Positions 1 to 64,000 of a DNA stretch of 64,000 nt are shown in pieces (the stretch's first letter is position 1; each line of letters begins with the position of its first letter). A program made the position numbers and the translations under genes. Under the pieces are notes generated by a model, which was given only the letters and a program-made list of their open reading frames with translations, was not told the origin of the DNA and did not search any database. The stretch is from Planctomyces sp. SH-PL14 (GTDB lineage Bacteria; Planctomycetota; Planctomycetia; Planctomycetales; Planctomycetaceae), in NCBI RefSeq assembly GCF_001610835.1, contig NZ_CP011270.1:806001-870000 (forward strand), read 5' to 3'.

Positions 1-920
1 TCGCGCGGCAGCTCCAGGACGTGGCTCAGTCGCTCGGGGACGACCCCGTCGGAGCCCAGCCGGAGAGCGACCGGGCGGAGTCGTCCCAAAACGCCGCCCA
101 GGAGGCGAACCAGCAGATGCAGCAGGCGAAGCAGCAGCTCGCGCAGAACAACGCCGCGCAGGCCAGCCAGCAGGGCCAGAAGGCGAGCGAGAGTCTTCGG
201 CAGGCGGCGCAGCAGGCCTCCCAGCAGGGACAGCAGGGACAGAAAGGACAACAGGGACAGCAGGGCCAGTCTGGAGAGGGACAGTCCGGCCAGGGGCAGG
301 GGCAGCAGGGAGAAGGAAACGGTCTCGGCGAGGTCGGCGCGCAGGTCGCCCAGGCGTCGCAGAACCTCTCGCAGGCGGGGCAACAGCTCAATCAGCTCGG
401 CCAGCCTGCCTCCTCCGGAGAGCCGATGTCCGGCCAGCCGGGGCAGTCCGGCGAATCCCCCGGGTCTCCGATGGGGCAGAAACCCGGCCAGGGAAAACCT
501 TCCTCGGAAGCCCCGGGCGAGCAACCGGGCGGCGAGCAGGGCCAGCCCGATCCCAACAGCCAGCCCGCCTCGCCGGGGAAGGAAGCCGAGCAGTCGCTGC
601 GGGCTTTCGCCAAGGCGCTGCGGCAGACGACCTCCCAGATGCAGGCCGCCGGGCAGTCCGGGCAGGGGAATTCCACCGAGCAGTCCGCGTCGAACATGGC
701 CAACGACAGCGGCGGACAGGATCTCCAGGGACTCGCGAACCTCGAATCGCATCTCAAGGGGCTCAACGCCCGCAACTGGGGCGAGCTTCCGGGAACGCTG
801 AAGACCGAGATCCTGCAGGCGGCGAAGCGGAAGCCGGACGGCGATTACGCGCGGCTGATCCAGAAGTACTTCGAGGAGATCTCGAAGGTGCAGAAGCCGC
901 AACAACAACAGCCGCAGTAG
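1..920 (+). CDS. Gln/Gly/Ser-rich low-complexity protein, C-terminal part (5' end outside window)
   Basis: The frame is open from base 3, so this is the C-terminal ~305 residues of a longer gene; the GTG at 21 is only an internal valine. It begins with a helical Gln/Ala-rich stretch, continues with short repeats of the types GQQGQ, GQSG and GQPG (roughly residues 70-190), and ends in a more normal segment containing LESHLKGLNARNWGELP and a lysine-rich tail. The segment around the NWGELP motif is typical of the C-terminal ends of large planctomycete proteins with Gln-rich linkers (from memory, DUF4175-like), but the defining domain lies outside the window. The function is unknown. The composition suggests an extended, possibly extracytoplasmic linker region. 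Confidence 0.7.
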   Translation, partial: ARQLQDVAQSLGDDPVGAQPESDRAESSQNAAQEANQQMQQAKQQLAQNNAAQASQQGQKASESLRQAAQQASQQGQQGQKGQQGQQGQSGEGQSGQGQGQQGEGNGLGEVGAQVAQASQNLSQAGQQLNQLGQPASSGEPMSGQPGQSGESPGSPMGQKPGQGKPSSEAPGEQPGGEQGQPDPNSQPASPGKEAEQSLRAFAKALRQTTSQMQAAGQSGQGNSTEQSASNMANDSGGQDLQGLANLESHLKGLNARNWGELPGTLKTEILQAAKRKPDGDYARLIQKYFEEISKVQKPQQQQPQ

Positions 921-1005
921 ACCGGGCGTCTCTTTCCGGCAACGAAGTGTGGTGGCCGGTGACGGCGGGTCTGCGTAAGTCTGTGGCTTCTGAAAGAGGT
1001 TTTCA

Positions 1006-1040
1006 GCCACAGATAAACACAGATGCACACGGATATGAGG
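1006..1040 (+). repeat. Short intergenic repeat (CCACAGAT...CACAGAT type), copy 1
   Basis: The 35-bp tract starts GCCACAGATAAACACAGATG. A diverged copy lies on the other strand at 3795-3830, matching at roughly three quarters of positions. Both are intergenic. Similar short 'ccacagat-aaacacagatg' tracts are, from general knowledge, common between planctomycete genes. No function is evident. Confidence 0.6.
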
Positions 1041-1138
1041 CCAGAGGTGGGAGCGACTTGTTGACGGGGGGCTTGGCGAGTGCTAAGAGCGGATTGCCGC
1101 GATCACTTTGCCGCCGCCGTTCCCCTCGCTCCCCCGCC

Positions 1139-2356
1139 GTGTCTGACGACCCGATTTCCGTTTATCAGCGTCTTCTCGAGACTCCCGAGCTCTTCACCGC
1201 GCTCCAAGAAGAGGAAGGTCCCGAATTCGCCGTGCAGCAGCGGCTTCGCAAGCGGTTCGACGACGCGGTCGTCCGGCTCGCCCTGACGCTCCGCGACCTG
1301 CGGAAACGCGGCGAGGCCAAGTTTTCCTACGCCGGCCAGATGTGGTTCGACCGCACTGGTCTTGAGCAGTCGACACCCGAGGCGGTGGCCCGGCACAAGG
1401 CGGCGCGGTTCGCTGCGGCCGAGCGACCCATTCTCGACCTCTGCTCGGGGATCGGCGCGGATGCCATCGCCCTCGCCGAAGCGGGGACGGTCCTCACGGT
1501 CGACCGCAGCCCGCTCGCCGGCTGGATAACGCGGGAGAACGCCCGGGTCTACGGATGCGCGGACCGGATCGAGATCCGGACGGCGGACGTCACGGCGGTC
1601 GAGACGAGCGGCCGCCTCGTCCACATCGATCCCGACCGCCGGCCGGGCGGCGGCCGCGGAGCGGGACAGCGGACGATCCGCGTCGAGGAGGCGGAGCCCG
1701 GGCTCGACTATCTCAAGTCGCTGATCGAGACCGCCCGCGGCGGAGCGATCAAGCTCTCACCGGCGGCGAACTTCGGCGGGAAGTTCCCCGAATGCGAGGT
1801 CGAGCTCACGAGCCTCCACGGGGAGTGCAAGGAGGCGACGATCTGGTTCGGAGCCCTGCGGAGTGAGTCTCTCTTCCGGGCGACGGTCCTCCCCGAAGGG
1901 GCGACCCTGGCCGGCGACCCGTGGTCCGCGCGGGGGCCGCTCGCACCCCTCGGCCGCTATCTCCTCGACCCCGATCCGGCGGTCGTCCGGGGGGGGCTCG
2001 TCGACGTCGCCTGCGAGCAGTTCGGTTTCTCGCGGCTCGACCCCGAGGAAGAGTACCTCACGTCCGACACGCTCTCCGATTCCCCCTTTGTCCAGGCGTT
2101 TGAGGTTCTGGCGGAGCTCTCGAACAACGACACCGAGCTGCGGTCTTATTTCCGCGGCTCGGCGATCGGGCAGGTGGAGATCAAGTGCCGCCACGTGCCG
2201 GTCGCCGTCGAGGCGGTCCGCCGCAAGCTGCCGCTCCCCGGCCGCGAAGCGGCGGTCCTGATCTACGCCCGGCTCCAGGGCCGGACGCGGGCGGTCGTCG
2301 CTCGGCGCGTCCCCCGTCCCGGAACCGGCGGGGCCGGAGCGGCTCTCCCCAACTGA
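1139..2356 (+). CDS. Class I SAM-dependent methyltransferase with THUMP-like C-terminal domain
   Basis: About 405 residues if it starts at GTG 1139. The frame stays open back to 947, but the upstream residues are Arg/Ser-rich, overlap a repeat and look non-coding. The SAM-binding motif I is LDLCSGIGADAIALAEAG, followed by an acidic residue in LTVDRSP and the HIDPDRR motif, a pattern found in methyltransferases that carry a THUMP-like C-terminal domain. The C-terminal ~100 residues (EVEIKCRHVPV region, then R-K-L-P-L-P-G) fit that THUMP-like domain, suggesting RNA as substrate, though this is inference. It stands between two unrelated genes, with 92 bases before the Kdo transferase start. Confidence 0.8.
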   Translation: MSDDPISVYQRLLETPELFTALQEEEGPEFAVQQRLRKRFDDAVVRLALTLRDLRKRGEAKFSYAGQMWFDRTGLEQSTPEAVARHKAARFAAAERPILDLCSGIGADAIALAEAGTVLTVDRSPLAGWITRENARVYGCADRIEIRTADVTAVETSGRLVHIDPDRRPGGGRGAGQRTIRVEEAEPGLDYLKSLIETARGGAIKLSPAANFGGKFPECEVELTSLHGECKEATIWFGALRSESLFRATVLPEGATLAGDPWSARGPLAPLGRYLLDPDPAVVRGGLVDVACEQFGFSRLDPEEEYLTSDTLSDSPFVQAFEVLAELSNNDTELRSYFRGSAIGQVEIKCRHVPVAVEAVRRKLPLPGREAAVLIYARLQGRTRAVVARRVPRPGTGGAGAALPN

Positions 2357-2448
2357 GGTACGCGCTCCCGGGGCGGTCTGCCATACTCCGCCGCTTCGTT
2401 CTTAACGTGTTCCTTCAATCTTCGCCGGTCGCCGCCGCCCCTCGCTGT

Positions 2449-3765
2449 ATGTTCGGATGGATCCTGAACGCCGTGTACCTGGGCCTCCTGGCGGTCCTCT
2501 CGCCCGTGCTCGTCTGGCAGTCGTGGCGGACGGGGAAGTACCGCAAAGGCTGGAGCGAGAAGTTCCTGGGGCGGCTGCCGGTCCGTGAGAATGCCTCCGG
2601 GTCCGGCCCGGCCGTCCCCTGCGTCTGGTTCCATGCCGTCAGCGTCGGCGAGGTTCTGCTTCTGGGCCCGGTCCTGAAACGCCTCGGCGCCGAGCGGCCG
2701 GAGATCGAGGTCTGGCTCTCCGTCACGACGCAGACCGGCCACGACGTGGCCCGCGACAAGTATCCGGAGTGCCGCGTCGTCTACTTCCCGCTCGACTTCA
2801 CCTGGGCGGTCAGCAATGCCATCACCCGGGTCCGTCCGTCGCTCGTCGTGCTCGTCGAGCTCGAACTCTGGCCCAACTTCATCCGCAGCGTGGACCGGGC
2901 CGGGATTCCTCTCGTCCTCATCAACGGGCGGATGAGCGAACGGAGCTTCCGCGGATACCGGCGGATCCGGCCTCTGATCGCCTCCATCCTCCGCCGCTTC
3001 TCCCGGCTGGGGATGCAGAGCGAAGAGTATCGCGCCCGGCTGGTCGAGCTTGGCGCTCCGCCGGAGCGGACCGAGGTCACCGGGTCGGTGAAGTTCGACG
3101 GGCTGGAGTCGGACCGGGCAAATCCGAAGACGGCCGCACTCCGCGCCGCCTTCGGGCTTCGCGAGAACGACCGAGTCCTCATTGCCGGCAGCACCCAGGC
3201 TCCTGAAGAGGAACTCGCGCTCAATACGTTCGCCGCGCTGCGGACGGAGTTTCCGGACCTGCGGCTGATTCTCGTCCCGCGGCACAAGGAGCGGTTCGAC
3301 GAAGTCGCGCGGCTGGTCCTCTCGCGCGGCTTCTCGCTTCTGCGGCGGTCGGCGGGAACCGTCGAGGGGGGGAGCGATCGTTCGCCGGTCCTCCTGCTGG
3401 ATACGCTCGGAGAACTCGGGGCCTGCTGGGGGCTGGCGGACATTGCGTTCGTCGGCGGGAGTCTGACGAACCGCGGCGGGCAGAACATGATGGAGCCGTC
3501 GGCCTACGGAGCAGCGGTCCTGTTCGGTCCCAACACGCAGAACTTCCGGCAGGTGGTGGAGCTGCTGCTCTCGAATTCCGCGGCCGAGGTCGTCCACTCG
3601 GGGGACGAGCTGACGGCGACGGTCCAGCGGCTTCTCACCGACACCGCGCTCGCCAGGCACCGCGGCGAGGCGGCCCGCAATCTCGTCCTGGCCCAGCAGG
3701 GAGCAACCGACCGGACGGTGCGGATGCTGCTCGAAGCCTTGCCCGTCGCGAAGCCGACCCGGTAA
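2449..3765 (+). CDS. waaA: 3-deoxy-D-manno-octulosonic acid (Kdo) transferase
   Basis: A protein of 438 residues, the usual family length. An N-terminal membrane anchor (MFGWILNAVYLGLLAVLSPV) precedes a GT-B glycosyltransferase fold. Recognised motifs include WFHAVSVGE, which carries the N-terminal acceptor-site glutamate, the ELWPN motif, VTGSVKFD, and the C-terminal GGSLTNRGGQNMMEP followed by GPNTQNF. Known role: it transfers Kdo from CMP-Kdo to the lipid A precursor at the inner face of the cytoplasmic membrane. Its presence supports a Gram-negative-type outer membrane. The ATG at 2449 was chosen because it starts directly at the membrane anchor; the open frame upstream is Arg/Pro-rich and unlike the family. 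Confidence 0.93.
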   Translation: MFGWILNAVYLGLLAVLSPVLVWQSWRTGKYRKGWSEKFLGRLPVRENASGSGPAVPCVWFHAVSVGEVLLLGPVLKRLGAERPEIEVWLSVTTQTGHDVARDKYPECRVVYFPLDFTWAVSNAITRVRPSLVVLVELELWPNFIRSVDRAGIPLVLINGRMSERSFRGYRRIRPLIASILRRFSRLGMQSEEYRARLVELGAPPERTEVTGSVKFDGLESDRANPKTAALRAAFGLRENDRVLIAGSTQAPEEELALNTFAALRTEFPDLRLILVPRHKERFDEVARLVLSRGFSLLRRSAGTVEGGSDRSPVLLLDTLGELGACWGLADIAFVGGSLTNRGGQNMMEPSAYGAAVLFGPNTQNFRQVVELLLSNSAAEVVHSGDELTATVQRLLTDTALARHRGEAARNLVLAQQGATDRTVRMLLEALPVAKPTR

Positions 3766-3794
3766 TCACGGGATCCAGTGGGCTGGACTCCGCT

Positions 3795-3830
3795 CCTCGG
3801 ATCTGTGTCCATCTGCGTTCGTCTGTGGCG
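3795..3830 (-). repeat. Short intergenic repeat (CCACAGAT...CACAGAT type), copy 2
   Basis: Read on the minus strand this tract begins CGCCACAGACGAACGCAGAT and matches the copy at 1006-1040 at most positions. It sits between the convergent ends of the Kdo transferase and pyrK genes. Confidence 0.55.
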
Positions 3831-3845
3831 GATTCTTCACGGCCA

Positions 3846-4745
3846 CTACCCCAGCACCAGCGACGACGCCGGGAAGATCGGTCCTTCGATGCACGTCCGC
3901 CGATAGTCCCAGCCCGGCTCTTCGTCGACTTTGACCCGCGTCACGCACGAGAAGCACGCACCGAAGCCGCAGGCCATCGGCGTCTCGAGCGACAGCCAGC
4001 ACGGCACGCCGGCCGCCTCGCAGAGCCGCGCCACCGCCCGCATCATGACCTCCGGACCGCAGCAGTAGACCGCGTCCGGTCGGTCAGCGCTCGCAAACTC
4101 CTGCTGGACGAGGTCGGTCACGAAGCCGTGATGTCCCTCGCTTCCGTCGTCCGTCGAGAGCTTCACGGAGAAGTTCGGGATCCCGTCGAAGTCCGACAGG
4201 TCCGCCCGGTGCGATCGGCTTCGCGATCCATAGAGCAGCGTCACCTTCCGGCCGCTTTCGCTCGCGGCCCGCGTACCGTACGCCCGCTGCCCGGCCGCTT
4301 CGCGGGCGACGGCCAGGAACGGCGTGTACCCGATCCCGCCGCCGACGCAGAGGAGTCGCCGTCCTTCGAACACGGGGAACCCGTTGCCGAGAGGTCCCCA
4401 GATCTCGACGGCGTCGCCCGGTGTCCAGTGGACCATGAGCTTGGTCGCCTTGCCGATCACGTGGTAGGCGAAGTCGATCCCCTGCGGCGTTCCGTCCGGT
4501 CCCAGGAACGTGTCGTAGAGTGCGAACGGCCGCCCCAGGATCGGCTCCGAGTTCGCCGTGCGGATCATGAAGAACTGTCCGGGGACGACCTGCTTCGCGA
4601 GGGCCGGGCACTCGACCCGGATCCGGTAGGTGTCGTGGGCCAGCTGGACCTGTTCGACGACGCGGGTCCGGGTTTGGACGGCGGTCGGGACCATCCCGGG
4701 ATAGGGGGAACAGGCGTGAGCGGCATTGGAGTCCGGGTGAGACAT
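3846..4745 (-). CDS. pyrK: Dihydroorotate dehydrogenase electron-transfer subunit (PyrK-like)
   Basis: A protein of 299 residues. An N-terminal ferredoxin-reductase beta-barrel holds the FAD-binding RPFALYD motif. An NAD-binding half carries GGGIGYTPF and the YCCGPEVMM motif. At the C-terminus is the [2Fe-2S] cysteine pattern C-x4-C-x2-C (CGFGACFSC), with a fourth cysteine in RRTCIEGP. In the family this subunit passes electrons from dihydroorotate dehydrogenase B to NAD+ in pyrimidine synthesis. No pyrD is adjacent, so its partner is presumably elsewhere. The ATG at 4745 lies 50 bases after the end of the PD40 gene, so the two may be co-transcribed. The frame is open much further upstream, but that part is a shadow of the PD40 gene. 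Confidence 0.88.
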
Positions 4746-4795
4746 GCGAATCGACTTCAGCGGAAGAGCGCGGCGGGAAGGACGGAGCGTGGTGG

Positions 4796-5839
4796 TTACT
4801 TGCGGAGCCAGTCGGCGATCCAGAGCTGGCTCGTTCCGTCTTCGGTCCGGCTGCTCGTCCACATGAGCTTCGTGCCGTCGGGGCTGAAGACCGGGAGGAC
4901 GTCCGCCTTGGCGTGCGTCGTGATCCGCTCGACCGCGCCTCCCTTGAGGGTGGTGTCGGTCATGTCGATGTCCATCGTGAACAGGTCGAAGTTGGCTCCC
5001 ATCGGTCCGCGGCTGTAGTCCGCTCCCGACCAGATGAGGTACTTGCCGCTCGGATGGAAGTAGGGGCACCAGTTGACCTGGTTCACGTCCTTGGTGAGCT
5101 GGACCGTCTCCTTGCCGTCGACCGAGATCGCGTAGAGCTGGAGCATGTCCTTCTTGTCGCGGTCGCTGCGGAAGATGATCCACTTCCCGTTGGGGGAGAA
5201 GAACGGGCCGCCGTCGTAGCCGGGGACGTCCGTGATCTGCCGGACGTCGGTCCCGTCCGCCTTCATGACGTAGATGTCGGGATCGCCGTCCCGCATGGAG
5301 GTGAAGACGATGTGCGTTCCGTCGGGCGAGTAGCTCCCTTCGGCGTCGTAGCCGGGGGACTCGGTGAGCCGCTTCATTCCCGTGCCGTCGAAGTTGACGA
5401 CGTACAGCTCCATCTCGGGGTCGAAGTCCCATTCGTACCGCCGCCGGCCCCCCTGGGCGGCGAGTTCGCGGGCGGCCTTCTCGGTTTCGGCGATCTTGGG
5501 ATCGGTGTGGGAGGAGGCGAAGAGGATCTGCTTGGCGTCCGGTGTGAAGAAGGCGCAGGTCGTGCGGCCGCGGCCGGTGCTGATGAGGCGGGGGGTCCGC
5601 TCGTCGAGCGGTTGGACGTAGATCTGGTAGAAGGGGTAGCCGAGGGGGTAGGCCTGGAAGACGACGAGTTTGCCGTCGGGCGAGAAGTAGCCCTCGCCGG
5701 CGCGGGGGAAGCCGAAGGTGACCTGCCGGATGTTGGCGAGGTGTTTTGCTTCGGCGTCCGGAGTCTCCTGGGCGGAGACTGAGCGGGAGGCGGCCGTCGA
5801 TGCCATCACGAGGAGGAGGGCGATCAGGAGTCGGGGCAC
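4796..5839 (-). CDS. Secreted TolB-like PD40 beta-propeller protein
   Basis: About 347 residues from GTG 5839, which has a GGAG six bases upstream on the minus strand. A signal peptide ([24 protein letters not shown]) is followed by seven or so WD40-like PD40 repeats, visible as recurring FSPDGK, SPDGTHI and FHPSGK motifs with regularly spaced D-I-Y-V/M strands. These repeats form a beta-propeller as in TolB. The likely place is the periplasm. No catalytic peptidase domain follows, so it is not a DPP-IV-type enzyme. The substrate or partner is unknown. An alternative ATG further upstream would add about 15 residues that do not look like a signal peptide. Confidence 0.85.
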
Positions 5840-5949
5840 GTAGTTCTCCGCTGCGGGGGATCGGATGGAAGGCGGACGGCGCATGGTGAAACATGCCCCG
5901 GCGGTCCGCAACTCATCTGTGGCCAATCCTGCTGGCTCAAACGGTGTAC

Positions 5950-6263
5950 TTGCCGGCACAGCGATGCCAGCTCAAACCCATTGTGCGACGGCCACTGGGG
6001 TCAAGGGGGCAACCCCTTGCCGCCGGAGGCATTCCGGTGAGGAACCGTGGTACGCAACGGATGTCCCCTTTGTGGTACCAGCTATGAGGACTCCCTCACA
6101 TCACACCGCGAGCTTTGCAATCCCCGCGGGTTGGTGAGGGGGCATACGGCACGTTGTCCGCGCTTGGACACTCACTCCTTCAGACGTCTCTCGACGGCCA
6201 GGCCTCCGGCGGGCAAGAGGGCGTTGCCCCCTTGCATCCCCCACCAGGGTGCCCCTGGACCCA
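5950..6263 (+). repeat. Structured intergenic repeat family, copy A
   Basis: One of eight full copies. It opens with TTGCCGGCAC and ends near CCCCTGGACCC. Hairpin I is at 6002-6019: stem CAAGGGG/CCCCTTG with a GCAA (GNRA) loop. A long-range helix pairs CCGCCGGAGGC (6020-6030) with GCCTCCGGCGG (6202-6212). Hairpin II is at about 6213-6235 and hairpin III (CCAGGG/CCCTGG) at 6244-6258. Between them is a conserved TGTCC/GGACA dyad. The copy lies between the divergent PD40 and RidA genes. Small ORFs across it are not conserved between copies. Confidence 0.9.
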
Positions 6264-6367
6264 GTCGGGGGCGGCGTTGCGTTTGAACAGCGACCACCGT
6301 TTGTCGGACACCACCCCGTCTGCGATAACACACCTCCAACCGGTCACCGCCACTGGGAGCGATCCGC

Positions 6368-6826
6368 ATGTCCGTCGAAGCCCGCCTCAAAGAACTCGAC
6401 CTCATCCTCCCCGAGCCCCCCGCTCCCGTCGCGGCCTATCTGCCAGCCGTCCGAACCGGGAATCTCGTGCAGGTCAGCGGACAGCTCCCGTTCGCCGGGA
6501 AAACGCTGATGGCCCAGGGCCCGGTCCCGACCAAGACCCCCGTCGACGTCGCGCAGTCCGCCGCCCGGCAGTGCGTCCTCAACGCCCTGGCTCACGTCAA
6601 CCGGCTCCTCGGAAGCCTCGACCACGTCACGCGCGTGGTCCGGGTCGGTGTCTTCGTGCAGAGCGCAGACGGATTCTCCGATCAGCCGATCGTCGCCAAC
6701 GGCGCCAGCGAACTCCTGGTCCAGATCTTCGGTGACATCGGCAAACACGCCCGTGCGGCGGTCGGCGTCAACGCCCTGCCCCTCGATGCGAGCGTCGAGA
6801 TCGAGTTCACGTTCGAAGTGAACTGA
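6368..6826 (+). CDS. RidA/YjgF/UK114 family protein
   Basis: A protein of 152 residues, slightly longer than the ~130-residue RidA core. It has the family look: VRTGNLVQVSGQLPF near the N-terminus, a central QSAARQCVLNALAHVNRLLGSLD helix, VRVGVFVQS, and a C-terminal ARAAVGVNALPLDASVEIEFTFEV strand with the usual 'R-x-A-V-G-V-x-x-L-P' signature. Canonical RidA deaminates reactive enamine/imine intermediates formed by PLP enzymes. This longer version resembles the RidA subgroup of unknown specificity, so deaminase activity is inferred, not shown. The start at 6368 follows a GGGAG. Its stop lies eight bases before the end of the convergent NHL gene. Confidence 0.87.
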   Translation: MSVEARLKELDLILPEPPAPVAAYLPAVRTGNLVQVSGQLPFAGKTLMAQGPVPTKTPVDVAQSAARQCVLNALAHVNRLLGSLDHVTRVVRVGVFVQSADGFSDQPIVANGASELLVQIFGDIGKHARAAVGVNALPLDASVEIEFTFEVN

Positions 6827-6834
6827 GGAACCGG

Positions 6835-7677
6835 TTACGGCTTCGGCAGCACCGTCTCCCGCGTGCCGTCCGACTTGATCCGGAACAGAGCCTTCGCGCG
6901 GGGATCGATGAGCAGCAGGTCGTCCCCCTGGAAACGGATTCCGAGCGGGTTGACGAACGGGGCGCCGCTGACCCACTGCTCCGCCTTGCCGTCGTCCGTC
7001 ACCTTCCAGACGCACTTCTTGTAGCCGTCGCTGACATACGAGACGCCGTCCTTACGGGCGATCTGGTGCGGGAACTCGAAGACGAGGTCCTTCACCACGA
7101 CGGTGGGCTTCTTGTCCATCGAGAACCGCTGCAGCTGCGGAGCGGGAGAGGAGAGGACCCACAGTTCGTCCTTATCGAAGAAGAGCCCGCGGGCGCCGCC
7201 GATGACGGTGAACTCCTCCGGCGGCTGGTTCTTCGGAAGGCCGGCGAGGGGCACCTTCCACACCCGCTGGAGCTCGAGGTCCGAAACGAAGAGGTCGGTC
7301 CCGTGCGGGGCCATCGTAATGGGGATGCCGACGTAGCCGTTCGTGAGCGACGTCAGCTCTCCCTTGGGACTGACCTTGTAGACCTCGCGGGTGGCGGAAT
7401 CGCCGGCGAGGAGCGTTCCGTCGTCGGTCACCGCCAGGCAGCGGATGGCGTTGAGGGGAGTGCGGTACTTCGATGTCCCCTGGACGACGATCTCCAGATT
7501 CTCGCCGCGGTAGACCCAGATCCCCGGCAGCTTGAGGTCGGCGATGTAGATCTCCCCCTCCTTACCCACAGCGATGTCGATCGGGTACTTCCACGGCAGG
7601 TCGTCCGCACGTCCGGACTGAATGCCCGCTCCGGTGAGGAGAAGAACGACAGCCGCCAGTACGGAGAGGAGTCTCAT
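6835..7677 (-). CDS. Secreted NHL/SMP-30-like beta-propeller protein
   Basis: A protein of 280 residues with a clear signal peptide (MRLLSVLAAVVLLLTGAG...GRA). The mature part has repeated segments of the type KEGEIYIADL, DGTLLAGDSATREVYKV and GTDLFVSDLELQRVWKV. These are the D-G-x-L/I-x-V-x-D strands of NHL or SMP-30 propellers. No catalytic metal ligands of gluconolactonase are evident, so a binding or structural role is more likely than lactonase activity. It is presumably periplasmic. It is the last of four minus-strand genes (10117 to 6835) that may be transcribed together. Confidence 0.78.
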   Translation of the reverse strand: MRLLSVLAAVVLLLTGAGIQSGRADDLPWKYPIDIAVGKEGEIYIADLKLPGIWVYRGENLEIVVQGTSKYRTPLNAIRCLAVTDDGTLLAGDSATREVYKVSPKGELTSLTNGYVGIPITMAPHGTDLFVSDLELQRVWKVPLAGLPKNQPPEEFTVIGGARGLFFDKDELWVLSSPAPQLQRFSMDKKPTVVVKDLVFEFPHQIARKDGVSYVSDGYKKCVWKVTDDGKAEQWVSGAPFVNPLGIRFQGDDLLLIDPRAKALFRIKSDGTRETVLPKP

Positions 7678-7771
7678 GGAAGTCGGAAGGGGCTGAAGGG
7701 ACGAGCCAGACGGGAGATGAAGAAAAGATTAACGATCGAGGCGGCAACAATCGAAGCCGATTTGCGTCTTC

Positions 7772-8161
7772 TCACGAATCCAGGAGACGTTCGATCGTCT
7801 GGATCCGGTCGATCGGCAGGGGCGAGCTTTCCCGGAGCGGAGAGCCGTCGAGCAGGAGGACGAGTTGACCGCGCTGGCTCTTCCGGGCGTCGGGGAAGCC
7901 GGTGAGGGTGGTCTGGTCGGCCAACGTGACCTGCACGCGATGGGTTTCCTCGAGCCCCGGGAGACCTTCGACATAGAGAACCGGAAAGCGGCTCCAGGCC
8001 CACAGCCAGAGCGAAAGCTGCGGGGCAACTTTCCCGGCGATGTCGAGCCATTCCTCCTCCGCCTTCCGCAGGTCCGCGAGCGGGGCGGAGCGGCACCAGG
8101 GGATCAGGACGTCGGCGATCCACTCCTTGCGGGAACGGACCAGATCCGCGAAGTCAGGCAT
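7772..8161 (-). CDS. Hypothetical protein, 129 residues
   Basis: The frame is open well upstream, but ATG 8161 gives a compact protein starting MPDFADLVRSRKEW that does not run into the next gene, which ends at 8217. The N-terminal half is helical and rich in tryptophan (WIADVLIPW, LSLWLWAWSRF). The C-terminal half looks like short beta strands (HRVQVTLADQTTLTGFPD) followed by LPIDRIQTIERLLDS. There is no signal peptide or membrane segment. I recognise no family. It lies 55 bases downstream of the zinc-ribbon gene on the same strand. Confidence 0.6.
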   Translation of the reverse strand: MPDFADLVRSRKEWIADVLIPWCRSAPLADLRKAEEEWLDIAGKVAPQLSLWLWAWSRFPVLYVEGLPGLEETHRVQVTLADQTTLTGFPDARKSQRGQLVLLLDGSPLRESSPLPIDRIQTIERLLDS

Positions 8162-8216
8162 GAGGAACGGAGAGGGGACGCAGAGAGGAAGCGGACGGGT
8201 GGAGAGTTGGGCGCGA

Positions 8217-9593
8217 CTACAGGTCCCCAGACCCCTTGGGGGTGGGTTCCGCCGGCGCCATCGGCGCGTTCTGGCCGGCCGGGATGACCCCTTCCAGCAC
8301 GGTCGCCGGTTCCGTAACGGGGGAGTCAACGATGGTCCGTGGGGGAACCTTCACCGTCAGCCGGAACGAGGGGGGCAGCACGCGCCCGCCCGTTTTCTCC
8401 GTCTTCTCCTGGATCTCGAACATCCGTGCGTTGGACGGGACGGCGAAGTACAGCACTCCCTGCGGGTCTTCGTAGATGCAGGGGAAAATCTTCCCGTCCA
8501 CGACCGCCTCGACCCAGTGGCCGAGAGTCCGGTTAAGGGCGGGGACCCCGAGTCGATCGCGGAACTCGGCCATGTCGCGGATCCCCGACTGGTTCTGCAC
8601 CGCCGTCGACACACGGCTCACAAAATCGTTGGCAGCGCGGCCGATCGTTGTCGAGCGTGTGATCTGGAGACGCTCCGCGTTCTGGCTGAGCCAAGCCGAG
8701 ACGATCGGCACCTTGTGAGGATCGATGCGGACGATGTCGGTGTCGTAGCCATCCTTAACCTCGACGATGATTCCCCGCACGTCGCTGAGGAACGAGACCA
8801 CCATGAGGTTCGAGGCGAGGGGGATCGACGTTTTGTCGAGGACCTGCCGGACGAATTTCACCTGGTCCTCGGTCGCGCCCGCTTCCTGCCAGGAGACCGT
8901 GACGCTGATCGGTTTCTTGGGCTCGACGCGCTCGCCGTCGAGTTCTCCGACGTAGTGCTTCTCGTTCAGCTTCATGTAGCCCGCGACCGCTCCGGCGACG
9001 ATCACGATCGCCAGCACCGGGAGGGCGTAGACCCAGGTGGGGAGCGGCTGCCGGTTCCGGTACTGCGCCATCGCGGGCGAGCCCTGGTACTCCTCCGGCT
9101 CATCGTCGAAGAACTGAATATCGGCGTCCGCGCCATCCGTGGGAGGGTTGAAGGGATCGACCGGCTCGATGGGGCGGACCGGTTGGGCAACCGGCGGTTC
9201 GGCTTCCGCGACGGAGAATGGAGAGGGAGCGGGGGCCGAGGACTCGGAGCGCCGCTTGCGGCCGGAGCCCGAGGCTTCGTCGGCTGCCGTCCCTCCGCCA
9301 AACTTGGCGAAGAAGGATTCGGGGGCGCCCGGTTCGGCTGCGGCTGCCTCGCGGCGGACTGGACGAGGGGCCTCCGCGGGGGCAGCGGCCGGGGCCGCGT
9401 TCGCGCGGGAGGCGGATCGGCGGTCGGAGGGGGGTGCCGCTTCCGACGGCGGGGCCGGGGGAGCCGCGAGAGTGGAGGCGGCGGGTACGCGGATCCGCGC
9501 GCCGCACTTGGGGCACTTTCCGGATTTCCCTGCGGCGTTGTCCGGCACCTGGACGGCAGCGGAACACGAAGCACATTCAAACTGAATCGACAT
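8217..9593 (-). CDS. Zinc-ribbon, single-pass membrane protein of unknown function
   Basis: A protein of 458 residues. The N-terminus is a four-cysteine ribbon (CASC and CPKC about 20 residues apart, then GARIRVP), the type found at the start of many planctomycete membrane proteins. Residues ~45-200 are a Pro/Ala-rich, low-complexity linker. One transmembrane segment (WVYALPVLAIVIVAGAVAGYM) follows. The remaining ~240 residues are a folded extracytoplasmic region with the FRLTVKVPPRT motif near the end. The ribbon is thus cytoplasmic and the C-terminal domain outside. The function is unknown. ATG 9593 is preferred over an in-frame start nine bases upstream because the ribbon starts directly at MSIQFECASC. 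Confidence 0.75.
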   Translation of the reverse strand: MSIQFECASCSAAVQVPDNAAGKSGKCPKCGARIRVPAASTLAAPPAPPSEAAPPSDRRSASRANAAPAAAPAEAPRPVRREAAAAEPGAPESFFAKFGGGTAADEASGSGRKRRSESSAPAPSPFSVAEAEPPVAQPVRPIEPVDPFNPPTDGADADIQFFDDEPEEYQGSPAMAQYRNRQPLPTWVYALPVLAIVIVAGAVAGYMKLNEKHYVGELDGERVEPKKPISVTVSWQEAGATEDQVKFVRQVLDKTSIPLASNLMVVSFLSDVRGIIVEVKDGYDTDIVRIDPHKVPIVSAWLSQNAERLQITRSTTIGRAANDFVSRVSTAVQNQSGIRDMAEFRDRLGVPALNRTLGHWVEAVVDGKIFPCIYEDPQGVLYFAVPSNARMFEIQEKTEKTGGRVLPPSFRLTVKVPPRTIVDSPVTEPATVLEGVIPAGQNAPMAPAEPTPKGSGDL

Positions 9594-9706
9594 GAGTCCC
9601 AAGATCTACGGGCCACAATTCCGAGGTGGAATTGTAGTCGGATCCGGGACGGGACGCGCCGTCCAGCCCTGTTGTTCGGGGGGCGTTTTCTTGCGGAACG
9701 GGAGGT

Positions 9707-10117
9707 TCATCCCGCTCGGCGGCGTTCTTCGATCCAGACTTCTCGCTTGTTCGACTGCGGGCTGCGGCGGCGAGTGCGGGTTCCGAGTTCGAGCCAGCGG
9801 TCTTCCGTTTCGCGGATGAAGGAGCCGGCGAACAGGCGGTAGCAGCCCAGGAGGAGGAAGGCCCCGGCGGTTGAGGCGACGAAGCCCCAGGAGCTGATGG
9901 GAGAGACCTTGATACTGCTGGTGAAGAACGAGAGGGAGCCGCAGCCGATGACGGCTCCGACGATTCCCATGACGAGGGTTCCGACCGCTCCGCCGGGGTC
10001 GCGGCCGGGCATGATCGCTTTGGCGGTGAGTCCGACGACGGTTCCGAAGCCGACCCACAGCAGGATTTCGTGGGCTCCCTGCTCGAGCGACGTCATGAGG
10101 GAAGCGTCCAGTGCCAT
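9707..10117 (-). CDS. GlsB/YeaQ/YmgE-like small membrane protein
   Basis: A protein of 136 residues. ATG 10117 has a GGAG six bases upstream on the minus strand. Two or three hydrophobic helices are present (ILLWVGFGTVVGLTAKAIM, GTLVMGIVGAVIGCGSLSF and WGFVASTAGAFLLLGCYRLF). The first carries the G-x-x-x-G-L-x-A-K-x-I-M-P-G-R-D-P-G-G pattern that marks transglycosylase-associated / GlsB-type stress proteins. It differs from short GlsB proteins by a charged ~35-residue C-terminal tail rich in arginine. The family is linked to stress, but the biochemical role is unknown. Confidence 0.75.
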   Translation of the reverse strand: MALDASLMTSLEQGAHEILLWVGFGTVVGLTAKAIMPGRDPGGAVGTLVMGIVGAVIGCGSLSFFTSSIKVSPISSWGFVASTAGAFLLLGCYRLFAGSFIRETEDRWLELGTRTRRRSPQSNKREVWIEERRRAG

Positions 10118-10261
10118 GGGAGTCTCCGGGAGCGGTGTTGGCCCCGTTTTTGGCGGGACGCGCTTCATGGGATCGACGCGGTGAAACCGTCAGCTCGCGT
10201 CAAATCGGTCTTTCCCGTAGGGCTCCCGCAGATTTCGCAGATTGCCAAAGCTGAGCCGTGT

Positions 10262-10569
10262 CCTCGCCGGCACGACTCGATAGCTCAAACCCAACGTCCC
10301 ACGGCCGCCTGGGGTCAAGGGGGTCCTACCCCCTTGCCGCCGGAGGCACTTCCATGAGGAACCGTGGGACACAACGGATGTCCCTTTTGTGGAACCGGCG
10401 TTGAGACTTCCCGCTCGCATCGGAATCCCCGCGGGTTGGTGAGGGGGCATACGACACGCTGTCCGCGCTTGGACACGATCTCCTTCAGACATCTCTCGAC
10501 GAGAGGGCCTCCGGCGGGCAAGAGGGCGTTGCCCCCTTGCATCCCCCACCAGGGTGCCCCTGGACCCGG
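10262..10569 (+). repeat. Structured intergenic repeat family, copy B
   Basis: It has the same order of blocks as copy A. Hairpin I has one extra G-C pair (stem CAAGGGGG/CCCCCTTG, loop TCCTA). The long-range helix, the TGTCC/GGACA dyad, and hairpins II and III are all present. It lies between the divergent GlsB-like and transglutaminase genes, about 125 bases ahead of the latter's start, so it might lie in that gene's leader. Confidence 0.9.
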
Positions 10570-10695
10570 TTGGTGGGGATGCTGGCTATCGTTCTGCCGA
10601 GATCGTGTTCAAATCGTCCACGGGATGTGAATAGAATCCTAACATTCCCCCCGGGACGGTGTTCCAGCACCCTCAGCCCTCCGTTCGGAGCCCGT

Positions 10696-12177
10696 ATGCG
10701 ATCGCTCGTTTCCGCCCTCCTCCTTTTCGCTGCCTGCTCAATCACCCTCCATCCGGCCCGCGCCGATTCCGAGACCTCCAAGCCGCGCGAAGACTGGCAG
10801 GTCATCTTCCTCGGCGGCCAGCGGGTCGGATACTCCAGCTCCAACACGCGGACGGTCACCCGCAACGGCCAGGAAGTCCTGATCTCGGACACCCTCGTCG
10901 CCATGACGATCAAACGCTTCGGCGTCTCCCTCAAAATGATCGTCCGGCAGTCCTCCGAAGAGGACCCCAAGTCCGGCCGACTCCTGAGCTCCTCGTTCAT
11001 CTCCGAGAACCCGCCGATCAGCAAAACTGAAATGACCGGGCGGGCCGAAGGAAACGCCTTCCTCCTGGAGACCCGCAACTCGGGCCGCGTGACGAAGTCC
11101 CGCGTCGAGATCGGCGACGACGTCCGCTCCCCCGCCTGGCAGGAACGGTACCTGGAGGAACATCCCCTCAAGCCAGGGGAAAGCGCGACGTTCAAGATCT
11201 TCTCCCCCGAGACTGCCAAGGTCGCCACGATCAGCCTCAAGGCCCTGGAGCCCGGAGAGACGAAGCTCCTCGACGGATCGGTCCGAAAGTTCGACCGGAC
11301 CGAGATGAAGAACTCGATCACCCCCGGCGTCGACATGCTGATCTTCAGCGAGCCCGACGGGAAAGTGGCCAAGCTCGAGACGAACGTCCTGGGCATGACG
11401 ACCTACGCGGTGTCTGAGGCCGAAGCCCTGAAGGCGATCCCGGAGTCGGAACTGGACATCGGCCTCGACGGCCTCATCAAGGTCGAGGTTCCGGATCCGC
11501 ACCACGCCGAGACCGTGACCTACCGCATCACCGCCACCTCCGCCGATCCCTCAACGTTGTTCGAGAGCGGACGGGACGGCCAGCAGGTGACCCGCAAGAC
11601 CCCTTCGGAAACGCTTCTGACCGTCTCGCGGGTGCGGCCCCAGCCGCAGCCCGAGCCCGCCAAGAGTCTTCGGGAGGCGAACTCGTTCCTCGACTCGGAC
11701 AACCCGAAGGTCCGCGCCCTCGCGGATGAGTACGACGCCGCTGGCCAGAGTCCGCGGGAGATTGCCAAGGGGCTGACGCACTTTGTCCACCGGCGGACAA
11801 AGAACAAGACCTTCTCCGTCGCAATGGCGACCGCCACCGAAGTCGCAGAGTCGCTGACCGGCGACTGCACGGAGCACTCCGTCCTGCTCGCCGCGCTGCT
11901 GCGGGCCAAGGGGATTCCCTCGCGAGTCGCCATCGGACTGGTCTACGTCGATCCGATCAAGGCGTTTGGCGGCCACATGTGGACCGAAGCCTACGTCGAT
12001 GGCGCCTGGGTCCCGTTCGACTCCGCGCTGGAGATCGTCGACGTCCGGTCGGGCCATCTCAAGATGGGGGACTCGGACCTCTCGGATCAGTCTCCTAATC
12101 CGATGACCGACTTCGTGAAGATGATTCACCTCTGGTCCGGTGCGACGATCGCGGTCGTCGATCCGGCCGCGAAGTAA
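10696..12177 (+). CDS. Secreted transglutaminase-like domain protein
   Basis: A protein of 493 residues with a signal peptide (MRSLVSALLLFAACSITLHPARA). Residues ~25-330 are a beta-rich region with no motif I can name. The C-terminal third is a transglutaminase-core domain. It has the nucleophile cysteine in TGDCTEHSVLLAALLRA, the histidine in GGHMWTEAYVDG and the aspartate in WVPFDSAL, in the usual C-H-D order. Such bacterial domains act as periplasmic peptidases or cross-linkers; the substrate is unknown. The start codon follows repeat copy B. The mnmE start is only 30 bases downstream, so read-through is possible. Confidence 0.85.
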   Translation: MRSLVSALLLFAACSITLHPARADSETSKPREDWQVIFLGGQRVGYSSSNTRTVTRNGQEVLISDTLVAMTIKRFGVSLKMIVRQSSEEDPKSGRLLSSSFISENPPISKTEMTGRAEGNAFLLETRNSGRVTKSRVEIGDDVRSPAWQERYLEEHPLKPGESATFKIFSPETAKVATISLKALEPGETKLLDGSVRKFDRTEMKNSITPGVDMLIFSEPDGKVAKLETNVLGMTTYAVSEAEALKAIPESELDIGLDGLIKVEVPDPHHAETVTYRITATSADPSTLFESGRDGQQVTRKTPSETLLTVSRVRPQPQPEPAKSLREANSFLDSDNPKVRALADEYDAAGQSPREIAKGLTHFVHRRTKNKTFSVAMATATEVAESLTGDCTEHSVLLAALLRAKGIPSRVAIGLVYVDPIKAFGGHMWTEAYVDGAWVPFDSALEIVDVRSGHLKMGDSDLSDQSPNPMTDFVKMIHLWSGATIAVVDPAAK

Positions 12178-12207
12178 CGGGCTCAGGGAAGGAAGTCACT
12201 CGCGACG

Positions 12208-13590
12208 ATGGACCTCGACGAGCCGATCTGCGCCATCGCTTCCGCTCCGGGCCGCGCTCCGCGCGGAATCATCCGCGTTTCCGGACGCGATGTCGTGACG
12301 GTGGTCGAGCAACTCCTGCCGGCTACGGATGAGGAGGCCGCCGCCTCACCGACCGCGGCCCGCCGGACGCGACGTGCGTTCACCCTGACGGAGGGACCGG
12401 CCGACCTCCGCCGGTCGGTTCCGGTGGACCTTCATGTCTGGCCGACGAGCCGCAGCTACACCGGGCAGCCGATGGCGGAGCTGCACCTCGTCGGTTCGCC
12501 GCCGATCCTGGAACTGGCGCTGGAACGCCTTGTCCGAAATGGCTGCCGGTTGGCTCGGCCGGGGGAGTTCACGCTGCGGGCCTTCCTGGCGGGGCGGATG
12601 GACCTCACGCAGGCCGAGGCGGTGCTGGGCGTCATCGACGCCGAGAGCGAGCACCAGCTCCAGACGGCGCTGACGCAACTGGCCGGGGGCTTGTCGCGGC
12701 GGCTCGGAGACCTTCGCGAGCAGCTGCTCTGCGATCTGGCGGACCTGGAGGCGGGGCTCGACTTTGTGGAAGAGGACATCGAATTCGTCAGCCGCACGGA
12801 TGTCCGGCGGCGAGTCCAGGAGACGATCACCGACGTCGCCACGCTCCTCCGCGTTGCGGAAACCCGTCATCGGGACGCCGCCCGGCCGCAGGTCGTGCTC
12901 GTCGGGTTGCCGAATGCCGGCAAGAGCACGCTGTTCAACGCTCTCACCGGCCGCGATCAGGCGATTGTCTCGGATGTCGCCGGGACCACCCGCGACGTTG
13001 TTCAGGCGATGGCGGAAATCGACGGACTGTCGGTCGACCTGTTCGACACCGCCGGCTGGGAGGCACCGTCGGACGAGATCATGGCTCAGGCAACCGGGCA
13101 GCGGGTGTCGCGGCTTGAACAGGCAGATGTCGTGATCTGGTGCGACGCGGCCGACGCAACAGAGCTGGAGCAGGCCGCGAGTCGCGAGCTTCGAGCGCGG
13201 CTCCCAAGGCCGCCGGACCTCGACCTGCTGCTGAAATGCGACGCCGGAACGCAGAGAGTTGGCGACGGGCCGCGGGGACATGTGTCGTGCAGCGTGAAGT
13301 CCGGGTTCGGGATGGCCGAAGTCATCGGGGCAATCGCGGGCCGGGCGCGGCGGGACTTTGGTCGGCGGGACGAGATCATCCCCTCGACCGCCGTCCGGTG
13401 CCGGGAGGAACTGCGGGCCGCCCTGACGGCCCTTGAATCCGCGATCGCGGCCCTCGACGGCGACCTCGGCGACGAGGTGATCTCGATGGAGCTGCGGCAG
13501 GCGCTCGACCGGATCGGCGAGATCACCGGGGCAGTCTCGAACGAGGATGTGCTCGACCGGCTGTTCGCCCGCTTCTGTATCGGCAAGTAG
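12208..13590 (+). CDS. mnmE: tRNA uridine-5-carboxymethylaminomethyl synthesis GTPase MnmE
   Basis: A protein of 460 residues, typical for the family. The N-terminal folate-binding domain starts with DEPICAIASAPGRAPRGIIRVSG. Then come the helical domain (DLTQAEAVLGVIDAES) and the inserted G domain. The G domain has P-loop GLPNAGKSTLFNAL, G2 GTTRD and G3 DTAGW. The C-terminus ends CIGK, the family C-x-G-K signature whose cysteine is needed for activity. With MnmG it modifies U34 of certain tRNAs in the cytoplasm. The G4 motif (usually NKxD) appears here as LLKCDAG, a deviation at the asparagine position. Confidence 0.95.
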   Translation: MDLDEPICAIASAPGRAPRGIIRVSGRDVVTVVEQLLPATDEEAAASPTAARRTRRAFTLTEGPADLRRSVPVDLHVWPTSRSYTGQPMAELHLVGSPPILELALERLVRNGCRLARPGEFTLRAFLAGRMDLTQAEAVLGVIDAESEHQLQTALTQLAGGLSRRLGDLREQLLCDLADLEAGLDFVEEDIEFVSRTDVRRRVQETITDVATLLRVAETRHRDAARPQVVLVGLPNAGKSTLFNALTGRDQAIVSDVAGTTRDVVQAMAEIDGLSVDLFDTAGWEAPSDEIMAQATGQRVSRLEQADVVIWCDAADATELEQAASRELRARLPRPPDLDLLLKCDAGTQRVGDGPRGHVSCSVKSGFGMAEVIGAIAGRARRDFGRRDEIIPSTAVRCREELRAALTALESAIAALDGDLGDEVISMELRQALDRIGEITGAVSNEDVLDRLFARFCIGK

Positions 13591-13685
13591 CCTCCGCGGA
13601 ACCCCCTGTCCCGCCTAGAATTGAAGCCTGCTGGACGTTGGGACCGCATTGCACTAAACATGCGGTGGAATGCAGGAGATTTGAG

Positions 13686-14744
13686 TTGGAACTCGACACT
13701 TTGGCGAAGGGAACCGGCGAGTGGCTGCGAGGGTCGGGACCGGAGTCCGACGTCGTCATTTCGACGCGGATCCGTCTGGCCCGAAACGTTAGCGCAGATC
13801 CCTTTCCTCCCCGCGCCTCGGATGAGACCAAGGCGGCGGTCGAGTCGTTGCTGCGCGAGCCGGTTTGCCGGCAGTTCGCGAACCAGGAATTCACCTATCT
13901 CCGCCTCGACCAGCTGACGCAGCTCGACGGCCAGTTCCTCGTCGAACGGCAGATGATCAGCCGCGAGCACGCGGAAGGGACCGGGCCCCGCGGCGTGGCG
14001 ATCAACGCGTCGGAGACGACGAGCGTCATGATCAATGAGGAGGATCACCTGCGGATGCAGTCCCTCCGCAGCGGCTTCGCCGTCGACGAGTGCTGGCAGG
14101 AAGCGAATGCGGTCGACGATTCCCTCCAGCAGGCGGTGACGTTCGCCTACAGCCCGCAGTTCGGCTTCCTGACGGCGTGCCCCACGAACGTAGGGACCGG
14201 GATGCGGGTCAGCGTGATGGTCCACCTCCCCGCCCTCGTCATGACGAAGGAGATCCAGAAGGTCTTCCAGGCGATGCAGCGGATGGGACTGGCGGTCCGC
14301 GGCCTCTACGGCGAGGGGAGCCAGGCGATGGGAGATTTCTACCAGATCTCCAATCAAACGACGCTTGGCCGCTCCGAGGCCCAGATCCTGGCGAACGTGA
14401 AGCGGATGGTGCCGGACATCCTCAGCTACGAGCGGCGGGCGCGGCAGGCGCTCCTCAAGGACGCCCGGGCACAGCTGCACGACAAGGTATCGCGGGCCTT
14501 CGGGGTCCTGCAGAACGCCCGGACGATCACCGCCGAAGAGACGATGCACCTCCTCTCGAGCGTGCGGCTCGGGCTGTCGCTGGGCCTCGTCAGCGGCGTC
14601 ACGATTCCCGACCTCAACGTGCTGTTTATCCACACGCAGCCGGCCCATCTGCAGAAGCTGCATCAGACGTCGCTGGAGTCCAAGGACCGCAACGCCGCGC
14701 GGGCCGCGTTCCTCCGCGACCGCCTGGGACCCGCCGCGACATGA
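13686..14744 (+). CDS. mcsB: Protein-arginine kinase McsB (ATP:guanido phosphotransferase)
   Basis: About 352 residues from TTG 13686. This start is chosen because AGGAG lies seven bases upstream and the protein then begins LELDTLAKGTGEWL as in the family; an earlier in-frame TTG at 13638 lacks such a site. Motifs seen are VVISTRIRLARN (nucleotide-binding arginines), SVMINEEDHLRMQ (catalytic loop glutamates), ACPTNVGTGMR, and a C-terminal RAAFLRDRLG segment resembling the phosphoarginine-sensing end of Bacillus McsB. McsB phosphorylates arginines and marks proteins for ClpCP. Its usual neighbours ctsR, mcsA and clpC are absent. Its stop overlaps the next gene's start in ATGA. Confidence 0.92.
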   Translation: MELDTLAKGTGEWLRGSGPESDVVISTRIRLARNVSADPFPPRASDETKAAVESLLREPVCRQFANQEFTYLRLDQLTQLDGQFLVERQMISREHAEGTGPRGVAINASETTSVMINEEDHLRMQSLRSGFAVDECWQEANAVDDSLQQAVTFAYSPQFGFLTACPTNVGTGMRVSVMVHLPALVMTKEIQKVFQAMQRMGLAVRGLYGEGSQAMGDFYQISNQTTLGRSEAQILANVKRMVPDILSYERRARQALLKDARAQLHDKVSRAFGVLQNARTITAEETMHLLSSVRLGLSLGLVSGVTIPDLNVLFIHTQPAHLQKLHQTSLESKDRNAARAAFLRDRLGPAAT

Positions 14745-15463
14745 CCAGTGCCGCGGCCACGCTTCCCGCTCCCTTCCATGAGCTCGACCTTCCGCCTCTT
14801 CCCGCCTTGCCGGGGGGATGGACCGTCGAAACCTTCCGCGCCGGATCCCGGGACCTGCGGCTCCTGAAGCCGGCGACCCCCGACGTCCTGCTGGACGATC
14901 CGGACGTGATCCGCGCGCACCAGAAGAACGGCTACATGCCCTACTGGGGGTACGTGTGGCCCTCGTCCTACACCATGATCAGGGCGCTGGAGAGGCCCCC
15001 CTGGAAACGGGGCGAGCGTGTTCTGGAACTCGGCACAGGGACGGGGATCGTCGGCCTCGCGATGCAGGAGGCGGGGGATGTCGTGACCTACAGCGACTAC
15101 GACCCGACTTCCTGCCTCCTCTGCCGGTACAACGCCCTGGTGAACGGGTTCTCCGCGGACGACGTCCTGCAGCTCGACTGGAACGCGCCGGGAAGCGAAA
15201 CGTTTCCGGTCATCGTGGGCTGCGAAGTGACTTACGAGCGGGGGAACCATCCCCTGCTGCTGAAAGTCATTGACCGGATGCTGACGCCCGACGGCATCTG
15301 CTGGCTCGGCGAGCCCGGGCGGTACTGGTCGCGATTCTTCTTCGACGACGCCCGCCAGCAGTTTCGCGTTCGCGTGCTGAACGAGCGTCTGGAGGAGATC
15401 GACGCTCCTCGGAGCGATGCGTTCCAGATCTTCGAGCTGAAGAAGCGGTCGACTGAAAACTGA
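14741..15463 (+). CDS. Class I SAM-dependent methyltransferase (protein-lysine MTase-like)
   Basis: A protein of 240 residues, translationally coupled to mcsB by a 4-base ATGA overlap. Motif I is VLELGTGTGIVGLAMQEAG, the acidic motif II is TYSDYDPT, and VIVGCEVTYER fills the post-motif position. The preceding PYWGYVWPSSYTM segment resembles the 'W-x-x-W-P-S' region of METTL/ETFB-type protein methyltransferases. The substrate is unknown. The coupling to McsB suggests, by inference only, a role in protein modification. Its stop falls within a short repeated CTGAAAACTGAC tract. Confidence 0.8.
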   Translation: MTSAAATLPAPFHELDLPPLPALPGGWTVETFRAGSRDLRLLKPATPDVLLDDPDVIRAHQKNGYMPYWGYVWPSSYTMIRALERPPWKRGERVLELGTGTGIVGLAMQEAGDVVTYSDYDPTSCLLCRYNALVNGFSADDVLQLDWNAPGSETFPVIVGCEVTYERGNHPLLLKVIDRMLTPDGICWLGEPGRYWSRFFFDDARQQFRVRVLNERLEEIDAPRSDAFQIFELKKRSTEN

Positions 15464-15478
15464 CGACCGACAACTTCC

Positions 15479-16540
15479 CTACACCCGCGTCAGCTTCTTG
15501 CCCCGCTCGTGGAGATCGACCGGGATCGCGGAGATCAGCTGCTCGACGACGTTGTCGGGCGAGACCCCTTCGCTGCTCGCCTGGAACGTCGTCACGATCC
15601 GGTGCCGCAGGACCGGAGCCGCGACCGCCTTCACGTCGTCTGTCGAGACGTGGAAGCGGCCCTCCAGGATCGCCCGGGCCTTCGCGCCGAGGATGAGGTA
15701 CTGCCCCGCCCGCGGTCCAGCTCCCCAGGAGATGTACTGCTTCACGAAACTCGTCGCGTCTTCTTCGTTCGGCCGCGTCGCCCGGACAAGGTCGCGGGCA
15801 TAGACGAAGACGTGCTCGGCGACCGGGACTTTGCGGACGATTTCCTGCAGGGCCAGGATCTGCTCGCCGGTGAGGGCGTGCTTGAGCTGCGGCTCGTCGC
15901 CGCTCGTCGTCTGCTTGAGGATCCGCAGCTCTTCAGCCGCGGTCGGGTACTTGACCACGATGTTGAACATGAACCGGTCGAGCTGCGCTTCGGGAAGCGG
16001 ATAGGTCCCTTCCTGCTCGATCGGGTTCTGCGTGGCGAGGACGAAGAACGGGCTCGGCAGCCGGTAGGTGTTCGAGCCGACCGTGACGTGCCGCTCCTGC
16101 ATCGCCTCCAGGAGCGCCGCCTGGGTCTTGGGGGGCGTCCGGTTGATCTCGTCCGCCAGGAGCATGTGCGTGAAGAGGGGCCCCTGCATGAACTGGAACG
16201 TGCGGCGGCCGGTCTCCGGGTCGTCCTGGAGGACGTCGGTCCCCGTGATGTCGGAGGGCATCAGGTCGGGGGTGAACTGGATCCGGCGAAACGAGAGCTG
16301 CAGGATCTTGGCGACCGTGCTGACGAGCAGCGTCTTGGCGAGCCCGGGAACACCGACCAGAAGGCAGTGCCCCTTGCTGAAGAGGGCGATCAGGAGCTGA
16401 TCGACCACTTCGTTCTGGCCGATGATGACCTTCCCGATCTCCTCCCGCATCCGCGAGTAGGCGCTCGCCAGCCCCCGGATCGCCTGGGCTTCCTTCTCGC
16501 GAGCATCGCCGCCGCCGCCGAGATCCGCTTCTGCCACCAT
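15479..16540 (-). CDS. MoxR-family AAA+ ATPase
   Basis: About 353 residues from ATG 16540. AAA_3 core: Walker [11 protein letters not shown], Walker [10 protein letters not shown] with the [16 protein letters not shown] segment after it, sensor 1 [22 protein letters not shown], and sensor 2 in the C-terminal lid. MoxR ATPases usually act as chaperones that mature metal- or VWA-containing partners and are coded next to DUF58/VWA genes. Here no such partner is adjacent; the neighbours are a methyltransferase and glutamine synthetase. The open frame continues upstream of 16540, but that part is Arg/Ser-rich and unlikely to be coding. Confidence 0.9.
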
Positions 16541-16626
16541 GACCGTGACTCCGGACGAATGAGAGCTGCTTCTTCGTACGGGCGACGCGGCCGCGCGAAC
16601 GCAGCTCGCGGCCGGACGCCGATCGA

Positions 16627-18039
16627 TCAAATGTCGTAGTACATCGCGAATTCCCACGGATGCGGGCGTTCGCGGATGGCGTCGACTTCCTGAGTCTGCT
16701 TGTACCAGATCCAGGTGTCGATGACGTCTTCGGTGAAGACGTCCCCCCGCAGGAGGAACTGGTGGTCCTCGCGGAGGGCCGCCAGGGACTCTTCGAGCGA
16801 GGCCGGGACCTTCGGGAACGCCTCGAGTTCGCTCGGACGGAGATCGTAAATGTCCTTGTCGAGCGGCGGACCGGGATCGATCTGCCGCTGGATGCCGTCG
16901 AGGGCCGCCATCAGGATCGAGGCCATCGCGAGATAGCCGTTGCTCGACGCGTCCGGACAGCGGAACTCGAACCGCTTGTTCCCCGGCCGGGACTTGTGGA
17001 CCGGGATCCGGACCGCCGCCGAGCGGTTCCGGAAGCTGTAGGTCAGGTTGATCGGGGCTTCAAAGCCCGGCACGAGCCGCTTGTAGCTGTTCGTCGTCGG
17101 GCAGCAGAACGCCATCAGGGCCGGAGCGTGCTTCAGGATCCCGCCGAGGGCGTAGAGGGCGGTCTCACTGAGGCCGCCGTAGCCCGATCCCGCGAAGAGG
17201 GGCTGGTTCGCCTTCCAGAGCGAGAGGTGCAGGTGCAGCCCCGAGCCGTTGTCGTTCCAGAGGGGCTTCGGCATGAACGTCGCCGACTTACCGTGGCGGG
17301 CGGCGACGTTCTTGACGATGTACTTCATCCGCAGCAGGTGGTCCGCCGACCGGACCAGCGGACCGTACTTGAGGTCGATCTCGCACTGCCCGGCGGTCGC
17401 GACCTCGTGGTACTGAGCCCCGACGTCGACCCCGCATTCCTGCAGGGCGAGCATGATCTCGGTCCGCAGGTCCTGGAGCGTGTCGCTCGGGGGGATCGGG
17501 AGGTAGCCCTGCTTCTTGCGGATCTTGTAGCCCGCATTCGTCCCCTGCTGGGGGGCGCCACGGTTCCACTCCCCCTCGATGCTGTCGATGTGGTAGTAAC
17601 CCTCGTGGTCGTTCTGGTCGAAGCGGACGTTGTCGAAGATGAAGAACTCCGACTGCACGCCGAAGCTCGCCACGTCCGCGATCCCGGTGGAGAGCATGTA
17701 CCGCTCCGCTTTGCGGGCGACGTTCCGGGGGTCCTTCGCGTAGTCCTCGCGGGTGATCGGCTCCTGGATGTTGCAGGTCATCACCAGCGTCGACTGATGG
17801 AACGGGTCGACGTAGGCGGTCTCGGCCTGCGGAACGACGAGCATGTCGCTCTCGTTGATCGCCTGCCATCCGCGGATCGACGAGCCGTCGATCGTGAAGC
17901 CTTCGGCGAAGCTGTCCTCCGTCAGCTCCTTCACGGGGATCGTGAAGTGCTTCTGGGTGCCGGGAAAGTCCATAAATCGGAGGTCGACCGCTCGAATTTC
18001 CGCCCGCCGACAGAGCGCAAGAACTTCCTTGGGTGTCAT
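16627..18039 (-). CDS. glnA: Type I glutamine synthetase
   Basis: 470 residues from ATG 18039 ([22 protein letters not shown]), the standard GSI length. The in-frame extension to 18123 is unlike the family. Motifs: [47 protein letters not shown], and [14 protein letters not shown]. The tyrosine in [10 protein letters not shown] lies where the adenylylation site of enterobacterial GlnA falls (NLYDLPPE), so control by adenylylation is possible. The enzyme makes glutamine from glutamate and ammonia in the cytoplasm. No glnB or ntr genes are adjacent. It is 204 bases downstream of the Hsp70 gene on the same strand. Confidence 0.95.
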
Positions 18040-18243
18040 GGATGCCGTGATTGCTGTGATGACGTCTAACGGTGAGCGACCACCAGAGAGTCTGTGGGTT
18101 GACGGCCTGAACGTCAATGACACGGCGACTTTATAACGATCGTCCGAACGAAGATTCTTCAGCGCGCTCGTAAATCGCCTCCCCTGCCCCGTCCAGAGCG
18201 GCGGTGGCCGGCGGGAGGCCTTCGGTTCGGGCGGGCGATCGGC

Positions 18244-20151
18244 TCACGAGCCGCCGCGGTTTCCGCCGGGCGGGCGGACCATCGGTTCGGTTTCCGCTTT
18301 GTGGGGATCTTCGCGGGTCGCCTTGGGAGCCGATTTCCCCGGCTTGGCGGGACGGAAGGTCATCTTCTTCTGCGTGACGCTCGGCGAGACCGCGCCGCAG
18401 GCCGTGCAGACGCCGCGGACATTCAGAGGCTCGCCGCACTGGTTGCACAGCGGAATGAGCCGTTCCGCCTCTTCGAGGAACCGCGAGCTCGACTTCGAGC
18501 TCTCTTTGGGGACCGCGTCCGGCTTCCCGGCGGCGGGGCGGCTTGCCGCGGGAGGAGCCTGGGCCGAACCGGACTTGGACGAAGTCTTTTTCGCTTCCGC
18601 CGGGGGAACTCCGCCGCTGCGGACGATGACCGCCTCCGGGCGGATGATCGAGGCCCGGGCCGCGCGGCCGCTCTTCGGTTCAACCGCGGAGACGTGGACC
18701 CGCGCCTGCTCGTCGTACCGGATCGTCACCTCGATCGACGTCTGGACCGGAAGGCCCGAGGGGAGATCCTCGACCACGCACTCGCCGAGCCGGACCGACG
18801 GCTCCTCGAGCGTCGTCCCGCTCTCGACGATGTGCAGGTGGACCCGCTGCTGGTTCTCGACGACTGTCCCGAAGGTCTGCTTGTAGGCGCACGGCAGCGG
18901 GGTGTTGGCCGGGATCAGGTAGTGCGGCACGCGATCGCCGCCCAGGCCGTCGCGGATCAGGATCCCCAGGTGCCGCGCGCAGACGCTCTGCTGCTGGAAC
19001 CGGGCCAGGCGGGCGGAGGCGTCCTTGCTCAGGATCGAACGGGCGAACTTCTCCCCGCTGAGGAGCATCCCGGCGTAATACGCCGCCCCGTGCGAGATCG
19101 ACTGGTCGGGAGAGAGCGTGGCATTGATCGTCGTGCCGCTGATCCGCTTGAGCATCCCCTGGACCATCGGCATCCGGGTCGCCCCGCCGGTGATCAGGAC
19201 GGCGTCGACCTTGGCCCAGCCGAGCTTATTGTCCCGCAGCAGGGCCCGCGTGATCTCTTCGAGCCGGTTGACGAGCGACGAGCTCTGCTGCTCGAACGCC
19301 AGCCGCTCCAGCGCCACCACCTTCCGCCGTCCCATGTGCTGGACGGTGATGAGGGCCTTGCTGCGGACGCTCAGGCTTCGCTTGGCCTGCTCCACCTCAA
19401 GGTAGAGAGCCTGCATCGTCTCCAGGTCGAGCCGCGGGTCGTCCCCCAGCTCCCGCGTGAAACTGTCGCAGGCGAAGGTCTCGATGACCTTGTTCCAGTC
19501 CAGGCCCCCGAGGTTCAGGTCCCCTCCGCTGGCGACGACCGTCACCTTCTGCTTGTTGTAACGGACGAGCGACAGGTCGAACGTCCCGCCCCCGAGGTCG
19601 AAGACCATCACGGTCTGGTCGTTGGCCAGTTCCGCGAACCACATCCCTTCCCCAAGGACGTAGCACAGGGCCGCGGCGACCGGCTCGTTGATGATGTCGA
19701 CCCGCTCCAGCCCCGCCTTGCGGGCCGCCTCTTCGGTCTTCTGCCGCTGGATGTCGCCGAACTGGGCCGGAACGGTGACCACCGCCTGCGTGATCGGCCC
19801 CCCCAGCCGCTCCTCCGCCGCCGAGATGAGCTTCTTCAGCACGAATGCGGAGATGTCTTCGGGCCGGTACGTCTTGCCGTCGATGACCCACGACTTGTGG
19901 GGGTCTCCCATATACCGCTTGGCATGCTGGACGACCCGCGTGGGGTGCAGCACCGCGTTCCGCAGCGCCTCCGAGCCGACGATCGGCTCGTCCCCCTCGA
20001 AGAGGACGACCGACGGCGTCGTCAGCTCCCCTTCCTGGTTCGGGACCGTCACCGGCTGTCCCTGCGGAGTCAGGTAGGAGATGCAGGAGTACGTCGTCCC
20101 CAGGTCGATGCCGACGGCGAAGGTCCGATGGGGCTGAGTTGCGGGGGCCAT
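18244..20151 (-). CDS. Hsp70/DnaK-type chaperone with C-terminal zinc ribbon
   Basis: A protein of 635 residues. The N-terminal ~380 residues are an actin-fold ATPase with phosphate 1 GIDLGTTYSC, VFDLGGGTFDLS and ITGGATRMPMVQ. A shorter beta domain follows (ANTPLPCAYKQTFGTV...VRLGECVVEDLPSG). The usual helical lid and EEVD-like tail are replaced by a Ser/Lys/Ala-rich linker and a zinc ribbon with CNQCGE and CTACGA, then a Lys/Pro-rich tail. Thus it is an Hsp70 of the non-canonical type and not the main DnaK; no dnaJ or grpE is nearby. The ribbon could bind a client or nucleic acid, which is inference. Confidence 0.88.
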   Translation of the reverse strand: MAPATQPHRTFAVGIDLGTTYSCISYLTPQGQPVTVPNQEGELTTPSVVLFEGDEPIVGSEALRNAVLHPTRVVQHAKRYMGDPHKSWVIDGKTYRPEDISAFVLKKLISAAEERLGGPITQAVVTVPAQFGDIQRQKTEEAARKAGLERVDIINEPVAAALCYVLGEGMWFAELANDQTVMVFDLGGGTFDLSLVRYNKQKVTVVASGGDLNLGGLDWNKVIETFACDSFTRELGDDPRLDLETMQALYLEVEQAKRSLSVRSKALITVQHMGRRKVVALERLAFEQQSSSLVNRLEEITRALLRDNKLGWAKVDAVLITGGATRMPMVQGMLKRISGTTINATLSPDQSISHGAAYYAGMLLSGEKFARSILSKDASARLARFQQQSVCARHLGILIRDGLGGDRVPHYLIPANTPLPCAYKQTFGTVVENQQRVHLHIVESGTTLEEPSVRLGECVVEDLPSGLPVQTSIEVTIRYDEQARVHVSAVEPKSGRAARASIIRPEAVIVRSGGVPPAEAKKTSSKSGSAQAPPAASRPAAGKPDAVPKESSKSSSRFLEEAERLIPLCNQCGEPLNVRGVCTACGAVSPSVTQKKMTFRPAKPGKSAPKATREDPHKAETEPMVRPPGGNRGGS

Positions 20152-20342
20152 GAGGGGTCCGGGATCGAGGGGATGTGCGAACCGCGCAGAGGAGGCCCTT
20201 CATCATATCCCGGGACTCGGAACAGAATCAGGCCTCATCCCCGCCTTAACGTCCCGGACGCCGGAAGATTTTCGCGATTCCGGCCGAAATCGGCCCCGCG
20301 GTCGAGATCGCTACGCCGCCCCCGGCCTCACCGGAAGATCGC

Positions 20343-21119
20343 TCAGGCCTCCTTGCGGGCCTCGAAGATGATCCCGCCGGCCCGGAGGGCCTTGTGGAGC
20401 CGCGTGAAGTAGATCTGCTGGGACCACGGCAGGCCGCATTCCTCGCAGGCCTGGCGGAGCTCGGCCCGGTTGAAGGTCCGGCACTTCCAGGTGCGGCTGT
20501 TGAACGCCCCCTGGAACGTGTCTTCGGTCGCCAGCATGTACAGACTGCCGCCAGGCTGGAGGACGCGGCCGATTTCGCGGAGAGCGGGACGGGGGTCGAG
20601 CTGGTACTCCATCACCCAGCCGCAGGTGACGCAGTCGAAGGCTCCGTCGGCGAACGGCAGCCTGGTCATGTCGGCGGCGACGTAGTGCGGCCGCGTGCTC
20701 CGCATCCGGCGGCGGGCCCGGACGAGCATCTGCGTCGAGAGGTCGATTGCGATGAGATTCGCGTCGGCGTCGGCCAGGGTCAGGAGGTGCTTGAGGATCT
20801 GGCCCGCTCCGGCGCCGATGTCGAGGATCGACTTGCGGCCGGAGACGTTGATCCGCTGTTTCCGCAGGAGTCGGCCGACGAGCGGTTCATGGAGCGAGGC
20901 GATGCTGGCGAGATGCAGCATGGCGCCGGCGGGGCCGTCGTAGTGGTCGCGGACGTGATCGCGGTAGGCCTTGAGGTTGAGGCGGCGGATTCCGGCGAAC
21001 TCGACGACCCGTTGAAACAGGGTGCGGGGCCGGGAGGGGGATTGCGGGAGATGGACGTGGGAGGGGTGGGACGAGTGCGACAGGGGGGAGTGGGGGGTGG
21101 GCTCGAGACCGGAAGACAC
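20343..21119 (-). CDS. Class I SAM-dependent methyltransferase (Methyltransf_11 type)
   Basis: Up to 258 residues from GTG 21119; the true start may be further in, because the first ~30 residues are Ser/His/Pro-rich. Motif I is LDIGAGAGQILKHLL, motif II IAIDLSTQML, and the post-II motifs are YVAADMTRLPFADGAFDCVTCGWVMEY and LREIGRVLQPGGSLYML. This is the ubiquinone/menaquinone-methyltransferase-like fold, but the substrate cannot be read from it. It lies alone between the Hsp70 gene and repeat copy C. Confidence 0.8.
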   Translation of the reverse strand: MSSGLEPTPHSPLSHSSHPSHVHLPQSPSRPRTLFQRVVEFAGIRRLNLKAYRDHVRDHYDGPAGAMLHLASIASLHEPLVGRLLRKQRINVSGRKSILDIGAGAGQILKHLLTLADADANLIAIDLSTQMLVRARRRMRSTRPHYVAADMTRLPFADGAFDCVTCGWVMEYQLDPRPALREIGRVLQPGGSLYMLATEDTFQGAFNSRTWKCRTFNRAELRQACEECGLPWSQQIYFTRLHKALRAGGIIFEARKEA

Positions 21120-21254
21120 TGTGGGAACTCCATTTGAGGCGCGGCGTGGTCCGACAGAATCGGCACTTCGACGCGGGTATATCCTGAAGATTCCAGCGGA
21201 AGCATTCCACTCAGCGGCGGGCGAGCGTCTATTGCGCCCCCGACGAGATGGGCC

Positions 21255-21580
21255 TCACCGGGGCCAGGGGCCCCTGGTGGGGGATGCAAGGGGGCTCCGA
21301 AAGCACAATACAGTCCCCCTGCCCACCGGAGGCTTGTCTCGTCGGGAACCGTCGTAAGGATTGCGTGTCCGAGCGCGGACACCGTGCTGCATGCCCCCTC
21401 ACCAACCCGCGAGGATTCCAGAGCGGGCGGTGAGTCCTCGACGCCGGTTCCACAAAGGGGAGGTCCGTTGTGTCCCACGGTTCCTCATGGAAGCGCCTCC
21501 GGCGGCAAGGGGGTGAGACCCCCTTGACCCCGGCTGCCGTAGCACGTTGGGTTTGAGGGAACATAGCCGTGCCGGCAAGG
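21255..21580 (-). repeat. Structured intergenic repeat family, copy C
   Basis: A reverse-strand copy. Read on the minus strand it begins with TTGCCGGCAC and has hairpin I (CAAGGGGG/CCCCCTTG, loop TCTCA). Hairpin III here is a near-perfect palindrome, CCAGGGGCCCCTGG. The long-range helix has a G-U pair (CCACCGGAGGC seen on the plus strand). Hairpin II is altered, with a longer AT-richer loop. It lies between the divergent methyltransferase and dapF genes. Confidence 0.88.
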
Positions 21581-21636
21581 ACGTTGGACGATATCCTTTA
21601 GCACTTCCCAGTCGAGAGTCAGTCAGAGTCGAAAAG

Positions 21637-22485
21637 ATGCGTTTCACCAAGATGCACGGGGCGGGCAATGACTACGTCTATGTCAATTGCTTCGCCGAGC
21701 CGGTTCCCGCCGATATCCCCGCCACCGCGATCGCCGTCAGCGACCGCCACTTCGGGATCGGCGGCGACGGCCTCGTCCTGATCGGGCCGTCCGATAAGGC
21801 GGACGCCCGGATGCGGATGTTCAACGCCGACGGGAGCGAGGCCGAAATGTGCGGCAACGCCGTCCGGTGTGTCGCCAAGTTCGTCCACGACCACGGCATC
21901 TGCCGGAAGGACGAACTCCGGATCGAAACGGGGCGCGGCGTCCTCACGCTCCAGCTGCTTGTCGAAGGAGGGAGCGTCCATCGCGTCCGCGTCAACATGT
22001 CGTCGCCGATCCTCAGGAGTGCCGACATCCCGACAACGCTCCCCGGCGATCCACCGGTCCGGGCGCCGCTCGAAGTCGCGGGCCGCAAGCTGGAAGTGAC
22101 CTGCGTCTCGATGGGGAATCCCCACTGCGTCACGTTCGTCGACCAGATCACCGACGAATGGGTCCACGGCGTCGGCCCGCAGATCGAGAAGCACCCCGCC
22201 TTCCCTCGGAAGATCAACGCCGAGTTCGTGCAGGTGCTCTCACGCAGCGAGATCAACATGCGGGTCTGGGAGCGGGGAAGCGGCGAGACGCTGGCCTGTG
22301 GAACCGGGGCCTGCGCGTCGGCCGTCGCGGCGATTCTCAATGGTCTCTGCGACCGGACCGTCCTGTGCCACCTCCCAGGCGGCGATCTGACTCTGGAGTG
22401 GTCCGAAGGGGGAGATGTCTTCATGACCGGTCCGGCGACCGAAGTCTTCTCGGGGGTCTGGAACCCGAGCGGGGCGGTTCGCTAG
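21637..22485 (+). CDS. dapF: Diaminopimelate epimerase
   Basis: A protein of 282 residues starting [16 protein letters not shown]. The two catalytic cysteines are in [13 protein letters not shown] and [13 protein letters not shown], and [11 protein letters not shown]-type and MGNPHCVTF motifs are present (here [14 protein letters not shown]). The enzyme interconverts LL- and meso-diaminopimelate for lysine and peptidoglycan synthesis. Other dap genes are not adjacent; a DapA-superfamily gene lies 20 kb away but is probably not DapA proper. The start is 57 bases after repeat copy C, with no strong ribosome binding site. Confidence 0.95.
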
Positions 22486-22504
22486 GAACGGGTTAAACAG
22501 CAAG

Positions 22505-22657
22505 ACACCAAGATTGCACCAAGGACACAAAGGGGGAGTGACGCGATTCGTCGCGTCATTCCCCCTTTGTCTTGCGCAATGGATCGCTCTAGGCCGTGTG
22601 AGGATCTCACCCTTCCTCCCTCTTGGTGCCCATTGTGCCTCCTTGGTGCCTTGGTGT
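22505..22657 (+). repeat. Inverted-repeat element with CACCAAGG arms and a 20-bp UUCG-capped hairpin
   Basis: The outer arms at 22505-22530 and 22632-22657 are inverted copies rich in the octamer CACCAAGG. Inside, 22527-22570 forms a hairpin with two 20-base arms and a TTCG loop; the only non-Watson-Crick pair is one G-T, which is a wobble in RNA. It follows the dapF stop by about 40 bases, so it may end dapF transcripts, though it lacks a good T-run. The rest of the 22486-22777 gap holds the GntR promoter region. Confidence 0.75.
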
Positions 22658-22760
22658 TTCCTCTTCTTCATCCCTACAGCCAGCAGACCGGGCCGCTGCC
22701 TCGAACGCGACGGGAAAAAATCGCGGGAGATTTCTGTTGAACCTCCGCGCCGAGTGCATT

Positions 22761-22776
22761 ACTGTTGTAATACAGT
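22761..22776. promoter_or_regulatory. Dyad ACTGT-N6-ACAGT immediately before the GntR-family start
   Basis: A perfect 5-bp inverted repeat with a six-base spacer (TGTAAT, itself -10-like) ends one base before ATG 22778. YtrA-type GntR regulators normally bind such dyads in their own promoters, so autorepression is the likely meaning. The close position to the ATG suggests a leaderless or nearly leaderless mRNA. Confidence 0.55.
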
Positions 22777-22777
22777 T

Positions 22778-23176
22778 ATGCAAAGAGACTCACTCCAATT
22801 CCAGGTCAGTCCAACGTCGGGGATCCCGATCTACCGGCAGATCATGGACCAGGTCCGGGCCCTGATCGCCGGCGGGAAAGCCCAGCCGGGCGACGTCCTC
22901 CCGAGCGTCCGCCAGATGGCGGCCGATCTGGGGGTCAACATGATGACCGTGTCGAAGGCCTACGCGAAGCTGGAGGCGGAGCAGGTCGTCGAGCGGGCCC
23001 GGGGCAAGGGGATGGTCATCGCGGCGGCGCTCCCCTCCGGCTCGATTGGCCAGCGGCAGGACGAGATCCGGCCGCACCTGGAGCCGGGGGTCGTCCGGGG
23101 CCGACAGCTGGGACTCTCCGACGGACAGATTCTCGATGTCGTCAAGGAACTCCTGCGGGATACGAATCATGAATGA
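22778..23176 (+). CDS. GntR-family (YtrA-type) transcriptional regulator
   Basis: A protein of 132 residues. The winged helix-turn-helix has PIYRQIMDQVRALIAGG, QPGDVLPSVRQMAADLGVNMMTVSKAYAKLE and ERARGKGMVIA, the classic N-terminal GntR signature. Only a short helical tail follows, ending LGLSDGQILDVVKELL. This short architecture defines the YtrA subfamily, which typically controls adjacent ABC transporter genes. The stop overlaps the ABC ATPase start by eight bases, matching that arrangement. The upstream dyad at 22761-22776 is the likely operator. Confidence 0.92.
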   Translation: MQRDSLQFQVSPTSGIPIYRQIMDQVRALIAGGKAQPGDVLPSVRQMAADLGVNMMTVSKAYAKLEAEQVVERARGKGMVIAAALPSGSIGQRQDEIRPHLEPGVVRGRQLGLSDGQILDVVKELLRDTNHE

Positions 23177-24059
23177 CGTCATTGTCTTCGATCAGCTCGT
23201 CAAGCAGTTCGGACAGAAGACCGTCCTCGACGGTGTGTCGCTCCGCGTTCCGCGGGGGCGGGTCATCGGACTCGTGGGGACGAACGGGGCGGGGAAGTCG
23301 ACCCTCATCAAGTGCCTGCTGGGGCTGCTCAAGCCGACCTCGGGGCACTGTGAGCTGCTCGGTGAAAACTCCTGGACCTTGAGCGACACCGCCAAAGAGC
23401 GGTTCGGGTACGTCCCGCAGGAGGTCCAGCTCTACCCGTGGATGAAGGTGAAGCACCTCGTCCGGTATGTCGGGGCGTTCTACCGCAACTGGGACCAGGC
23501 GTGGGCCGAAGAACTCCTCAACCGCTGGGAGCTTCCGCGGGAGGACCGGTTCGCTCCGCTCTCGACCGGGCAGAAGCAGAAGCTGGCGATCGTGCTGGCC
23601 CTGGCGCATCGTCCGGATGTCCTGATCCTCGACGAGCCGGTCGCGAGTCTTGACCCGGTCGCCCGGCGGCTGTTCCTGGAGTCGATCCTGGAGATCGTCG
23701 AGGACGAGCAGCACACCGTCCTGTTCTCAACGCACATCACGTCGGACCTCGAACGGGTCGCCTCGCACGTGGCGATCCTGCAGGAGGGGCGGATCGTCTA
23801 CAACGACGATCTCGACACGCTCAAGGAACGGGTCAAGCGACTGCGGATTGAGTCCCGCGCGGACCTGCCCGCCTCCTTCGCCATCGCCGGGGCCCTGCGG
23901 TCGGAAGTCCGCGGCCGGCACGCGCTCGTCGCCGTCTCACAGGTGGACGACGCGCTCCTCGACGATGTGGCCCAGCGCTGGCAGGCGACGGTGGAAGTGG
24001 AAGACCTCAACCTGGAAGAGATCTTTCTCGAGATGCATGAGAAGTCCGGGGCCCGCTGA
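23169..24059 (+). CDS. ABC transporter ATP-binding protein
   Basis: A protein of 296 residues. Walker A is GTNGAGKSTLIK, the Q-loop YVPQEVQLYP, the signature LSTGQKQKLAI, Walker B VLILDEPVASLD, and the switch histidine is in FSTHIT. A ~75-residue C-terminal extension after the NBD (NDDLDTLKERVKRLRIE onward) resembles the tail of YtrB/CcmA-type export ATPases. It pairs with the downstream 727-residue membrane protein as its permease. Starting inside the GntR gene, it is translationally coupled to it. Confidence 0.93.
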   Translation: MNDVIVFDQLVKQFGQKTVLDGVSLRVPRGRVIGLVGTNGAGKSTLIKCLLGLLKPTSGHCELLGENSWTLSDTAKERFGYVPQEVQLYPWMKVKHLVRYVGAFYRNWDQAWAEELLNRWELPREDRFAPLSTGQKQKLAIVLALAHRPDVLILDEPVASLDPVARRLFLESILEIVEDEQHTVLFSTHITSDLERVASHVAILQEGRIVYNDDLDTLKERVKRLRIESRADLPASFAIAGALRSEVRGRHALVAVSQVDDALLDDVAQRWQATVEVEDLNLEEIFLEMHEKSGAR

Positions 24060-24164
24060 ACGCGGCGAGCGGAACGGGACGAGGGGATGGACACGCCGCG
24101 GCGCCTGATGTCGTCCGCGCGACGGTCATGAGACGGATGCAGAGGGGGAGGGGGGAGAGCGACC

Positions 24165-26348
24165 ATGTCGACGAAAGTGCTCAACATTCTGCGGGTCTAT
24201 CTTTCACGCCCCTGGGTGTGGCTGATGGCGGGGCTGGCGCTGCTGCAGGCGGCTCCCGCGGTGACGATCTTCTACGGCATGCGACTCCAGGGGATCGTCA
24301 AGGTCCTGCCGGAGGTCGCGGCGCCGCGGGAGGTCCTGAAGGACTACCGCGAGTTCTTCGACGTCGCCCGCGAACAGCGGCTGGGCCAGGTCGAGGCGAT
24401 CGATCTTTCGAACTCCGCTCCCACGATTCCCGCCACGCCGTTCCGGATTGTCCCGATCCAGCCGACGGGATGGACGATCGAGCCGACCGACGGAACCACT
24501 CCCGGACCGACTTTCGCCGCGCGGGAAGAGATGGGGGTCCTGGTCCATGCGCCGCATCTGCGGTATCTCAAAGCGGACGCCTGTCCGTTTTCGGTTGACG
24601 GTCTTCGTCGTCTGGGGGAACTGAAGCAGCTGAAGTTCCTCTCCCTGCGGAACGCCTCGGCGTCCGACCCCAAGACTCTCGAAGCCGCGAGCGTTGTCGT
24701 CCCCGAAGTCCTCGGAAGACTGTCGGAACTCCGCGAGCTCGACCTGACGAACGCGTTCGCCATGCGCGTCCCGGTCCCTGCCCTTCCTGGACTGACCTGG
24801 CTGGCGATCGGCCCCCGTCTGGACCTGGAGAAGGACCTGCGGCAGCTGGCCCGGACCTCCCCCGCCCTCCGGACGCTCGTCCTGACCGGGGCGTCCAACC
24901 TGCCGCTGACCGAGGGAGCCCAGGACGCTCTTGGCGAGTTCAAGAACCTGCGGGCCGTGTACCTGGACGAAATGCCGGACGGGGCGGCCCTGCGGTCGGC
25001 GCTCGCCTCCCGGTATTCCGGCGTGGCGTTTCCGCGGACCAGCTACCTTCAGCAGCGGGTCTATGGCAGCCTCTACGTGGGGATCGCGCTGATGTTCCTC
25101 AGCATGATCAACTGGTTTCAGGCGCTGGTCGCCTTCGGCATGAGCTTCTCGCGGACGACCCCCGGTTTTGCGCCGGCGCACCTGGGCGTCTCGCTCGTCT
25201 ATACCGCGGGCCTGCTGCTGGTCGGAATCCCGCTGCTGATCTGGCTTGGCACCGATCCGCTCGCCGCCGTGGTCCTCCCACTGACCATCGTCTCGCTGAT
25301 GATCTCTCCGCAGCCGGCGTCCGACGTCACTCCGAGCGGAACGCTGGTCGCGAAGCTGGTCTCCTCCTGGCGATTCCTGGCGATCGGCATGGCGCTGGTC
25401 TCCGTCTACCTGAGCCCGGTCACGGTTGACGCCTTCCTCGCAGGAGAGATGCGGGTTGTCGCGGGCCTGGCCCTGCTGATCGAGATCGCAGCTTCGAGCT
25501 GGGCGCTCCGCCGCCTGACGCGGCAAGCCTGCGTGGTGAGCGAACGCGGGCAGACCAACATTCCCGGACTCATCCCGACGACGCAGACTGCGTGGCAGAA
25601 CCCGATCCTCAATCGCCGCGGCGGGGGGATGGCTCTCACCGAAGGGTGGCAGGACTGGGGATTCGAAAAAGTTCTCGGGCGGTCTCATCTCGGCCTGACG
25701 ACGCTGCTGGCCGCGGGGAACCCCGGCGGCTTCTGGTTCGCCCGGGGGCTCGTGCTGCTGGCGGTCCTGAGCTTCTCGGGGATGATCGTCCAGCGGACCG
25801 GACGGCAGTCGATCGAGGCCGCCGCGCCGTTCCTCATGCTGCAGGGAGGCCTGATCTTCGTGATCTGGATGTTCGCCCAGTGGGTGGCGCGCCGCCCGAT
25901 GCTGTGCTCCGAGTTCCTCCGGCCGGTGACGAGGCAGCGGCTTTACGGCAGCCTGTGGTCCGCCACGGCGATTGACATGGGGCGGATCTTTCTGGTGCTG
26001 ACCATCATGGGGGCAGGAGCCCTGGTGTACCGCAAGGAGGACGGTGAAGTCTGGAGCGTCTTCCTGTTGACGATGGGAGCTTTGTTCCTGCTCGTTCACG
26101 GCTATCTGATGTGGGCCCTCACGGCCCGCCGACTGTGGGTCCCGCTGATCTGCGGAGCGATCACGATCTTCGGGGCTCTGCCTCTTCTGGTGATCATTCC
26201 GGCGACGCTGGTCCCGGATCAGCCTGGAACGCGGGGATCGATCTGGCCGGTCTTCGTTGCTCTGACGGCGGGGATTGTGACGGGGATCGGCCTGGAGGTC
26301 TGGAGGAAGCGCCGCTGGATGCGAATGGAGTTCGCGGCGATCGGGTGA
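24165..26348 (+). CDS. ABC-2-like permease with a leucine-rich insert between TM1 and TM2
   Basis: A protein of 727 residues; GGAG lies seven bases before ATG 24165. One membrane helix (WVWLMAGLALLQAAPAVTIF) is followed by a ~250-residue extracytoplasmic region. That region contains leucine-rich-repeat-like units: LRYLKADACPF, LKQLKFLSLRNAS, LSELRELDLTNA, LRTLVLTGASNLPLT, LKNLRAVYLDEM-type (here FKNLRAVYLDEM). About ten more hydrophobic helices follow, to the end. It is presumably the membrane half of the transporter whose ATPase precedes it by 105 bases. I do not know another ABC permease with this LRR insert, and the substrate cannot be read. Confidence 0.8.
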   Translation: MSTKVLNILRVYLSRPWVWLMAGLALLQAAPAVTIFYGMRLQGIVKVLPEVAAPREVLKDYREFFDVAREQRLGQVEAIDLSNSAPTIPATPFRIVPIQPTGWTIEPTDGTTPGPTFAAREEMGVLVHAPHLRYLKADACPFSVDGLRRLGELKQLKFLSLRNASASDPKTLEAASVVVPEVLGRLSELRELDLTNAFAMRVPVPALPGLTWLAIGPRLDLEKDLRQLARTSPALRTLVLTGASNLPLTEGAQDALGEFKNLRAVYLDEMPDGAALRSALASRYSGVAFPRTSYLQQRVYGSLYVGIALMFLSMINWFQALVAFGMSFSRTTPGFAPAHLGVSLVYTAGLLLVGIPLLIWLGTDPLAAVVLPLTIVSLMISPQPASDVTPSGTLVAKLVSSWRFLAIGMALVSVYLSPVTVDAFLAGEMRVVAGLALLIEIAASSWALRRLTRQACVVSERGQTNIPGLIPTTQTAWQNPILNRRGGGMALTEGWQDWGFEKVLGRSHLGLTTLLAAGNPGGFWFARGLVLLAVLSFSGMIVQRTGRQSIEAAAPFLMLQGGLIFVIWMFAQWVARRPMLCSEFLRPVTRQRLYGSLWSATAIDMGRIFLVLTIMGAGALVYRKEDGEVWSVFLLTMGALFLLVHGYLMWALTARRLWVPLICGAITIFGALPLLVIIPATLVPDQPGTRGSIWPVFVALTAGIVTGIGLEVWRKRRWMRMEFAAIG

Positions 26349-26390
26349 ACGGCGGCCGCGAGGCTGGGACGTGCCGGCGACGAATGAACC

Positions 26391-26710
26391 TCACCGGGTC
26401 CAGGGGCACCCTGGTCAGGGGGTGCAGGGGGCAGAATGCCCCTTGCCCGCCGGAGGCCTGGCTGTCGGGGACTGTCTGAAGGAGCACATGTCCAAGCGGG
26501 GACAACGTGCCGGATGCCCCCTCACCAACCCGCGGGGATTGCAAAGTCAGCGGTGTGATGTGAGGCAGTCCTCAACGGTGGTACCACAAAGCGGACGTCC
26601 GTCGTGTCCCACGGTTCCTCATGGAAGTGCCTCCGGCGGCAAGGGGTTGCCCCCTTGACCCCGGCTGCCGTAGCACATTGGGTTTGAGCGAGCACCGCCT
26701 TGCCGGCAAG
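26391..26710 (-). repeat. Structured intergenic repeat family, copy D
   Basis: A reverse-strand copy between two convergent genes. Hairpin I reads CAAGGGG-GCAA-CCCCTTG on the minus strand, as in copy A. Hairpin II is rebuilt as GGGGCA/TGCCCC with a three-base loop. Hairpin III and the long-range helix are kept. The remainder of the 433-base gap holds nothing else that I can identify. Confidence 0.88.
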
Positions 26711-26781
26711 AACGCAGGTTGAGCCAAACGCGGTAGACTCTGGACCTCCGTCCCATTTCGACCAACGCCGGAACGCAACCC

Positions 26782-27264
26782 CTACTCCGGCAGCGGAGGC
26801 GTCCCCTCAATGAGCCGGCGAAGCAGGACCTCGTTAATCACCCCCTTGAAGCGGGCCCGCCCGTCCAGTTCCAGCACCGGCACCCACGTATCAAGCCGCT
26901 CCCGCAGAGCCGGATCGAGATCGATGTCGACCTCCGTCACCGGCGGCAGGTAGTCCGTGTAGTGGGCCAGCAGCTCCTTCGCCTCGTCGCAGAGCGGGCA
27001 GTCCTGACGGGTGAACAGGACGGCAAAGCGGAACCGCTGGCCCGGAAACGTCGGCGACCAGCCGACCGGTCCGTGATCCGCGAACCACAGCTGCCGGCTC
27101 CCCAGGACCATCATCCCCAGGAAGATCCCGCACCACAGCGGCGTGGCGACGCCGAAGACGCGGTCGAGCGTCAACAGGCCAAGCGGCCCGGAGAACTCGA
27201 CCGCCAGCAGCCCGGCCGCTCCGCCCAGGAAAAACGCCGTTCCCAAACCGCTCGCGCGAATCAT
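26782..27264 (-). CDS. Glutaredoxin-like (DUF836) domain protein with N-terminal membrane helices
   Basis: A protein of 160 residues. The first ~60 residues have two hydrophobic helices (GLGTAFFLGGAAGLLAV and PLWCGIFLGMMVLGS). The C-terminal ~85 residues are a thioredoxin fold with the active-site pair in FTRQDCPLCDEAKELL, followed by VTEVDIDLDP and the cis-proline-like VPVLELDG. This is the YruB/DUF836 glutaredoxin type, here tethered to the membrane. The thioredoxin domain would face the cytoplasm if both helices cross. A role in thiol redox transfer is inferred from the C-P-L-C motif. Confidence 0.82.
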   Translation of the reverse strand: MIRASGLGTAFFLGGAAGLLAVEFSGPLGLLTLDRVFGVATPLWCGIFLGMMVLGSRQLWFADHGPVGWSPTFPGQRFRFAVLFTRQDCPLCDEAKELLAHYTDYLPPVTEVDIDLDPALRERLDTWVPVLELDGRARFKGVINEVLLRRLIEGTPPLPE

Positions 27265-27382
27265 GAGGCGGTCACCCGGGAAGCGGACCGGGGGCGCGGG
27301 ACCAGGCTCCGGCGAGCCGGCCGCGATGCCCGCGCACCGCGGCCTCTCCCCCCTGATCCGCCGATTCTGCCCAGGCCGCCAA

Positions 27383-28222
27383 TCACTTCGAGCGGGCCTT
27401 CATGAACGCCAGGCCCTTCGTCGCGAGATGCTCTTCCGAAGGGAACATCCGCCGCCAGATCCGGGTGGCGGCCGCCAGGTCCGGCAGCGCCAGGCCGAAG
27501 GCTTCGATCATCATCCAGCCGTCGTACTTGACGTCCTTGAGGGCCTGGAAGCTGGCGTCCCAGTTGATGCCCCCTTCGCCCGGCGTGGAGCGGTCGTTCT
27601 CGGAGATGTGCACGTGGACCATCTGGTCCGCGCACGCCTTGACCGCCGCGCCGATGTTCTTTTCCTCGATGTTCGCGTGGAACGTGTCGTACATCATCTT
27701 GAGGTTCGGGTGGTTCACCTCGCGGGTGAACCGGGCACAGTCCTCGGCACAGTTGAGGAAGTAGCACTCGAACCGGTTCAGGTACTCGACGACGAGCGTC
27801 ACGTTGTTGGCTTTGGCGTGGTCGGCCGCCTTGGCCAGGATCTCCTGGCCCCACTTCCACTCTTCTTCCGTCCGCCCCTTCCCGGTGAATTCGCCGAGGG
27901 CGGAGTGGATCGGCCCGCAGAGGTGCGTCGCGCCGGCCGCGGCGACCATGTCGATCGCCTTCTTGAGCCGCGCGAGGCCCGCCGCCCGGATCCCGGCGTC
28001 GGGCGAGATCGGGTTCTCGGTCGGGGTGCAGACCGTCACGGCCGTCGCGCCGAGGCCCAGTTCCTTGAGCCGCTTGCCGACCGCCTGGTAGTTGGCCAGC
28101 GTCATGTCGAACACCGGCAGCTCGACCCCGTCGTAACCCCAGCCTTTGATCTTTTCCAGGAGCGGGGCCGTCGAGTCGTCGACCGCCGAGGTCCACAGGA
28201 GCAGATTCATCCCGTACTTCAT
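27383..28222 (-). CDS. Sugar phosphate isomerase/epimerase-type TIM barrel protein
   Basis: A protein of 279 residues starting MKYGMNLLLWTSAV. It has the xylose-isomerase-like barrel with likely metal ligands in LVVEYLNRFECYF (Glu), MMYDTFHANIEEKNI (Asp, His), HVHISENDRSTPGEGGINW (His) and MIEAFGL (Glu). This is the pattern of D-tagatose/D-psicose 3-epimerases. Planctomycetes have many paralogues, so the exact sugar is uncertain. The start overlaps the stop of the upstream gene as ATGA, so the two are coupled. Confidence 0.85.
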   Translation of the reverse strand: MKYGMNLLLWTSAVDDSTAPLLEKIKGWGYDGVELPVFDMTLANYQAVGKRLKELGLGATAVTVCTPTENPISPDAGIRAAGLARLKKAIDMVAAAGATHLCGPIHSALGEFTGKGRTEEEWKWGQEILAKAADHAKANNVTLVVEYLNRFECYFLNCAEDCARFTREVNHPNLKMMYDTFHANIEEKNIGAAVKACADQMVHVHISENDRSTPGEGGINWDASFQALKDVKYDGWMMIEAFGLALPDLAAATRIWRRMFPSEEHLATKGLAFMKARSK

Positions 28223-28905
28223 TGGAGCGTCCTCAATGCAGTGGTAGGCCAGGTGAACAGGTCGTCCGGCAGGAGTGCGTGAAAATGCTCCTCGACGATG
28301 ACTGCCCCCTCCCGCAGCACCGGCAGGGCCGTCTGGGGGAGGTCCGGCAGTTTGACCCGCCGCATGACTTGGTTCAAGCGTCGCAGAAGCCGCTCGGGAT
28401 CGGGGTAATCGACGAGAAACCGCTCCTCGATGAAGAGCGGAATCAGACGGGAGAGCCGTTCCGTCGGGGTCCGGGCGGCCCGGTTGACCACTCCCTGGAC
28501 CAGGTGGCCGTCGACTTCCCGCAGCCCCTCGTAGTAGCGGTCGAGGGCCCCCGGGTGCCGCTCCATCAGGGCGACGTCGAGGAGCAGTTCCATGACGACA
28601 TGCCCCAGGAAGCTGGCGGGGAAGTCCGGATCGGGATCGAGCGCCCGGAACGCGGCGGTGAGGCGGTTCGTCGCCAGGGCGAATCCCGGCGTGGCGTGGA
28701 ACCACTGGTCGTCGCTGAGGTGCTGGAGGATCCCGTAGGCGATCTCCCGCTCCTCGTGGCTGCCAAGCGATTCGACGATCGGCTCCAGGATCCGCGACCG
28801 GACCCGGACCTGCCGGTCGGCGACGGAGAGCCAGTCCGGAACGGCGGTCCCCGCCGCGAACCAGGGGCGGTCCAGATAACGGAGGGCGTGGGCGAGGTAG
28901 TTCAT
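28219..28905 (-). CDS. AcpH-like (ACP phosphodiesterase family) hypothetical protein
   Basis: A protein of 228 residues starting MNYLAHALRYLDRPWFAAGTAVPDW. The N-L/Y-L-A-H start, the following G-x-x-x-x-D, the DQWFHATPGF segment and the helical LGHVVMELLLD region resemble ACP phosphodiesterase (DUF479) proteins. Homology is distant and the enzyme activity is unproven. It is the first gene of a two-gene unit with the TIM-barrel epimerase-like gene (ATGA overlap). It starts 34 bases after a strong terminator that insulates it from the gene upstream. Confidence 0.6.
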   Translation of the reverse strand: MNYLAHALRYLDRPWFAAGTAVPDWLSVADRQVRVRSRILEPIVESLGSHEEREIAYGILQHLSDDQWFHATPGFALATNRLTAAFRALDPDPDFPASFLGHVVMELLLDVALMERHPGALDRYYEGLREVDGHLVQGVVNRAARTPTERLSRLIPLFIEERFLVDYPDPERLLRRLNQVMRRVKLPDLPQTALPVLREGAVIVEEHFHALLPDDLFTWPTTALRTLQ

Positions 28906-28939
28906 CGGCAGCCGGGAAGGAGGGTCCGCCGAATCATAG

Positions 28940-28979
28940 AAAAAGCCCGAATCGGAACAGGTCCGATTCGGGCTTTTTT
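28940..28979 (-). terminator. Rho-independent terminator
   Basis: The 17-bp stem (AAAAAGCCCGAATCGGA pairs with its complement) has a five- to six-base loop and ends in a T-run on both strands. It lies 88 bases beyond the stop at 29067 and ends the minus-strand transcript of the 728-residue protein gene. Between it and that stop is a short repeated tract of the ACTGACAACCGA type. Confidence 0.9.
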
Positions 28980-29066
28980 GAAAACTCGGTCGATCGGAGG
29001 TCACCCGCTCCCAGTCCCGCTGTCAGCCTTGAACTGACAACCGAAGACTGAGAACTGACCACTCCC

Positions 29067-31253
29067 TCACTTCATGCGAGCGGTGATCCAGCCCGCATCC
29101 GTGACGAGCGACTTGACGTTGAGGCGGAGCACCCGCTCCTTGCCCACGTCGAAGTTCCCCTTGAACTTCTGCGTCTTGAACGCGCTTTCGATGTTCTGAC
29201 GCATGATGTTCGCCCGGGTGATCTGCATCCCCGGCTCGGCGACCCGCTGACCCGGGATCGGCTTGACGCTCACGCGGCCCCGCTCCATCAGGATCTCGTC
29301 CCCCTGAACGGAGAAGACGAGCGGGATGATGATGAGCTGCGGCGGAATGTCTTCCTGCCCTTCCCGGTGCATGCCGGTGCGGAGCTGCAGGTTGACTTCG
29401 CCATCTTCGATCTGGAACCGGATCGGGTCTTCCTTGTCGAAGATGAAGGTGATTTCCTGGCGGGCTTCTTCGGACGGGGCGGCCTTGGCCGGGAACTTGA
29501 ACTTGTCGCCCAGGAGCTTCTTCATCCGCTCCTGGAGGCGCTCGCGGACCTGCGTTTCCGTCAGGGTCTGGCCGTGGAATCCAGCCCGGTCCATGCTGTT
29601 GTTGAGCAGGCTCTCGTGGGCCTGGACGAGCATTTCCGAGGCATCGGTCACGACGCCGGGAGCGGGGGCGTTGGCCGCCAGCTCATCCGGGTTCATGACG
29701 CGGGCCCGGAGCTCGATCTGCGTGTCGGTCGAGCTGAGCGACATCGCGTCCGGATAGACCCCCAGCTCGCGGAGCGGGCCGTAGAGGCGGGTTTCCAGCT
29801 CCATCGAAGCCCCGTTGAACTTGTCGGAGACCTCGGAGTTGAGACGCGGGCCGATCTGCTGCCGGATCTTGTCGGCGGCGAGGTAGTTCGCCTGGCCGCG
29901 GCGGGAGTTGGCGACGCTCAGGGCCTTGCTCTGGGCAAACCGCCGGACGATCGGAATCCAGTCCGCCTTGGTGCTCGCGCCGGTGAACTGCGTGTTCGCG
30001 GAGACGGAGACCGTCGCCGGGGACGAGAAGAAGTTGTGGCCGTCGGTCCAGATCCGCTTGTCGGCATGGAACCGGTGGTGTCCGACAGAGTAGACCGAGG
30101 CCTGATCGGTCGAGGCCGTGCTGTTGACCGAGACGTTGCCGTTGACCTGGAGCAGGAAGGCGGCGTTCGAGGCGTCCGGAATCACGTCGACGCTGACCGT
30201 CGTGTCGGTGCAGGAGTAGCCGGAGACGCTCGCCTCCATGACCCGGTCGTTGATCCACGACGCTTCGCGGCGGCTGTCCGAGAACATCCGCTGCAGGATC
30301 CCCTCGCCGGTAAAGACGCGGAGGTTGTAGTTGAAGTACGCGTCCCGCATGGCGTCCTGCAGCGTCGCCCCATCGGGCGACAGGGCCGATGCGGACTGGT
30401 AGGCGCTGCGGACCGCCTCGGTCGACGTGCTGGAGCGGACGGTCTCGAACTTCTCGAGGGCCGTCACCAGTTCGCCGAGGCGTTCGCGGTACGCCTTGCC
30501 GGCCTCTTCACCCGCCGGCAGTTCGGAGGCGCTCGCCAACCGGACCAGCGACGAGTTCAGGTTTACGAAAGCGTTCCGCCCCAGGAACTTCTGCTGATCG
30601 GGAGGAAGCGTTCCCCGGTTGCCGATCTTTCCGCTGACCCGCTTGACCATCTCGAGCTGAGGCGCCGGATCGTCGGCTCCCTGGGCGAGCTGCGTCAGGG
30701 CGTCCGCCTCGACGTAGGGAAGCCACTTCTCGCCGCCGGCGACCGACTTGAGGTCGCTGCGGAGGGCCGACAGCCGCTCGCCGAGCTCTTTCCGCGCGGC
30801 GGTCAGCTCATCGGACTTCTTCTTGGAGACGTCCTGCTGGGAGCTTTCGAGAACCGCTTCCGCGATCCGGATCCGCCGCTGGAGGCGGGCGTACAGCCGG
30901 CTGAGCGGCCCCTGGATGGAAGCGTACTTCCGGTCCTGGAGGGCAGTCTTCATCGTGGCGAGCTTGACCCGGAGTCCGTCCAGGGCCGCCTGCTGCTCGG
31001 TCGGAGTCGCGGCCCCGTAGAACTTTTCCACGCGGGCGGCGGCATCGGCGGCCCACTCCGCCCACGCTCCGTCCAGGCTTTCGAAATCGACGTCCGTCAG
31101 CCCTTCGGGAACCTCACCGGGGAACAGGGAGCCCCCCGCCGGCGGCTCGACGCCCCAGGTGCTGGTCCCGAGAAGCCCCAGGCACAGCAGCCCGGCGGCG
31201 ATCCGCTTCTTCCAGGTTCGCTGCACTGATGGAAAGCTGATCGATCGTTGCAT
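29067..31253 (-). CDS. Large secreted hypothetical protein
   Basis: 728 residues from ATG 31253. An N-terminal signal peptide is present: a basic start (MQRSISFPSVQRTWKKR), then IAAGLLCLGLLGTSTWGVEPP. Residues ~40-330 are mostly helical. The middle has a string of beta strands with YSVGHHRFHADKRIWTDGHNF. The C-terminal ~200 residues are mixed, containing FIFDKEDPIRFQIEDGEVNL and ending in VKSLVTDAGWITARMK. I recognise no catalytic motif or named domain. It probably acts outside the cytoplasm. The transcript ends at the terminator at 28940-28979. Confidence 0.75.
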   Translation of the reverse strand: MQRSISFPSVQRTWKKRIAAGLLCLGLLGTSTWGVEPPAGGSLFPGEVPEGLTDVDFESLDGAWAEWAADAAARVEKFYGAATPTEQQAALDGLRVKLATMKTALQDRKYASIQGPLSRLYARLQRRIRIAEAVLESSQQDVSKKKSDELTAARKELGERLSALRSDLKSVAGGEKWLPYVEADALTQLAQGADDPAPQLEMVKRVSGKIGNRGTLPPDQQKFLGRNAFVNLNSSLVRLASASELPAGEEAGKAYRERLGELVTALEKFETVRSSTSTEAVRSAYQSASALSPDGATLQDAMRDAYFNYNLRVFTGEGILQRMFSDSRREASWINDRVMEASVSGYSCTDTTVSVDVIPDASNAAFLLQVNGNVSVNSTASTDQASVYSVGHHRFHADKRIWTDGHNFFSSPATVSVSANTQFTGASTKADWIPIVRRFAQSKALSVANSRRGQANYLAADKIRQQIGPRLNSEVSDKFNGASMELETRLYGPLRELGVYPDAMSLSSTDTQIELRARVMNPDELAANAPAPGVVTDASEMLVQAHESLLNNSMDRAGFHGQTLTETQVRERLQERMKKLLGDKFKFPAKAAPSEEARQEITFIFDKEDPIRFQIEDGEVNLQLRTGMHREGQEDIPPQLIIIPLVFSVQGDEILMERGRVSVKPIPGQRVAEPGMQITRANIMRQNIESAFKTQKFKGNFDVGKERVLRLNVKSLVTDAGWITARMK

Positions 31254-31786
31254 CACGCGCTCAGTCCTCGCGGTTCCCCGCAAAAGTTATCGACACTCGC
31301 CGGTGGAAGGTCGTTATGCGTCATGCAAAACCTGACTCACCTGCTTCAAGGCAATCGACAGAATCGTCACGGCAGGATCATCCCGCCTACTCGGCCCACC
31401 TTACCGCATCACCTCGGCGGCCACAACGGGCAGGGCGGCTGTTCAAGACCTTGAACGATTCGTTTTCCCCAATGTTTCTCCGGAAATGCGCTTGCCGAGC
31501 CCGCTTCGTATCGTCGGCGGAGCCGTGAAGCTTTCACGGTAACGAAAAACCTAGCGATCTTTCCGTTCTTGCCTGTTCTACCAACGTGTGGCCTAAAAGC
31601 TGCAATTTGGCATCACAGCTTGCAAGCAAGGCACTCGGGTGCCTCTCCGGGACTCGCGATCCCGGGGAACCGCCGTCCAAGCTTCAGAGTGGATCAGACT
31701 TTGGAGCGTCCGGCATTCGGATTCGGACGGTGGAGAACGCATGTCTCAAAAACTCTACAGACACCTTGGGAAAGGAACTTTCACTC
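31254..31786 (+). other. 533-bp gap with a structured leader upstream of the pilin-like gene
   Basis: No coding frame with a plausible product is seen. There is a perfect dyad CCGTGAA-GCT-TTCACGG at 31523-31539. Three successive small hairpins follow: AAGCTG/CAGCTT at 31597-31621, GGCAC-TCGG-GTGCC at 31630-31643 (a UNCG-type loop), and CCGGGA/TCCCGG at 31647-31665. They would lie in the 5' untranslated region of the 31787 gene if transcription starts before 31590. This resembles a structured leader, but it matches no riboswitch that I can name. Confidence 0.45.
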
Positions 31787-32119
31787 ATGCTGCGTACCCT
31801 CCTTCGCGATGAAGCTGGCTTCATCGTTTCGGCTGAACTCGTCCTCGTCGCCACCATCCTCGTGATCGGCATGATCGTCGGTCTGAGCGAAGTCCAGCAC
31901 GCTGTCGTGCAGGAACTCAACGACGTTGGCGACGCCATCGGCAACCTGAACCAGAGCTACTACTTCGGCGGCTTCCTGGCTCAGAAGAACCAGGGCCCGG
32001 CCAACCAGGTCAAGGCCTACACCCGTGGATCGGTCTTCGCTGACACGGTCGACGAGTGCGACAACGATCAGTGCTCCATCGCCTGCGACGGCCCGGTTGC
32101 CGAAGCTCCGAAGCCCTAA
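31787..32119 (+). CDS. Flp/type IV pilin-like small membrane protein
   Basis: A protein of 110 residues, MLRTLLRDEAGFIVSAELVL at the start. A short basic leader is followed by AGF and, six residues after the glycine, a glutamate inside a single hydrophobic helix (VSAELVLVATILVIGMIVGL). That is the layout of prepilin N-termini, and the glutamate in SAEL would be the conserved +5/+6 residue. The rest is an exposed domain with QSYYFGGF and a four-cysteine tail (two in DECDNDQC, two in SIACDG, the last at CDG). No pilus assembly gene is near. GGAA lies ~10 bases upstream of ATG 31787, which overlies an otherwise longer open frame. Confidence 0.7.
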   Translation: MLRTLLRDEAGFIVSAELVLVATILVIGMIVGLSEVQHAVVQELNDVGDAIGNLNQSYYFGGFLAQKNQGPANQVKAYTRGSVFADTVDECDNDQCSIACDGPVAEAPKP

Positions 32120-32145
32120 TCGGATCGCGTAAGTTGAGTCCTCTC

Positions 32146-32180
32146 AACGCCGCCGGTAACCCCGGCGGCGTTATTCTTTT
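32146..32180 (+). terminator. Bidirectional rho-independent terminator
   Basis: An 11-bp GC-rich stem (AACGCCGCCGG with its complement, 32146-32156 and 32162-32172) is followed by ATTCTTTTT on the plus strand. It ends the pilin-like transcript 27 bases after its stop. The stop codon of the convergent kinase gene (32171-32173) lies at its edge. Confidence 0.85.
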
Positions 32181-33943
32181 TCCGGGGCCGCACCTGGCGC
32201 GCCGGATGGGGCATCGGGAGCCGAGGACTCCGATTCCGCCTGGGCCGGCTGGGGATCGGGCTCCCCCGAGTCCCCCTTCGTGGCAGCGGGCAAGGAGCGG
32301 GGCGGCTTCTGGGCCGTCGAATCGGGGAGTCGCCGGCGGGCTTCGTCGTCGTCCCGGTACAGTTCGCGGAGGCTCGCCTCCAGGCGGTCCGCTTCGACCG
32401 TCTTCCCTGCTTTTCGCAGTTCGGCGATCCGGGCCAGGGTCTGGCTCATGACCTCGAAGCCCTGCCCTTCCGGCTGGGCGTCGAGCTCCTCGACCATCGC
32501 GTCGACCATGCTGACGGTCGCTTCCGAGTCGGGTTGGCTCCGCAGGACGTCGGCCAACGAAATCAGGAGCCGGCGGGCCTTGGCGGTCTGCCCCATCTGG
32601 CGGTGGTGCATCGCCTGCGCGAGGAACCGCTCCAGCTCCGTCCGCGGGACTTTCTCCCCCTTCGCCCCCCGCCGGCCGAGGAACGATTTCCGGAAGTCGT
32701 AGAGAGCCAGTTTCCGCAGGTACGGCTCGATCTTCGGCTCCCAGGTGTCCGGGTCCTCCAGCATCAGGGGCTCGAAGACATCGCGGCGGGCTTCGTCCCA
32801 CGCGGGACCGGCGGGCTGCGCCATGAGCTCCTCGCCGCGGGCAAACAGCTTTTCCGGCGACGGAGCGCGTCGCGACCACCACCACGACACCGAGCCGATG
32901 AGCATCAGGAGCATCAGCACCAGAACCCAGGTGTTGTCGAAGACCTTTTCCAGGGGACTCTGTTCGTGCTGCCGCGCGATCTCGCCGCGGATCAGGTCCC
33001 GCATCAGGGTTCCGCCGACGGGGCCGTGATCGAAGTCGCCGACCGCCGGGGCGGTTTCTTCGGTCCCCCGCGCGCCGTCGACATCGATCGTTCCCGAGTG
33101 GGCCAGGTCGACCTTCTTCGGGATCTCCTGCAGCCGCAGCGACAGGACGTAGGCGTCGGGAAAACGGTCTTTCGGCTCCTTCGCGAGGCACTGGCAGACG
33201 AGCGAATCGAGCCAGTGGGGGATGTCCGGGACGATCCGCCGCGGACTGTCGAAGCGGCCGAACTTGTGCTTCTGGACGATGTCGAGGGCGCTCTTCCCGG
33301 TGAACGGCGGCCGGCCGGTCAGCATCACGTACATGACCGCGCCGAGCGAGTAGATGTCGCTCTGCTTGGTGACCCGCTTCCCCTGGGCCTGCTCGGCAGA
33401 CATGTACTCCGCGGTGCCGATCACGCCGCCGGTCATCGTGACCTTGGAGGCGGCGAAGACCTGAGCCACGCCGAAGTCGGTCAGCTTGATGAGACCGGCC
33501 TCGTCGATGAGCAGGTTCGAGGGCTTCAGGTCGCGGTGGATGATCCCTGAGTTGTGGGCCGACTTGAGGGCCCGGCAGATCTGGACCGCGTAGTCGATGA
33601 CCGTTCGCCAGGGGATCCGCTTTTCGCGGTAGAGTTTTTCCGCGAGCGTTTCGCCCGCGACGTACTCCATGGCGTAGAAGTAGGTTCCTTCCCACTCGCC
33701 GCTCTCGTAGATCTCGACGACGTTCTCACCGCGGACCATCCGCATGGCGTCGATCTCGCGGCTGAAGCGGATGACGAGCCCTGGCTCGAGAGCCATCTGG
33801 GGCGGCAGCATTTTGACGGCCGCCTCCCGTCCGGTGGTTTCATGGACGCCCAGGAAGACCTGCCCCATCCCGCCGGCCCCCAGCAGTCGTTCGATGCGGT
33901 AAGGGCCGATCCGCTCCGGCGGGGCCGGAACCTGCGTTGTCAT
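32171..33943 (-). CDS. Membrane Ser/Thr protein kinase (PknB type)
   Basis: A protein of 590 residues. The kinase domain spans ~12-275: glycine loop LLGAGGMGQVFLG, VAIK-equivalent lysine in EAAVKMLPP, catalytic loop HRDLKPSN, DFG in LTDFGVAQV, APE-equivalent GTAEYMSAEQ, and DIYSLGAVMY. One transmembrane helix (WVLVLMLLMLIGSVSWWW, ~360) separates it from an extracytoplasmic helical region with no PASTA repeats and a Pro/Ser/Ala-rich tail ending APEKE. Planctomycetes have many such kinases; the signal and substrates are unknown. It lies upstream of repeat copy E. Confidence 0.93.
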   Translation of the reverse strand: MTTQVPAPPERIGPYRIERLLGAGGMGQVFLGVHETTGREAAVKMLPPQMALEPGLVIRFSREIDAMRMVRGENVVEIYESGEWEGTYFYAMEYVAGETLAEKLYREKRIPWRTVIDYAVQICRALKSAHNSGIIHRDLKPSNLLIDEAGLIKLTDFGVAQVFAASKVTMTGGVIGTAEYMSAEQAQGKRVTKQSDIYSLGAVMYVMLTGRPPFTGKSALDIVQKHKFGRFDSPRRIVPDIPHWLDSLVCQCLAKEPKDRFPDAYVLSLRLQEIPKKVDLAHSGTIDVDGARGTEETAPAVGDFDHGPVGGTLMRDLIRGEIARQHEQSPLEKVFDNTWVLVLMLLMLIGSVSWWWSRRAPSPEKLFARGEELMAQPAGPAWDEARRDVFEPLMLEDPDTWEPKIEPYLRKLALYDFRKSFLGRRGAKGEKVPRTELERFLAQAMHHRQMGQTAKARRLLISLADVLRSQPDSEATVSMVDAMVEELDAQPEGQGFEVMSQTLARIAELRKAGKTVEADRLEASLRELYRDDDEARRRLPDSTAQKPPRSLPAATKGDSGEPDPQPAQAESESSAPDAPSGAPGAAPEKE

Positions 33944-34147
33944 GAGATTCCCCGTGGGCGACCGGGAAGGGGGCGGGACGTGCGCGGCCTCCCGGCCGCG
34001 ACAGGCTCCCTTCGAATGGATTCTCGGGAGGATACCGCCGGGGCCGCGGCAGCGTTAACGTCCCGCGCCGGGGAGTTGTGGTGCGGGGGTATTGGTCGGT
34101 GAGGGCGAGGGAGCGGAAACGTCTTGTCCTGCTGGCTCGAAAGATGT

Positions 34148-34469
34148 CCTTGCCGGCACGGCGATGCCTGCTCAAACCCAATGTGCCACGGCCACTGGGG
34201 TCAAGGGGGTCTCACCCCCTTGCCGCCGGAGGCACTTCCATGAGGAACCGTGGGACACAACGGATGACCGCTTTGTGGAACCAGCGATGAAAACTCCCTC
34301 ACAACTCACCGCTCGCTTTGCAATTCCCACGGGTTGGCGAGGGGGCATACGGCACGGTGTCCGCGCTTGGACACACACTCCTTCAGAAGTCTCTCGACGA
34401 GACAAGCCTCCGGCGGGCAAAGGGGCGTTGCCCCTCTGCACTCCCCACCAGGGTGCCCCTGGACCCGGC
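34148..34469 (+). repeat. Structured intergenic repeat family, copy E
   Basis: It opens CCTTGCCGGCAC. Hairpin I is CAAGGGGG/CCCCCTTG with loop TCTCA. Hairpin II is AGGGGC-GTT-GCCCCT. Hairpin III is CCAGGG/CCCTGG. The long-range CCGCCGGAGGC helix and the GTGTCC/GGACAC dyad are exact. It lies between two minus-strand genes (kinase and lipoprotein), so it is upstream of one and downstream of the other. Confidence 0.92.
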
Positions 34470-34521
34470 TGGGCGCAATGCCTAAACACCATCGAGCGAA
34501 CGCTCCCGGCGGGGCCGCAAC

Positions 34522-35364
34522 CTACCGTCCGGACCGCATCGCCTCCGGCCGGCCCGGACGAACGGGGACCGTCTCCTCAAAACCCGTCGGAAGAATGTTC
34601 TGCTCGTCCACCCGCTCAAACACCATCGCCGCGGGAATCGGCGGGAGGATCTTCGAAAGCGCCACCTCGTGCGCCGCGATCGCTTCCCGGCTGCTGACGG
34701 GGACAGCCGCCACGATCCGCAGGAATTCACACAGCGCCACGGTCTGCTCCAGCGCACTCCAGTGCGCCTCCGTCTGGGTCCGCCAGTGAGCCGGCGCAAC
34801 CGAGACAGTCGCCGCCTGCCGCTCGATCGCCTCCAGTTTCCGCAGCAGAATCTCGATCCGGGCCTCGGCCCGCGCAATCTCCCTCGTAACGTCGACGTCC
34901 GCTTCCAGTTGCGAAGCCGCCCACGCCATGCTGATCCGCGACAGAAGCGACGCAAAGTCCTCGGCCCCAACTCCGGCATCCTGCAGCGCGGCCGCCGTCC
35001 GGGAGCCGTGTTTCCACGAGGCGGCGATCCGGGCCGGTTCAAGTCCTTCCCGGATACTGGACCGCCATCGCGCGAGGTTCTCCCGGGCCGCGCGATCGTG
35101 CGACAGTTCCGTGACCGTGCGGTCTTCCGGCTCGGGGGGTCGCGAACCAGGGAGGCGCTCGACAATCTGCAGGAACGCGGCGACTTCGCTCGAATTCAGA
35201 GGCTCGGAAATCGCCTTGGCGTTGACCAGCCCGGCCGATTCCGACGTTGCGGCAGGAGGCGAGGGGGGAGCCTCCGAACAGCCGCACAGCAGCAGAAGGC
35301 TGAGAACACCCGCCTTCGTCGCCGTCACCGCCGCAGTCGCCACTGCCCGCGCATCGAACTGCAT
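34522..35364 (-). CDS. Putative lipoprotein, helical, function unknown
   Basis: A protein of 280 residues. After a short N-terminal extension there is a signal sequence with a lipobox (SLLLLCGCSEAPP, lipidation likely at a cysteine of LCGC). The rest is largely helical (ASLLSRISMAWAASQLE, EIARAEARIEILLRKLEAIERQA). It ends in EETVPVRPGRPEAMRSGR. No known domain is recognised. The plausible place is the membrane surface facing the periplasm. ATG 35364 is used because it is the first in the frame; the first dozen residues before the basic region are unusual for a lipoprotein signal and the true start may be slightly internal. Confidence 0.65.
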   Translation of the reverse strand: MQFDARAVATAAVTATKAGVLSLLLLCGCSEAPPSPPAATSESAGLVNAKAISEPLNSSEVAAFLQIVERLPGSRPPEPEDRTVTELSHDRAARENLARWRSSIREGLEPARIAASWKHGSRTAAALQDAGVGAEDFASLLSRISMAWAASQLEADVDVTREIARAEARIEILLRKLEAIERQAATVSVAPAHWRTQTEAHWSALEQTVALCEFLRIVAAVPVSSREAIAAHEVALSKILPPIPAAMVFERVDEQNILPTGFEETVPVRPGRPEAMRSGR

Positions 35365-35760
35365 GCGTCCCTCCCTGGACCAAAGGGGTCATTCCGGTTC
35401 CACCGTCGATGCCGACTCTAGCGCGAAGTCCGCGGCAGGGTCAAGGGCCGGCGGCCTGCTCCGGTGGAACGCCTTGCACCGACACGTATTCCACATGCCC
35501 CCCTGCAACCGGCGAATCGTGCAAACCTTTCCCAGCGTGTCCTTTCCGCTCGCCTCCCCGCCGTTTGGGCCGCCGGAGCGGTCGAATCCGTAGAAGGGCT
35601 CCTGGGGCGTGAGTAGGATCATCCGCCCTTCACCGCCCCGTAACGCGATCTTCCTTTTGCGGCGACGCAATCCGGGAGCGATCGCGCGGGCCGAACCGGC
35701 GCGGGACAGGTTTGCGCTTCCCCGCCCCTATGGTTCTCTGCACAAAGGTCATCCGTCGAT
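35365..35760. other. 396-bp gap without a convincing gene
   Basis: The gap separates the divergent lipoprotein gene and the 35761 gene. An open frame on the minus strand (35389-35670) would give a 93-residue Arg-rich peptide of no recognisable type. I see no tRNA, terminator, or long dyad. Promoters for both neighbours presumably lie here, but no clear -35/-10 pair is visible. Confidence 0.4.
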
Positions 35761-36555
35761 ATGGTCCACGCTGTCGTTTCCGAGTCCGATCTCATTTCCC
35801 GCGCCCAGACCGCGCTCAGCGAGTGCAACTGGATCGTTGGAGAGTGCGCCGCGCAGTGGACGCAGCGTTACGCCCGCGGCCGGACCGACGCCGATTTCGG
35901 CGGTCTGATCGGACTCAGCGGCGATCAGGTCTACCAGCGACGGCGGGTCTGGGAGACGTTTGCCGACGTCCATAGCGAGTACAGCAAGCTGAAGTGGTCG
36001 CACTTCTATGCCGCGCTGACGTGGGATGACGCCTCGGAGTGCCTGCAGTGGGCCAACGAGAACGACGCGACCATCAATGAGATGAAGGCGTGGCGCCGGG
36101 CTCAGCATGGGGAGAACCTGGCGGAGCCGGCCGAGGACCTCGATCTTCCGCCGTTCGACCCGGTCAATGAGTACCTGACCGTGGAGCCGGGGGTGGTTCA
36201 GGAGCCTTCGATGGCGGGCGGTGGCAACCGGTTCCCGCGGGGCGAGGTGGCTGAGGGGACCGAGCGTCCGATTACGGCCGCCGGCTTTGCGCGGGAATCG
36301 TCGGAAGGGGAGTATGCCCCTTTCGGCAAGGGGGCTCGTGGGGGTGCTCCGGGTGGCGAAGACGGCGGGAGCAGCAGCCGGGCGGCGGCTTCGGTCGAGC
36401 AGATTGTGAAGCGGGTCGTTTCGGCGATTGAGAAGTGCGATGCCGCGATTTCGCCGGCGGTGATTGAGGAATTTGGGGCGTTGTCGATCACGCTGCAGCA
36501 GCGGTTGATCAATGCGGTGGACAACCTCGCCGCGAAGGTCGCCGGACTGCGGTAA
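35761..36555 (+). CDS. Hypothetical soluble protein with an N-terminal HTH-like segment
   Basis: A protein of 264 residues starting MVHAVVSESDLISRAQTAL. Residues ~45-115 (FGGLIGLSGDQVYQRRRVWE, YSKLKWSHFYAALTW, ATINEMKAWRRAQHG) look like short helices, the first pair with an HTH-like look as in 'choose-a-recognition-helix' ParB/DUF3102-type segments. Residues ~130-215 are Gly/Ser-rich linker. The C-terminal ~45 residues are a helical bundle element (ASVEQIVKRVVSAIEKCDAA). No membrane segment. The function is unknown. Its stop lies just before repeat copy F. Confidence 0.6.
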   Translation: MVHAVVSESDLISRAQTALSECNWIVGECAAQWTQRYARGRTDADFGGLIGLSGDQVYQRRRVWETFADVHSEYSKLKWSHFYAALTWDDASECLQWANENDATINEMKAWRRAQHGENLAEPAEDLDLPPFDPVNEYLTVEPGVVQEPSMAGGGNRFPRGEVAEGTERPITAAGFARESSEGEYAPFGKGARGGAPGGEDGGSSSRAAASVEQIVKRVVSAIEKCDAAISPAVIEEFGALSITLQQRLINAVDNLAAKVAGLR

Positions 36556-36580
36556 AGCTGATCATTGCGGGAGCCGCGCC

Positions 36581-36904
36581 CTGGCCGGCGCGGTTCCCAT
36601 AGCTCAAACCCAACGTGCCACGGCAGCCTGGGGTCAAGGGGGCCACGCCCCCTTGCCGCCGGAGGCATTTTCGTCCCGGAACCGTGGGACACGACGGATG
36701 TCCCCGTTGTGGGACAAGCGTTGAGGACTCCCTCACTCAAGAACGCTTTCGTCGCATTGCCCATTGATTGGTGAGGGGGCATCCGACACGGTGTCCGCGC
36801 TCGGACACGTTCTGCTTTCAACGATGTTCGACGAGACGGGCCTCCGGCGGGCAAGGGGATGTGATCCCCTTGCATCCCCCACCAGGGTTCCCCTGGACCG
36901 GGTT
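36581..36904 (+). repeat. Structured intergenic repeat family, copy F
   Basis: A strongly informative copy. Hairpin II reads CAAGGGGAT-GTG-ATCCCCTTG, a perfect stem unlike the sequence in copies A or B but with the same shape. Hairpin I has loop CCACG. The dyad is GTGTCC-GCGCTC-GGACAC. Its last bases (GGGTTAA) reach the ftsQ stop codon at 36903-36905, so it fills the whole gap between two convergent genes. Confidence 0.9.
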
Positions 36905-37838
36905 AACGGTAGAGCTTGCTGTCGAGGGGGTAGAGCGAGATTGCCTCAAAACCCCGAATGTCGATGTCGTACGGACCCTGCGGCTTGTCGAACGATCCAT
37001 ACGTCGCCAGATAATGCTGCAGCCGCCCGATCTTCTGATCGAACGTCGGCTCCAGATCATCCGCACCGGGGGCCTTCCCCCACTGAATCCGCGACCCGGC
37101 CGAGGTCAACAGCTCAAAGCTGATCTGATCCACCGCGGCCCCCGACACCGGCTTCCCTCCCCGCGGACCGGCAATCCCCACCAGCCCGAACCGCTTCCAG
37201 ATCCGCTCCCGGTCCCCTCCCGGCGTCAGCCGGTCCGCAATCTTCGCTCCCCCTTTGACGACCGCATCCTCCCACACCAGCCCCGCCTGCCTGGGAGGCG
37301 CGGAGCTCACATTGCGGATGTGCGGAAACGCCTCCGCGTCCTGCGGCGAAAAGTCCTTCGGAGGCAGCAGGACTCCATCGGCATCGACGGGATACAGTCC
37401 CGACGACGCTTCAATGAACGCCACCGGCTTGCGGTACGAGAGATCCGCGCTGATCGTGCCGTTCCGGTTCACCGAGACCCGGTTGACCCGGTCGACCCAG
37501 GGATGCTTCTGCAGCTCACGGGCGACCGTCTCCGCCGTCTCCGGCTCCAGGAGCGAGAGCAGCGGATCCCGCCCCTCGAACGACTCCTGGACGACATCGG
37601 CGGGAATCCACTCATGCCCGCCGGGGACCGCGATCGAACGCGAATCGACACGGTATTCGGGCCGCCCCTTCAGGTTCGGAATCAGCCGTGGGGCGTAGGG
37701 GGCAAAGACCCCGATGAACAGCAGGATCGAGAGCGTCAGCAGGATCCGGGGACGCAGCAGCCCGACCAGAATTGAAGGGGACGGCTTGGACGGGGCCGTC
37801 GTGACGCGGGGAGTCGAAGAAGGCCGCTTTCCGGGCAT
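36903..37838 (-). CDS. ftsQ: FtsQ-like cell division protein
   Basis: A protein of 311 residues. A basic Pro/Ser-rich N-terminal tail is followed by one membrane helix (RILLTLSILLFIGVFAPY), then an extracytoplasmic domain. The POTRA-like region has EWIPADVVQESFEGRDPLLSL and ELQKHPWVDRVNRVSVNRNGTISADLSYRKPVAFIE, matching the 'P-W-V-x-x-V-x-V-x-R' and 'E-x-x-P-x-A' patterns of FtsQ/DivIB. A C-terminal part ends in DIDIRGFEAISLYP. It is placed directly after ddl in the order murC-murB-ddl-ftsQ, as in the usual dcw cluster. No ftsA or ftsZ follows; repeat copy F does. Confidence 0.75.
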   Translation of the reverse strand: MPGKRPSSTPRVTTAPSKPSPSILVGLLRPRILLTLSILLFIGVFAPYAPRLIPNLKGRPEYRVDSRSIAVPGGHEWIPADVVQESFEGRDPLLSLLEPETAETVARELQKHPWVDRVNRVSVNRNGTISADLSYRKPVAFIEASSGLYPVDADGVLLPPKDFSPQDAEAFPHIRNVSSAPPRQAGLVWEDAVVKGGAKIADRLTPGGDRERIWKRFGLVGIAGPRGGKPVSGAAVDQISFELLTSAGSRIQWGKAPGADDLEPTFDQKIGRLQHYLATYGSFDKPQGPYDIDIRGFEAISLYPLDSKLYR

Positions 37839-37929
37839 GGGATCAGTCGGGCGCAGGGTCGTGCCGCCGCCATGCGAGAATGCTCCTGCTTCTCATCTCG
37901 GCTGACCCGCCGCCGAACTTTGCTCCGCT

Positions 37930-38931
37930 CTAGCCCGCCCGCCGATCCGCTACATCCGGCCACCGGTCGTAGGGAGAAGACACAATCTGCGGGACCGGAT
38001 TTCCCTGCAGGGCGAGGCGCATCGTCTCTTCGCACAGGGTCCCGAGCGTCCACCCCGCCCGCTCCGCCGCCTTGGGGACGAGGCTGTGATCGGTGAGCCC
38101 GGGGACTGTATTGACCTCGAGCACGAACGGTTGACTGGACCGGTCCACCCGGATGTCGACCCGCGACAGCCCGATGACGCCGAGCGAACCGGCGGCGCGG
38201 GCCGCGAGAGCGGCGATCCGGTCCCGTTCGCCGGACGTGACGCCGCCGTCGAAGTCGTACCCGGTCGTCTCCCGGCCGTACTTGTCGTCGAAATCGAAGA
38301 TCTGGCCCGGAACGGTGACCTTCAGCGGCGGCAACGGGCGGTCGTCGAGCAGGCCGACGGTCCACTCGGTCCCGACGATGGCCTGTTCGATCAGCACCAC
38401 GGGGCCGAACGAGAACGCCCGCTCGCAGGCGGCGATCAACCCGTCCGCCGCGGCCACGAACGAAACCCCCAGGCTCGATCCCTCCTGGTCCGGCTTCACC
38501 ACCAGCGGAAAGCCCACGGACTCGGCGAGCGACCGGAGTTCCTCACGCGAGCGCGACGCCTGGACGACGAGGCCGCGGGGAGTCGAGATCTCGTGGTTTC
38601 GAAACTCTGCCTTGGCGGCCGACTTGCTGAAGGCGAGCCGCGATGCCGCCGGGCCGCTTCCAGTATAGGGAATCCCCCGACGTTCGAGGATCTTCTGGAC
38701 CTGCCCGTCTTCGCCGAATCGACCGTGCAGGGCGATGAAGGCGAAATCGCCAAGCTGCCAGCGGAACCTTTCGACCGACTCTTCCAGCGGGTCCAGCGGA
38801 CGAACGGCATACCCGAGCGATGCGAGGGCACACGTCACGGCCCGTCCGCTCCTCAGGCTGATCTCCCGCTCGGACGAGCCTCCGCCGAGCAGCACGACGA
38901 TCCGGCGGACCCCAGCGACCAGTTCCCGCAT
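37930..38931 (-). CDS. ddl: D-alanine--D-alanine ligase
   Basis: A protein of 333 residues, ATP-grasp fold. N-terminal LLGGGSSEREISLRSGRAV, FIALHGRFGEDGQVQ and IPYTGSGPAASRLAFSK are the Ddl signatures. LVVKPDQEGSSLGVSF and GLSRVDIRVD complete the ATP/Mg site, and VLEVNTVPGLTDHSLVPKAA is the C-terminal signature. It makes the D-Ala-D-Ala dipeptide for peptidoglycan. It sits between murB and ftsQ with gaps of 91 and 109 bases. Confidence 0.95.
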   Translation of the reverse strand: MRELVAGVRRIVVLLGGGSSEREISLRSGRAVTCALASLGYAVRPLDPLEESVERFRWQLGDFAFIALHGRFGEDGQVQKILERRGIPYTGSGPAASRLAFSKSAAKAEFRNHEISTPRGLVVQASRSREELRSLAESVGFPLVVKPDQEGSSLGVSFVAAADGLIAACERAFSFGPVVLIEQAIVGTEWTVGLLDDRPLPPLKVTVPGQIFDFDDKYGRETTGYDFDGGVTSGERDRIAALAARAAGSLGVIGLSRVDIRVDRSSQPFVLEVNTVPGLTDHSLVPKAAERAGWTLGTLCEETMRLALQGNPVPQIVSSPYDRWPDVADRRAG

Positions 38932-39040
38932 GGCGCGACCTCCCTGTCCTACGGTTGTCAGCGGAAAGCGATTCCCCCGTGCGGCGAGGCACTCCGGCCG
39001 CCCGCAACGAGGGATCCGACTCGACCCGAAGGCCGGCCTC

Positions 39041-39919
39041 TCACCACACCTGGATTTCCAGCTCGAGATCGACGCCGTACTTCTCCGCGACCGTCGTCCG
39101 GATCAGGTCGATCAGCGTCAGGACGTCCGCCGAGCGGACCCCGACGTCGGTCACGATGAAGTTCGCGTGGCGATCGCTCACTTCGCACTTCCCGACGCGA
39201 GTCCCCTTGAGACCCGCCTGCTCGATCAGGGCTCCCGCGCTCTGGCCGCGGGGATTCTTGAAGATGCACCCGGCCGACTGGAACGAGAGGGGCTGCGCCG
39301 CCTTCTTCAGGACCCAGGTCTTCTTCATCCGCTGGGCGATCTCGTCCGCATTCTCCGGCTTGAGATCGAACTCCACCGACAGAATCGCGAGTTCGTTGAG
39401 GCTGCTGGACCGGTAGGCGAAGGAAAGCTCGTCCTCCTCGCGGACGACGATGTCTCCCTGGGCGGTCAGCACCGTCACGCGGGTGACGTGTTCGCCGATC
39501 TCGCCGGTCCGGCCGCCGGAGTTGCCGCGGACCGCTCCGCCGACGGTCCCGGGGATCCCGACCAGCGACTCCAGTCCCGCCAGGCCCGCTTCCGCGGCCC
39601 GGGTAACGACATGCGACAGGAGGGCTCCGGCCCCCGCCTTGAGCCGCTCCCCTTCGATGGTGACTTCGGCAAAGGCCGGGGCGGAAAGGCGGATCACCGC
39701 CCCCGGCACCCCTTCGTCACGGACGAGGATGTTCGATCCCCCGCCGAGGACGCGGATCGGCAGTCCGGCGGCGTGACAGGCGGACGCGACCCCCTTCAGC
39801 TCGTCGACGCTCCGCGGCTCGAAGAAGAGCTGGGCCGGTCCCCCCACCTTCATCCAGGTGTGCGGGGCCAGCGGCTCGTCACGCCGCGTGATTTCGTTGA
39901 AGTCGTCGAGAGAGGGCAT
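39041..39919 (-). CDS. murB: UDP-N-acetylenolpyruvoylglucosamine reductase
   Basis: A protein of 292 residues of the type II (short) MurB form. FAD-binding: APHTWMKVGGPA, IRVLGGGSNILVRD, GIPGTVGGAVRGNSGG. The catalytic serine is in SFQSAGCIFKNP (S-A-G-C-I-F-K-N-P), with RVGKCEVSDRHANFIV further on. It reduces the enolpyruvyl group of UDP-GlcNAc-enolpyruvate. Its ATG at 39919 lies 41 bases inside the 3' end of murC, so the two overlap out of frame and are probably coupled. A longer in-frame start at 39955 would increase the overlap. Confidence 0.95.
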   Translation of the reverse strand: MPSLDDFNEITRRDEPLAPHTWMKVGGPAQLFFEPRSVDELKGVASACHAAGLPIRVLGGGSNILVRDEGVPGAVIRLSAPAFAEVTIEGERLKAGAGALLSHVVTRAAEAGLAGLESLVGIPGTVGGAVRGNSGGRTGEIGEHVTRVTVLTAQGDIVVREEDELSFAYRSSSLNELAILSVEFDLKPENADEIAQRMKKTWVLKKAAQPLSFQSAGCIFKNPRGQSAGALIEQAGLKGTRVGKCEVSDRHANFIVTDVGVRSADVLTLIDLIRTTVAEKYGVDLELEIQVW

Positions 39920-41357
39920 GACACACGCGTTCAATGTTTCCGGCCCCGGCGACAAGAAACACGTCCCCCGGGCGGGCGTCAGTCTCTAATGCCGCCGAGA
40001 CATGGTCAAGGCTTGGTACGAATCGGGCCGGAACCCCCTCCCGGGTGATTTCGTCCGCCAGCGATCGCGACACCGTGACATGCTCCGATCCGTAGACTTC
40101 CCGAGCCCCGAAGACCGGGCAGATCAGGACGTCATTCGCGTCGGCGAAGGCAGAGGCGAACTCGTCAAACAGGGCTCGCGTGCGGGACAGCTGATGCGGC
40201 TGGAACGCGCATCGGATTCGCCGGTCGCCATAGGCCTCCCGCACGGCTCGCAGCGTGGCGCGGATTTCCGTCGGGTGGTGGGCATAATCGTCGATAACGG
40301 TCACGCCGCGGAACTGGCCGACGACTTCCAGCCGCCGCCGCAGTCCCGTGAACGACTCCAGCCCGGCCAGGATGGCGTCGGTCGGAACGTCGAGAACATC
40401 GCACACCGCCGCGGCGGCCGCCGCGTTGCCGATCTGGTGACCTCCGAGGTGCGGCCAGCGGACCGCCCCCATCCGTGATCCATCGTGAAACAGGTCGAAA
40501 GCGACCTCGCCGCCGCCCTGGCTCCGCATCGACGCCGACCATCCGGAGGTGGCGGGCTCCGGCGAGTACCAAGCGATGCGGCCGTTGCAGCTTCGCGCAA
40601 GCTCCGGGGCCTCGGGAGACCGGCGGTTGAGGACCAGGGTCCCCTCGCGGGGGATCCGGACCGCAAACTGGCGGTAGGCCTCGACCATCTCGTCGACCGT
40701 CGCATAGCAGTCGAAATGATCGGGCTCGATGTTCAGGATCACGCCGACCTGCGGCGAGAGGTGGAGGAAGTGCCGCCGGTATTCGCAGCTCTCGACGACG
40801 AGCGGCCCGCTCCCGCCCCGGCCGTTACGGGCGGCGCCGATCGCTTCCGCCCCGCAGAAGACCGAGGGATCGCGACCAGCGGCCTCCAGGATCGAGGCGA
40901 TCATCGCGGTGGTCGAGCTCTTGCCGTGCGTCCCGGCGACCGAGATCCCGACACGGCCGCGCATCAGCGTTCCGAGGGCCTCGGGATAAGAGAGTGTGCG
41001 GATACCCCGGCGACGGGCTTCCTGGAGTTCCGGATGCTCGTCCGGAACAGCTGCGCTGTGGATCACTGCGGAGACGGGTTCGGAGAGGTTCTCGACCCCT
41101 TGCCGCGCCGTGGCCGAGATCCCGTGACCGGAGAAGTGGCTCCGCAGGTCGGGAGTCAGGGCGGTGTCGGATCCTGAGACGCAGCAGCCGGAATCCGCCA
41201 GCCACTCCGCGAGGGCCTTCATCCCGGCGCCGGCCACGCCAACGAGATGCACCCGGTCGAACGGGACCGGGACGGAAAGAGGGGCGGAACCCGCCCGAGT
41301 CCTGAAAGCAGGGGAGAGCGCCGGGGCGCCGATGCTGTCGCCGGAATGTTCGTCCAT
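39879..41357 (-). CDS. murC: UDP-N-acetylmuramate--L-alanine ligase
   Basis: 492 residues from ATG 41357, which has an AGGA six bases upstream. It begins with a ~30-residue extension before HLVGVAGAGMKALAEWLADSG (the UDP-binding loop). The ATP loop is VAGTHGKSSTTAMIASILE, with NIEPDHFDCY and HPTEIRATLRAVRE (DDYAHHPTEI is the family signature) further on. It adds L-Ala to UDP-MurNAc. The SSTTA in place of the usual TTT following the P-loop is a common MurC variant. An in-frame ATG at 41375 is possible, but lies at the base of a hairpin. Confidence 0.95.
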   Translation of the reverse strand: MDEHSGDSIGAPALSPAFRTRAGSAPLSVPVPFDRVHLVGVAGAGMKALAEWLADSGCCVSGSDTALTPDLRSHFSGHGISATARQGVENLSEPVSAVIHSAAVPDEHPELQEARRRGIRTLSYPEALGTLMRGRVGISVAGTHGKSSTTAMIASILEAAGRDPSVFCGAEAIGAARNGRGGSGPLVVESCEYRRHFLHLSPQVGVILNIEPDHFDCYATVDEMVEAYRQFAVRIPREGTLVLNRRSPEAPELARSCNGRIAWYSPEPATSGWSASMRSQGGGEVAFDLFHDGSRMGAVRWPHLGGHQIGNAAAAAAVCDVLDVPTDAILAGLESFTGLRRRLEVVGQFRGVTVIDDYAHHPTEIRATLRAVREAYGDRRIRCAFQPHQLSRTRALFDEFASAFADANDVLICPVFGAREVYGSEHVTVSRSLADEITREGVPARFVPSLDHVSAALETDARPGDVFLVAGAGNIERVCHALSRRLQRNHAA

Positions 41358-41372
41358 GATTTCCTGTTCACG

Positions 41373-41396
41373 CATCGGCCAGTCCGTTGGCCGATG
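41373..41396 (-). promoter_or_regulatory. 9-bp hairpin just upstream of the murC start
   Basis: CATCGGCCA (41373-41381) and TGGCCGATG (41388-41396) are exact inverted copies with a GTCCGT loop. The hairpin lies 15 bases ahead of the murC ATG, just before its ribosome binding site on the minus strand. It could modulate murC translation or be an operator. The rest of the 332-base gap to the divergent 41690 gene shows no gene. Confidence 0.45.
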
Positions 41397-41689
41397 GGCG
41401 GAACGTACCGCGATCGCGGCCCGGCGGGAAAGGCGAATCCGTCCGGTCCTCCGGCCTGCATCGTCCTCCTCCCGAAGATCGAACAGTGTCTTAACATGCG
41501 ATCTGGAGCGGTTTTGCGGGGCGAGCCACCGGTTTCCCCCGGTTGATTCGCCGTAGGAATCCGGCTCCCCGTGTGGCGAAGAGGGGCGGACGGTCGACAT
41601 ACTGAAATGACTCGATGTGTCGTCCCGTGCGACGGACGCCCGCCCGACCCCCGCAACCGCCCCGGTTGCCCCAGCCCTCCAAGTCTTCC

Positions 41690-42712
41690 ATGGCCCAGCG
41701 ACTCCAAGGCATTTTCACCCCCAACCTGGTCCCGTACGACAGCCAGGGGGACATCAACGAGCCGGAGTTCCGTCGGTACATCGACTGGCTGATCTCGCGT
41801 GGGGTTCATGGCCTCTATCCGAACGGGTCGACCGGAGAATTCACGCGGTTCACCCCGGAAGAGCGGCGGCGGATCCTGGCGATCGTCGCCGACCAGGTCC
41901 GCGGGCGGGTTCCGATCCTCGCCGGGGCTGCGGAGGCGAACGTCAAGGAGACGCTGAAGGCGTGCGAGTACGCCTATTCGCTCGGCATCCGCGCCGTCGC
42001 GATCGTTTCCCCCTTCTATTACAAGCTCAGCCCGGCGTCGGTGTGCGCGTACTTCCGGGAGATCGGCCGGAACACGCCGATCGACGTGACGCTCTACAAC
42101 ATCCCGATGTTCGCCAGCCCGATCGACGTCCCCACGGTGCAGCGGCTGAGCGAGGAGTGCGACAAGATCGTCGGGATCAAGGACTCCTCCGGCGAGCTGC
42201 CGCACATGATCCGGATGATCAAGGCGGTCCGGCCGAACCGTCCCGAGTTCTCGTTCCTGACCGGCTGGGACGCGGCCCTGATGCCGATGCTGCTCGTCGG
42301 CTGCGACGGTGGAACGAACGCTTCGAGCGGTGTCGTTCCCGAGCTGACGCGGCGGCTGTATGACCTCACCATGGCCCGGAAGATCGACGAGGCCCGCGAG
42401 CTGCAGTACGACCTCGTGACGCTGTTCGACACGATGATCTACCAGGCGGAGTTCCCGGACGGCTTCCGCGCGGCAGTGAACCTCCGCGGGTTCCAGATGG
42501 GCCAGGGGCGGCAGCCGCTGTCCGAGAAGCAGCAGACCGACCTCACGACGCTCAGCCGGACGCTGCAGTGCCTGCTGTCGTCGCAGGGCTTCACCGATCA
42601 GCCGATCGGCGGCTGCCCGGTCGATGGGGCCTCGAAGCCGGTCGGACAGGACGTGACGGTGATCGTCCAGACCGTCGTGGCGGAGCTGAAGCGCCGCGGA
42701 CTGATGTCCTGA
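41690..42712 (+). CDS. Dihydrodipicolinate synthase/N-acetylneuraminate lyase-family aldolase
   Basis: A protein of 340 residues. TIM-barrel class I aldolase motifs: [11 protein letters not shown] near the N-terminus, the catalytic tyrosine in LYNIPMF, and the Schiff-base lysine in [14 protein letters not shown]. The body matches the DapA superfamily (usual ~300 residues); an extra ~35-residue C-terminal part ([13 protein letters not shown] onward) is atypical. The family includes DapA, NanA and sugar-acid aldolases; the substrate cannot be told from motifs. It is not next to other dap genes. Its stop is ten bases from the fabD stop (convergent). Confidence 0.85.
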
Positions 42713-42721
42713 GCCGCCGAC

Positions 42722-43633
42722 TTACTGCGAGTCGTTGATGACCGTGCAGGGGGTCTTGCGGCTGATCCGCTTCATGAGCCCCGTCAGCACGCGGCCGGGA
42801 CCGATCTCGTAGAACTCGGTGATGCCGGCGTCGAGCATCGACTTCACGCAGTCCTCCCATCGGACGGGGCTGACCACCTGCCGGACGAGAACCTCCTTGA
42901 TCTCCTGCGGGTCGGTGTGGGACTTCGCGTCGACGTTCGAGACGACCGGAATCCGCGGGGAGGAGAGGTTCGCCGGAGCGAGAGCCTGACGGAGCCGCTC
43001 GTCCGCCGGCTTCATGATGTCCGTGTGGAAGGCCCCGGCGACGGCGAGCGGAACGACGCGGGCGTTGGCCGCCTCGGCGAGATCGATCGCCTTTTCGATG
43101 GAGGCGTTCACACCGGAGACCACGAGGTTTCCGGGGCAGAGATAGTTGGCGATCTCGAGCGTTCCGGTCCTGGCCGCTTCGTCACGAATCTGCTGCACCT
43201 GCTCCAGGCTGAGCATGAGGATGCTGGCCATTCCCGAGGGAGTGGCGTCCGCTGCATCCTGCATCGCCCGTCCGCGGGCCTGGACGACGCGGAGGCCGTC
43301 TTCGAACGACATCGCGCCGGCGAAGACGAGGGCCGTGTATTCGCCGAGGCTCAGGCCGGCGCTCATCTCGCACCGCTCCGCGAGACCGGGCTGATCCGCC
43401 TTCAGCTTCTCGAGGCAGGCGAGGCTCGTCACGAAGATCGCCGGCTGGCTGACCGCGGTCGAGTCGAGCTCGGCCGACGGCCCCTCGAAGCAGAGCTGCT
43501 TGAGGTCGTAACCGAGGATCGCATTGGCCCGGTCGAAGAGTTCCGCCGCCGCGGGGCAGGACTCCGCGATCTTCTTCCCCATGCCGATGTGCTGGGCTCC
43601 CTGGCCGGGGAACATGAACGCGACTCGTTCCAT
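42722..43633 (-). CDS. fabD: Malonyl-CoA:ACP transacylase
   Basis: 303 residues from ATG 43633; AGGAG is seven bases upstream. The N-terminus MERVAFMFPGQGAQHIGMGK, the nucleophile serine in AGLSLGEYTALVFAG, the catalytic histidine in AGAFHTDIM, and the GQGAQ loop are all present, with YEIGPGRVLTGLMKR at the end. It loads malonyl groups on ACP for fatty acid synthesis. It stands alone; fabH, fabG and acpP are not adjacent. The divergent desaturase gene across the 328-base gap may be linked in function (membrane lipid synthesis). Confidence 0.95.
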   Translation of the reverse strand: MERVAFMFPGQGAQHIGMGKKIAESCPAAAELFDRANAILGYDLKQLCFEGPSAELDSTAVSQPAIFVTSLACLEKLKADQPGLAERCEMSAGLSLGEYTALVFAGAMSFEDGLRVVQARGRAMQDAADATPSGMASILMLSLEQVQQIRDEAARTGTLEIANYLCPGNLVVSGVNASIEKAIDLAEAANARVVPLAVAGAFHTDIMKPADERLRQALAPANLSSPRIPVVSNVDAKSHTDPQEIKEVLVRQVVSPVRWEDCVKSMLDAGITEFYEIGPGRVLTGLMKRISRKTPCTVINDSQ

Positions 43634-43821
43634 GACTTCACTCCTGTTCGCGACTTCTGGCGGAACGATGGTGTAGTCGAGGGACCGGCACGGGGCAATC
43701 GTCCTCTTTCGCAGAACCGGTTTTCGAAAGTCAAGCTGCGAATCGGGGACAGCGGCGTCCGAAGTTGTGAATCCCCGGATGGCACGGACCTCCTTGGAAG
43801 ACGGAAGGAGACGTTGCGTTT

Positions 43822-43837
43822 TGTCAGCTAGCTGACA
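43822..43837. promoter_or_regulatory. 16-bp perfect palindrome in the fabD-desaturase divergent region
   Basis: TGTCAGCTAGCTGACA is exactly self-complementary. It lies 125 bases before the desaturase start and 189 bases from the fabD start. It fits the size of a binding site for a dimeric regulator of either gene, but does not match the FadR, FabR or FabT consensus that I know. The rest of this 328-base gap has no gene. Confidence 0.5.
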
Positions 43838-43961
43838 CAATCTTGAGATAGAGGTCCTCCCCCAAGGACTTCGTGCCGACCTGCCGGTTTTTTGAATGCG
43901 CCCGAACTCGAATGCCGAGTGAGTCCGTGCGCATACCGGTCCCGCCTGCACAATTGGTTTC

Positions 43962-44912
43962 ATGTCGACGATTGAAACGCACGACTACACCGAACTCGAT
44001 CTTCAGAGTCGGCGACTGATCCTGCTGGTTCCCTTCCTCGCCGCAACGGTCGTCTGGAGTTGGTGGACCACAAACCCGTACATCCCGTGGCTGCTGGCGG
44101 TCCCGATCGCCTACTTCTTTCTGTGCGCCACAAGCCTGCTGCATGAATTCATTCATCGCATCAACCACGTCCGCTGCCGGTGGTGGGCCCGCTTCATCGG
44201 AATGCTGATCGTCACCCCGGCAACCGCCTACCGTGAGACTCACGTCCGCCATCACGCTTACCTGAATCGTCCGGTCGACTGGGAGCTGTGGCCCTATTCC
44301 GATCCGAACTGCTCGCGGGGCTTTCGCCGGCTCTTTGCCTGGTTCGACATCCTGGCCGGGCTTGCGACCTCCCCGCTGGTCTACGGACGGATCTACTGGT
44401 CGCGGCAATCCCCGCTCTCGCCCGAGGTCCGGCGGCAGATCACGTTCGAATACCTCGCCTCACTCGTCTTCTGGGGCGCCGTCATCGCCGGAGTGGCCTA
44501 CTACGGACAGTGGTGGAACTTCACCCTCGCCGTCATGCTGCCATGGTGGATGGCGGGGGTCATGCAGACGATGCGGAAGTTCACCGAGCACCTCGGGATG
44601 AGCAGCTTCGATCCGCTGGAAGGGACCCGCACGGTCCATGGCGGCAACGTCATTACGCGGGTCTGCTCGTACCTCAACAGCGACATCTTCGTCCACGGAC
44701 CGCATCACCGCAGCCCGATGGTCACGGCGGACGAGCTGGACACCTTCGCCACCGAACTCCGGACGCAGCAGGAGCGGAAGCTGCCGTTCTACCGGACGTA
44801 CTTCGCGGCGACGTGGGCAATGCTCCCGCACCTGCTCCTGAACCCCGGCTGCGGGGAGAACGCAACACCGGGCCCGACGGACCCTTCGCAGTCCGCCCCG
44901 GTCACCGCCTGA
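43962..44912 (+). CDS. Membrane fatty acid desaturase-family protein
   Basis: A protein of 316 residues with about four hydrophobic helices (LILLVPFLAATVVWSWW, PWLLAVPIAYFFLCATSLL, LASLVFWGAVIAGVAYY and WNFTLAVMLPWWMAGVM). The three histidine boxes of the family are HEFIHR, HVRHH and HGPHHR, which hold the di-iron centre. The enzyme probably introduces a double bond or hydroxyl into acyl chains in the membrane. The exact substrate (fatty acyl, sterol, or carotenoid type) is not clear. Confidence 0.88.
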   Translation: MSTIETHDYTELDLQSRRLILLVPFLAATVVWSWWTTNPYIPWLLAVPIAYFFLCATSLLHEFIHRINHVRCRWWARFIGMLIVTPATAYRETHVRHHAYLNRPVDWELWPYSDPNCSRGFRRLFAWFDILAGLATSPLVYGRIYWSRQSPLSPEVRRQITFEYLASLVFWGAVIAGVAYYGQWWNFTLAVMLPWWMAGVMQTMRKFTEHLGMSSFDPLEGTRTVHGGNVITRVCSYLNSDIFVHGPHHRSPMVTADELDTFATELRTQQERKLPFYRTYFAATWAMLPHLLLNPGCGENATPGPTDPSQSAPVTA

Positions 44913-44967
44913 GCTTCAGAGGTCTGCGACCGGCACCGAGGCCGCCGCGCGAAGTCCTCTCGCGGGA

Positions 44968-46473
44968 TCAGATCTTGTAGATCGCCCCGAACCGCGACTT
45001 CAGGTGCCGCAGCAGCGGCTCGGCCGAGAGCGGCTTCCCGGTCACGAGTTCCACGAGCCGACTGGCTCGATACTGCATGCCCCGCTCGTGAATGTTTCGG
45101 TTGAGCCAGGTCTTGAGGGCCAGGAATTCCCCGCGGCGGAACTGCTCGTCCAGATCGGGAATGTCCTTCCGCGCCTGTTCGAAGAACTGGGCCGCATACA
45201 TGTTGCCGAGCGAGTAGGTCGGGAAGTACCCGATCAGCCCCGCGCTCCAGTGGACATCCTGGAGGCAGCCCAGGGCGTCGTGCGGCGGCGTCATGCCGAA
45301 CGAGTTCGTGAACGCGTCGTTCCACGCTCCCGGCAGGTCGGCCGGCGAGAGGTCTCCCGCGATCAGCGGCCGCTCCAGCTCGAACCGGAGCATGATGTGG
45401 AGGTTGTAGGTGACCTCGTCCGCCTCGACCCGGATCCACGAGGGACGGACGTCGTTGATGGCGGTGTGGAATTCGTCGAGGGAGGCGCTGCCGAGAGCCT
45501 CGGGGAACGCCTTCCGGGCCAACGGGAAGAAGTGGTCCCAGAACGGCCGGCTCCGTCCGACGAGGTTCTCCCACATCCGCGACTGGGACTCGTGGATCCC
45601 GAGTGAACAGGAATCGCCGACCGGCAGGCCGAAGTCCTCTTTCACGAGCCCCTGTTCGTAGATCCCGTGCCCCGCCTCGTGAAGCGTCCCGAAGAAGGCT
45701 CCCGGGAAGTGGTGTTCGTCGTACCGGGTCGTCAGTCGGCAGTCGCCGGGCCCGATCCCGCTGCAGAAGGGGTGGGCCGCCTCGTCGAGCCGTCCCGCGT
45801 CGAAGTCGAAGCCGATCGTCGTCGCCCCCCGTCGCGAAAACTCGCGCTGCGCCGGGACGGGATACGAGCGGGTCAGGATCGACGTGTCGACTTTGACCGG
45901 GCTCTGCTGAATCGCCTGAACGAGCGGGACGAGCTCGTTGCGGAGCCGGGCGAAGACGTCGGCGATCTCGGCGGAGCTCGCTCCCGGCTCGTATTCGTCG
46001 AGGAGGGCGTCGTATGGCACCGCGCCGCCGATCGCCTGGGCTTCCTCGCGTTTGAGGGCGACCATCTTCTCGAGCCACGGGCGGAAGGCCTGGAAGTCCC
46101 GAGCCTTCTTGGCCCCGACCCAGGCCTGTTGCGACAACGTCGCACAGTGTGACAGTTCTTCGACGAGCCGCCGGGGGAGTTTCGTCGCCCGGTCGAATCG
46201 CCGCCGCGCTTCGCGGACGGAAGCGGATTCGCGTGAGTCATCGGCGGGAACGGCGGTCTCCGCGACGCTCAGCAGTTCGGCCAGCTTCGGTGAGGTGGCC
46301 CGATCGTGGGCCATTCCCGAGAGCATGGCCAGTTGCTGGGCGCGGTGTTCTGCGCCGTGGATCGGCAGGTAGGTCTGTTCGTCCCAGCCGAGGACGCTCG
46401 CGCACGATTTGAGGAGGGCGACTTCGCGAAGTTCCTGCGCGAGGCGGCGATACGCCTCCGGTGCGTCTGGCAT
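44968..46473 (-). CDS. M32-family metallocarboxypeptidase (Taq-type)
   Basis: A protein of 501 residues, normal for M32. The zinc motif HEAGH (in TLHEAGHGIYEQGL) and the downstream glutamate in GIHESQSRMWEN are the metal and catalytic residues. DVHWSAGLIGYFPTYSLGNMYAAQFF and AYRRLAQELREVALL are also typical. It removes C-terminal residues with broad specificity and is usually cytoplasmic, with no signal peptide here. It stands alone. Confidence 0.95.
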   Translation of the reverse strand: MPDAPEAYRRLAQELREVALLKSCASVLGWDEQTYLPIHGAEHRAQQLAMLSGMAHDRATSPKLAELLSVAETAVPADDSRESASVREARRRFDRATKLPRRLVEELSHCATLSQQAWVGAKKARDFQAFRPWLEKMVALKREEAQAIGGAVPYDALLDEYEPGASSAEIADVFARLRNELVPLVQAIQQSPVKVDTSILTRSYPVPAQREFSRRGATTIGFDFDAGRLDEAAHPFCSGIGPGDCRLTTRYDEHHFPGAFFGTLHEAGHGIYEQGLVKEDFGLPVGDSCSLGIHESQSRMWENLVGRSRPFWDHFFPLARKAFPEALGSASLDEFHTAINDVRPSWIRVEADEVTYNLHIMLRFELERPLIAGDLSPADLPGAWNDAFTNSFGMTPPHDALGCLQDVHWSAGLIGYFPTYSLGNMYAAQFFEQARKDIPDLDEQFRRGEFLALKTWLNRNIHERGMQYRASRLVELVTGKPLSAEPLLRHLKSRFGAIYKI

Positions 46474-46548
46474 CGACAGCTCTCTTCCTGACAGTTCTGT
46501 TGCGGCGGCCCGCTGCAGACAGGGATCCGGCCCGGTGGACCGGCCCGC

Positions 46549-46782
46549 TTACGAAGAGCGAACCCAGTAGATCGTGATCAGCGTCGACAGTCCCATCACG
46601 AGCACCGTGTAGAGGAACAGGACCGACAGCATCTGGGTGATGTGCGTTCCCGCTTCGGTGTCGGCGGCGATGAACTGTTTGACTTCCGCCGGCTCGAAGG
46701 CCGAGTCGGAAGTGGGATTCGCGACGGGGGCAGCGTTGTCGGACATCGTGTTCGGCGCGGTGGAGGTTTGAGTTTTCGTCAT
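46549..46782 (-). CDS. Small single-pass membrane protein, function unknown
   Basis: 77 residues from ATG 46782. The first ~50 residues are polar (TQTSTAPNTMSDNAAPVANP). A C-terminal helix (MLSVLFLYTVLVMGLSTLITIYW) ends VRSS, so it is a tail-anchored-like topology. The frame extends upstream, but ATG 46782 avoids running into repeat copy G. There is no recognised family. The short gap to the M32 gene downstream (75 bases) allows co-transcription. Confidence 0.6.
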   Translation of the reverse strand: MTKTQTSTAPNTMSDNAAPVANPTSDSAFEPAEVKQFIAADTEAGTHITQMLSVLFLYTVLVMGLSTLITIYWVRSS

Positions 46783-46845
46783 CTTGACGTCCCGTTTGCG
46801 GTGTGTCGAGTCTTTTCCCTTGCCGGGAATGAGCCGGAACCACGT

Positions 46846-47170
46846 CCTTGCCGGCACGGCTATGCTCGCTCAAACCCATCGTGCTACGGCAGCCGGGGTC
46901 AAGGGGGGCAACCCCTTGCCGCCGGAGGCGCTTCCCTGAGGAACCGCGGTAGACAACGGACGCCCCCTTTGGGGACCCGGCGTTGAGGACTCACAGCTCG
47001 CTCTGCAATCGCCGCGTGTTGGTGAGGGGGCATACGGCACCGCGTCCGCGCTTGGATACGTGCTCCTTCAGACGGTTCTCGACGGCCAGGCCTCAGGCGG
47101 GCAAAGGGCCAGAAAAGCAACACAGGCCCCTCTGCACTCCCCACCAGGGGTGACCCCCTGGACCCCGGTT
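46846..47170 (+). repeat. Structured intergenic repeat family, copy G
   Basis: The most diverged full copy. Hairpin I is CAAGGGG/CCCCTTG; hairpin III is CCAGGGG/CCCCTGG. Hairpin II has a long loop (GGGCC and GGCCC are separated by about 20 bases). The long-range helix carries one mismatch (GCCTCAGGCGG). It lies between the divergent small membrane protein and fhcA genes. Confidence 0.85.
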
Positions 47171-47294
47171 CGACTGGCCGACCTTCCAATCTCCCCTATG
47201 ATCCCTCGATCACCGATGCAGAAGGCCCGTCCGCCCCGCGCATCCGTCCGGTCCACCGAGGCCGGAGCCCGATTCGTCTGCTTCCGTCTCGCTC

Positions 47295-48944
47295 ATGTCG
47301 CTCCTGAAGATCCGTGGGGGGACACTCTACGACCCACAGAACGCCATTGACGGAGAGGTCCGCGACCTCTGGTGCCGCGACGGCCGGATCATTCCCCCTC
47401 CGCAGGATCCCCTTACCCGCCCCGACCGGGAGATCGACGCCACGGGAATGGTCGTCATGCCCGGCGGTGTCGACATGCACTGCCACATCGCCGGCCCCAA
47501 GGTCAACGCCGCGCGAAAAATGCGGCCTGAGGAAAAACGCCGCTCCCCGGTGATCCCCCGAACGGAGCGAACTCGTTCAGGAACGACCGGAAGCGTCCCC
47601 AGCACCTTCGCCACCGGCTACCTCTACGCCGGCCTCGGCTACACCTCCGCCTTCGACGCCGCGATCCCCGCCATCATGGCGCGGCACACGCACGACGAGT
47701 TCGAAGATACCCCCCTGATCGACAAGGGGTTCTACGTCCTGATGGGGAACAACCAGTACATCCTCCGGCAGATCGCCGCGAACGAACCGCAGCGGCTCAA
47801 GGCGTATGTGGCGTGGCTGCTGGGGGCTGCCAAGGCGTACGCCTGCAAGCTGGTGAACCCCGGGGGAGTCGAGACCTGGAAGAGCGGAGGCCGGAATGTC
47901 TCGGGGCTCGACACGCCGGTCACGCATTTCAACGTGACACCGCGGCAGATCATTCGCGAAGTGACGCGGGCCGCCAACGAACTCGGCCTCCCGCATCCGG
48001 TTCACATCCACTGCAACAACCTCGGCCTCCCCGGAAACTGGTCGACGACGCTCGACACGATGCAGTCCCTCGAAGGTTTCCGCGGGCACCTGACCCACAT
48101 CCAGTTCCACAGCTACGGCGGCGATCCCGACAACCAGGCGACGTTCCGCTCGCAGGTCCCGGAGCTGGTCGAGTATTTCAACTCGCACCACAACCTCACG
48201 GTCGATGTCGGACAGGTCCTGTTCGGCCCGACGACGTCGATGACCGGCGACAGCCCGCTCGGCTATTACCTCCACCGGGTCTTCGGCAAGAAGTGGTTCA
48301 GCGGCGACCTCGAGATGGAGGCCGGGTGCGGGATCGTTCCGGTCGAGTATCGGGATAAGTCGTTTGTCCACGCTCTTCAATGGGCAATCGGCCTCGAGTG
48401 GTATCTCCTCGCCGCCGACCCGTGGCGGATCGCGATGAGCACCGACCATCCCAACGGCGGCTCGTTCCTCGCCTATCCGGAGATCATCGCCCTCCTGATG
48501 GACCGCTCCCGTCGCCAGGAGGTCCTTGCCCGGGCTCCGGCGAAGGTTCGCGAGTCCTGCACACTCGGCGACATTACCCGCGAATACACCCTGTCCGAGA
48601 TCGCCATCATCACCCGCGCCGCTCCAGCCCGGATGCTCGGCCTCACACAGAAGGGGCACCTCGGCCCCGGCGCGGATGCCGACATCACGATCTACCAGCC
48701 GCGGGACGACATCCAGAAGATGTTCGAGATCCCGCGGTACGTGGTCCGCGCCGGCCGCGTGGCGGTCGAAGATGGCGAGATCCGCGAGCCGGTCGACGGC
48801 CAGCTCCACTATGTTGAGCCGGAGTACGACCCGGACTGCCTTCCCGACATCCGGGAGTGGTTCGAAGCGAACTACTCGATCCAGTTCAACAACTATCCGA
48901 TCGCGGAGCACGAGCTCCGAAACTCCGTGCGTCGGCCCATTTGA
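47295..48944 (+). CDS. fhcA: Formylmethanofuran dehydrogenase subunit A / formyltransferase-hydrolase subunit FhcA
   Basis: A protein of 549 residues, an amidohydrolase-fold barrel. The signatures are VVMPGGVDMHCHIAG (metal-binding H-x-H), AYACKLVNPGGVETW (the lysine that is carboxylated in FwdA), HPVHIHCNNLG, LTHIQFHSYGG, and MSTDHPNGGSF (the active-site aspartate). This is the FmdA/FwdA/FhcA pattern. In planctomycetes and methylotrophs the Fhc complex releases formate from formyl-H4MPT in C1 oxidation. The fhcB, C and D subunit genes are not adjacent here, so the complex must be coded in pieces. Confidence 0.9.
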   Translation: MSLLKIRGGTLYDPQNAIDGEVRDLWCRDGRIIPPPQDPLTRPDREIDATGMVVMPGGVDMHCHIAGPKVNAARKMRPEEKRRSPVIPRTERTRSGTTGSVPSTFATGYLYAGLGYTSAFDAAIPAIMARHTHDEFEDTPLIDKGFYVLMGNNQYILRQIAANEPQRLKAYVAWLLGAAKAYACKLVNPGGVETWKSGGRNVSGLDTPVTHFNVTPRQIIREVTRAANELGLPHPVHIHCNNLGLPGNWSTTLDTMQSLEGFRGHLTHIQFHSYGGDPDNQATFRSQVPELVEYFNSHHNLTVDVGQVLFGPTTSMTGDSPLGYYLHRVFGKKWFSGDLEMEAGCGIVPVEYRDKSFVHALQWAIGLEWYLLAADPWRIAMSTDHPNGGSFLAYPEIIALLMDRSRRQEVLARAPAKVRESCTLGDITREYTLSEIAIITRAAPARMLGLTQKGHLGPGADADITIYQPRDDIQKMFEIPRYVVRAGRVAVEDGEIREPVDGQLHYVEPEYDPDCLPDIREWFEANYSIQFNNYPIAEHELRNSVRRPI

Positions 48945-48983
48945 AGTTCCCACGGGGCGCGGCTGTGGCGCAGGAGACAGATT

Positions 48984-49913
48984 TCAGAGCTGGTCCGGCG
49001 GGAAGGGGGCGACGCTGGCTTTTGGGGTCTCGTCCACCTGCAGCCGAAAGACATCCGGGCGGGCGTAGTGACCAACGACGTCGAGGTCGAAGGTCCCGCG
49101 GATCCGCTCGCGGCGGTCGAGTCTGGCCGTGAGGATCGTCTCGGCGTCGTACACCGGCCCGGCGAGCAGCTCTCCAAAAGGAGAGACGATGCAGCTTCCG
49201 CCTCGGATTCCGGGAGACGACTCCTTCTCGTCCGGAGGAAGGAACTGGCACGCCGAAAGGACGAAGCAGCGTCCTTCGATCGCGATGTGCCGCATCGTCG
49301 GGATCCAGGTCGGCCGATCATCGACGGTCGGCGCGCAGTACAGCTCCACCCCCTTGGCATACATCGCCATCCGCAGGAGCGGCATGTAGTTCTCCCAGCA
49401 GATGACGGCGCCGAGCCGGCCGTGCAGTGTCTCGACGACCGTCAGCGTGGAGCCATCACCGCATCCCCAGAGGACTCGCTCGAGGGCGGTCGGCATCAGC
49501 TTGCGATGCTTTCCCAGGAGCTCCCCGCCGGGGCCGAAGAACAGGACCGTGCAATACAGCGTCGCGCCGGCGCGTTCGATGATGCCCGTGACGAGATGGA
49601 TCCCGTTCTCGCGGGCGACCGTGGCGAGGAACTCGAACTCCGGACTCGGGATCGCGACGGCTCCCTCGAAATACTCCCGGAACTCCTCCCTCCCCTCCGG
49701 AGTCCGCTGCCCCAGGCTGAGGCCGAACAGCTTCCCCTTGGGATACCCGCCAACGAACGCCTCGGGAAAGAGGACGACCTGAGCGCCGGCCTGTTTGGCC
49801 TGGGCGGCGAGCCCCGCCAGCTTGTCGAGCGTCCGCGGCGTGTCGAACAACACCGAACCGGCCTGGACGACGGCGACCTGAACGTACGGATCGGTCTCGT
49901 GCGAACTACTCAT
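48984..49913 (-). CDS. Carbon-nitrogen hydrolase, nitrilase-type
   Basis: 309 residues from ATG 49913, which lies inside the 3' end of the regulator gene (8-base overlap). The catalytic triad is visible: glutamate in LFPEAFVGGYPKG, lysine in GKHRKLMPTALER, and cysteine in AVICWENYMPLLR. The 'C-W-E-N-Y-M-P' form marks nitrilases and cyanide-hydrolase relatives rather than amidases. The C-terminal tail is short (no long spiral extension). It probably converts a nitrile to a carboxylic acid and ammonia. Its coupling to a sigma-54 activator suggests control by nitrogen supply or substrate. Confidence 0.9.
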   Translation of the reverse strand: MSSSHETDPYVQVAVVQAGSVLFDTPRTLDKLAGLAAQAKQAGAQVVLFPEAFVGGYPKGKLFGLSLGQRTPEGREEFREYFEGAVAIPSPEFEFLATVARENGIHLVTGIIERAGATLYCTVLFFGPGGELLGKHRKLMPTALERVLWGCGDGSTLTVVETLHGRLGAVICWENYMPLLRMAMYAKGVELYCAPTVDDRPTWIPTMRHIAIEGRCFVLSACQFLPPDEKESSPGIRGGSCIVSPFGELLAGPVYDAETILTARLDRRERIRGTFDLDVVGHYARPDVFRLQVDETPKASVAPFPPDQL

Positions 49914-51534
49914 GGGACTGCTCCTCCTGCGAGCGGACGATGCCGAGCGACCGGAGCCGCGAGGCGAGCGTGGCCGGGTTGAGACCGAGGAACTCCGCCG
50001 CGCTCCCCGGCCCGGAGACCTTCCAGCGGGTCGCCTTAAGGACGGCGACGAGGTTCTCCCGTTCAAGTGTCCGCATCTCCGCCTCCGTCATGAGTCGCGG
50101 CGTGGCTGGCTCTTCGATCTTCGGAGAGGACTTTCTCCCGCGTTCCTTCAGGTGCGAGAAGTCGAGCCCCCGCGCGGCGTCGACAGTCTGATGCGCAATG
50201 ACCGCCCGCTCCATGACGTTCCGCAGCTCGCGGACGTTCCCCGGCCATTCGTACGCCTGAAGGAGGGCGGCCTGATCGCGGGAGAGGCGGGGAGCGGTGA
50301 GGCGGTACTTCCTCGAGTAGAACTCCGCGAAGTGCCGGGCCAGCAGGAGAACGTCCTCTGACCGCTCGCGGAGCGGCGGAACGTCGATCTGGAAGACGCT
50401 CAGCCGGTAATAAAGATCCTTGCGGAACCGCCCGCGGCGGGCCTCCTCTTCCAGGTCCCGGTTCGTAGCGGCGATGAAGCGGACGTCCCCCTTCCGCGTC
50501 CGCCCCTCCCCGACCCGCTCGTACGTCCCCTGTTCCAGCACCCGGAGGAGCTTGGCCTGCATCGGGAGCGGGATCTCGCCGATTTCGTCCAGGAACAGCG
50601 TCCCCTGCTCGGCGAGCTGGATCCGTCCCGCGCGGTCGTGGACCGCCCCGGAGAACGCCCCGGCGACATGGCCGAAGAACTCGCTCTCGAAGAGCTCCGC
50701 GGGAACGGCGGCGCAGTTCACCGTGATCAGCGGATGGGCCGCGCGGAGGCTCTGCTGGTGGATCGCGCGGGCCACCAGTTCCTTGCCCGTCCCGGACTCC
50801 CCCTGGATGAGCGTCGTGGCGTCGGTCCGGGCGACCAGTCGGATTCGGCTCTCCAGGTTCCGCATGACGGGGCTTTCTCCGACGAGGTCGCCGGCCTGAT
50901 GCGAGGCCTTGACTTCGTCGCGGAGGTATTCATTTTCAGACGCCAGCTGGTCCCGCAGTTCGCGGATCCGGGCGAAGGCGTCGTTGTTCGCGATCCGGCT
51001 GGCGGCGTCATCCGCAAACGCGCGGAGCCAGGCGAGGTCGTCCTCGCTGGGGGACTGGCGGGTGAAGACGGCGAGGACACCGAGCAGCTGATCGTGGTGG
51101 ATCATCGGCTGGCCGATCACCCCCTTGATTCCTTCGCGGCGGACCCACTCGGGATCGGCGATCCACGGCGAGCGGGCGCTCACCTTCCGGTCTTCGACCG
51201 GCTCGCGGGTCTGGGCGATATGGCCAACCTTCCCGAAGCCGAACGGGATTCGCGAGAACCGCCCCTCCAGACCTGACCAGTCGGTGCCGTCGACGGACCG
51301 CCCGGCGCTGGCGCTGAGCCTCAAGCAATTCTCGTGCGACTCACACCGATCCGGAGCGGGGCAGCGTCCGCACTGGGGCTTCGGGATGACGAGCCACACG
51401 CGTGCGAGCGCAGCGCCGCAATGATCGACCAGCCCGGTTACGAGCTCATGCAGGATGTCGGGCGTGGACCGCTGCCGGGCCATGGCCAGCAGGAGTTGGC
51501 GGCACTGCTCCGGCGAGACGAGAGAGGTTCGCAT
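49906..51534 (-). CDS. Sigma-54-dependent activator (GAF - AAA+ - Fis HTH)
   Basis: A protein of 542 residues. The N-terminal GAF domain (~20-190) holds a cysteine cluster C-x2-C-x5-C-x5-C in PQCGRCPAPDRCESHENC. The AAA+ domain has Walker A GESGTGKELVARAIHQ, Walker B FLDEIGEI, and the sigma-54 contact loop as GAFSGA, not the common GAFTGA. The Fis-type helix-turn-helix at the end is AAEFLGLNPATLASRLRSLGI. It would activate a sigma-54 promoter; one lies 126 bases away on the other strand at 51660. The nitrilase gene is coupled downstream. Confidence 0.92.
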   Translation of the reverse strand: MRTSLVSPEQCRQLLLAMARQRSTPDILHELVTGLVDHCGAALARVWLVIPKPQCGRCPAPDRCESHENCLRLSASAGRSVDGTDWSGLEGRFSRIPFGFGKVGHIAQTREPVEDRKVSARSPWIADPEWVRREGIKGVIGQPMIHHDQLLGVLAVFTRQSPSEDDLAWLRAFADDAASRIANNDAFARIRELRDQLASENEYLRDEVKASHQAGDLVGESPVMRNLESRIRLVARTDATTLIQGESGTGKELVARAIHQQSLRAAHPLITVNCAAVPAELFESEFFGHVAGAFSGAVHDRAGRIQLAEQGTLFLDEIGEIPLPMQAKLLRVLEQGTYERVGEGRTRKGDVRFIAATNRDLEEEARRGRFRKDLYYRLSVFQIDVPPLRERSEDVLLLARHFAEFYSRKYRLTAPRLSRDQAALLQAYEWPGNVRELRNVMERAVIAHQTVDAARGLDFSHLKERGRKSSPKIEEPATPRLMTEAEMRTLERENLVAVLKATRWKVSGPGSAAEFLGLNPATLASRLRSLGIVRSQEEQSHE

Positions 51535-51545
51535 TGTTGTGATAT

Positions 51546-51618
51546 TTCACGAAGGCGTTTGCGAATTATCGCTCTTTCGTGAATTCCCACAATGCTGTCC
51601 GCGAAGAAGTTATTTCGC
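51546..51618. promoter_or_regulatory. Candidate enhancer (UAS) sites for the sigma-54 activator
   Basis: A nested dyad lies at 51546-51583: TTCACGAA and TTCGTGAA are inverted around an inner palindrome GCGAATTATCGC (51561-51572). A second dyad, GCGAA-N8-TTCGC, is at 51601-51618. They centre about 120 and 76 bases upstream of the inferred start of transcription from the sigma-54 promoter, where bacterial enhancer-binding proteins bind. Confidence 0.55.
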
Positions 51619-51659
51619 AACACCCGCAATAGAAAGCCGTTGTGTCATTCCATTCCCTA

Positions 51660-51675
51660 TGGAGCGGGAATTGCA
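51660..51675 (+). promoter_or_regulatory. Sigma-54 promoter (-24/-12)
   Basis: TGGAGCGGGAATTGCA has GG at 51661-51662 and GC at 51673-51674 with the required spacing, and matches TGG-N2-CG-N4-TTGCA. Transcription would start near 51686, leaving a short leader with AAGGAG (51693-51698) before ATG 51705. Confidence 0.75.
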
Positions 51676-51704
51676 AAGGCTCTCATCGTCTCAAGGAGCT
51701 TACG

Positions 51705-52100
51705 ATGAGAATGATCTCGCGAGTGTGGACGGCCCTTCGTCTGCGGTGCCCGCGCTGCCAGAGCGGCGGCCTGTTCCAGCGGCCGATGACCATGTATGCC
51801 GCCTGTCCGCATTGCGGCCTCGGCCTGGAACCCGATCCCGGCTTCTATCTGGGATCAATCTACGCCAACTACGCCGCCACCGTCCTGCTGACCTCAGCGA
51901 TCTTCATTCTGGCGGTGCACGTCTACGGCTTCGACAAGCGCGTCGTGCTCTGGGGCTGTGCCGCAATCACGGTCCTCTTTCCCATCTGGTTCTTTCGCTA
52001 CGCCCGCAGCGTCTGGCTCTCGCTGATGTATGCCGTCAGCTCGAGCAGCTTTCGAACCAGATCGCCGGACTCGACCGGCGCTCCCCGCGCCGCGTCATGA
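51705..52100 (+). CDS. DUF983-type zinc-ribbon membrane protein
   Basis: A protein of 131 residues; AAGGAG is six bases before the ATG. The N-terminus carries a zinc ribbon (RCPRCQSG and CPHCG, the DUF983 look), then FYLGSIYANYAATVLLTSAIF and VVLWGCAAITVLFPIWFFRYA as membrane helices, with the DUF983 'P-x-W-F/L-x-x-x-R/W-x-x-W-L' end (RYARSVWLSLMYAV). The family function is unknown; members are often near cytochrome oxidase genes. It is the first gene behind the sigma-54 promoter. Confidence 0.82.
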   Translation: MRMISRVWTALRLRCPRCQSGGLFQRPMTMYAACPHCGLGLEPDPGFYLGSIYANYAATVLLTSAIFILAVHVYGFDKRVVLWGCAAITVLFPIWFFRYARSVWLSLMYAVSSSSFRTRSPDSTGAPRAAS

Positions 52101-52201
52101 CGTGATGCCCCGGCCCCCCGCGGACCGTGCCTCCCCGTCAATCGATCCTTCCGGATGTCCCCCTTCCCCGCACCTGCATTTCCCCTTCGGAGAACGTCAC
52201 C

Positions 52202-52483
52202 ATGAGCACCGCCCAACTCGAACGCCCGACTTCCGGCGTGTCCCGAGATCATTCGTTTCTGTCCCCGGTCCCCGTCGAAGCCGACGTCGCGCCGCCGGAT
52301 CGCGCGGCTCCGGCCGTTCTCACGCCGGGACCGTTCGCGGAGGACGATGAAGCTGCGTTTCGAAGCGACGATGCGATGGCCGGCGGGATGATCAGCGTCA
52401 TCCTGGCCATCGCCTTCTGCGTCCTGGTGGCCCTGGTCGCCGGTGTCAGCTACTGGACCGTGGCCGTGACGACGACGCCATAG
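52202..52483 (+). CDS. Small tail-anchored membrane protein, function unknown
   Basis: A protein of 93 residues. A polar, acidic N-terminal ~65 residues is followed by one C-terminal helix (GGMISVILAIAFCVLVALVAG) and VSYWTVAVTTTP. No known family. It starts 101 bases after the DUF983 gene on the same strand, so it may share the sigma-54 transcript. Confidence 0.55.
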   Translation: MSTAQLERPTSGVSRDHSFLSPVPVEADVAPPDRAAPAVLTPGPFAEDDEAAFRSDDAMAGGMISVILAIAFCVLVALVAGVSYWTVAVTTTP

Positions 52484-52576
52484 ACCGCGGTACGTGACGT
52501 CGCCTCAGGTGGTCTCTGCCAAGCGTCGACTCAGTCGGAATTTGAAGACCGTGAGCGCCGCCGCTCCTCATCCGCC

Positions 52577-53803
52577 TCAGAGCAGCGCCTTGATGACCTG
52601 GCCGTGATCCGTCGCCGGAGCGACCGCGCCGAACTCCGTCCGGAACTCGTGCGCGGGATCGATGCCGATGGCCGTCATCAATGTCGCCAGGAGGTCCGGC
52701 ACCTTCGCCTCTCCCTCCGTGATCCTGTGGCCCGACGCATCGGTGGCCCCGATCGCCAGCCCACCGCGAAGACCACCCCCGCCCACAACGACCGGAGTCA
52801 CCGCCGGGAAGTGATCCCGGCCGGTATTCCCGTTGATCTGCGGCGTCCGTCCGAATTCTCCCATCCAGACGAGGACCGTCTCGTCCCACAGCCCGCTGCT
52901 CCGGAGGTCGTCGATCAGCGCGGCCCAGGGGCGGTCGATCTCGCCGCAGAGCCGCGACACCTGGCTGAAGTTGTTGTCATGCGTGTCCCAGCCTCCGTGC
53001 GCGATCTCGACAAACTGCACCCCCGACTCCAGGAGCCGCCGGGCCAGGAGGCACCGCTGACCGAACTCACTCTCCCCGTAGCGGAGCTTGTCCGCCTCCG
53101 CGGCGTTCTCGACGTCAAGGGCTTTGACGAACGGCGTGGTCAGCATCCGCTCGACCTTCCGCAGCGACGCCTTGCGGCGGTCGAGCGCCGCGTCCGCATG
53201 GGCCGCGTCGAAGCCGCTGTTGAACTGTTCGAGCGTGCGGAGCGTCCCCCGCTGCCTCCGCAGGCCCGTGATCAGCCGCACCGCTTCGGCCGGATTCTCC
53301 ACGGCGAACGGGGCATGGTCCGGCCCCATGTAGGCGGGCCCGAGCCCGCGGGCCCCGATCGAAACGAACAGCGGAAAGTCAGCCGGCGGATTCTCGTGCG
53401 AGACGACCGCCCCCAGTGTCGGCCGCGGGAACGCCTGGACGAACGGGTAGCCCGTGTGCAGGAAGTGCTCTCCCCGGTCGTGATCCCCCTCCGGCGAGGT
53501 GAGGCCGCGGAGAAGGCTCAGGTGCTCCATCCGCTTCGCGATCTCCGGAAGATCCGCGGCGATCGAGACGCCGGGAACGGCCGTCTGGATCGCCTGCGTC
53601 GGCCCGCCGGTCGCCGTCCCGGGCTTGGGATCGAAGGTGTCCATCTGGCTCGGCCCACCGCCCATCCAGAGGACGACGCACCGCTTGGTCCGCCGGCTTC
53701 CGTCCGCGGCGAAGAGCCGGTCGCAGCGGTGCTTCAGGGCCAGCGAAAACAGTCCGCCGAGAGATCCGGTCACGAACCGGCGACGCGTCAGATGGCTGGA
53801 CAT
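52577..53803 (-). CDS. DUF1501 secreted protein (Tat signal)
   Basis: 408 residues from ATG 53803; GGAGG is five bases upstream. The start MSSHLTRRRFVTGSLGGLF is a twin-arginine signal. The body has KRCVVLWMGGGPSQMDTFDPKPG, GEHFLHTGYPFV, EIAHGGWDTHDNNF and VWMGEFGRTPQINGNTGRDHFP, the DUF1501 signature, a sulfatase-like fold whose function is unknown. It is 73 bases downstream of the DUF1549 gene, its usual partner. Confidence 0.93.
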   Translation of the reverse strand: MSSHLTRRRFVTGSLGGLFSLALKHRCDRLFAADGSRRTKRCVVLWMGGGPSQMDTFDPKPGTATGGPTQAIQTAVPGVSIAADLPEIAKRMEHLSLLRGLTSPEGDHDRGEHFLHTGYPFVQAFPRPTLGAVVSHENPPADFPLFVSIGARGLGPAYMGPDHAPFAVENPAEAVRLITGLRRQRGTLRTLEQFNSGFDAAHADAALDRRKASLRKVERMLTTPFVKALDVENAAEADKLRYGESEFGQRCLLARRLLESGVQFVEIAHGGWDTHDNNFSQVSRLCGEIDRPWAALIDDLRSSGLWDETVLVWMGEFGRTPQINGNTGRDHFPAVTPVVVGGGGLRGGLAIGATDASGHRITEGEAKVPDLLATLMTAIGIDPAHEFRTEFGAVAPATDHGQVIKALL

Positions 53804-53876
53804 CGGAACCTCCGAAGAGACGAACGGGCGAAGAGACGAAGGGACGGCGGGAACGGAACCCAGGTCGGACAGGCGG

Positions 53877-55220
53877 TCAGTGGTTGAACGCGAACTCGCT
53901 GGAGTGCAGCAGGATGTAACCGACCTCGCGCGGAGTCCGGCCCCGGAGGGATTCCCGCTCGGCCGATGTCGGCGTGCGGCCAAGGAACCGGACGAACAGT
54001 TCGTCCATTCCGCCGGACGCCTGAGGCGCGTCATCGACGAGCCGGGACATCAGTCCCTGGACGGTCTCGCGATACTCCCACGAGGCGCTGAAGTCCCCGT
54101 CGAGAGCGTCGCCGAGGAACGTCCGGACGAACTCGCTCCGCTCCTCCGGCCTGGGAGCGCGGCCGGTCGCGGTACACATCGACTCGTACCACTGCTCGGG
54201 AATCAGCGGCTTGATCGGGCGGACGGCGAACAGCCGGACGCGGGAGTCGTCCGCTTTGGCAGAGGTCGACGCGAGCTGGTACGCGCGGGATCCGCAGACC
54301 AGCCGGACCATGTGCCGCGTATCGAACCCCGTCCGGATCGCCTCGTCGGACAGCCATTCGAGCAGTTCCGGGGCGGCGGCCGGGTTGTCGCGGCTGACGT
54401 CGTCAACGGGGTGCACGATTCCCCGGCCGACCAGGTGATACCAGATCCGATTCGAGAAGTTCCGGGCGAAGGGGCGGCTGCGGGTGAGGAACAGGCCGAA
54501 TTCGGCCCGCCATCGCGACGTACGGGGCTCGGCTCCCGAGAGGAACCGCGGCCGCTGGGCGGCCTCGACTTCCCGGACCACGTCGACGAGCTCCGTGTTC
54601 CCGTTCGACACCTCGCGGCGCTCGACGGCATCGAAGAAGCGGTTCATCCGCTGGAAGTCGGCCTGGGTCCAGCGGTCGAAGGGGTGGTCGTGGCACCGGG
54701 CGCAGTCGAGCCGGATCCCCAGGAACGCCCGCGAGACTTTGACGACCGGCTCCTCCGGATACCGCAGCAGAAAATTGACCGGTCCCGTGAACGCCGACTC
54801 ACCCGAGGCGGAAACGAGGTCGAGTGCGATCTGGTCGTACGGGCGGTTGGCGCGGAGCTGCGCGTGCAGCCAGTCGGTCAACGTCTGGCGGTCGGTCGAG
54901 TCATCCGCATAGCCGTAGAGCTGCGTCGTCCAGAGTTCCGACCAGAAGCGGTTGAACTCCTCTGTGTCGAGCAGGCGGTCGACGAGCGCTGGGCGGTCCG
55001 GGCTCCGGAGGAACTCCTCCCGTTCGGCGGTTGTCGGGATTCGTCCGAGGAGATCGAGCGAGACCCGCCGGAGGAACTGCTCGTCGGAGCAGGGGGCGGC
55101 GGGCTCGACGGCATGCCGCCGCCATGTCTCTTCGAGATGGGTGTCGATGGACGGTGCGGTCTGACCGAAGGCGACTGGTCCGGCAGTCAGAGCGAACAGG
55201 ATGATCGCCAGGCGGAGCAT
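53877..55220 (-). CDS. DUF1549/DUF1553 secreted protein
   Basis: A protein of 447 residues with a signal peptide (MLRLAIILFALTAGPVAFGQ). The DUF1549 part has RRVSLDLLGRIPTTAERE and FSELWTTQLYG-type segments (here FWSELWTTQLYGY), with a C-x-x-C-H motif in LDCARCHDHPFDRW that could bind heme c or metal. The DUF1553 part follows (FARNFSNRIWYHLVGRGIVHPVDD, FLGRTPTSAER). This pair is a hallmark of planctomycetes. This version lacks the N-terminal cytochrome domain common in larger members. Confidence 0.92.
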   Translation of the reverse strand: MLRLAIILFALTAGPVAFGQTAPSIDTHLEETWRRHAVEPAAPCSDEQFLRRVSLDLLGRIPTTAEREEFLRSPDRPALVDRLLDTEEFNRFWSELWTTQLYGYADDSTDRQTLTDWLHAQLRANRPYDQIALDLVSASGESAFTGPVNFLLRYPEEPVVKVSRAFLGIRLDCARCHDHPFDRWTQADFQRMNRFFDAVERREVSNGNTELVDVVREVEAAQRPRFLSGAEPRTSRWRAEFGLFLTRSRPFARNFSNRIWYHLVGRGIVHPVDDVSRDNPAAAPELLEWLSDEAIRTGFDTRHMVRLVCGSRAYQLASTSAKADDSRVRLFAVRPIKPLIPEQWYESMCTATGRAPRPEERSEFVRTFLGDALDGDFSASWEYRETVQGLMSRLVDDAPQASGGMDELFVRFLGRTPTSAERESLRGRTPREVGYILLHSSEFAFNH

Positions 55221-55327
55221 CGAGGTTCCTTCGGAGAGGATTGTTTGGTGGATGAGGTTGGGGATGAAAGGACTGGCGTTCGTCCTGTCCCAGGTCTCGA
55301 GACCTGAGTGACAAGACGAACCACGTA

Positions 55328-55635
55328 CTCGCCGGACGGACTCTCTTAGCTCAAACCCAACTTTCGACGGCAGCCGGGGTCAAGGGGGCAACCCCTTGCC
55401 GCCGGAGGCACTCCTGTGAGGAACCGTGGGACACAACGGACGTCCGTTTTGTGGAGACGGCGTTGAGGATTTACCGCTCGCTTTGGAATTCCCGCGGGTT
55501 GGTGAGGGGGGCATCCGACACGGTGTCCACGCTTGGATACGTTCTCCTTCAGACATCTCTCGACGGCCAGGCCTCCGGCGGGCAAAGGGGCGTTGCCCCT
55601 CTGCACTCCCCACCAGGGGGACCCTGGACCCGGTT
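55328..55635 (+). repeat. Structured intergenic repeat family, copy H
   Basis: Hairpin I is CAAGGGG-GCAA-CCCCTTG as in copies A and D. Hairpin II is AGGGGC-GTT-GCCCCT. Hairpin III is CCAGGG-GGA-CCCTGG. The long-range helix is exact. It lies between two minus-strand genes and ends ten bases from the BlaR1-like stop at 55645. Confidence 0.92.
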
Positions 55636-55644
55636 CTGAAAAAG

Positions 55645-58425
55645 TCAGAAGTCGGCCTTCTTCAGTTCCTTCTCAATCTCTGCCGCCTCCTGCAGCAGTT
55701 CCTCGATCGATGGTCCGGCCCAATCCTGCAGGACAAGCCCGTCAGGAGTCTCCGCGAACAGCTCGCCGAACCAGAGTTGCAGCCCATCGACCTCCGGCCG
55801 TTCCGCGGTGACTTCCGCCAGCCGCGCCAACTCGAGCTTCCCGACGAGCGAAGTCATCGCCCGCGACAACGCAGGGTTCGTCACCTCGGCCGCAAACTCG
55901 TCGACCACCCGCCCTCGACGTCGAACATCGCGGGCCTGCCGGAAGAACTCCTCGGCGCGCCCCTTAAGGTCGTCCGGAGACTCGGTCGTGATCTCGTAAT
56001 TCCCCTGCGGATTCTTCGTGACGAACTGGGCCATCCACTCCCGCGCCGCGGCGTCCGCCGTTACGGGAAGGTAATCCATCTTGCGGGCAACCAGCATGAA
56101 GGCCAATTCCGTCCCGAGCAGCTTCGAGAGCTTCGCCTGGAGCGGGTCGGCCCCATCGATCTTTCCGGCCAGCTGGTGCAGCGGTGTCTCCAGCGCCTCG
56201 CGGTACTTCACGATCGCGTCGTACCGCTGGGCCGATTCCTCCAGCGCCTTGAAGGCGTCCGTCTCGACGTCGAACTTCAGCCCTTCGGCCGTGTCGCTCG
56301 TCGCATCTTCCAGCAGATTGAAAATCTCCTCCACGCTCTCGTCCTTGAGGGGGGCGTCCTCCGAGGCGTGCCCCGCGATCCAGTACTTCGCGAACAGCGG
56401 ATCCGCCAGGAGCGTGCTGAACCGCCGGTGCAGGTCGTCCGTCTTCACGAGATCGCGCGACCAGGCGGCGAGCTCTTCCTGATAGCGGGCGAGCACGGGA
56501 TGGACTTCGTCGATCGTCTTGAGCCGCCGTTCGACCTGAGTCTGCCGGGCGGGACGGATGACATACGCCCCAGTCCTCGTCCGGACGAGCGCCTGGTCGA
56601 GCCCGTCGAGGATGTTGTCGATCTCGGGATGCAGCCGCAGACGGAGCTCCTGCTGGTAGAGGAACGCGGGGGCGGCCTCATGCGTCAGGAACCGCTTCAG
56701 CACCGGAGTTAGCGAGTGCTTCTCATCGAGTTCTCCGGCGATCTCAATCAGAACCAGGCCGATCGGGCTCAGGTCGGCGGTAGCCGCCTCGATCTCGCGG
56801 ACATAGCGGTCGATCACCTCGCCCTGCTCCGGGACGACGTTCCATTTCCCATCCTGCTTCCGGAAGTGCCGGGCGACAAATCGTTCCCACTGCGTTGCGG
56901 AATCTCCTTCCGGAGCGGCGTTCTGAGCCTGAATCGCCGCCCGGTCCGCCATGAGGATCTGCCCGGCGGGGGTCCGGAGGAGCGCTACGAACTTGCGGAG
57001 CGGCTCGTTCTCCTTGACCACGATCCGCGAGGCGAACTCCTCGAGCCGGTCGTGCGGCGCCCCGCTCGGCGCGGCGGTGACGCTCTCCCTGGCTGAACTG
57101 CGCTCCTCGTCTACCTCTTGGGAGACCGAGGCCGAGCCCGGCCCCGGGGCGGCAGCGAGCGCGGCCGGGGCGACGAACCGGAGGTCCACCAGTCCCGCGA
57201 GCCCCACGGCCAGAAGGGTGCCGGTCCACAGACCGCGCTGCATCCAGGAATCGCCCCCCTCGCGATCCGCCACGAGCCGGCGGATCCGCTGGAAGAGGGG
57301 GCCTCCGGTGGCCGCGGTCGCCATCAGGGGAGACCGCGCTCCGACCTGCGCCACCGCCAGCAGGGCCTGCGCCAGCCGCGGAGCGCGGACCGGAGACTCC
57401 TCCGCCATCAGCGCGTCGCAGGACCACTCCGCCGCCTCGTCGAAGCGCGACGCGGCGTACCACGCAAGCGGATTGAACCAGTGGAGTGCCACGACCGCTC
57501 GGGCCACGAGCGACGCCCACAGGTCCCCCCGCCGGAGGTGACAGAGTTCATGATGCAGCACCGCCTTCCGCTCCTCGGCGGAGAGCCGGTTCCAGAGCCG
57601 GACGGGAACAACGATCCGGTACCCGCCGGGAGCCCAGGTGAGGAACGGCCCGACCTGCGGATGGACCATCAGCCGGACATCGCGGCGGAGCCCCAGCTCG
57701 AGGCCGAGTTCCTGAAGCTCCTTCGTCCACGCGGACCGCGCGGGAGACGCGTTCGCGAGCGCCAGCCGGACGCAGCCGAAGTGGAACAGCAGCGTCGCTA
57801 GAACCAATGCCGCCCCGCCGGCCCACCCGCCGACGAGCATCCGCCGCCAGTCGATTGAGGCCGCCGCCGGACGGGAAGGATCGATCGAAGCGGCGGCCGG
57901 CGCTTCAGCGGTCTGGTCCAATGTCTCGGGACGAACGGGCGTCGATCGCATTTCGTTCGGCAGAGCACTCCCGGAACCGGCCGCGGAAATGGTCTCGGGC
58001 AGGGAAAGCGGCGATGCCGTTTCCGGTGCGAGAGCCGCAAACGGAGTCGAAAGGTTTTCGAAGGGTGCCTCTACCGCGCGAGTCACCGAAGCCTCGTGCC
58101 CGCCAGTCGGCGTCGACGCTGAGCTTGCCGTCGTCGGTCGGGATGTCACAGGCACCGACGACGCCAGACCGGCTGTCGCGGCCTCGCTGTCTGGGCTGGA
58201 AGAGACCGTCGGTTCGGAGTGGGAAAACGCCCACCACGCGGGAGCCTGGAGCGCCAGCGAGAAGGGGGCCACGAGAACCCCCTGCAGGAGCACCAGCCCC
58301 CAGGCGACGCGGTGCCACCGGGAGTCGGCGACGGGACGCCATCGCTGGAGGAGCCAGGCGAAACATCCGGCGATAAGCAGCATTCCGCTGGCGCGGAGGA
58401 TCAGGATCGTCCAATCGACGGTCAT
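55645..58425 (-). CDS. BlaR1/M56-family membrane metalloprotease
   Basis: A protein of 926 residues. N-terminal membrane helices (LILRASGMLLIAGCFAWLL, VAWGLVLLQGVLVAPFSLAL) are followed by a Ser/Thr/Ala-rich linker, more helices, and an M56 peptidase domain with HHELCHLRRGDL (H-E-x-x-H) and EEAEWSCDALMAE-type motif (here DEAAEWSCDALMA). A long helical C-terminal half of ~500 residues follows, in place of the penicillin-binding sensor of true BlaR1. It is coded three bases after the BlaI-like repressor. By family precedent it cleaves the repressor upon a signal, which here is unknown. Confidence 0.88.
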   Translation of the reverse strand: MTVDWTILILRASGMLLIAGCFAWLLQRWRPVADSRWHRVAWGLVLLQGVLVAPFSLALQAPAWWAFSHSEPTVSSSPDSEAATAGLASSVPVTSRPTTASSASTPTGGHEASVTRAVEAPFENLSTPFAALAPETASPLSLPETISAAGSGSALPNEMRSTPVRPETLDQTAEAPAAASIDPSRPAAASIDWRRMLVGGWAGGAALVLATLLFHFGCVRLALANASPARSAWTKELQELGLELGLRRDVRLMVHPQVGPFLTWAPGGYRIVVPVRLWNRLSAEERKAVLHHELCHLRRGDLWASLVARAVVALHWFNPLAWYAASRFDEAAEWSCDALMAEESPVRAPRLAQALLAVAQVGARSPLMATAATGGPLFQRIRRLVADREGGDSWMQRGLWTGTLLAVGLAGLVDLRFVAPAALAAAPGPGSASVSQEVDEERSSARESVTAAPSGAPHDRLEEFASRIVVKENEPLRKFVALLRTPAGQILMADRAAIQAQNAAPEGDSATQWERFVARHFRKQDGKWNVVPEQGEVIDRYVREIEAATADLSPIGLVLIEIAGELDEKHSLTPVLKRFLTHEAAPAFLYQQELRLRLHPEIDNILDGLDQALVRTRTGAYVIRPARQTQVERRLKTIDEVHPVLARYQEELAAWSRDLVKTDDLHRRFSTLLADPLFAKYWIAGHASEDAPLKDESVEEIFNLLEDATSDTAEGLKFDVETDAFKALEESAQRYDAIVKYREALETPLHQLAGKIDGADPLQAKLSKLLGTELAFMLVARKMDYLPVTADAAAREWMAQFVTKNPQGNYEITTESPDDLKGRAEEFFRQARDVRRRGRVVDEFAAEVTNPALSRAMTSLVGKLELARLAEVTAERPEVDGLQLWFGELFAETPDGLVLQDWAGPSIEELLQEAAEIEKELKKADF

Positions 58426-58428
58426 GGC

Positions 58429-58830
58429 TCAGTCCTCCCGCTGCTGGGCGTTGTGACGGCGTTCCGCGTCGCGGATGAGCTTCTTCAGCTCCGCCAGTTC
58501 GTCGGATGTCAGGCTGGCCCCCTGGACGAGATGGGCCACGAGCGGCACCACGGAGCCCTGGGCCACCCGCTCCACAAAGTCCGTCAGCTGCGTCTCACGG
58601 ACCGAATCGGGTTCGATTACCGCGGCGTACCGCGTCGGGACCCGCCCCGCCTTCTGCTTCTCGACCCAGCCTTTGTCGACGAGGCGATTCAGTCGGGTCT
58701 GGACGGTCGTGTAGCCCACTTCCCGCCCGACCCGTTCATGGACCTCGGCCAGCGAAAGGGCCCCGTGGTCCCACAGGAGCTTGAGGAGCTCGAGCTCCCC
58801 CTCCGTCGGATTCGCGTTCGACGTTCTCAT
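58429..58830 (-). CDS. BlaI/MecI-family transcriptional repressor
   Basis: A protein of 133 residues; GGAGG lies five bases before ATG 58830. The winged helix-turn-helix has TEGELELLKLLWDHGALSLAEVHE, VGYTTVQTRLNRLVDKGWVEKQKAGR and RYAAVIEP, the family signature. The C-terminal dimerisation half ends in EELKKLIRDAERR-type helix. It precedes the M56 protease gene by three bases, the usual repressor-protease operon. The two dyads upstream of its start are its likely operators. Confidence 0.93.
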   Translation of the reverse strand: MRTSNANPTEGELELLKLLWDHGALSLAEVHERVGREVGYTTVQTRLNRLVDKGWVEKQKAGRVPTRYAAVIEPDSVRETQLTDFVERVAQGSVVPLVAHLVQGASLTSDELAELKKLIRDAERRHNAQQRED

Positions 58831-58881
58831 TCGCCCCTCCGGAGAAACGTGATGAGGGCCCCAGCTCGGTGAGCCATTGTG

Positions 58882-58920
58882 TTTACTACTCGTGTAGTAA
58901 ACCATACGACACGCGTCGTA
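58882..58920. promoter_or_regulatory. Two BlaI/MecI-type operator dyads
   Basis: TTTACTAC-TCGT-GTAGTAAA (58882-58901) is a perfect palindrome. Its TACTAC-N4-GTAGTA core matches the staphylococcal mec operator core TACTAC-N4-GTAGTA. Three bases later a second perfect palindrome, TACGAC-ACGC-GTCGTA (58905-58920), follows. Both lie 52 to 90 bases before the repressor start. Confidence 0.85.
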
Positions 58921-59079
58921 ACAACAAGAAGATTCCAGAGAGATTCTTGAGACGTGGGCAGGTTTGGCCGCCCCGCTGTTTGGCCCCCAGGTCGCCAGCG
59001 GCTGGGTCGCCCCCAAGGTGCTGCCGACATCGCTGGCACGCCTCGATCGGGGTGGCCGGAAGAGAAGCAGCAGGCGGAC

Positions 59080-61761
59080 TCAGGCGGGACGCGGGGCCTC
59101 CTGCAGGAGCTGGTGGACCTCTTCCCCCGTGAACGCCTCGCCCAGCTGCCGACGAATCTCCGGGTTCCCCGCCAGGCCGGCTAGTTTGCCAAGCAGGACG
59201 ACCTGCAGTTCGGGTTTCTCCAGCGGCGTCACGAGGAGGAACAGCAGCGTCACCGGCTCGCTCGACTGGACGCTGAATCGAATCCCCGGCGACGCGGCGC
59301 GGCCGAAGATCAGCAGCGGCCGAGACAGGCCCGGGCAGCGGGCATGCGGAATGGCGACTCCGAGCCCCACGTCCGTCGACAGCTCCCGCTCGCGCGCCAC
59401 GGCCAGGGCCGCGATGTCCTGCCCCTCCGGCAGCAGCGTTGGCGGAATCCGCCGCGCCAGGATCGCGATCGCGTCCTCGGACGTCGCGGCCTGGAGATCA
59501 AACACCGCGTGGTCGGGCAGCAGGAAATCGCCCAGGACGAGCTCCTGGTGCCGCGGGTACTCGTCTTCGATGCGTCCCACAACCTGCTCCAGGATGTCCT
59601 CCATCGTGATCAGGCCGACTGGAGCGCCCCTGTCCTCCACGAGGTAGAGCGAGATGTGCTCCCGCTGCATCTGCTGCAGCACCGTCTGGACATCTTCCTG
59701 AAGCGAAACCCCTCCGAGGGGCCGGATGAGACTCGTCCACCCCGACTCGTGCGCGGGATCGAGCGAGAGCAGGTCCTTCACGAGGAGGTATCCCATGGGG
59801 CGTCCCGTCGCGGCGTCGACAACGGGCCACCGCGAGAAGTGCTGCGCCGCGACTTTCCGCCGGACCGAATCGAGACTCTCACCGGCCGACAGCCGCCGGA
59901 CGCGGGTCCAGGGGACCATGACGTTGCGGACGGACTGCCCCTGGAGGTTCGAGACATTTTCGAGGATCAGCCGCAGCCGGAGCTCGCGGACCGACCGCTC
60001 GACGAACTCGCGGCTCGCTCCCGTGTCGGCCAGAACGAGCCGCGCCAGCGCGACGGCCGCTTCCCCCTCTTCGAACACGGCAGCGGTCGTCCCGACCTGA
60101 TCGAGCAGCTCCCGCTCGGCGAGATACCGGGCTCGGACGAGAATTCGCAACTTGTCGTTCAGGTTCCGTGCAGCCGAGACCACGGCCGCACTGTTGGAGG
60201 CGGACGGCAGCGTCAGCACGAGGTACGCGGCCCGTTCGATCTCCGCCTGCTCCAGAACCGCGTCGCGGGAGGCGTCGCCGTAGATCGCGGCCTGCCCCTG
60301 CTTGGTCAGTTCGGTCACCGTGTCCATGTTCAGGTCGATGATCACCGTCCGGAGCCCTGCCTCGCGGAGCAGCTGATTGACGGACCGGCCGACCGGTCCG
60401 AAGCCGACGACGACCGCCAGCCGTTCGGAGGGACCGGTGCCGCGGAGCTGCTTGTGGACGCCGATGTTCATCCGCCGCATCCGCCGCTCGGCCCGCGCGT
60501 TGAGCAGCTTCCAGAGTCGCGGCTGCCGGGCCAGCCAAGCTTCGATCGCGTGCCGGGACCGGAACAGGAGCGGATTCAGCGTGATCGACAGGATCGCCGA
60601 CGCGACGAGGACATTGTGTCCGGAGAGCGGCAGGAGGTTCGCCTGATGGGCCGTCTCGGACAGGATGAACGAAAACTCCCCGATCTGGGCGAGGCCGACC
60701 GCCACTGTAATCGCCGTCCGGACCGACCAGCCGAGCGAGGCGACGATCACGAGCGCCGCCAGCGGCTTGACGATCAGAATGATCCCCATCGCGGCCAGGA
60801 TCATGAGCGGCTGCTGGAGGACGAAGGCTGGGTCGAAGATCATGCCGACCGAGACGAAGAAGATCACCGCAAAGGCGTCCCGCAGCGGCAGGGCGTCCGC
60901 CGCCGCCTGGTGGCTCACGGGGGACTGGGCCACGACCATCCCGGCCAGAAACGCCCCCAGGGCCATCGAGGCACCGAACGCAAAATAGGCCCCCGTCGCG
61001 ACGGCGACGGAGAACACAAGGATCGTCAGCGTGAACAGCTCCCGGGAGCGGAGCCGCGCCACCTGGACCAGCACCCACGGGACGAGCCGCTGCCCGGCCA
61101 CCCCCACTGTCACGACGAGCGCCACGAGCTTCAGCAGCGCCAGACCGATGGCGGCCCACGGACTCAAGGGAGCGACGGCCGCCGCAACCACCTCCCCGTG
61201 CTCCAGAGCCGCGTGGCCCGCCTCAACCACGGCCGGTCCCGCCGACGTTCCCAGGACCGGGATGAGCACGAGGACGATGACCGTCAGGACATCCTCGACG
61301 AGGAGCCACCCGACGGCGACATGCCCCTCCGGCGCGTGGAGCACGTTGGCATCGGCCAGGACCCGCATCAGGACGACCGTGCTGGCGACCGCCAGAGCCA
61401 TCCCCATCACCAGCCCCCCCTTCACCGGCATTCCCAGGGCGACGAAGCACACGACGCCGAGCAGAGTCGCCATGAGGCTCTGGCCGATCGCCCCCGGAAT
61501 CGCGACCCCTTTGACGGCCAGCAGGTCCTTGAGGTGAAAGTGCAACCCGACGCCGAACATCAGCAGGATCACGCCGACTTCGGCCAGCTGGTGGGCGATG
61601 TTGATGTCGCCGACGAAGCCGGGCGTGTGGGGGCCGATCAGGACGCCGGCGATCAGGTAACCGACGATCGGCGAGAGCCGGAGCCGTTGCGTCACGAGCC
61701 CCAGGATCCAGGCACTCGTAAAGGCGGCCGCGATAGTGGTGATGAGGGGAAGATCGTGCAC
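59080..61761 (-). CDS. CPA2-type cation/proton antiporter fused to RCK, CBS and PTS EIIA domains
   Basis: 893 residues from GTG 61761. The frame is open to 61923, but that extension runs through a repeat remnant. A KefB-type transporter part (~1-390) has IVGYLIAGVLIGPHTPGF and about twelve helices. It is followed by an RCK_N/TrkA-N domain (VVVGFGPVGRSVNQLLREAG, VIIDLN, YGDASRDAVLEQAEIERA). Next is a CBS-like pair (VRNVMVPWTRVRRL, MGYLLVKDLL, GLITMEDILEQVVGRIEDEY). At the C-terminus is a PTS EIIA type-2 domain, with its phosphoryl histidine probably in GVAIPHARCPGL. It is a K+ or Na+/H+ antiporter controlled by nucleotide and perhaps phosphorylation. Confidence 0.88.
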   Translation of the reverse strand: MHDLPLITTIAAAFTSAWILGLVTQRLRLSPIVGYLIAGVLIGPHTPGFVGDINIAHQLAEVGVILLMFGVGLHFHLKDLLAVKGVAIPGAIGQSLMATLLGVVCFVALGMPVKGGLVMGMALAVASTVVLMRVLADANVLHAPEGHVAVGWLLVEDVLTVIVLVLIPVLGTSAGPAVVEAGHAALEHGEVVAAAVAPLSPWAAIGLALLKLVALVVTVGVAGQRLVPWVLVQVARLRSRELFTLTILVFSVAVATGAYFAFGASMALGAFLAGMVVAQSPVSHQAAADALPLRDAFAVIFFVSVGMIFDPAFVLQQPLMILAAMGIILIVKPLAALVIVASLGWSVRTAITVAVGLAQIGEFSFILSETAHQANLLPLSGHNVLVASAILSITLNPLLFRSRHAIEAWLARQPRLWKLLNARAERRMRRMNIGVHKQLRGTGPSERLAVVVGFGPVGRSVNQLLREAGLRTVIIDLNMDTVTELTKQGQAAIYGDASRDAVLEQAEIERAAYLVLTLPSASNSAAVVSAARNLNDKLRILVRARYLAERELLDQVGTTAAVFEEGEAAVALARLVLADTGASREFVERSVRELRLRLILENVSNLQGQSVRNVMVPWTRVRRLSAGESLDSVRRKVAAQHFSRWPVVDAATGRPMGYLLVKDLLSLDPAHESGWTSLIRPLGGVSLQEDVQTVLQQMQREHISLYLVEDRGAPVGLITMEDILEQVVGRIEDEYPRHQELVLGDFLLPDHAVFDLQAATSEDAIAILARRIPPTLLPEGQDIAALAVARERELSTDVGLGVAIPHARCPGLSRPLLIFGRAASPGIRFSVQSSEPVTLLFLLVTPLEKPELQVVLLGKLAGLAGNPEIRRQLGEAFTGEEVHQLLQEAPRPA

Positions 61762-61889
61762 GGGGCGAATGGGGCAGGAGAAGTCGGAACAGATCGAACG
61801 ATCGACGAATCCCCGACAGGTCGGCGCGCCCCGGCGGGGACCTATCAGACTCCCCACGCCGGAATGAGACAAGCGAACTCGAACCGCAT

Positions 61890-61953
61890 CCTTGCCGGCA
61901 CGACTCGGCAGCCTCAAACCCAATGTGCGACGGCAGTCGGCGTCAAGGAGCCA
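61890..61953 (+). repeat. Truncated remnant (I) of the structured repeat family
   Basis: CCTTGCCGGCACGACTCGGC and the next ~40 bases match the 5' end of the family up to GTCAAGG, where hairpin I should begin. Then the sequence continues AGCCAGGCCT, as if an internal deletion joined the start to the region before the 3' long-range arm. No hairpin is left. The rest of the 61762-62190 gap holds nothing I can identify. Confidence 0.65.
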
Positions 61954-62190
61954 GGCCTACCTCGAGGCGCTGGCGAGCGAACTGGACGGCAGCCGGAGCC
62001 GCTTTAGCTCATCGCGCCGTTGGAGAAGCTGCAGAACCATCGGCACCAGTTCTACGAAGAGGCCCGACAGCACGCCGCTCACGCCGAGATCGTCGTTGAG
62101 CTTCCCACCGAGCAGTAGAAACGTGCGCGCGGGAGTCACCTGACCGCTGCGTCTCTGGAGGGAGCCGGACAAGAAATCGCACAACCGGCG

Positions 62191-62322
62191 TCAGTCCAAC
62201 GTGATCAAAGGCCTCATGATTCCCTCCTCTTTGGTCTCCATCACCCGGACTGCGCGATCGACCTGCGAGAACGGGATGCGGTGCGTCGTCATGAGGCTCG
62301 GATCGACCCAGCCGACCGCAAA
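62191..62322 (-). pseudogene. 3' fragment of a zinc-type medium-chain dehydrogenase
   Basis: The minus-strand frame reads WVDPSLMTTHRIPFSQVDR, then AVRVMETKEEGIMRPLITLD and a stop. This is the C-terminal end of Zn-binding alcohol/sorbitol dehydrogenases ('D-P-x-x-L-x-T-H-x-x-P-F-x-x-x-D-x-A' followed by 'M-x-x-K-E-x-G-x-x-K-P-L'). Only ~43 codons survive; the frame runs up to the tRNA terminator, with no start. It is the stump of a gene cut off at this junction. Confidence 0.8.
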
Positions 62323-62323
62323 G

Positions 62324-62365
62324 AAAAAAACCTTGAACTTCCTGAGTTTTCTCAGGGGTTCAAGG
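62324..62365 (-). terminator. Rho-independent terminator of the tRNA-Ser transcript
   Basis: On the minus strand a stem of about 15 bp (CCTTGAAC...GTTCAAGG outer part, CTGAG inner part, AAAA loop) ends in seven T residues. It starts 13 bases after the tRNA 3' end. Confidence 0.88.
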
Positions 62366-62372
62366 TGTTAGA

Positions 62373-62464
<92 letters not shown>

Positions 62465-62530
62465 GACTAATGTTTTTGCTAGCTTTTCGTTCCTCTTCGG
62501 TGTTCGCTGTCGTCAGTCGTGACACCTTGT

Positions 62531-62559
62531 TTGACACCAGGGTCGCTCGCTACTATACA
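62531..62559 (+). promoter_or_regulatory. Sigma-70-type promoter for the recombinase gene
   Basis: TTGACA (62531-62536) and TATACA (62554-62559) are separated by 17 bases, close to the vegetative consensus. The start of transcription would be near 62566, about 60 bases ahead of the GTG at 62625. The divergent tRNA promoter must overlap this 160-base region. Confidence 0.75.
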
Positions 62560-62624
62560 AAACGGCACCTGACTGAGTCACCAGGCAGGCGCCAAAGCCA
62601 ACCCCTGCGTTACTAGGTGCTGAC

Positions 62625-63866
62625 GTGCCGAAGTCTATCGGCTTGCCCGGTGCTGGCAAGCCAAGGAAACCGCGTCCCGACTTCCCGCTTTTTCCGCACT
62701 CCAGCGGACGCTGGTGCAAGAAGGTCCGGAGCAAGTTCGTCTACTTCGGGAAGGTGTCAGATGACACCGACGGCCAGAAGGCGCTCGCGCTCTGGCTCGA
62801 GCAGAAGGACACGCTGCTCGCGGGGCGGGTTCCCCGAAAACGCCGAGAGGACGACGTTACACTCGAAGACCTGTGCGATTTCTTCATGAGTGCCAAGGAG
62901 CGGGCGCGGAATGACGGGGAGCTGACTCCTCGGTCGTTCGCAGAGTATTACGGGACCTGTCAGAGGTTGCTCAACCACTTCGGCGCTTCTCGTATCGTGG
63001 ACGAGGAGAACCTGACAACTGAGGAGTTCGGAAAGTATCGCAGCGAGCTCCAGAAGACGCGTGGCCCTTCAGCGCTCGCGAGCGAGATCATTCGATCTCG
63101 GATGGTGTTCAAGTTCGGGTTCGACGAGCGACACCTGAAGACGCCGATTCGCTTCGGCCAGTCCTTCAGCGTTCCAAAGAGGAAGGACTTTCGACAAGCC
63201 GAGGCAGCCCGCGGCCCTAAGATGTTTGAAGCGGAGGAACTTCGTTCGATCTTGGCTGATTTGGAGCCTCGCGATCCAGTCCAGCACGCGATCGTCCTGC
63301 TGGCGATCAATGCGGGATACGGCCAAAACGATATTTCTTCAATCCCCCATACGGCTCTGGACCTCATGCGAGGTTGGGTCAACTTCCCACGACCAAAGAC
63401 CGGGCTGCCGCGACGGGCTAAGCTGTGGCCAGAAACCATCGCAGCCATCGAGAAGGCCATACCATTGAGGCGCGCGCCAAAATCGAACGAACACGCCGGG
63501 CTGGCGTTCCTGACTCGGAAGGGTGAGCCGTGGGTGCGTCATATTGAAGCGACGCTCGCCGCCGAAAACGAGAACGAGGAGGATTCGACGCTGTGGAAGT
63601 CACGAATTGACTCACTCGGCAAAGTGTTCAACCTGACTCTCAAGCGACTGGGCATTGGGGGGAAGCGAGGGTTTTACGGCATCAGGCACTCGTTCCAAAC
63701 CGCCGGTGACCGCTCCAAGGACGAGGGAGCCGTGAAGTTCTGCATGGGACACATCGACGAGAGCATGAGCGCCAGATATCGCGGGAAGCCCCCAGAAGAT
63801 GAGCGCCTGGTGGCGGTGGCGAATGCGGTCCGGGAGTGGTTGTTCGGGAATCCCAAGCCGTTGTAA
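62625..63866 (+). CDS. Tyrosine recombinase/integrase
   Basis: 413 residues from GTG 62625. A basic N-terminal region and SAM-like core-binding domain (TLEDLCDFFMSAKERARN, FAEYYGTCQRLLNHFGA) precede the catalytic domain. The latter has a lysine in RPKTGLPRRAKLWPET, box II YGIRHSFQT, the histidine in FCMGHIDESMS, and the tyrosine nucleophile in SARYRGKPP. The first arginine site reads NAGYGQNDIS, without the usual R, and box II lacks the first histidine. The gene lies next to tRNA-Ser and looks less GC-rich than its neighbours, as expected for an integrated element. Confidence 0.88.
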   Translation: MPKSIGLPGAGKPRKPRPDFPLFPHSSGRWCKKVRSKFVYFGKVSDDTDGQKALALWLEQKDTLLAGRVPRKRREDDVTLEDLCDFFMSAKERARNDGELTPRSFAEYYGTCQRLLNHFGASRIVDEENLTTEEFGKYRSELQKTRGPSALASEIIRSRMVFKFGFDERHLKTPIRFGQSFSVPKRKDFRQAEAARGPKMFEAEELRSILADLEPRDPVQHAIVLLAINAGYGQNDISSIPHTALDLMRGWVNFPRPKTGLPRRAKLWPETIAAIEKAIPLRRAPKSNEHAGLAFLTRKGEPWVRHIEATLAAENENEEDSTLWKSRIDSLGKVFNLTLKRLGIGGKRGFYGIRHSFQTAGDRSKDEGAVKFCMGHIDESMSARYRGKPPEDERLVAVANAVREWLFGNPKPL

Positions 63867-63951
63867 CGTAGCTTCACTGAAGGTCATCTGCGGTTGGCCG
63901 AAACGAGTCTCCCGACGACGGATATGGGCTCGCCACCTTCACTCTTCGTTC

Positions 63952-64000
63952 ATGTCTGAAGTCACAGCCATCCTCGCAGCGGTTCAACGCGGAGAGCGTC
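63952..64000 (+). CDS. ECF-type RNA polymerase sigma factor, N-terminal start only
   Basis: The window ends 16 codons in. MSEVTAILAAVQRGER matches the start of planctomycete ECF sigma factors ('M-S-D-V-T-x-I-L-x-A-I/V-x-x-G-D'). It follows the recombinase by 85 bases on the same strand. The identity rests on these 16 residues only. Confidence 0.55.
   Translation, partial: MSEVTAILAAVQRGER

Follow-up and report, generated by a model that had tools for sequence, protein, structure and literature searches.

The closest described counterparts of the locus examined here are ABC transporter operons controlled by YtrA-subfamily regulators, that is, GntR-type helix-turn-helix (HTH) proteins with a very short C-terminal part (PMC5080381). 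In the S. aureus PSM exporter PmtR-PmtABCD, the YtrA-subfamily gene stands first in the operon, the site of PmtR lies ahead of this gene and overlaps the transcription start, and repression is relieved by PSMs (PMC5080381). ClnRAB from C. difficile has a three-gene layout of regulator and ABC transporter and is induced by LL-37, which is bound by the regulator ClnR; the operon is reported not to contribute significantly to LL-37 resistance (PMC6117091). In B. subtilis, the GntR-family protein YtrA represses the ABC operon ytrGABCDEF, which is induced by the cell-wall antibiotics ramoplanin, bacitracin and vancomycin; besides two ATPases and two permeases, it encodes YtrF, a separate protein for solute binding (PMC7828314). 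In the Cln and Pmt systems it is the regulator on which the effector acts, so sensing at the gene level does not require a loop in the permease. Pmt has two ATPases and two permeases, and we know of no leucine-rich repeat (LRR) in Pmt or in ClnB.

The 64-kb window, by which we mean the whole stretch of DNA analysed, is part of one 8,442,773-base contig and contains a compact unit of this kind in the order GntR repressor, ATPase, permease. As in Pmt, the regulator gene comes first, and the three-gene layout is like that of ClnRAB, a likeness by description, no sequence comparison being involved. The regulator (22778..23176, + strand; 132 aa; Pfam GntR E=1.2e-17, residues 19-81) has the size and the N-terminal GntR HTH of the YtrA subfamily; the Pfam scan was run from 22760 in the same frame, and the start codon at 22778 was chosen in this analysis. 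The start of the second gene, encoding a 296-aa ABC-type ATPase (23169..24059, + strand; Pfam ABC_tran E=4.1e-31), overlaps the gntR stop. The best NCBIfam match of the ATPase is PmtA (NF047565), but at 186.3 bits, below the cut-off of 350 bits for a PmtA equivalog. The third gene encodes an ABC permease of 727 aa carrying an LRR domain (24165..26348, + strand; ORF and translation). Unlike the Ytr system, the unit includes no separate solute-binding protein, and one ATPase and one permease instead of two of each.

The GntR-ABC operon context had been noted in a preliminary description of this DNA, and the same gene order was found at the window and, among 54 relative loci that were fetched, in 49. 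Of the exceptions, L088, L091, L095 and L124 start at or near a contig edge, and in the fifth (L112) the other two genes are absent and the permease part belongs to a chimeric ORF. This ORF (L112:3892-5643) starts as an NAD-dependent oxidoreductase-like sequence, judged by eye, and continues as the permease transmembrane (TM) domain, and nothing in the 10-kb locus matches GntR or the ATPase; the ORF is either an assembly misjoin or a real fusion. Directly upstream of the window operon lies a diaminopimelate epimerase gene (dapF, 21547-22485). No two-component pair was found among the four neighbouring genes scanned, which encode DapF, a methyltransferase, an Hsp70 and a glutaredoxin-like protein.

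An operator-like 22-bp inverted repeat, GTGCATTACTGTTGTAATACAG (22754..22775, without strand), stops 2 bp short of the start codon of gntR. The pattern GTGTATTAC-N4-GTAATACAC is present upstream of gntR in all 50 loci examined (49 relatives and the window), with at most 4 mismatches out of 18 positions in 49 loci and at most 5 in all 50. Among mononucleotide shuffles, 0.1% have 4 mismatches and 0.5% have 5, a comparison that is somewhat flattering because the repeat consensus was read from the same sequences. In the 8.4-Mb genome, the window repeat is the only site within two mismatches of the degenerate pattern, and the backward control gave none. The conservation of the repeat is consistent with a YtrA-type regulator binding upstream of its own gene, and the simplest reading is that the GntR protein would be an autorepressor with a single target.

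A possible -35 element, TTGAAC (22737..22742, + strand; read from the sequence), lies 17 bp before TACTGT (22760-22765), which is inside the repeat. In 42 of the 50 loci TTGAC starts 10-21 bases before the repeat; the window is not among these, and its TTGAAC begins 17 bases before the repeat. This spacing suggests that the repeat probably overlaps the promoter. A sigma-70 promoter scan of the window locus returned no site by the scan's own criteria. The distance from the end of the repeat to the start codon is no more than a few bases in many loci, so the transcripts may be near-leaderless.

The permease consists of TM1 (residues 16-38; 24210..24278, + strand; AlphaFold2 model), an insert of about 255 residues that is probably extracytoplasmic (residues 39-295; 24279..25049, + strand; model, profile, structure comparison and charges), and a transmembrane domain comprising TM2-TM12 (residues 296-724; 25050..26336, + strand; hydropathy, model and charges). 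The layout proposed earlier for this ORF, one helix followed by an LRR stretch of about 250 residues and then further helices, is thus confirmed, with two corrections to the counts: eleven helices follow the insert by hydropathy and the AlphaFold2 model, instead of about ten, and the predicted strands and helices give six to seven LRR units, instead of five or six. TM1 is unlikely to be a cleaved signal peptide, as a TY-x-x-R motif and a hydrophobic helix are also N-terminal in members that lack the insert. Y12 of the window permease is nearly invariant in an alignment of 50 members.

By sequence patterns, the insert contains four matches (two overlapping) to the strict pattern L..L..L.[LIVF] against 0.21 expected, and none of 5000 shuffles reached four. 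A loose leucine pattern is mildly enriched (7 vs 3.0 expected, p=0.03) and is non-specific, because 13 matches also occur in the membrane part of the permease. The window protein alone matches Pfam LRR_14 weakly (E=0.0028; 16.9 bits against a curated cut-off of 40), and at E<=0.1 LRR_14 is found in 23 and LRR_4 in 15 of the 50 members. A five-member family profile matches solved LRR proteins with E down to 5e-10.

Structure prediction, which the preliminary description had suggested as a check, gave an LRR solenoid. The full-length AlphaFold2 model, built on five sequences, has a mean pLDDT of 60.9 overall; means over 10-residue blocks are 73-91 for residues 131-300 and 40-49 for the low-confidence part of the insert at residues ~81-120. 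Short strands are predicted to start at residues 134, 158, 191, 212, 237, 264 and 293, and a helix of 4-17 residues comes after every one of the first six, which gives the six to seven repeats stated above. Comparison of this model with solved structures listed 50 matches at Z 13.3-17.4, all LRR proteins by title, the best among those listed being Skp2 (1fs2_A; Z 17.4, rmsd 4.2, 212 residues aligned). The aligned length in the matches listed is 168-212 residues, except for the 41st, which has an rmsd of 20; most of them cover residues ~55 to ~294, and some extend to ~419-432. Foldseek with the same model gave a best E of 1.0e-4 and five matches at E<=0.001, all to Skp2. The weak single-sequence Pfam match and the mild enrichment of the loose pattern would also fit chance leucine repeats in a fold of another kind, but against this stand the AlphaFold2 model, the Pfam matches across members, the family profile, the structural matches and the strict pattern. 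We therefore reject a chance pattern, a reading to which we assign next to no probability, and confidently predict the insert to be an LRR solenoid spanning about residues 55-294, best predicted from residue 131 on.

The charge distribution was used to place the insert relative to the membrane. Across the 50 members, K+R exceeds D+E in all seven predicted cytoplasmic segments (9.9-23.3% vs 1.3-10.9%), for example at the N-terminus (18.8% vs 1.6%) and in the loop at residues 575-596 (23.3% vs 10.3%). The opposite holds for four of the five short outer loops, the exception being the loop at 545-554 (10.8% K+R vs 8.1% D+E), while the insert itself is balanced (10.2% K+R vs 11.3% D+E). As the loop borders were taken from the model, this test is not independent of it. 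The distribution is consistent with the extracytoplasmic position claimed earlier, and the LRR is probably outside the membrane.

The TM domain gave no Pfam, NCBIfam or PDB sequence match naming a permease, and no FtsX, ABC2 or other permease Pfam model was matched by the window protein up to E=1 or by the 50 members at E<=0.1. Alignment of the TM domain with 16 planctomycete PF12679 permeases by hhalign (E 0.054) was no better than reversed controls (0.085, 0.25). A structure model of the TM domain alone was poor (pLDDT 55). For residues ~507-724 of this low-confidence model, the best alignments among those listed were to LptF/G (Z 10.6) and CcmB (Z 9.3), both six-TM ABC exporter parts, followed by APH-1, MATE and MurJ (7-9), and the LptF/G and CcmB scores lie within the range common for helical proteins in structure comparison. 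Foldseek with the TM-only model gave no match at E<=0.001, with WzxE and MATE heading the matches listed.

Two cytoplasmic loops are conserved. The TM2-TM3 loop (residues 325-340; 25137..25184, + strand) contains PGFAPAH at 333-339, in which P333 and H339 are nearly invariant among the 50 members. The TM8-TM9 loop (residues 576-593; 25890..25943, + strand), RRPMLCSEFLRPVTRQRL, is a proposed coupling helix, in which R576, E583, P587 and R590 are nearly invariant. From topology and conservation, the permease is read as two six-TM halves with the loops PGFAPAH and EFLRPVTR at the place of the coupling helices. A duplication of the two halves was not detected (E 0.042, vs 0.11-0.15 for three reversed controls); a fourth control, the second half against its own reverse, gave E 0.0023. 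The TM domain defines a planctomycete permease family without a Pfam model.

To survey this family, a profile of the TM domain alone (A4, 13 rows) was searched; relatives came from 52 of the 170 genomes in the family to which the window belongs and from 13 of 392 in a phylum sample. A profile including the LRR (A1) had matches in 132 of the 392 genomes, but most of those listed span only model positions ~100-280 and are other LRR proteins. No paralogue was found in the window's own genome, where the search matched the window gene only, and a plasmid search with the permease protein gave no match. A scan of genome contigs with a single pattern gave three records that were already known from the other searches; the three relatives that bear names are Planctomycetota MAGs. 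From 54 loci, 60 permease ORFs were collected, and after 11 truncated, split or unsure ones were dropped, the remainder and the window protein made up the 50 members. Among the split genes, the permease occupies two frames in L085, parted close to where the LRR ends, and in L117, parted within the TM domain; both are either broken genes or assembly errors.

The preliminary description had also proposed to look for the same insert in homologues: 38 of the 50 members carry one of 204-290 residues at the same TM1-TM2 site, and in the other 12 TM2 comes after TM1 with no such insert between. Being present or absent at one site, the insert behaves as a cassette. Leaving the window protein aside, 19 of 37 inserts are enriched in the strict leucine pattern (p<0.05); the others are taken as LRRs from alignment and profile matches. 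A tree of the TM domain (quick method, long branches flagged) requires four changes of insert state vs 10.9 in shuffles, two of them forced by well-supported branches. L107, a member from genus g16 that lacks the insert, clusters with two members from its genus that have the LRR (support 98), which makes a change of state close to the genus level likely. Insert-less members retain both the operon and the repeat, so the core function does not depend on the LRR.

In L046, L102, L108 and L121, two or three tandem permease genes lie behind one ATPase, with the insert present in the first two loci and absent in the last two; the tandem permeases possibly form heterodimeric pumps. PF12679 permeases are abundant in the relatives' genomes (L133-L162), with 4-18 matches per genome in 25 genomes. 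Of 30 ORFs from PF12679 loci, 18 are longer than 700 residues and have >=10 hydropathy segments, and in all of these ~144-247 residues separate the first segment from the next, so an insert site between TM1 and TM2 is in itself usual.

In 44 close pairs, the mean identity was 54% for the LRR and 51% for the TM part, and these pairs gave no sign of faster LRR evolution or of an obvious arms race. Module-wise identity was found among four permeases of genus g35 (L095, L099, L100, L101), compared in 40-residue windows. L099 and L100 share 82% identity in the first window, 35-52% in those starting at 31-151 (most of the LRR), 68-70% at 181-211, and 85-100% in those starting at 481-691. L095 and L099 share 88-95% in windows 31-181 and, from 481 on, 35-66% in seven of eight windows, with 85% at 571. 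The LRR (~31-240) and the C-terminal part (~470-720) of the g35 alleles thus change identity independently. At the sequence level these mosaics fit recombination of modules, with uneven divergence as the alternative.

We hypothesize that the locus is a self-repressed three-gene ABC exporter unit in which the LRR gives the pump its specificity, the best explanation of the whole, for which we put the chances at about even. The small YtrA-type GntR protein would bind the inverted repeat at its own promoter and keep the operon low, until an inducer, likely an amphipathic peptide or another envelope-active compound, lifted repression. The ATPase, as a dimer, would then drive the permease, and the LRR, on the outer face between TM1 and TM2, would recognise a protein or peptide, either the substrate or a periplasmic partner, and so set the specificity of the pump. 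On the best reading, by analogy with the described systems, the unit would export an envelope-active, perhaps peptidic, compound. In favour of this explanation are the conserved gene order and repeat, the predicted LRR fold, the charge-consistent topology and the single insert site. Against it count the retention of operon and repeat in members that lack the LRR, the similar conservation of LRR and TM part in close pairs, the inserts without enrichment of the strict pattern, the TM domain matching no known permease family by profile and having a poor model, and the small contribution of the ClnRAB operon to LL-37 resistance. The peptide- or antibiotic-sensing exporter suggested in the preliminary description is supported in part, through the predicted solenoid, its probable place outside the membrane, the GntR-ABC operon and the shared insert site, with the sensing of peptides or antibiotics a conjecture. 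In a bolder version, which we consider doubtful, the LRR would be a specificity cassette that can be swapped, being gained, lost and replaced through recombination between species, and would recognise foreign or envelope-active peptides outside the membrane and hand them over to the pump or trigger it.

The main rival of the exporter reading is mechanotransmission, in which no substrate is moved and ATP hydrolysis shifts the LRR, itself docked on a periplasmic partner such as a hydrolase, an adaptor or an envelope protein, as in FtsEX or MacB. MacB and FtsX carry large periplasmic domains between TM1 and TM2, the place occupied here by the LRR, and LRRs typically bind proteins. The adjoining peptidoglycan-precursor gene dapF points the same way, as does the reported thickening of the B. 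subtilis cell wall upon Ytr overexpression (PMC7828314). However, the four neighbouring genes scanned include no candidate partner, and some twelve TM helices would be a large number for a protein that only transmits. We regard mechanotransmission as possible but somewhat unlikely.

A role of the LRR as no more than a spacer or structural cap, passive and with no specific ligand, is less probable still. The absence of the insert from 12 members with the same operon would fit such a role, as would the small number of state changes in the tree. Yet the other 38 members keep 204-290 residues at one position, in close pairs the insert is about as conserved as the TM part, and one genus has two distinct LRR types on otherwise more similar permeases. 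The exporter unit with an LRR that sets specificity remains our preferred reading.

What is already known are large outer domains between TM1 and TM2 in ABC permeases, as in MacB and FtsX; the novelty seems to lie in an LRR serving as the outer domain, and doing so as a variable cassette in a permease family without a Pfam model. No description of an LRR in an ABC permease was found in the open-licence PMC literature, judged by titles and the beginnings of abstracts. LRR domains are classic recognition modules in plant and animal immunity and in bacterial adhesins, and an LRR as the outer domain of ABC permeases would, if true, be a new route to pump specificity. Because members that have the insert and members that lack it both occur in nature, the role of the LRR can be tested directly, and with a compact unit and one apparent operator in the genome, the inducer could be sought with a simple reporter.

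The insert has the solenoid fold in common with Skp2, FBXL17, internalins and Leptospira LRR proteins, but their LRR domains belong to no transporter. Among transporters, the BceAB permease has an extracellular loop of 200-250 residues, a likeness to the window permease in size only. BceB, an FtsX-type permease, has this domain between TM7 and TM8 and is partnered by a two-component system. The preliminary description had called the permease analogous to but different from BceB. The analogy holds for loop size and fails for the FtsX type and the BceRS linkage, since the window permease has no FtsX match and no two-component pair among the four neighbouring genes scanned; it differs from BceAB in carrying an LRR, at the TM1-TM2 site, under a GntR regulator.
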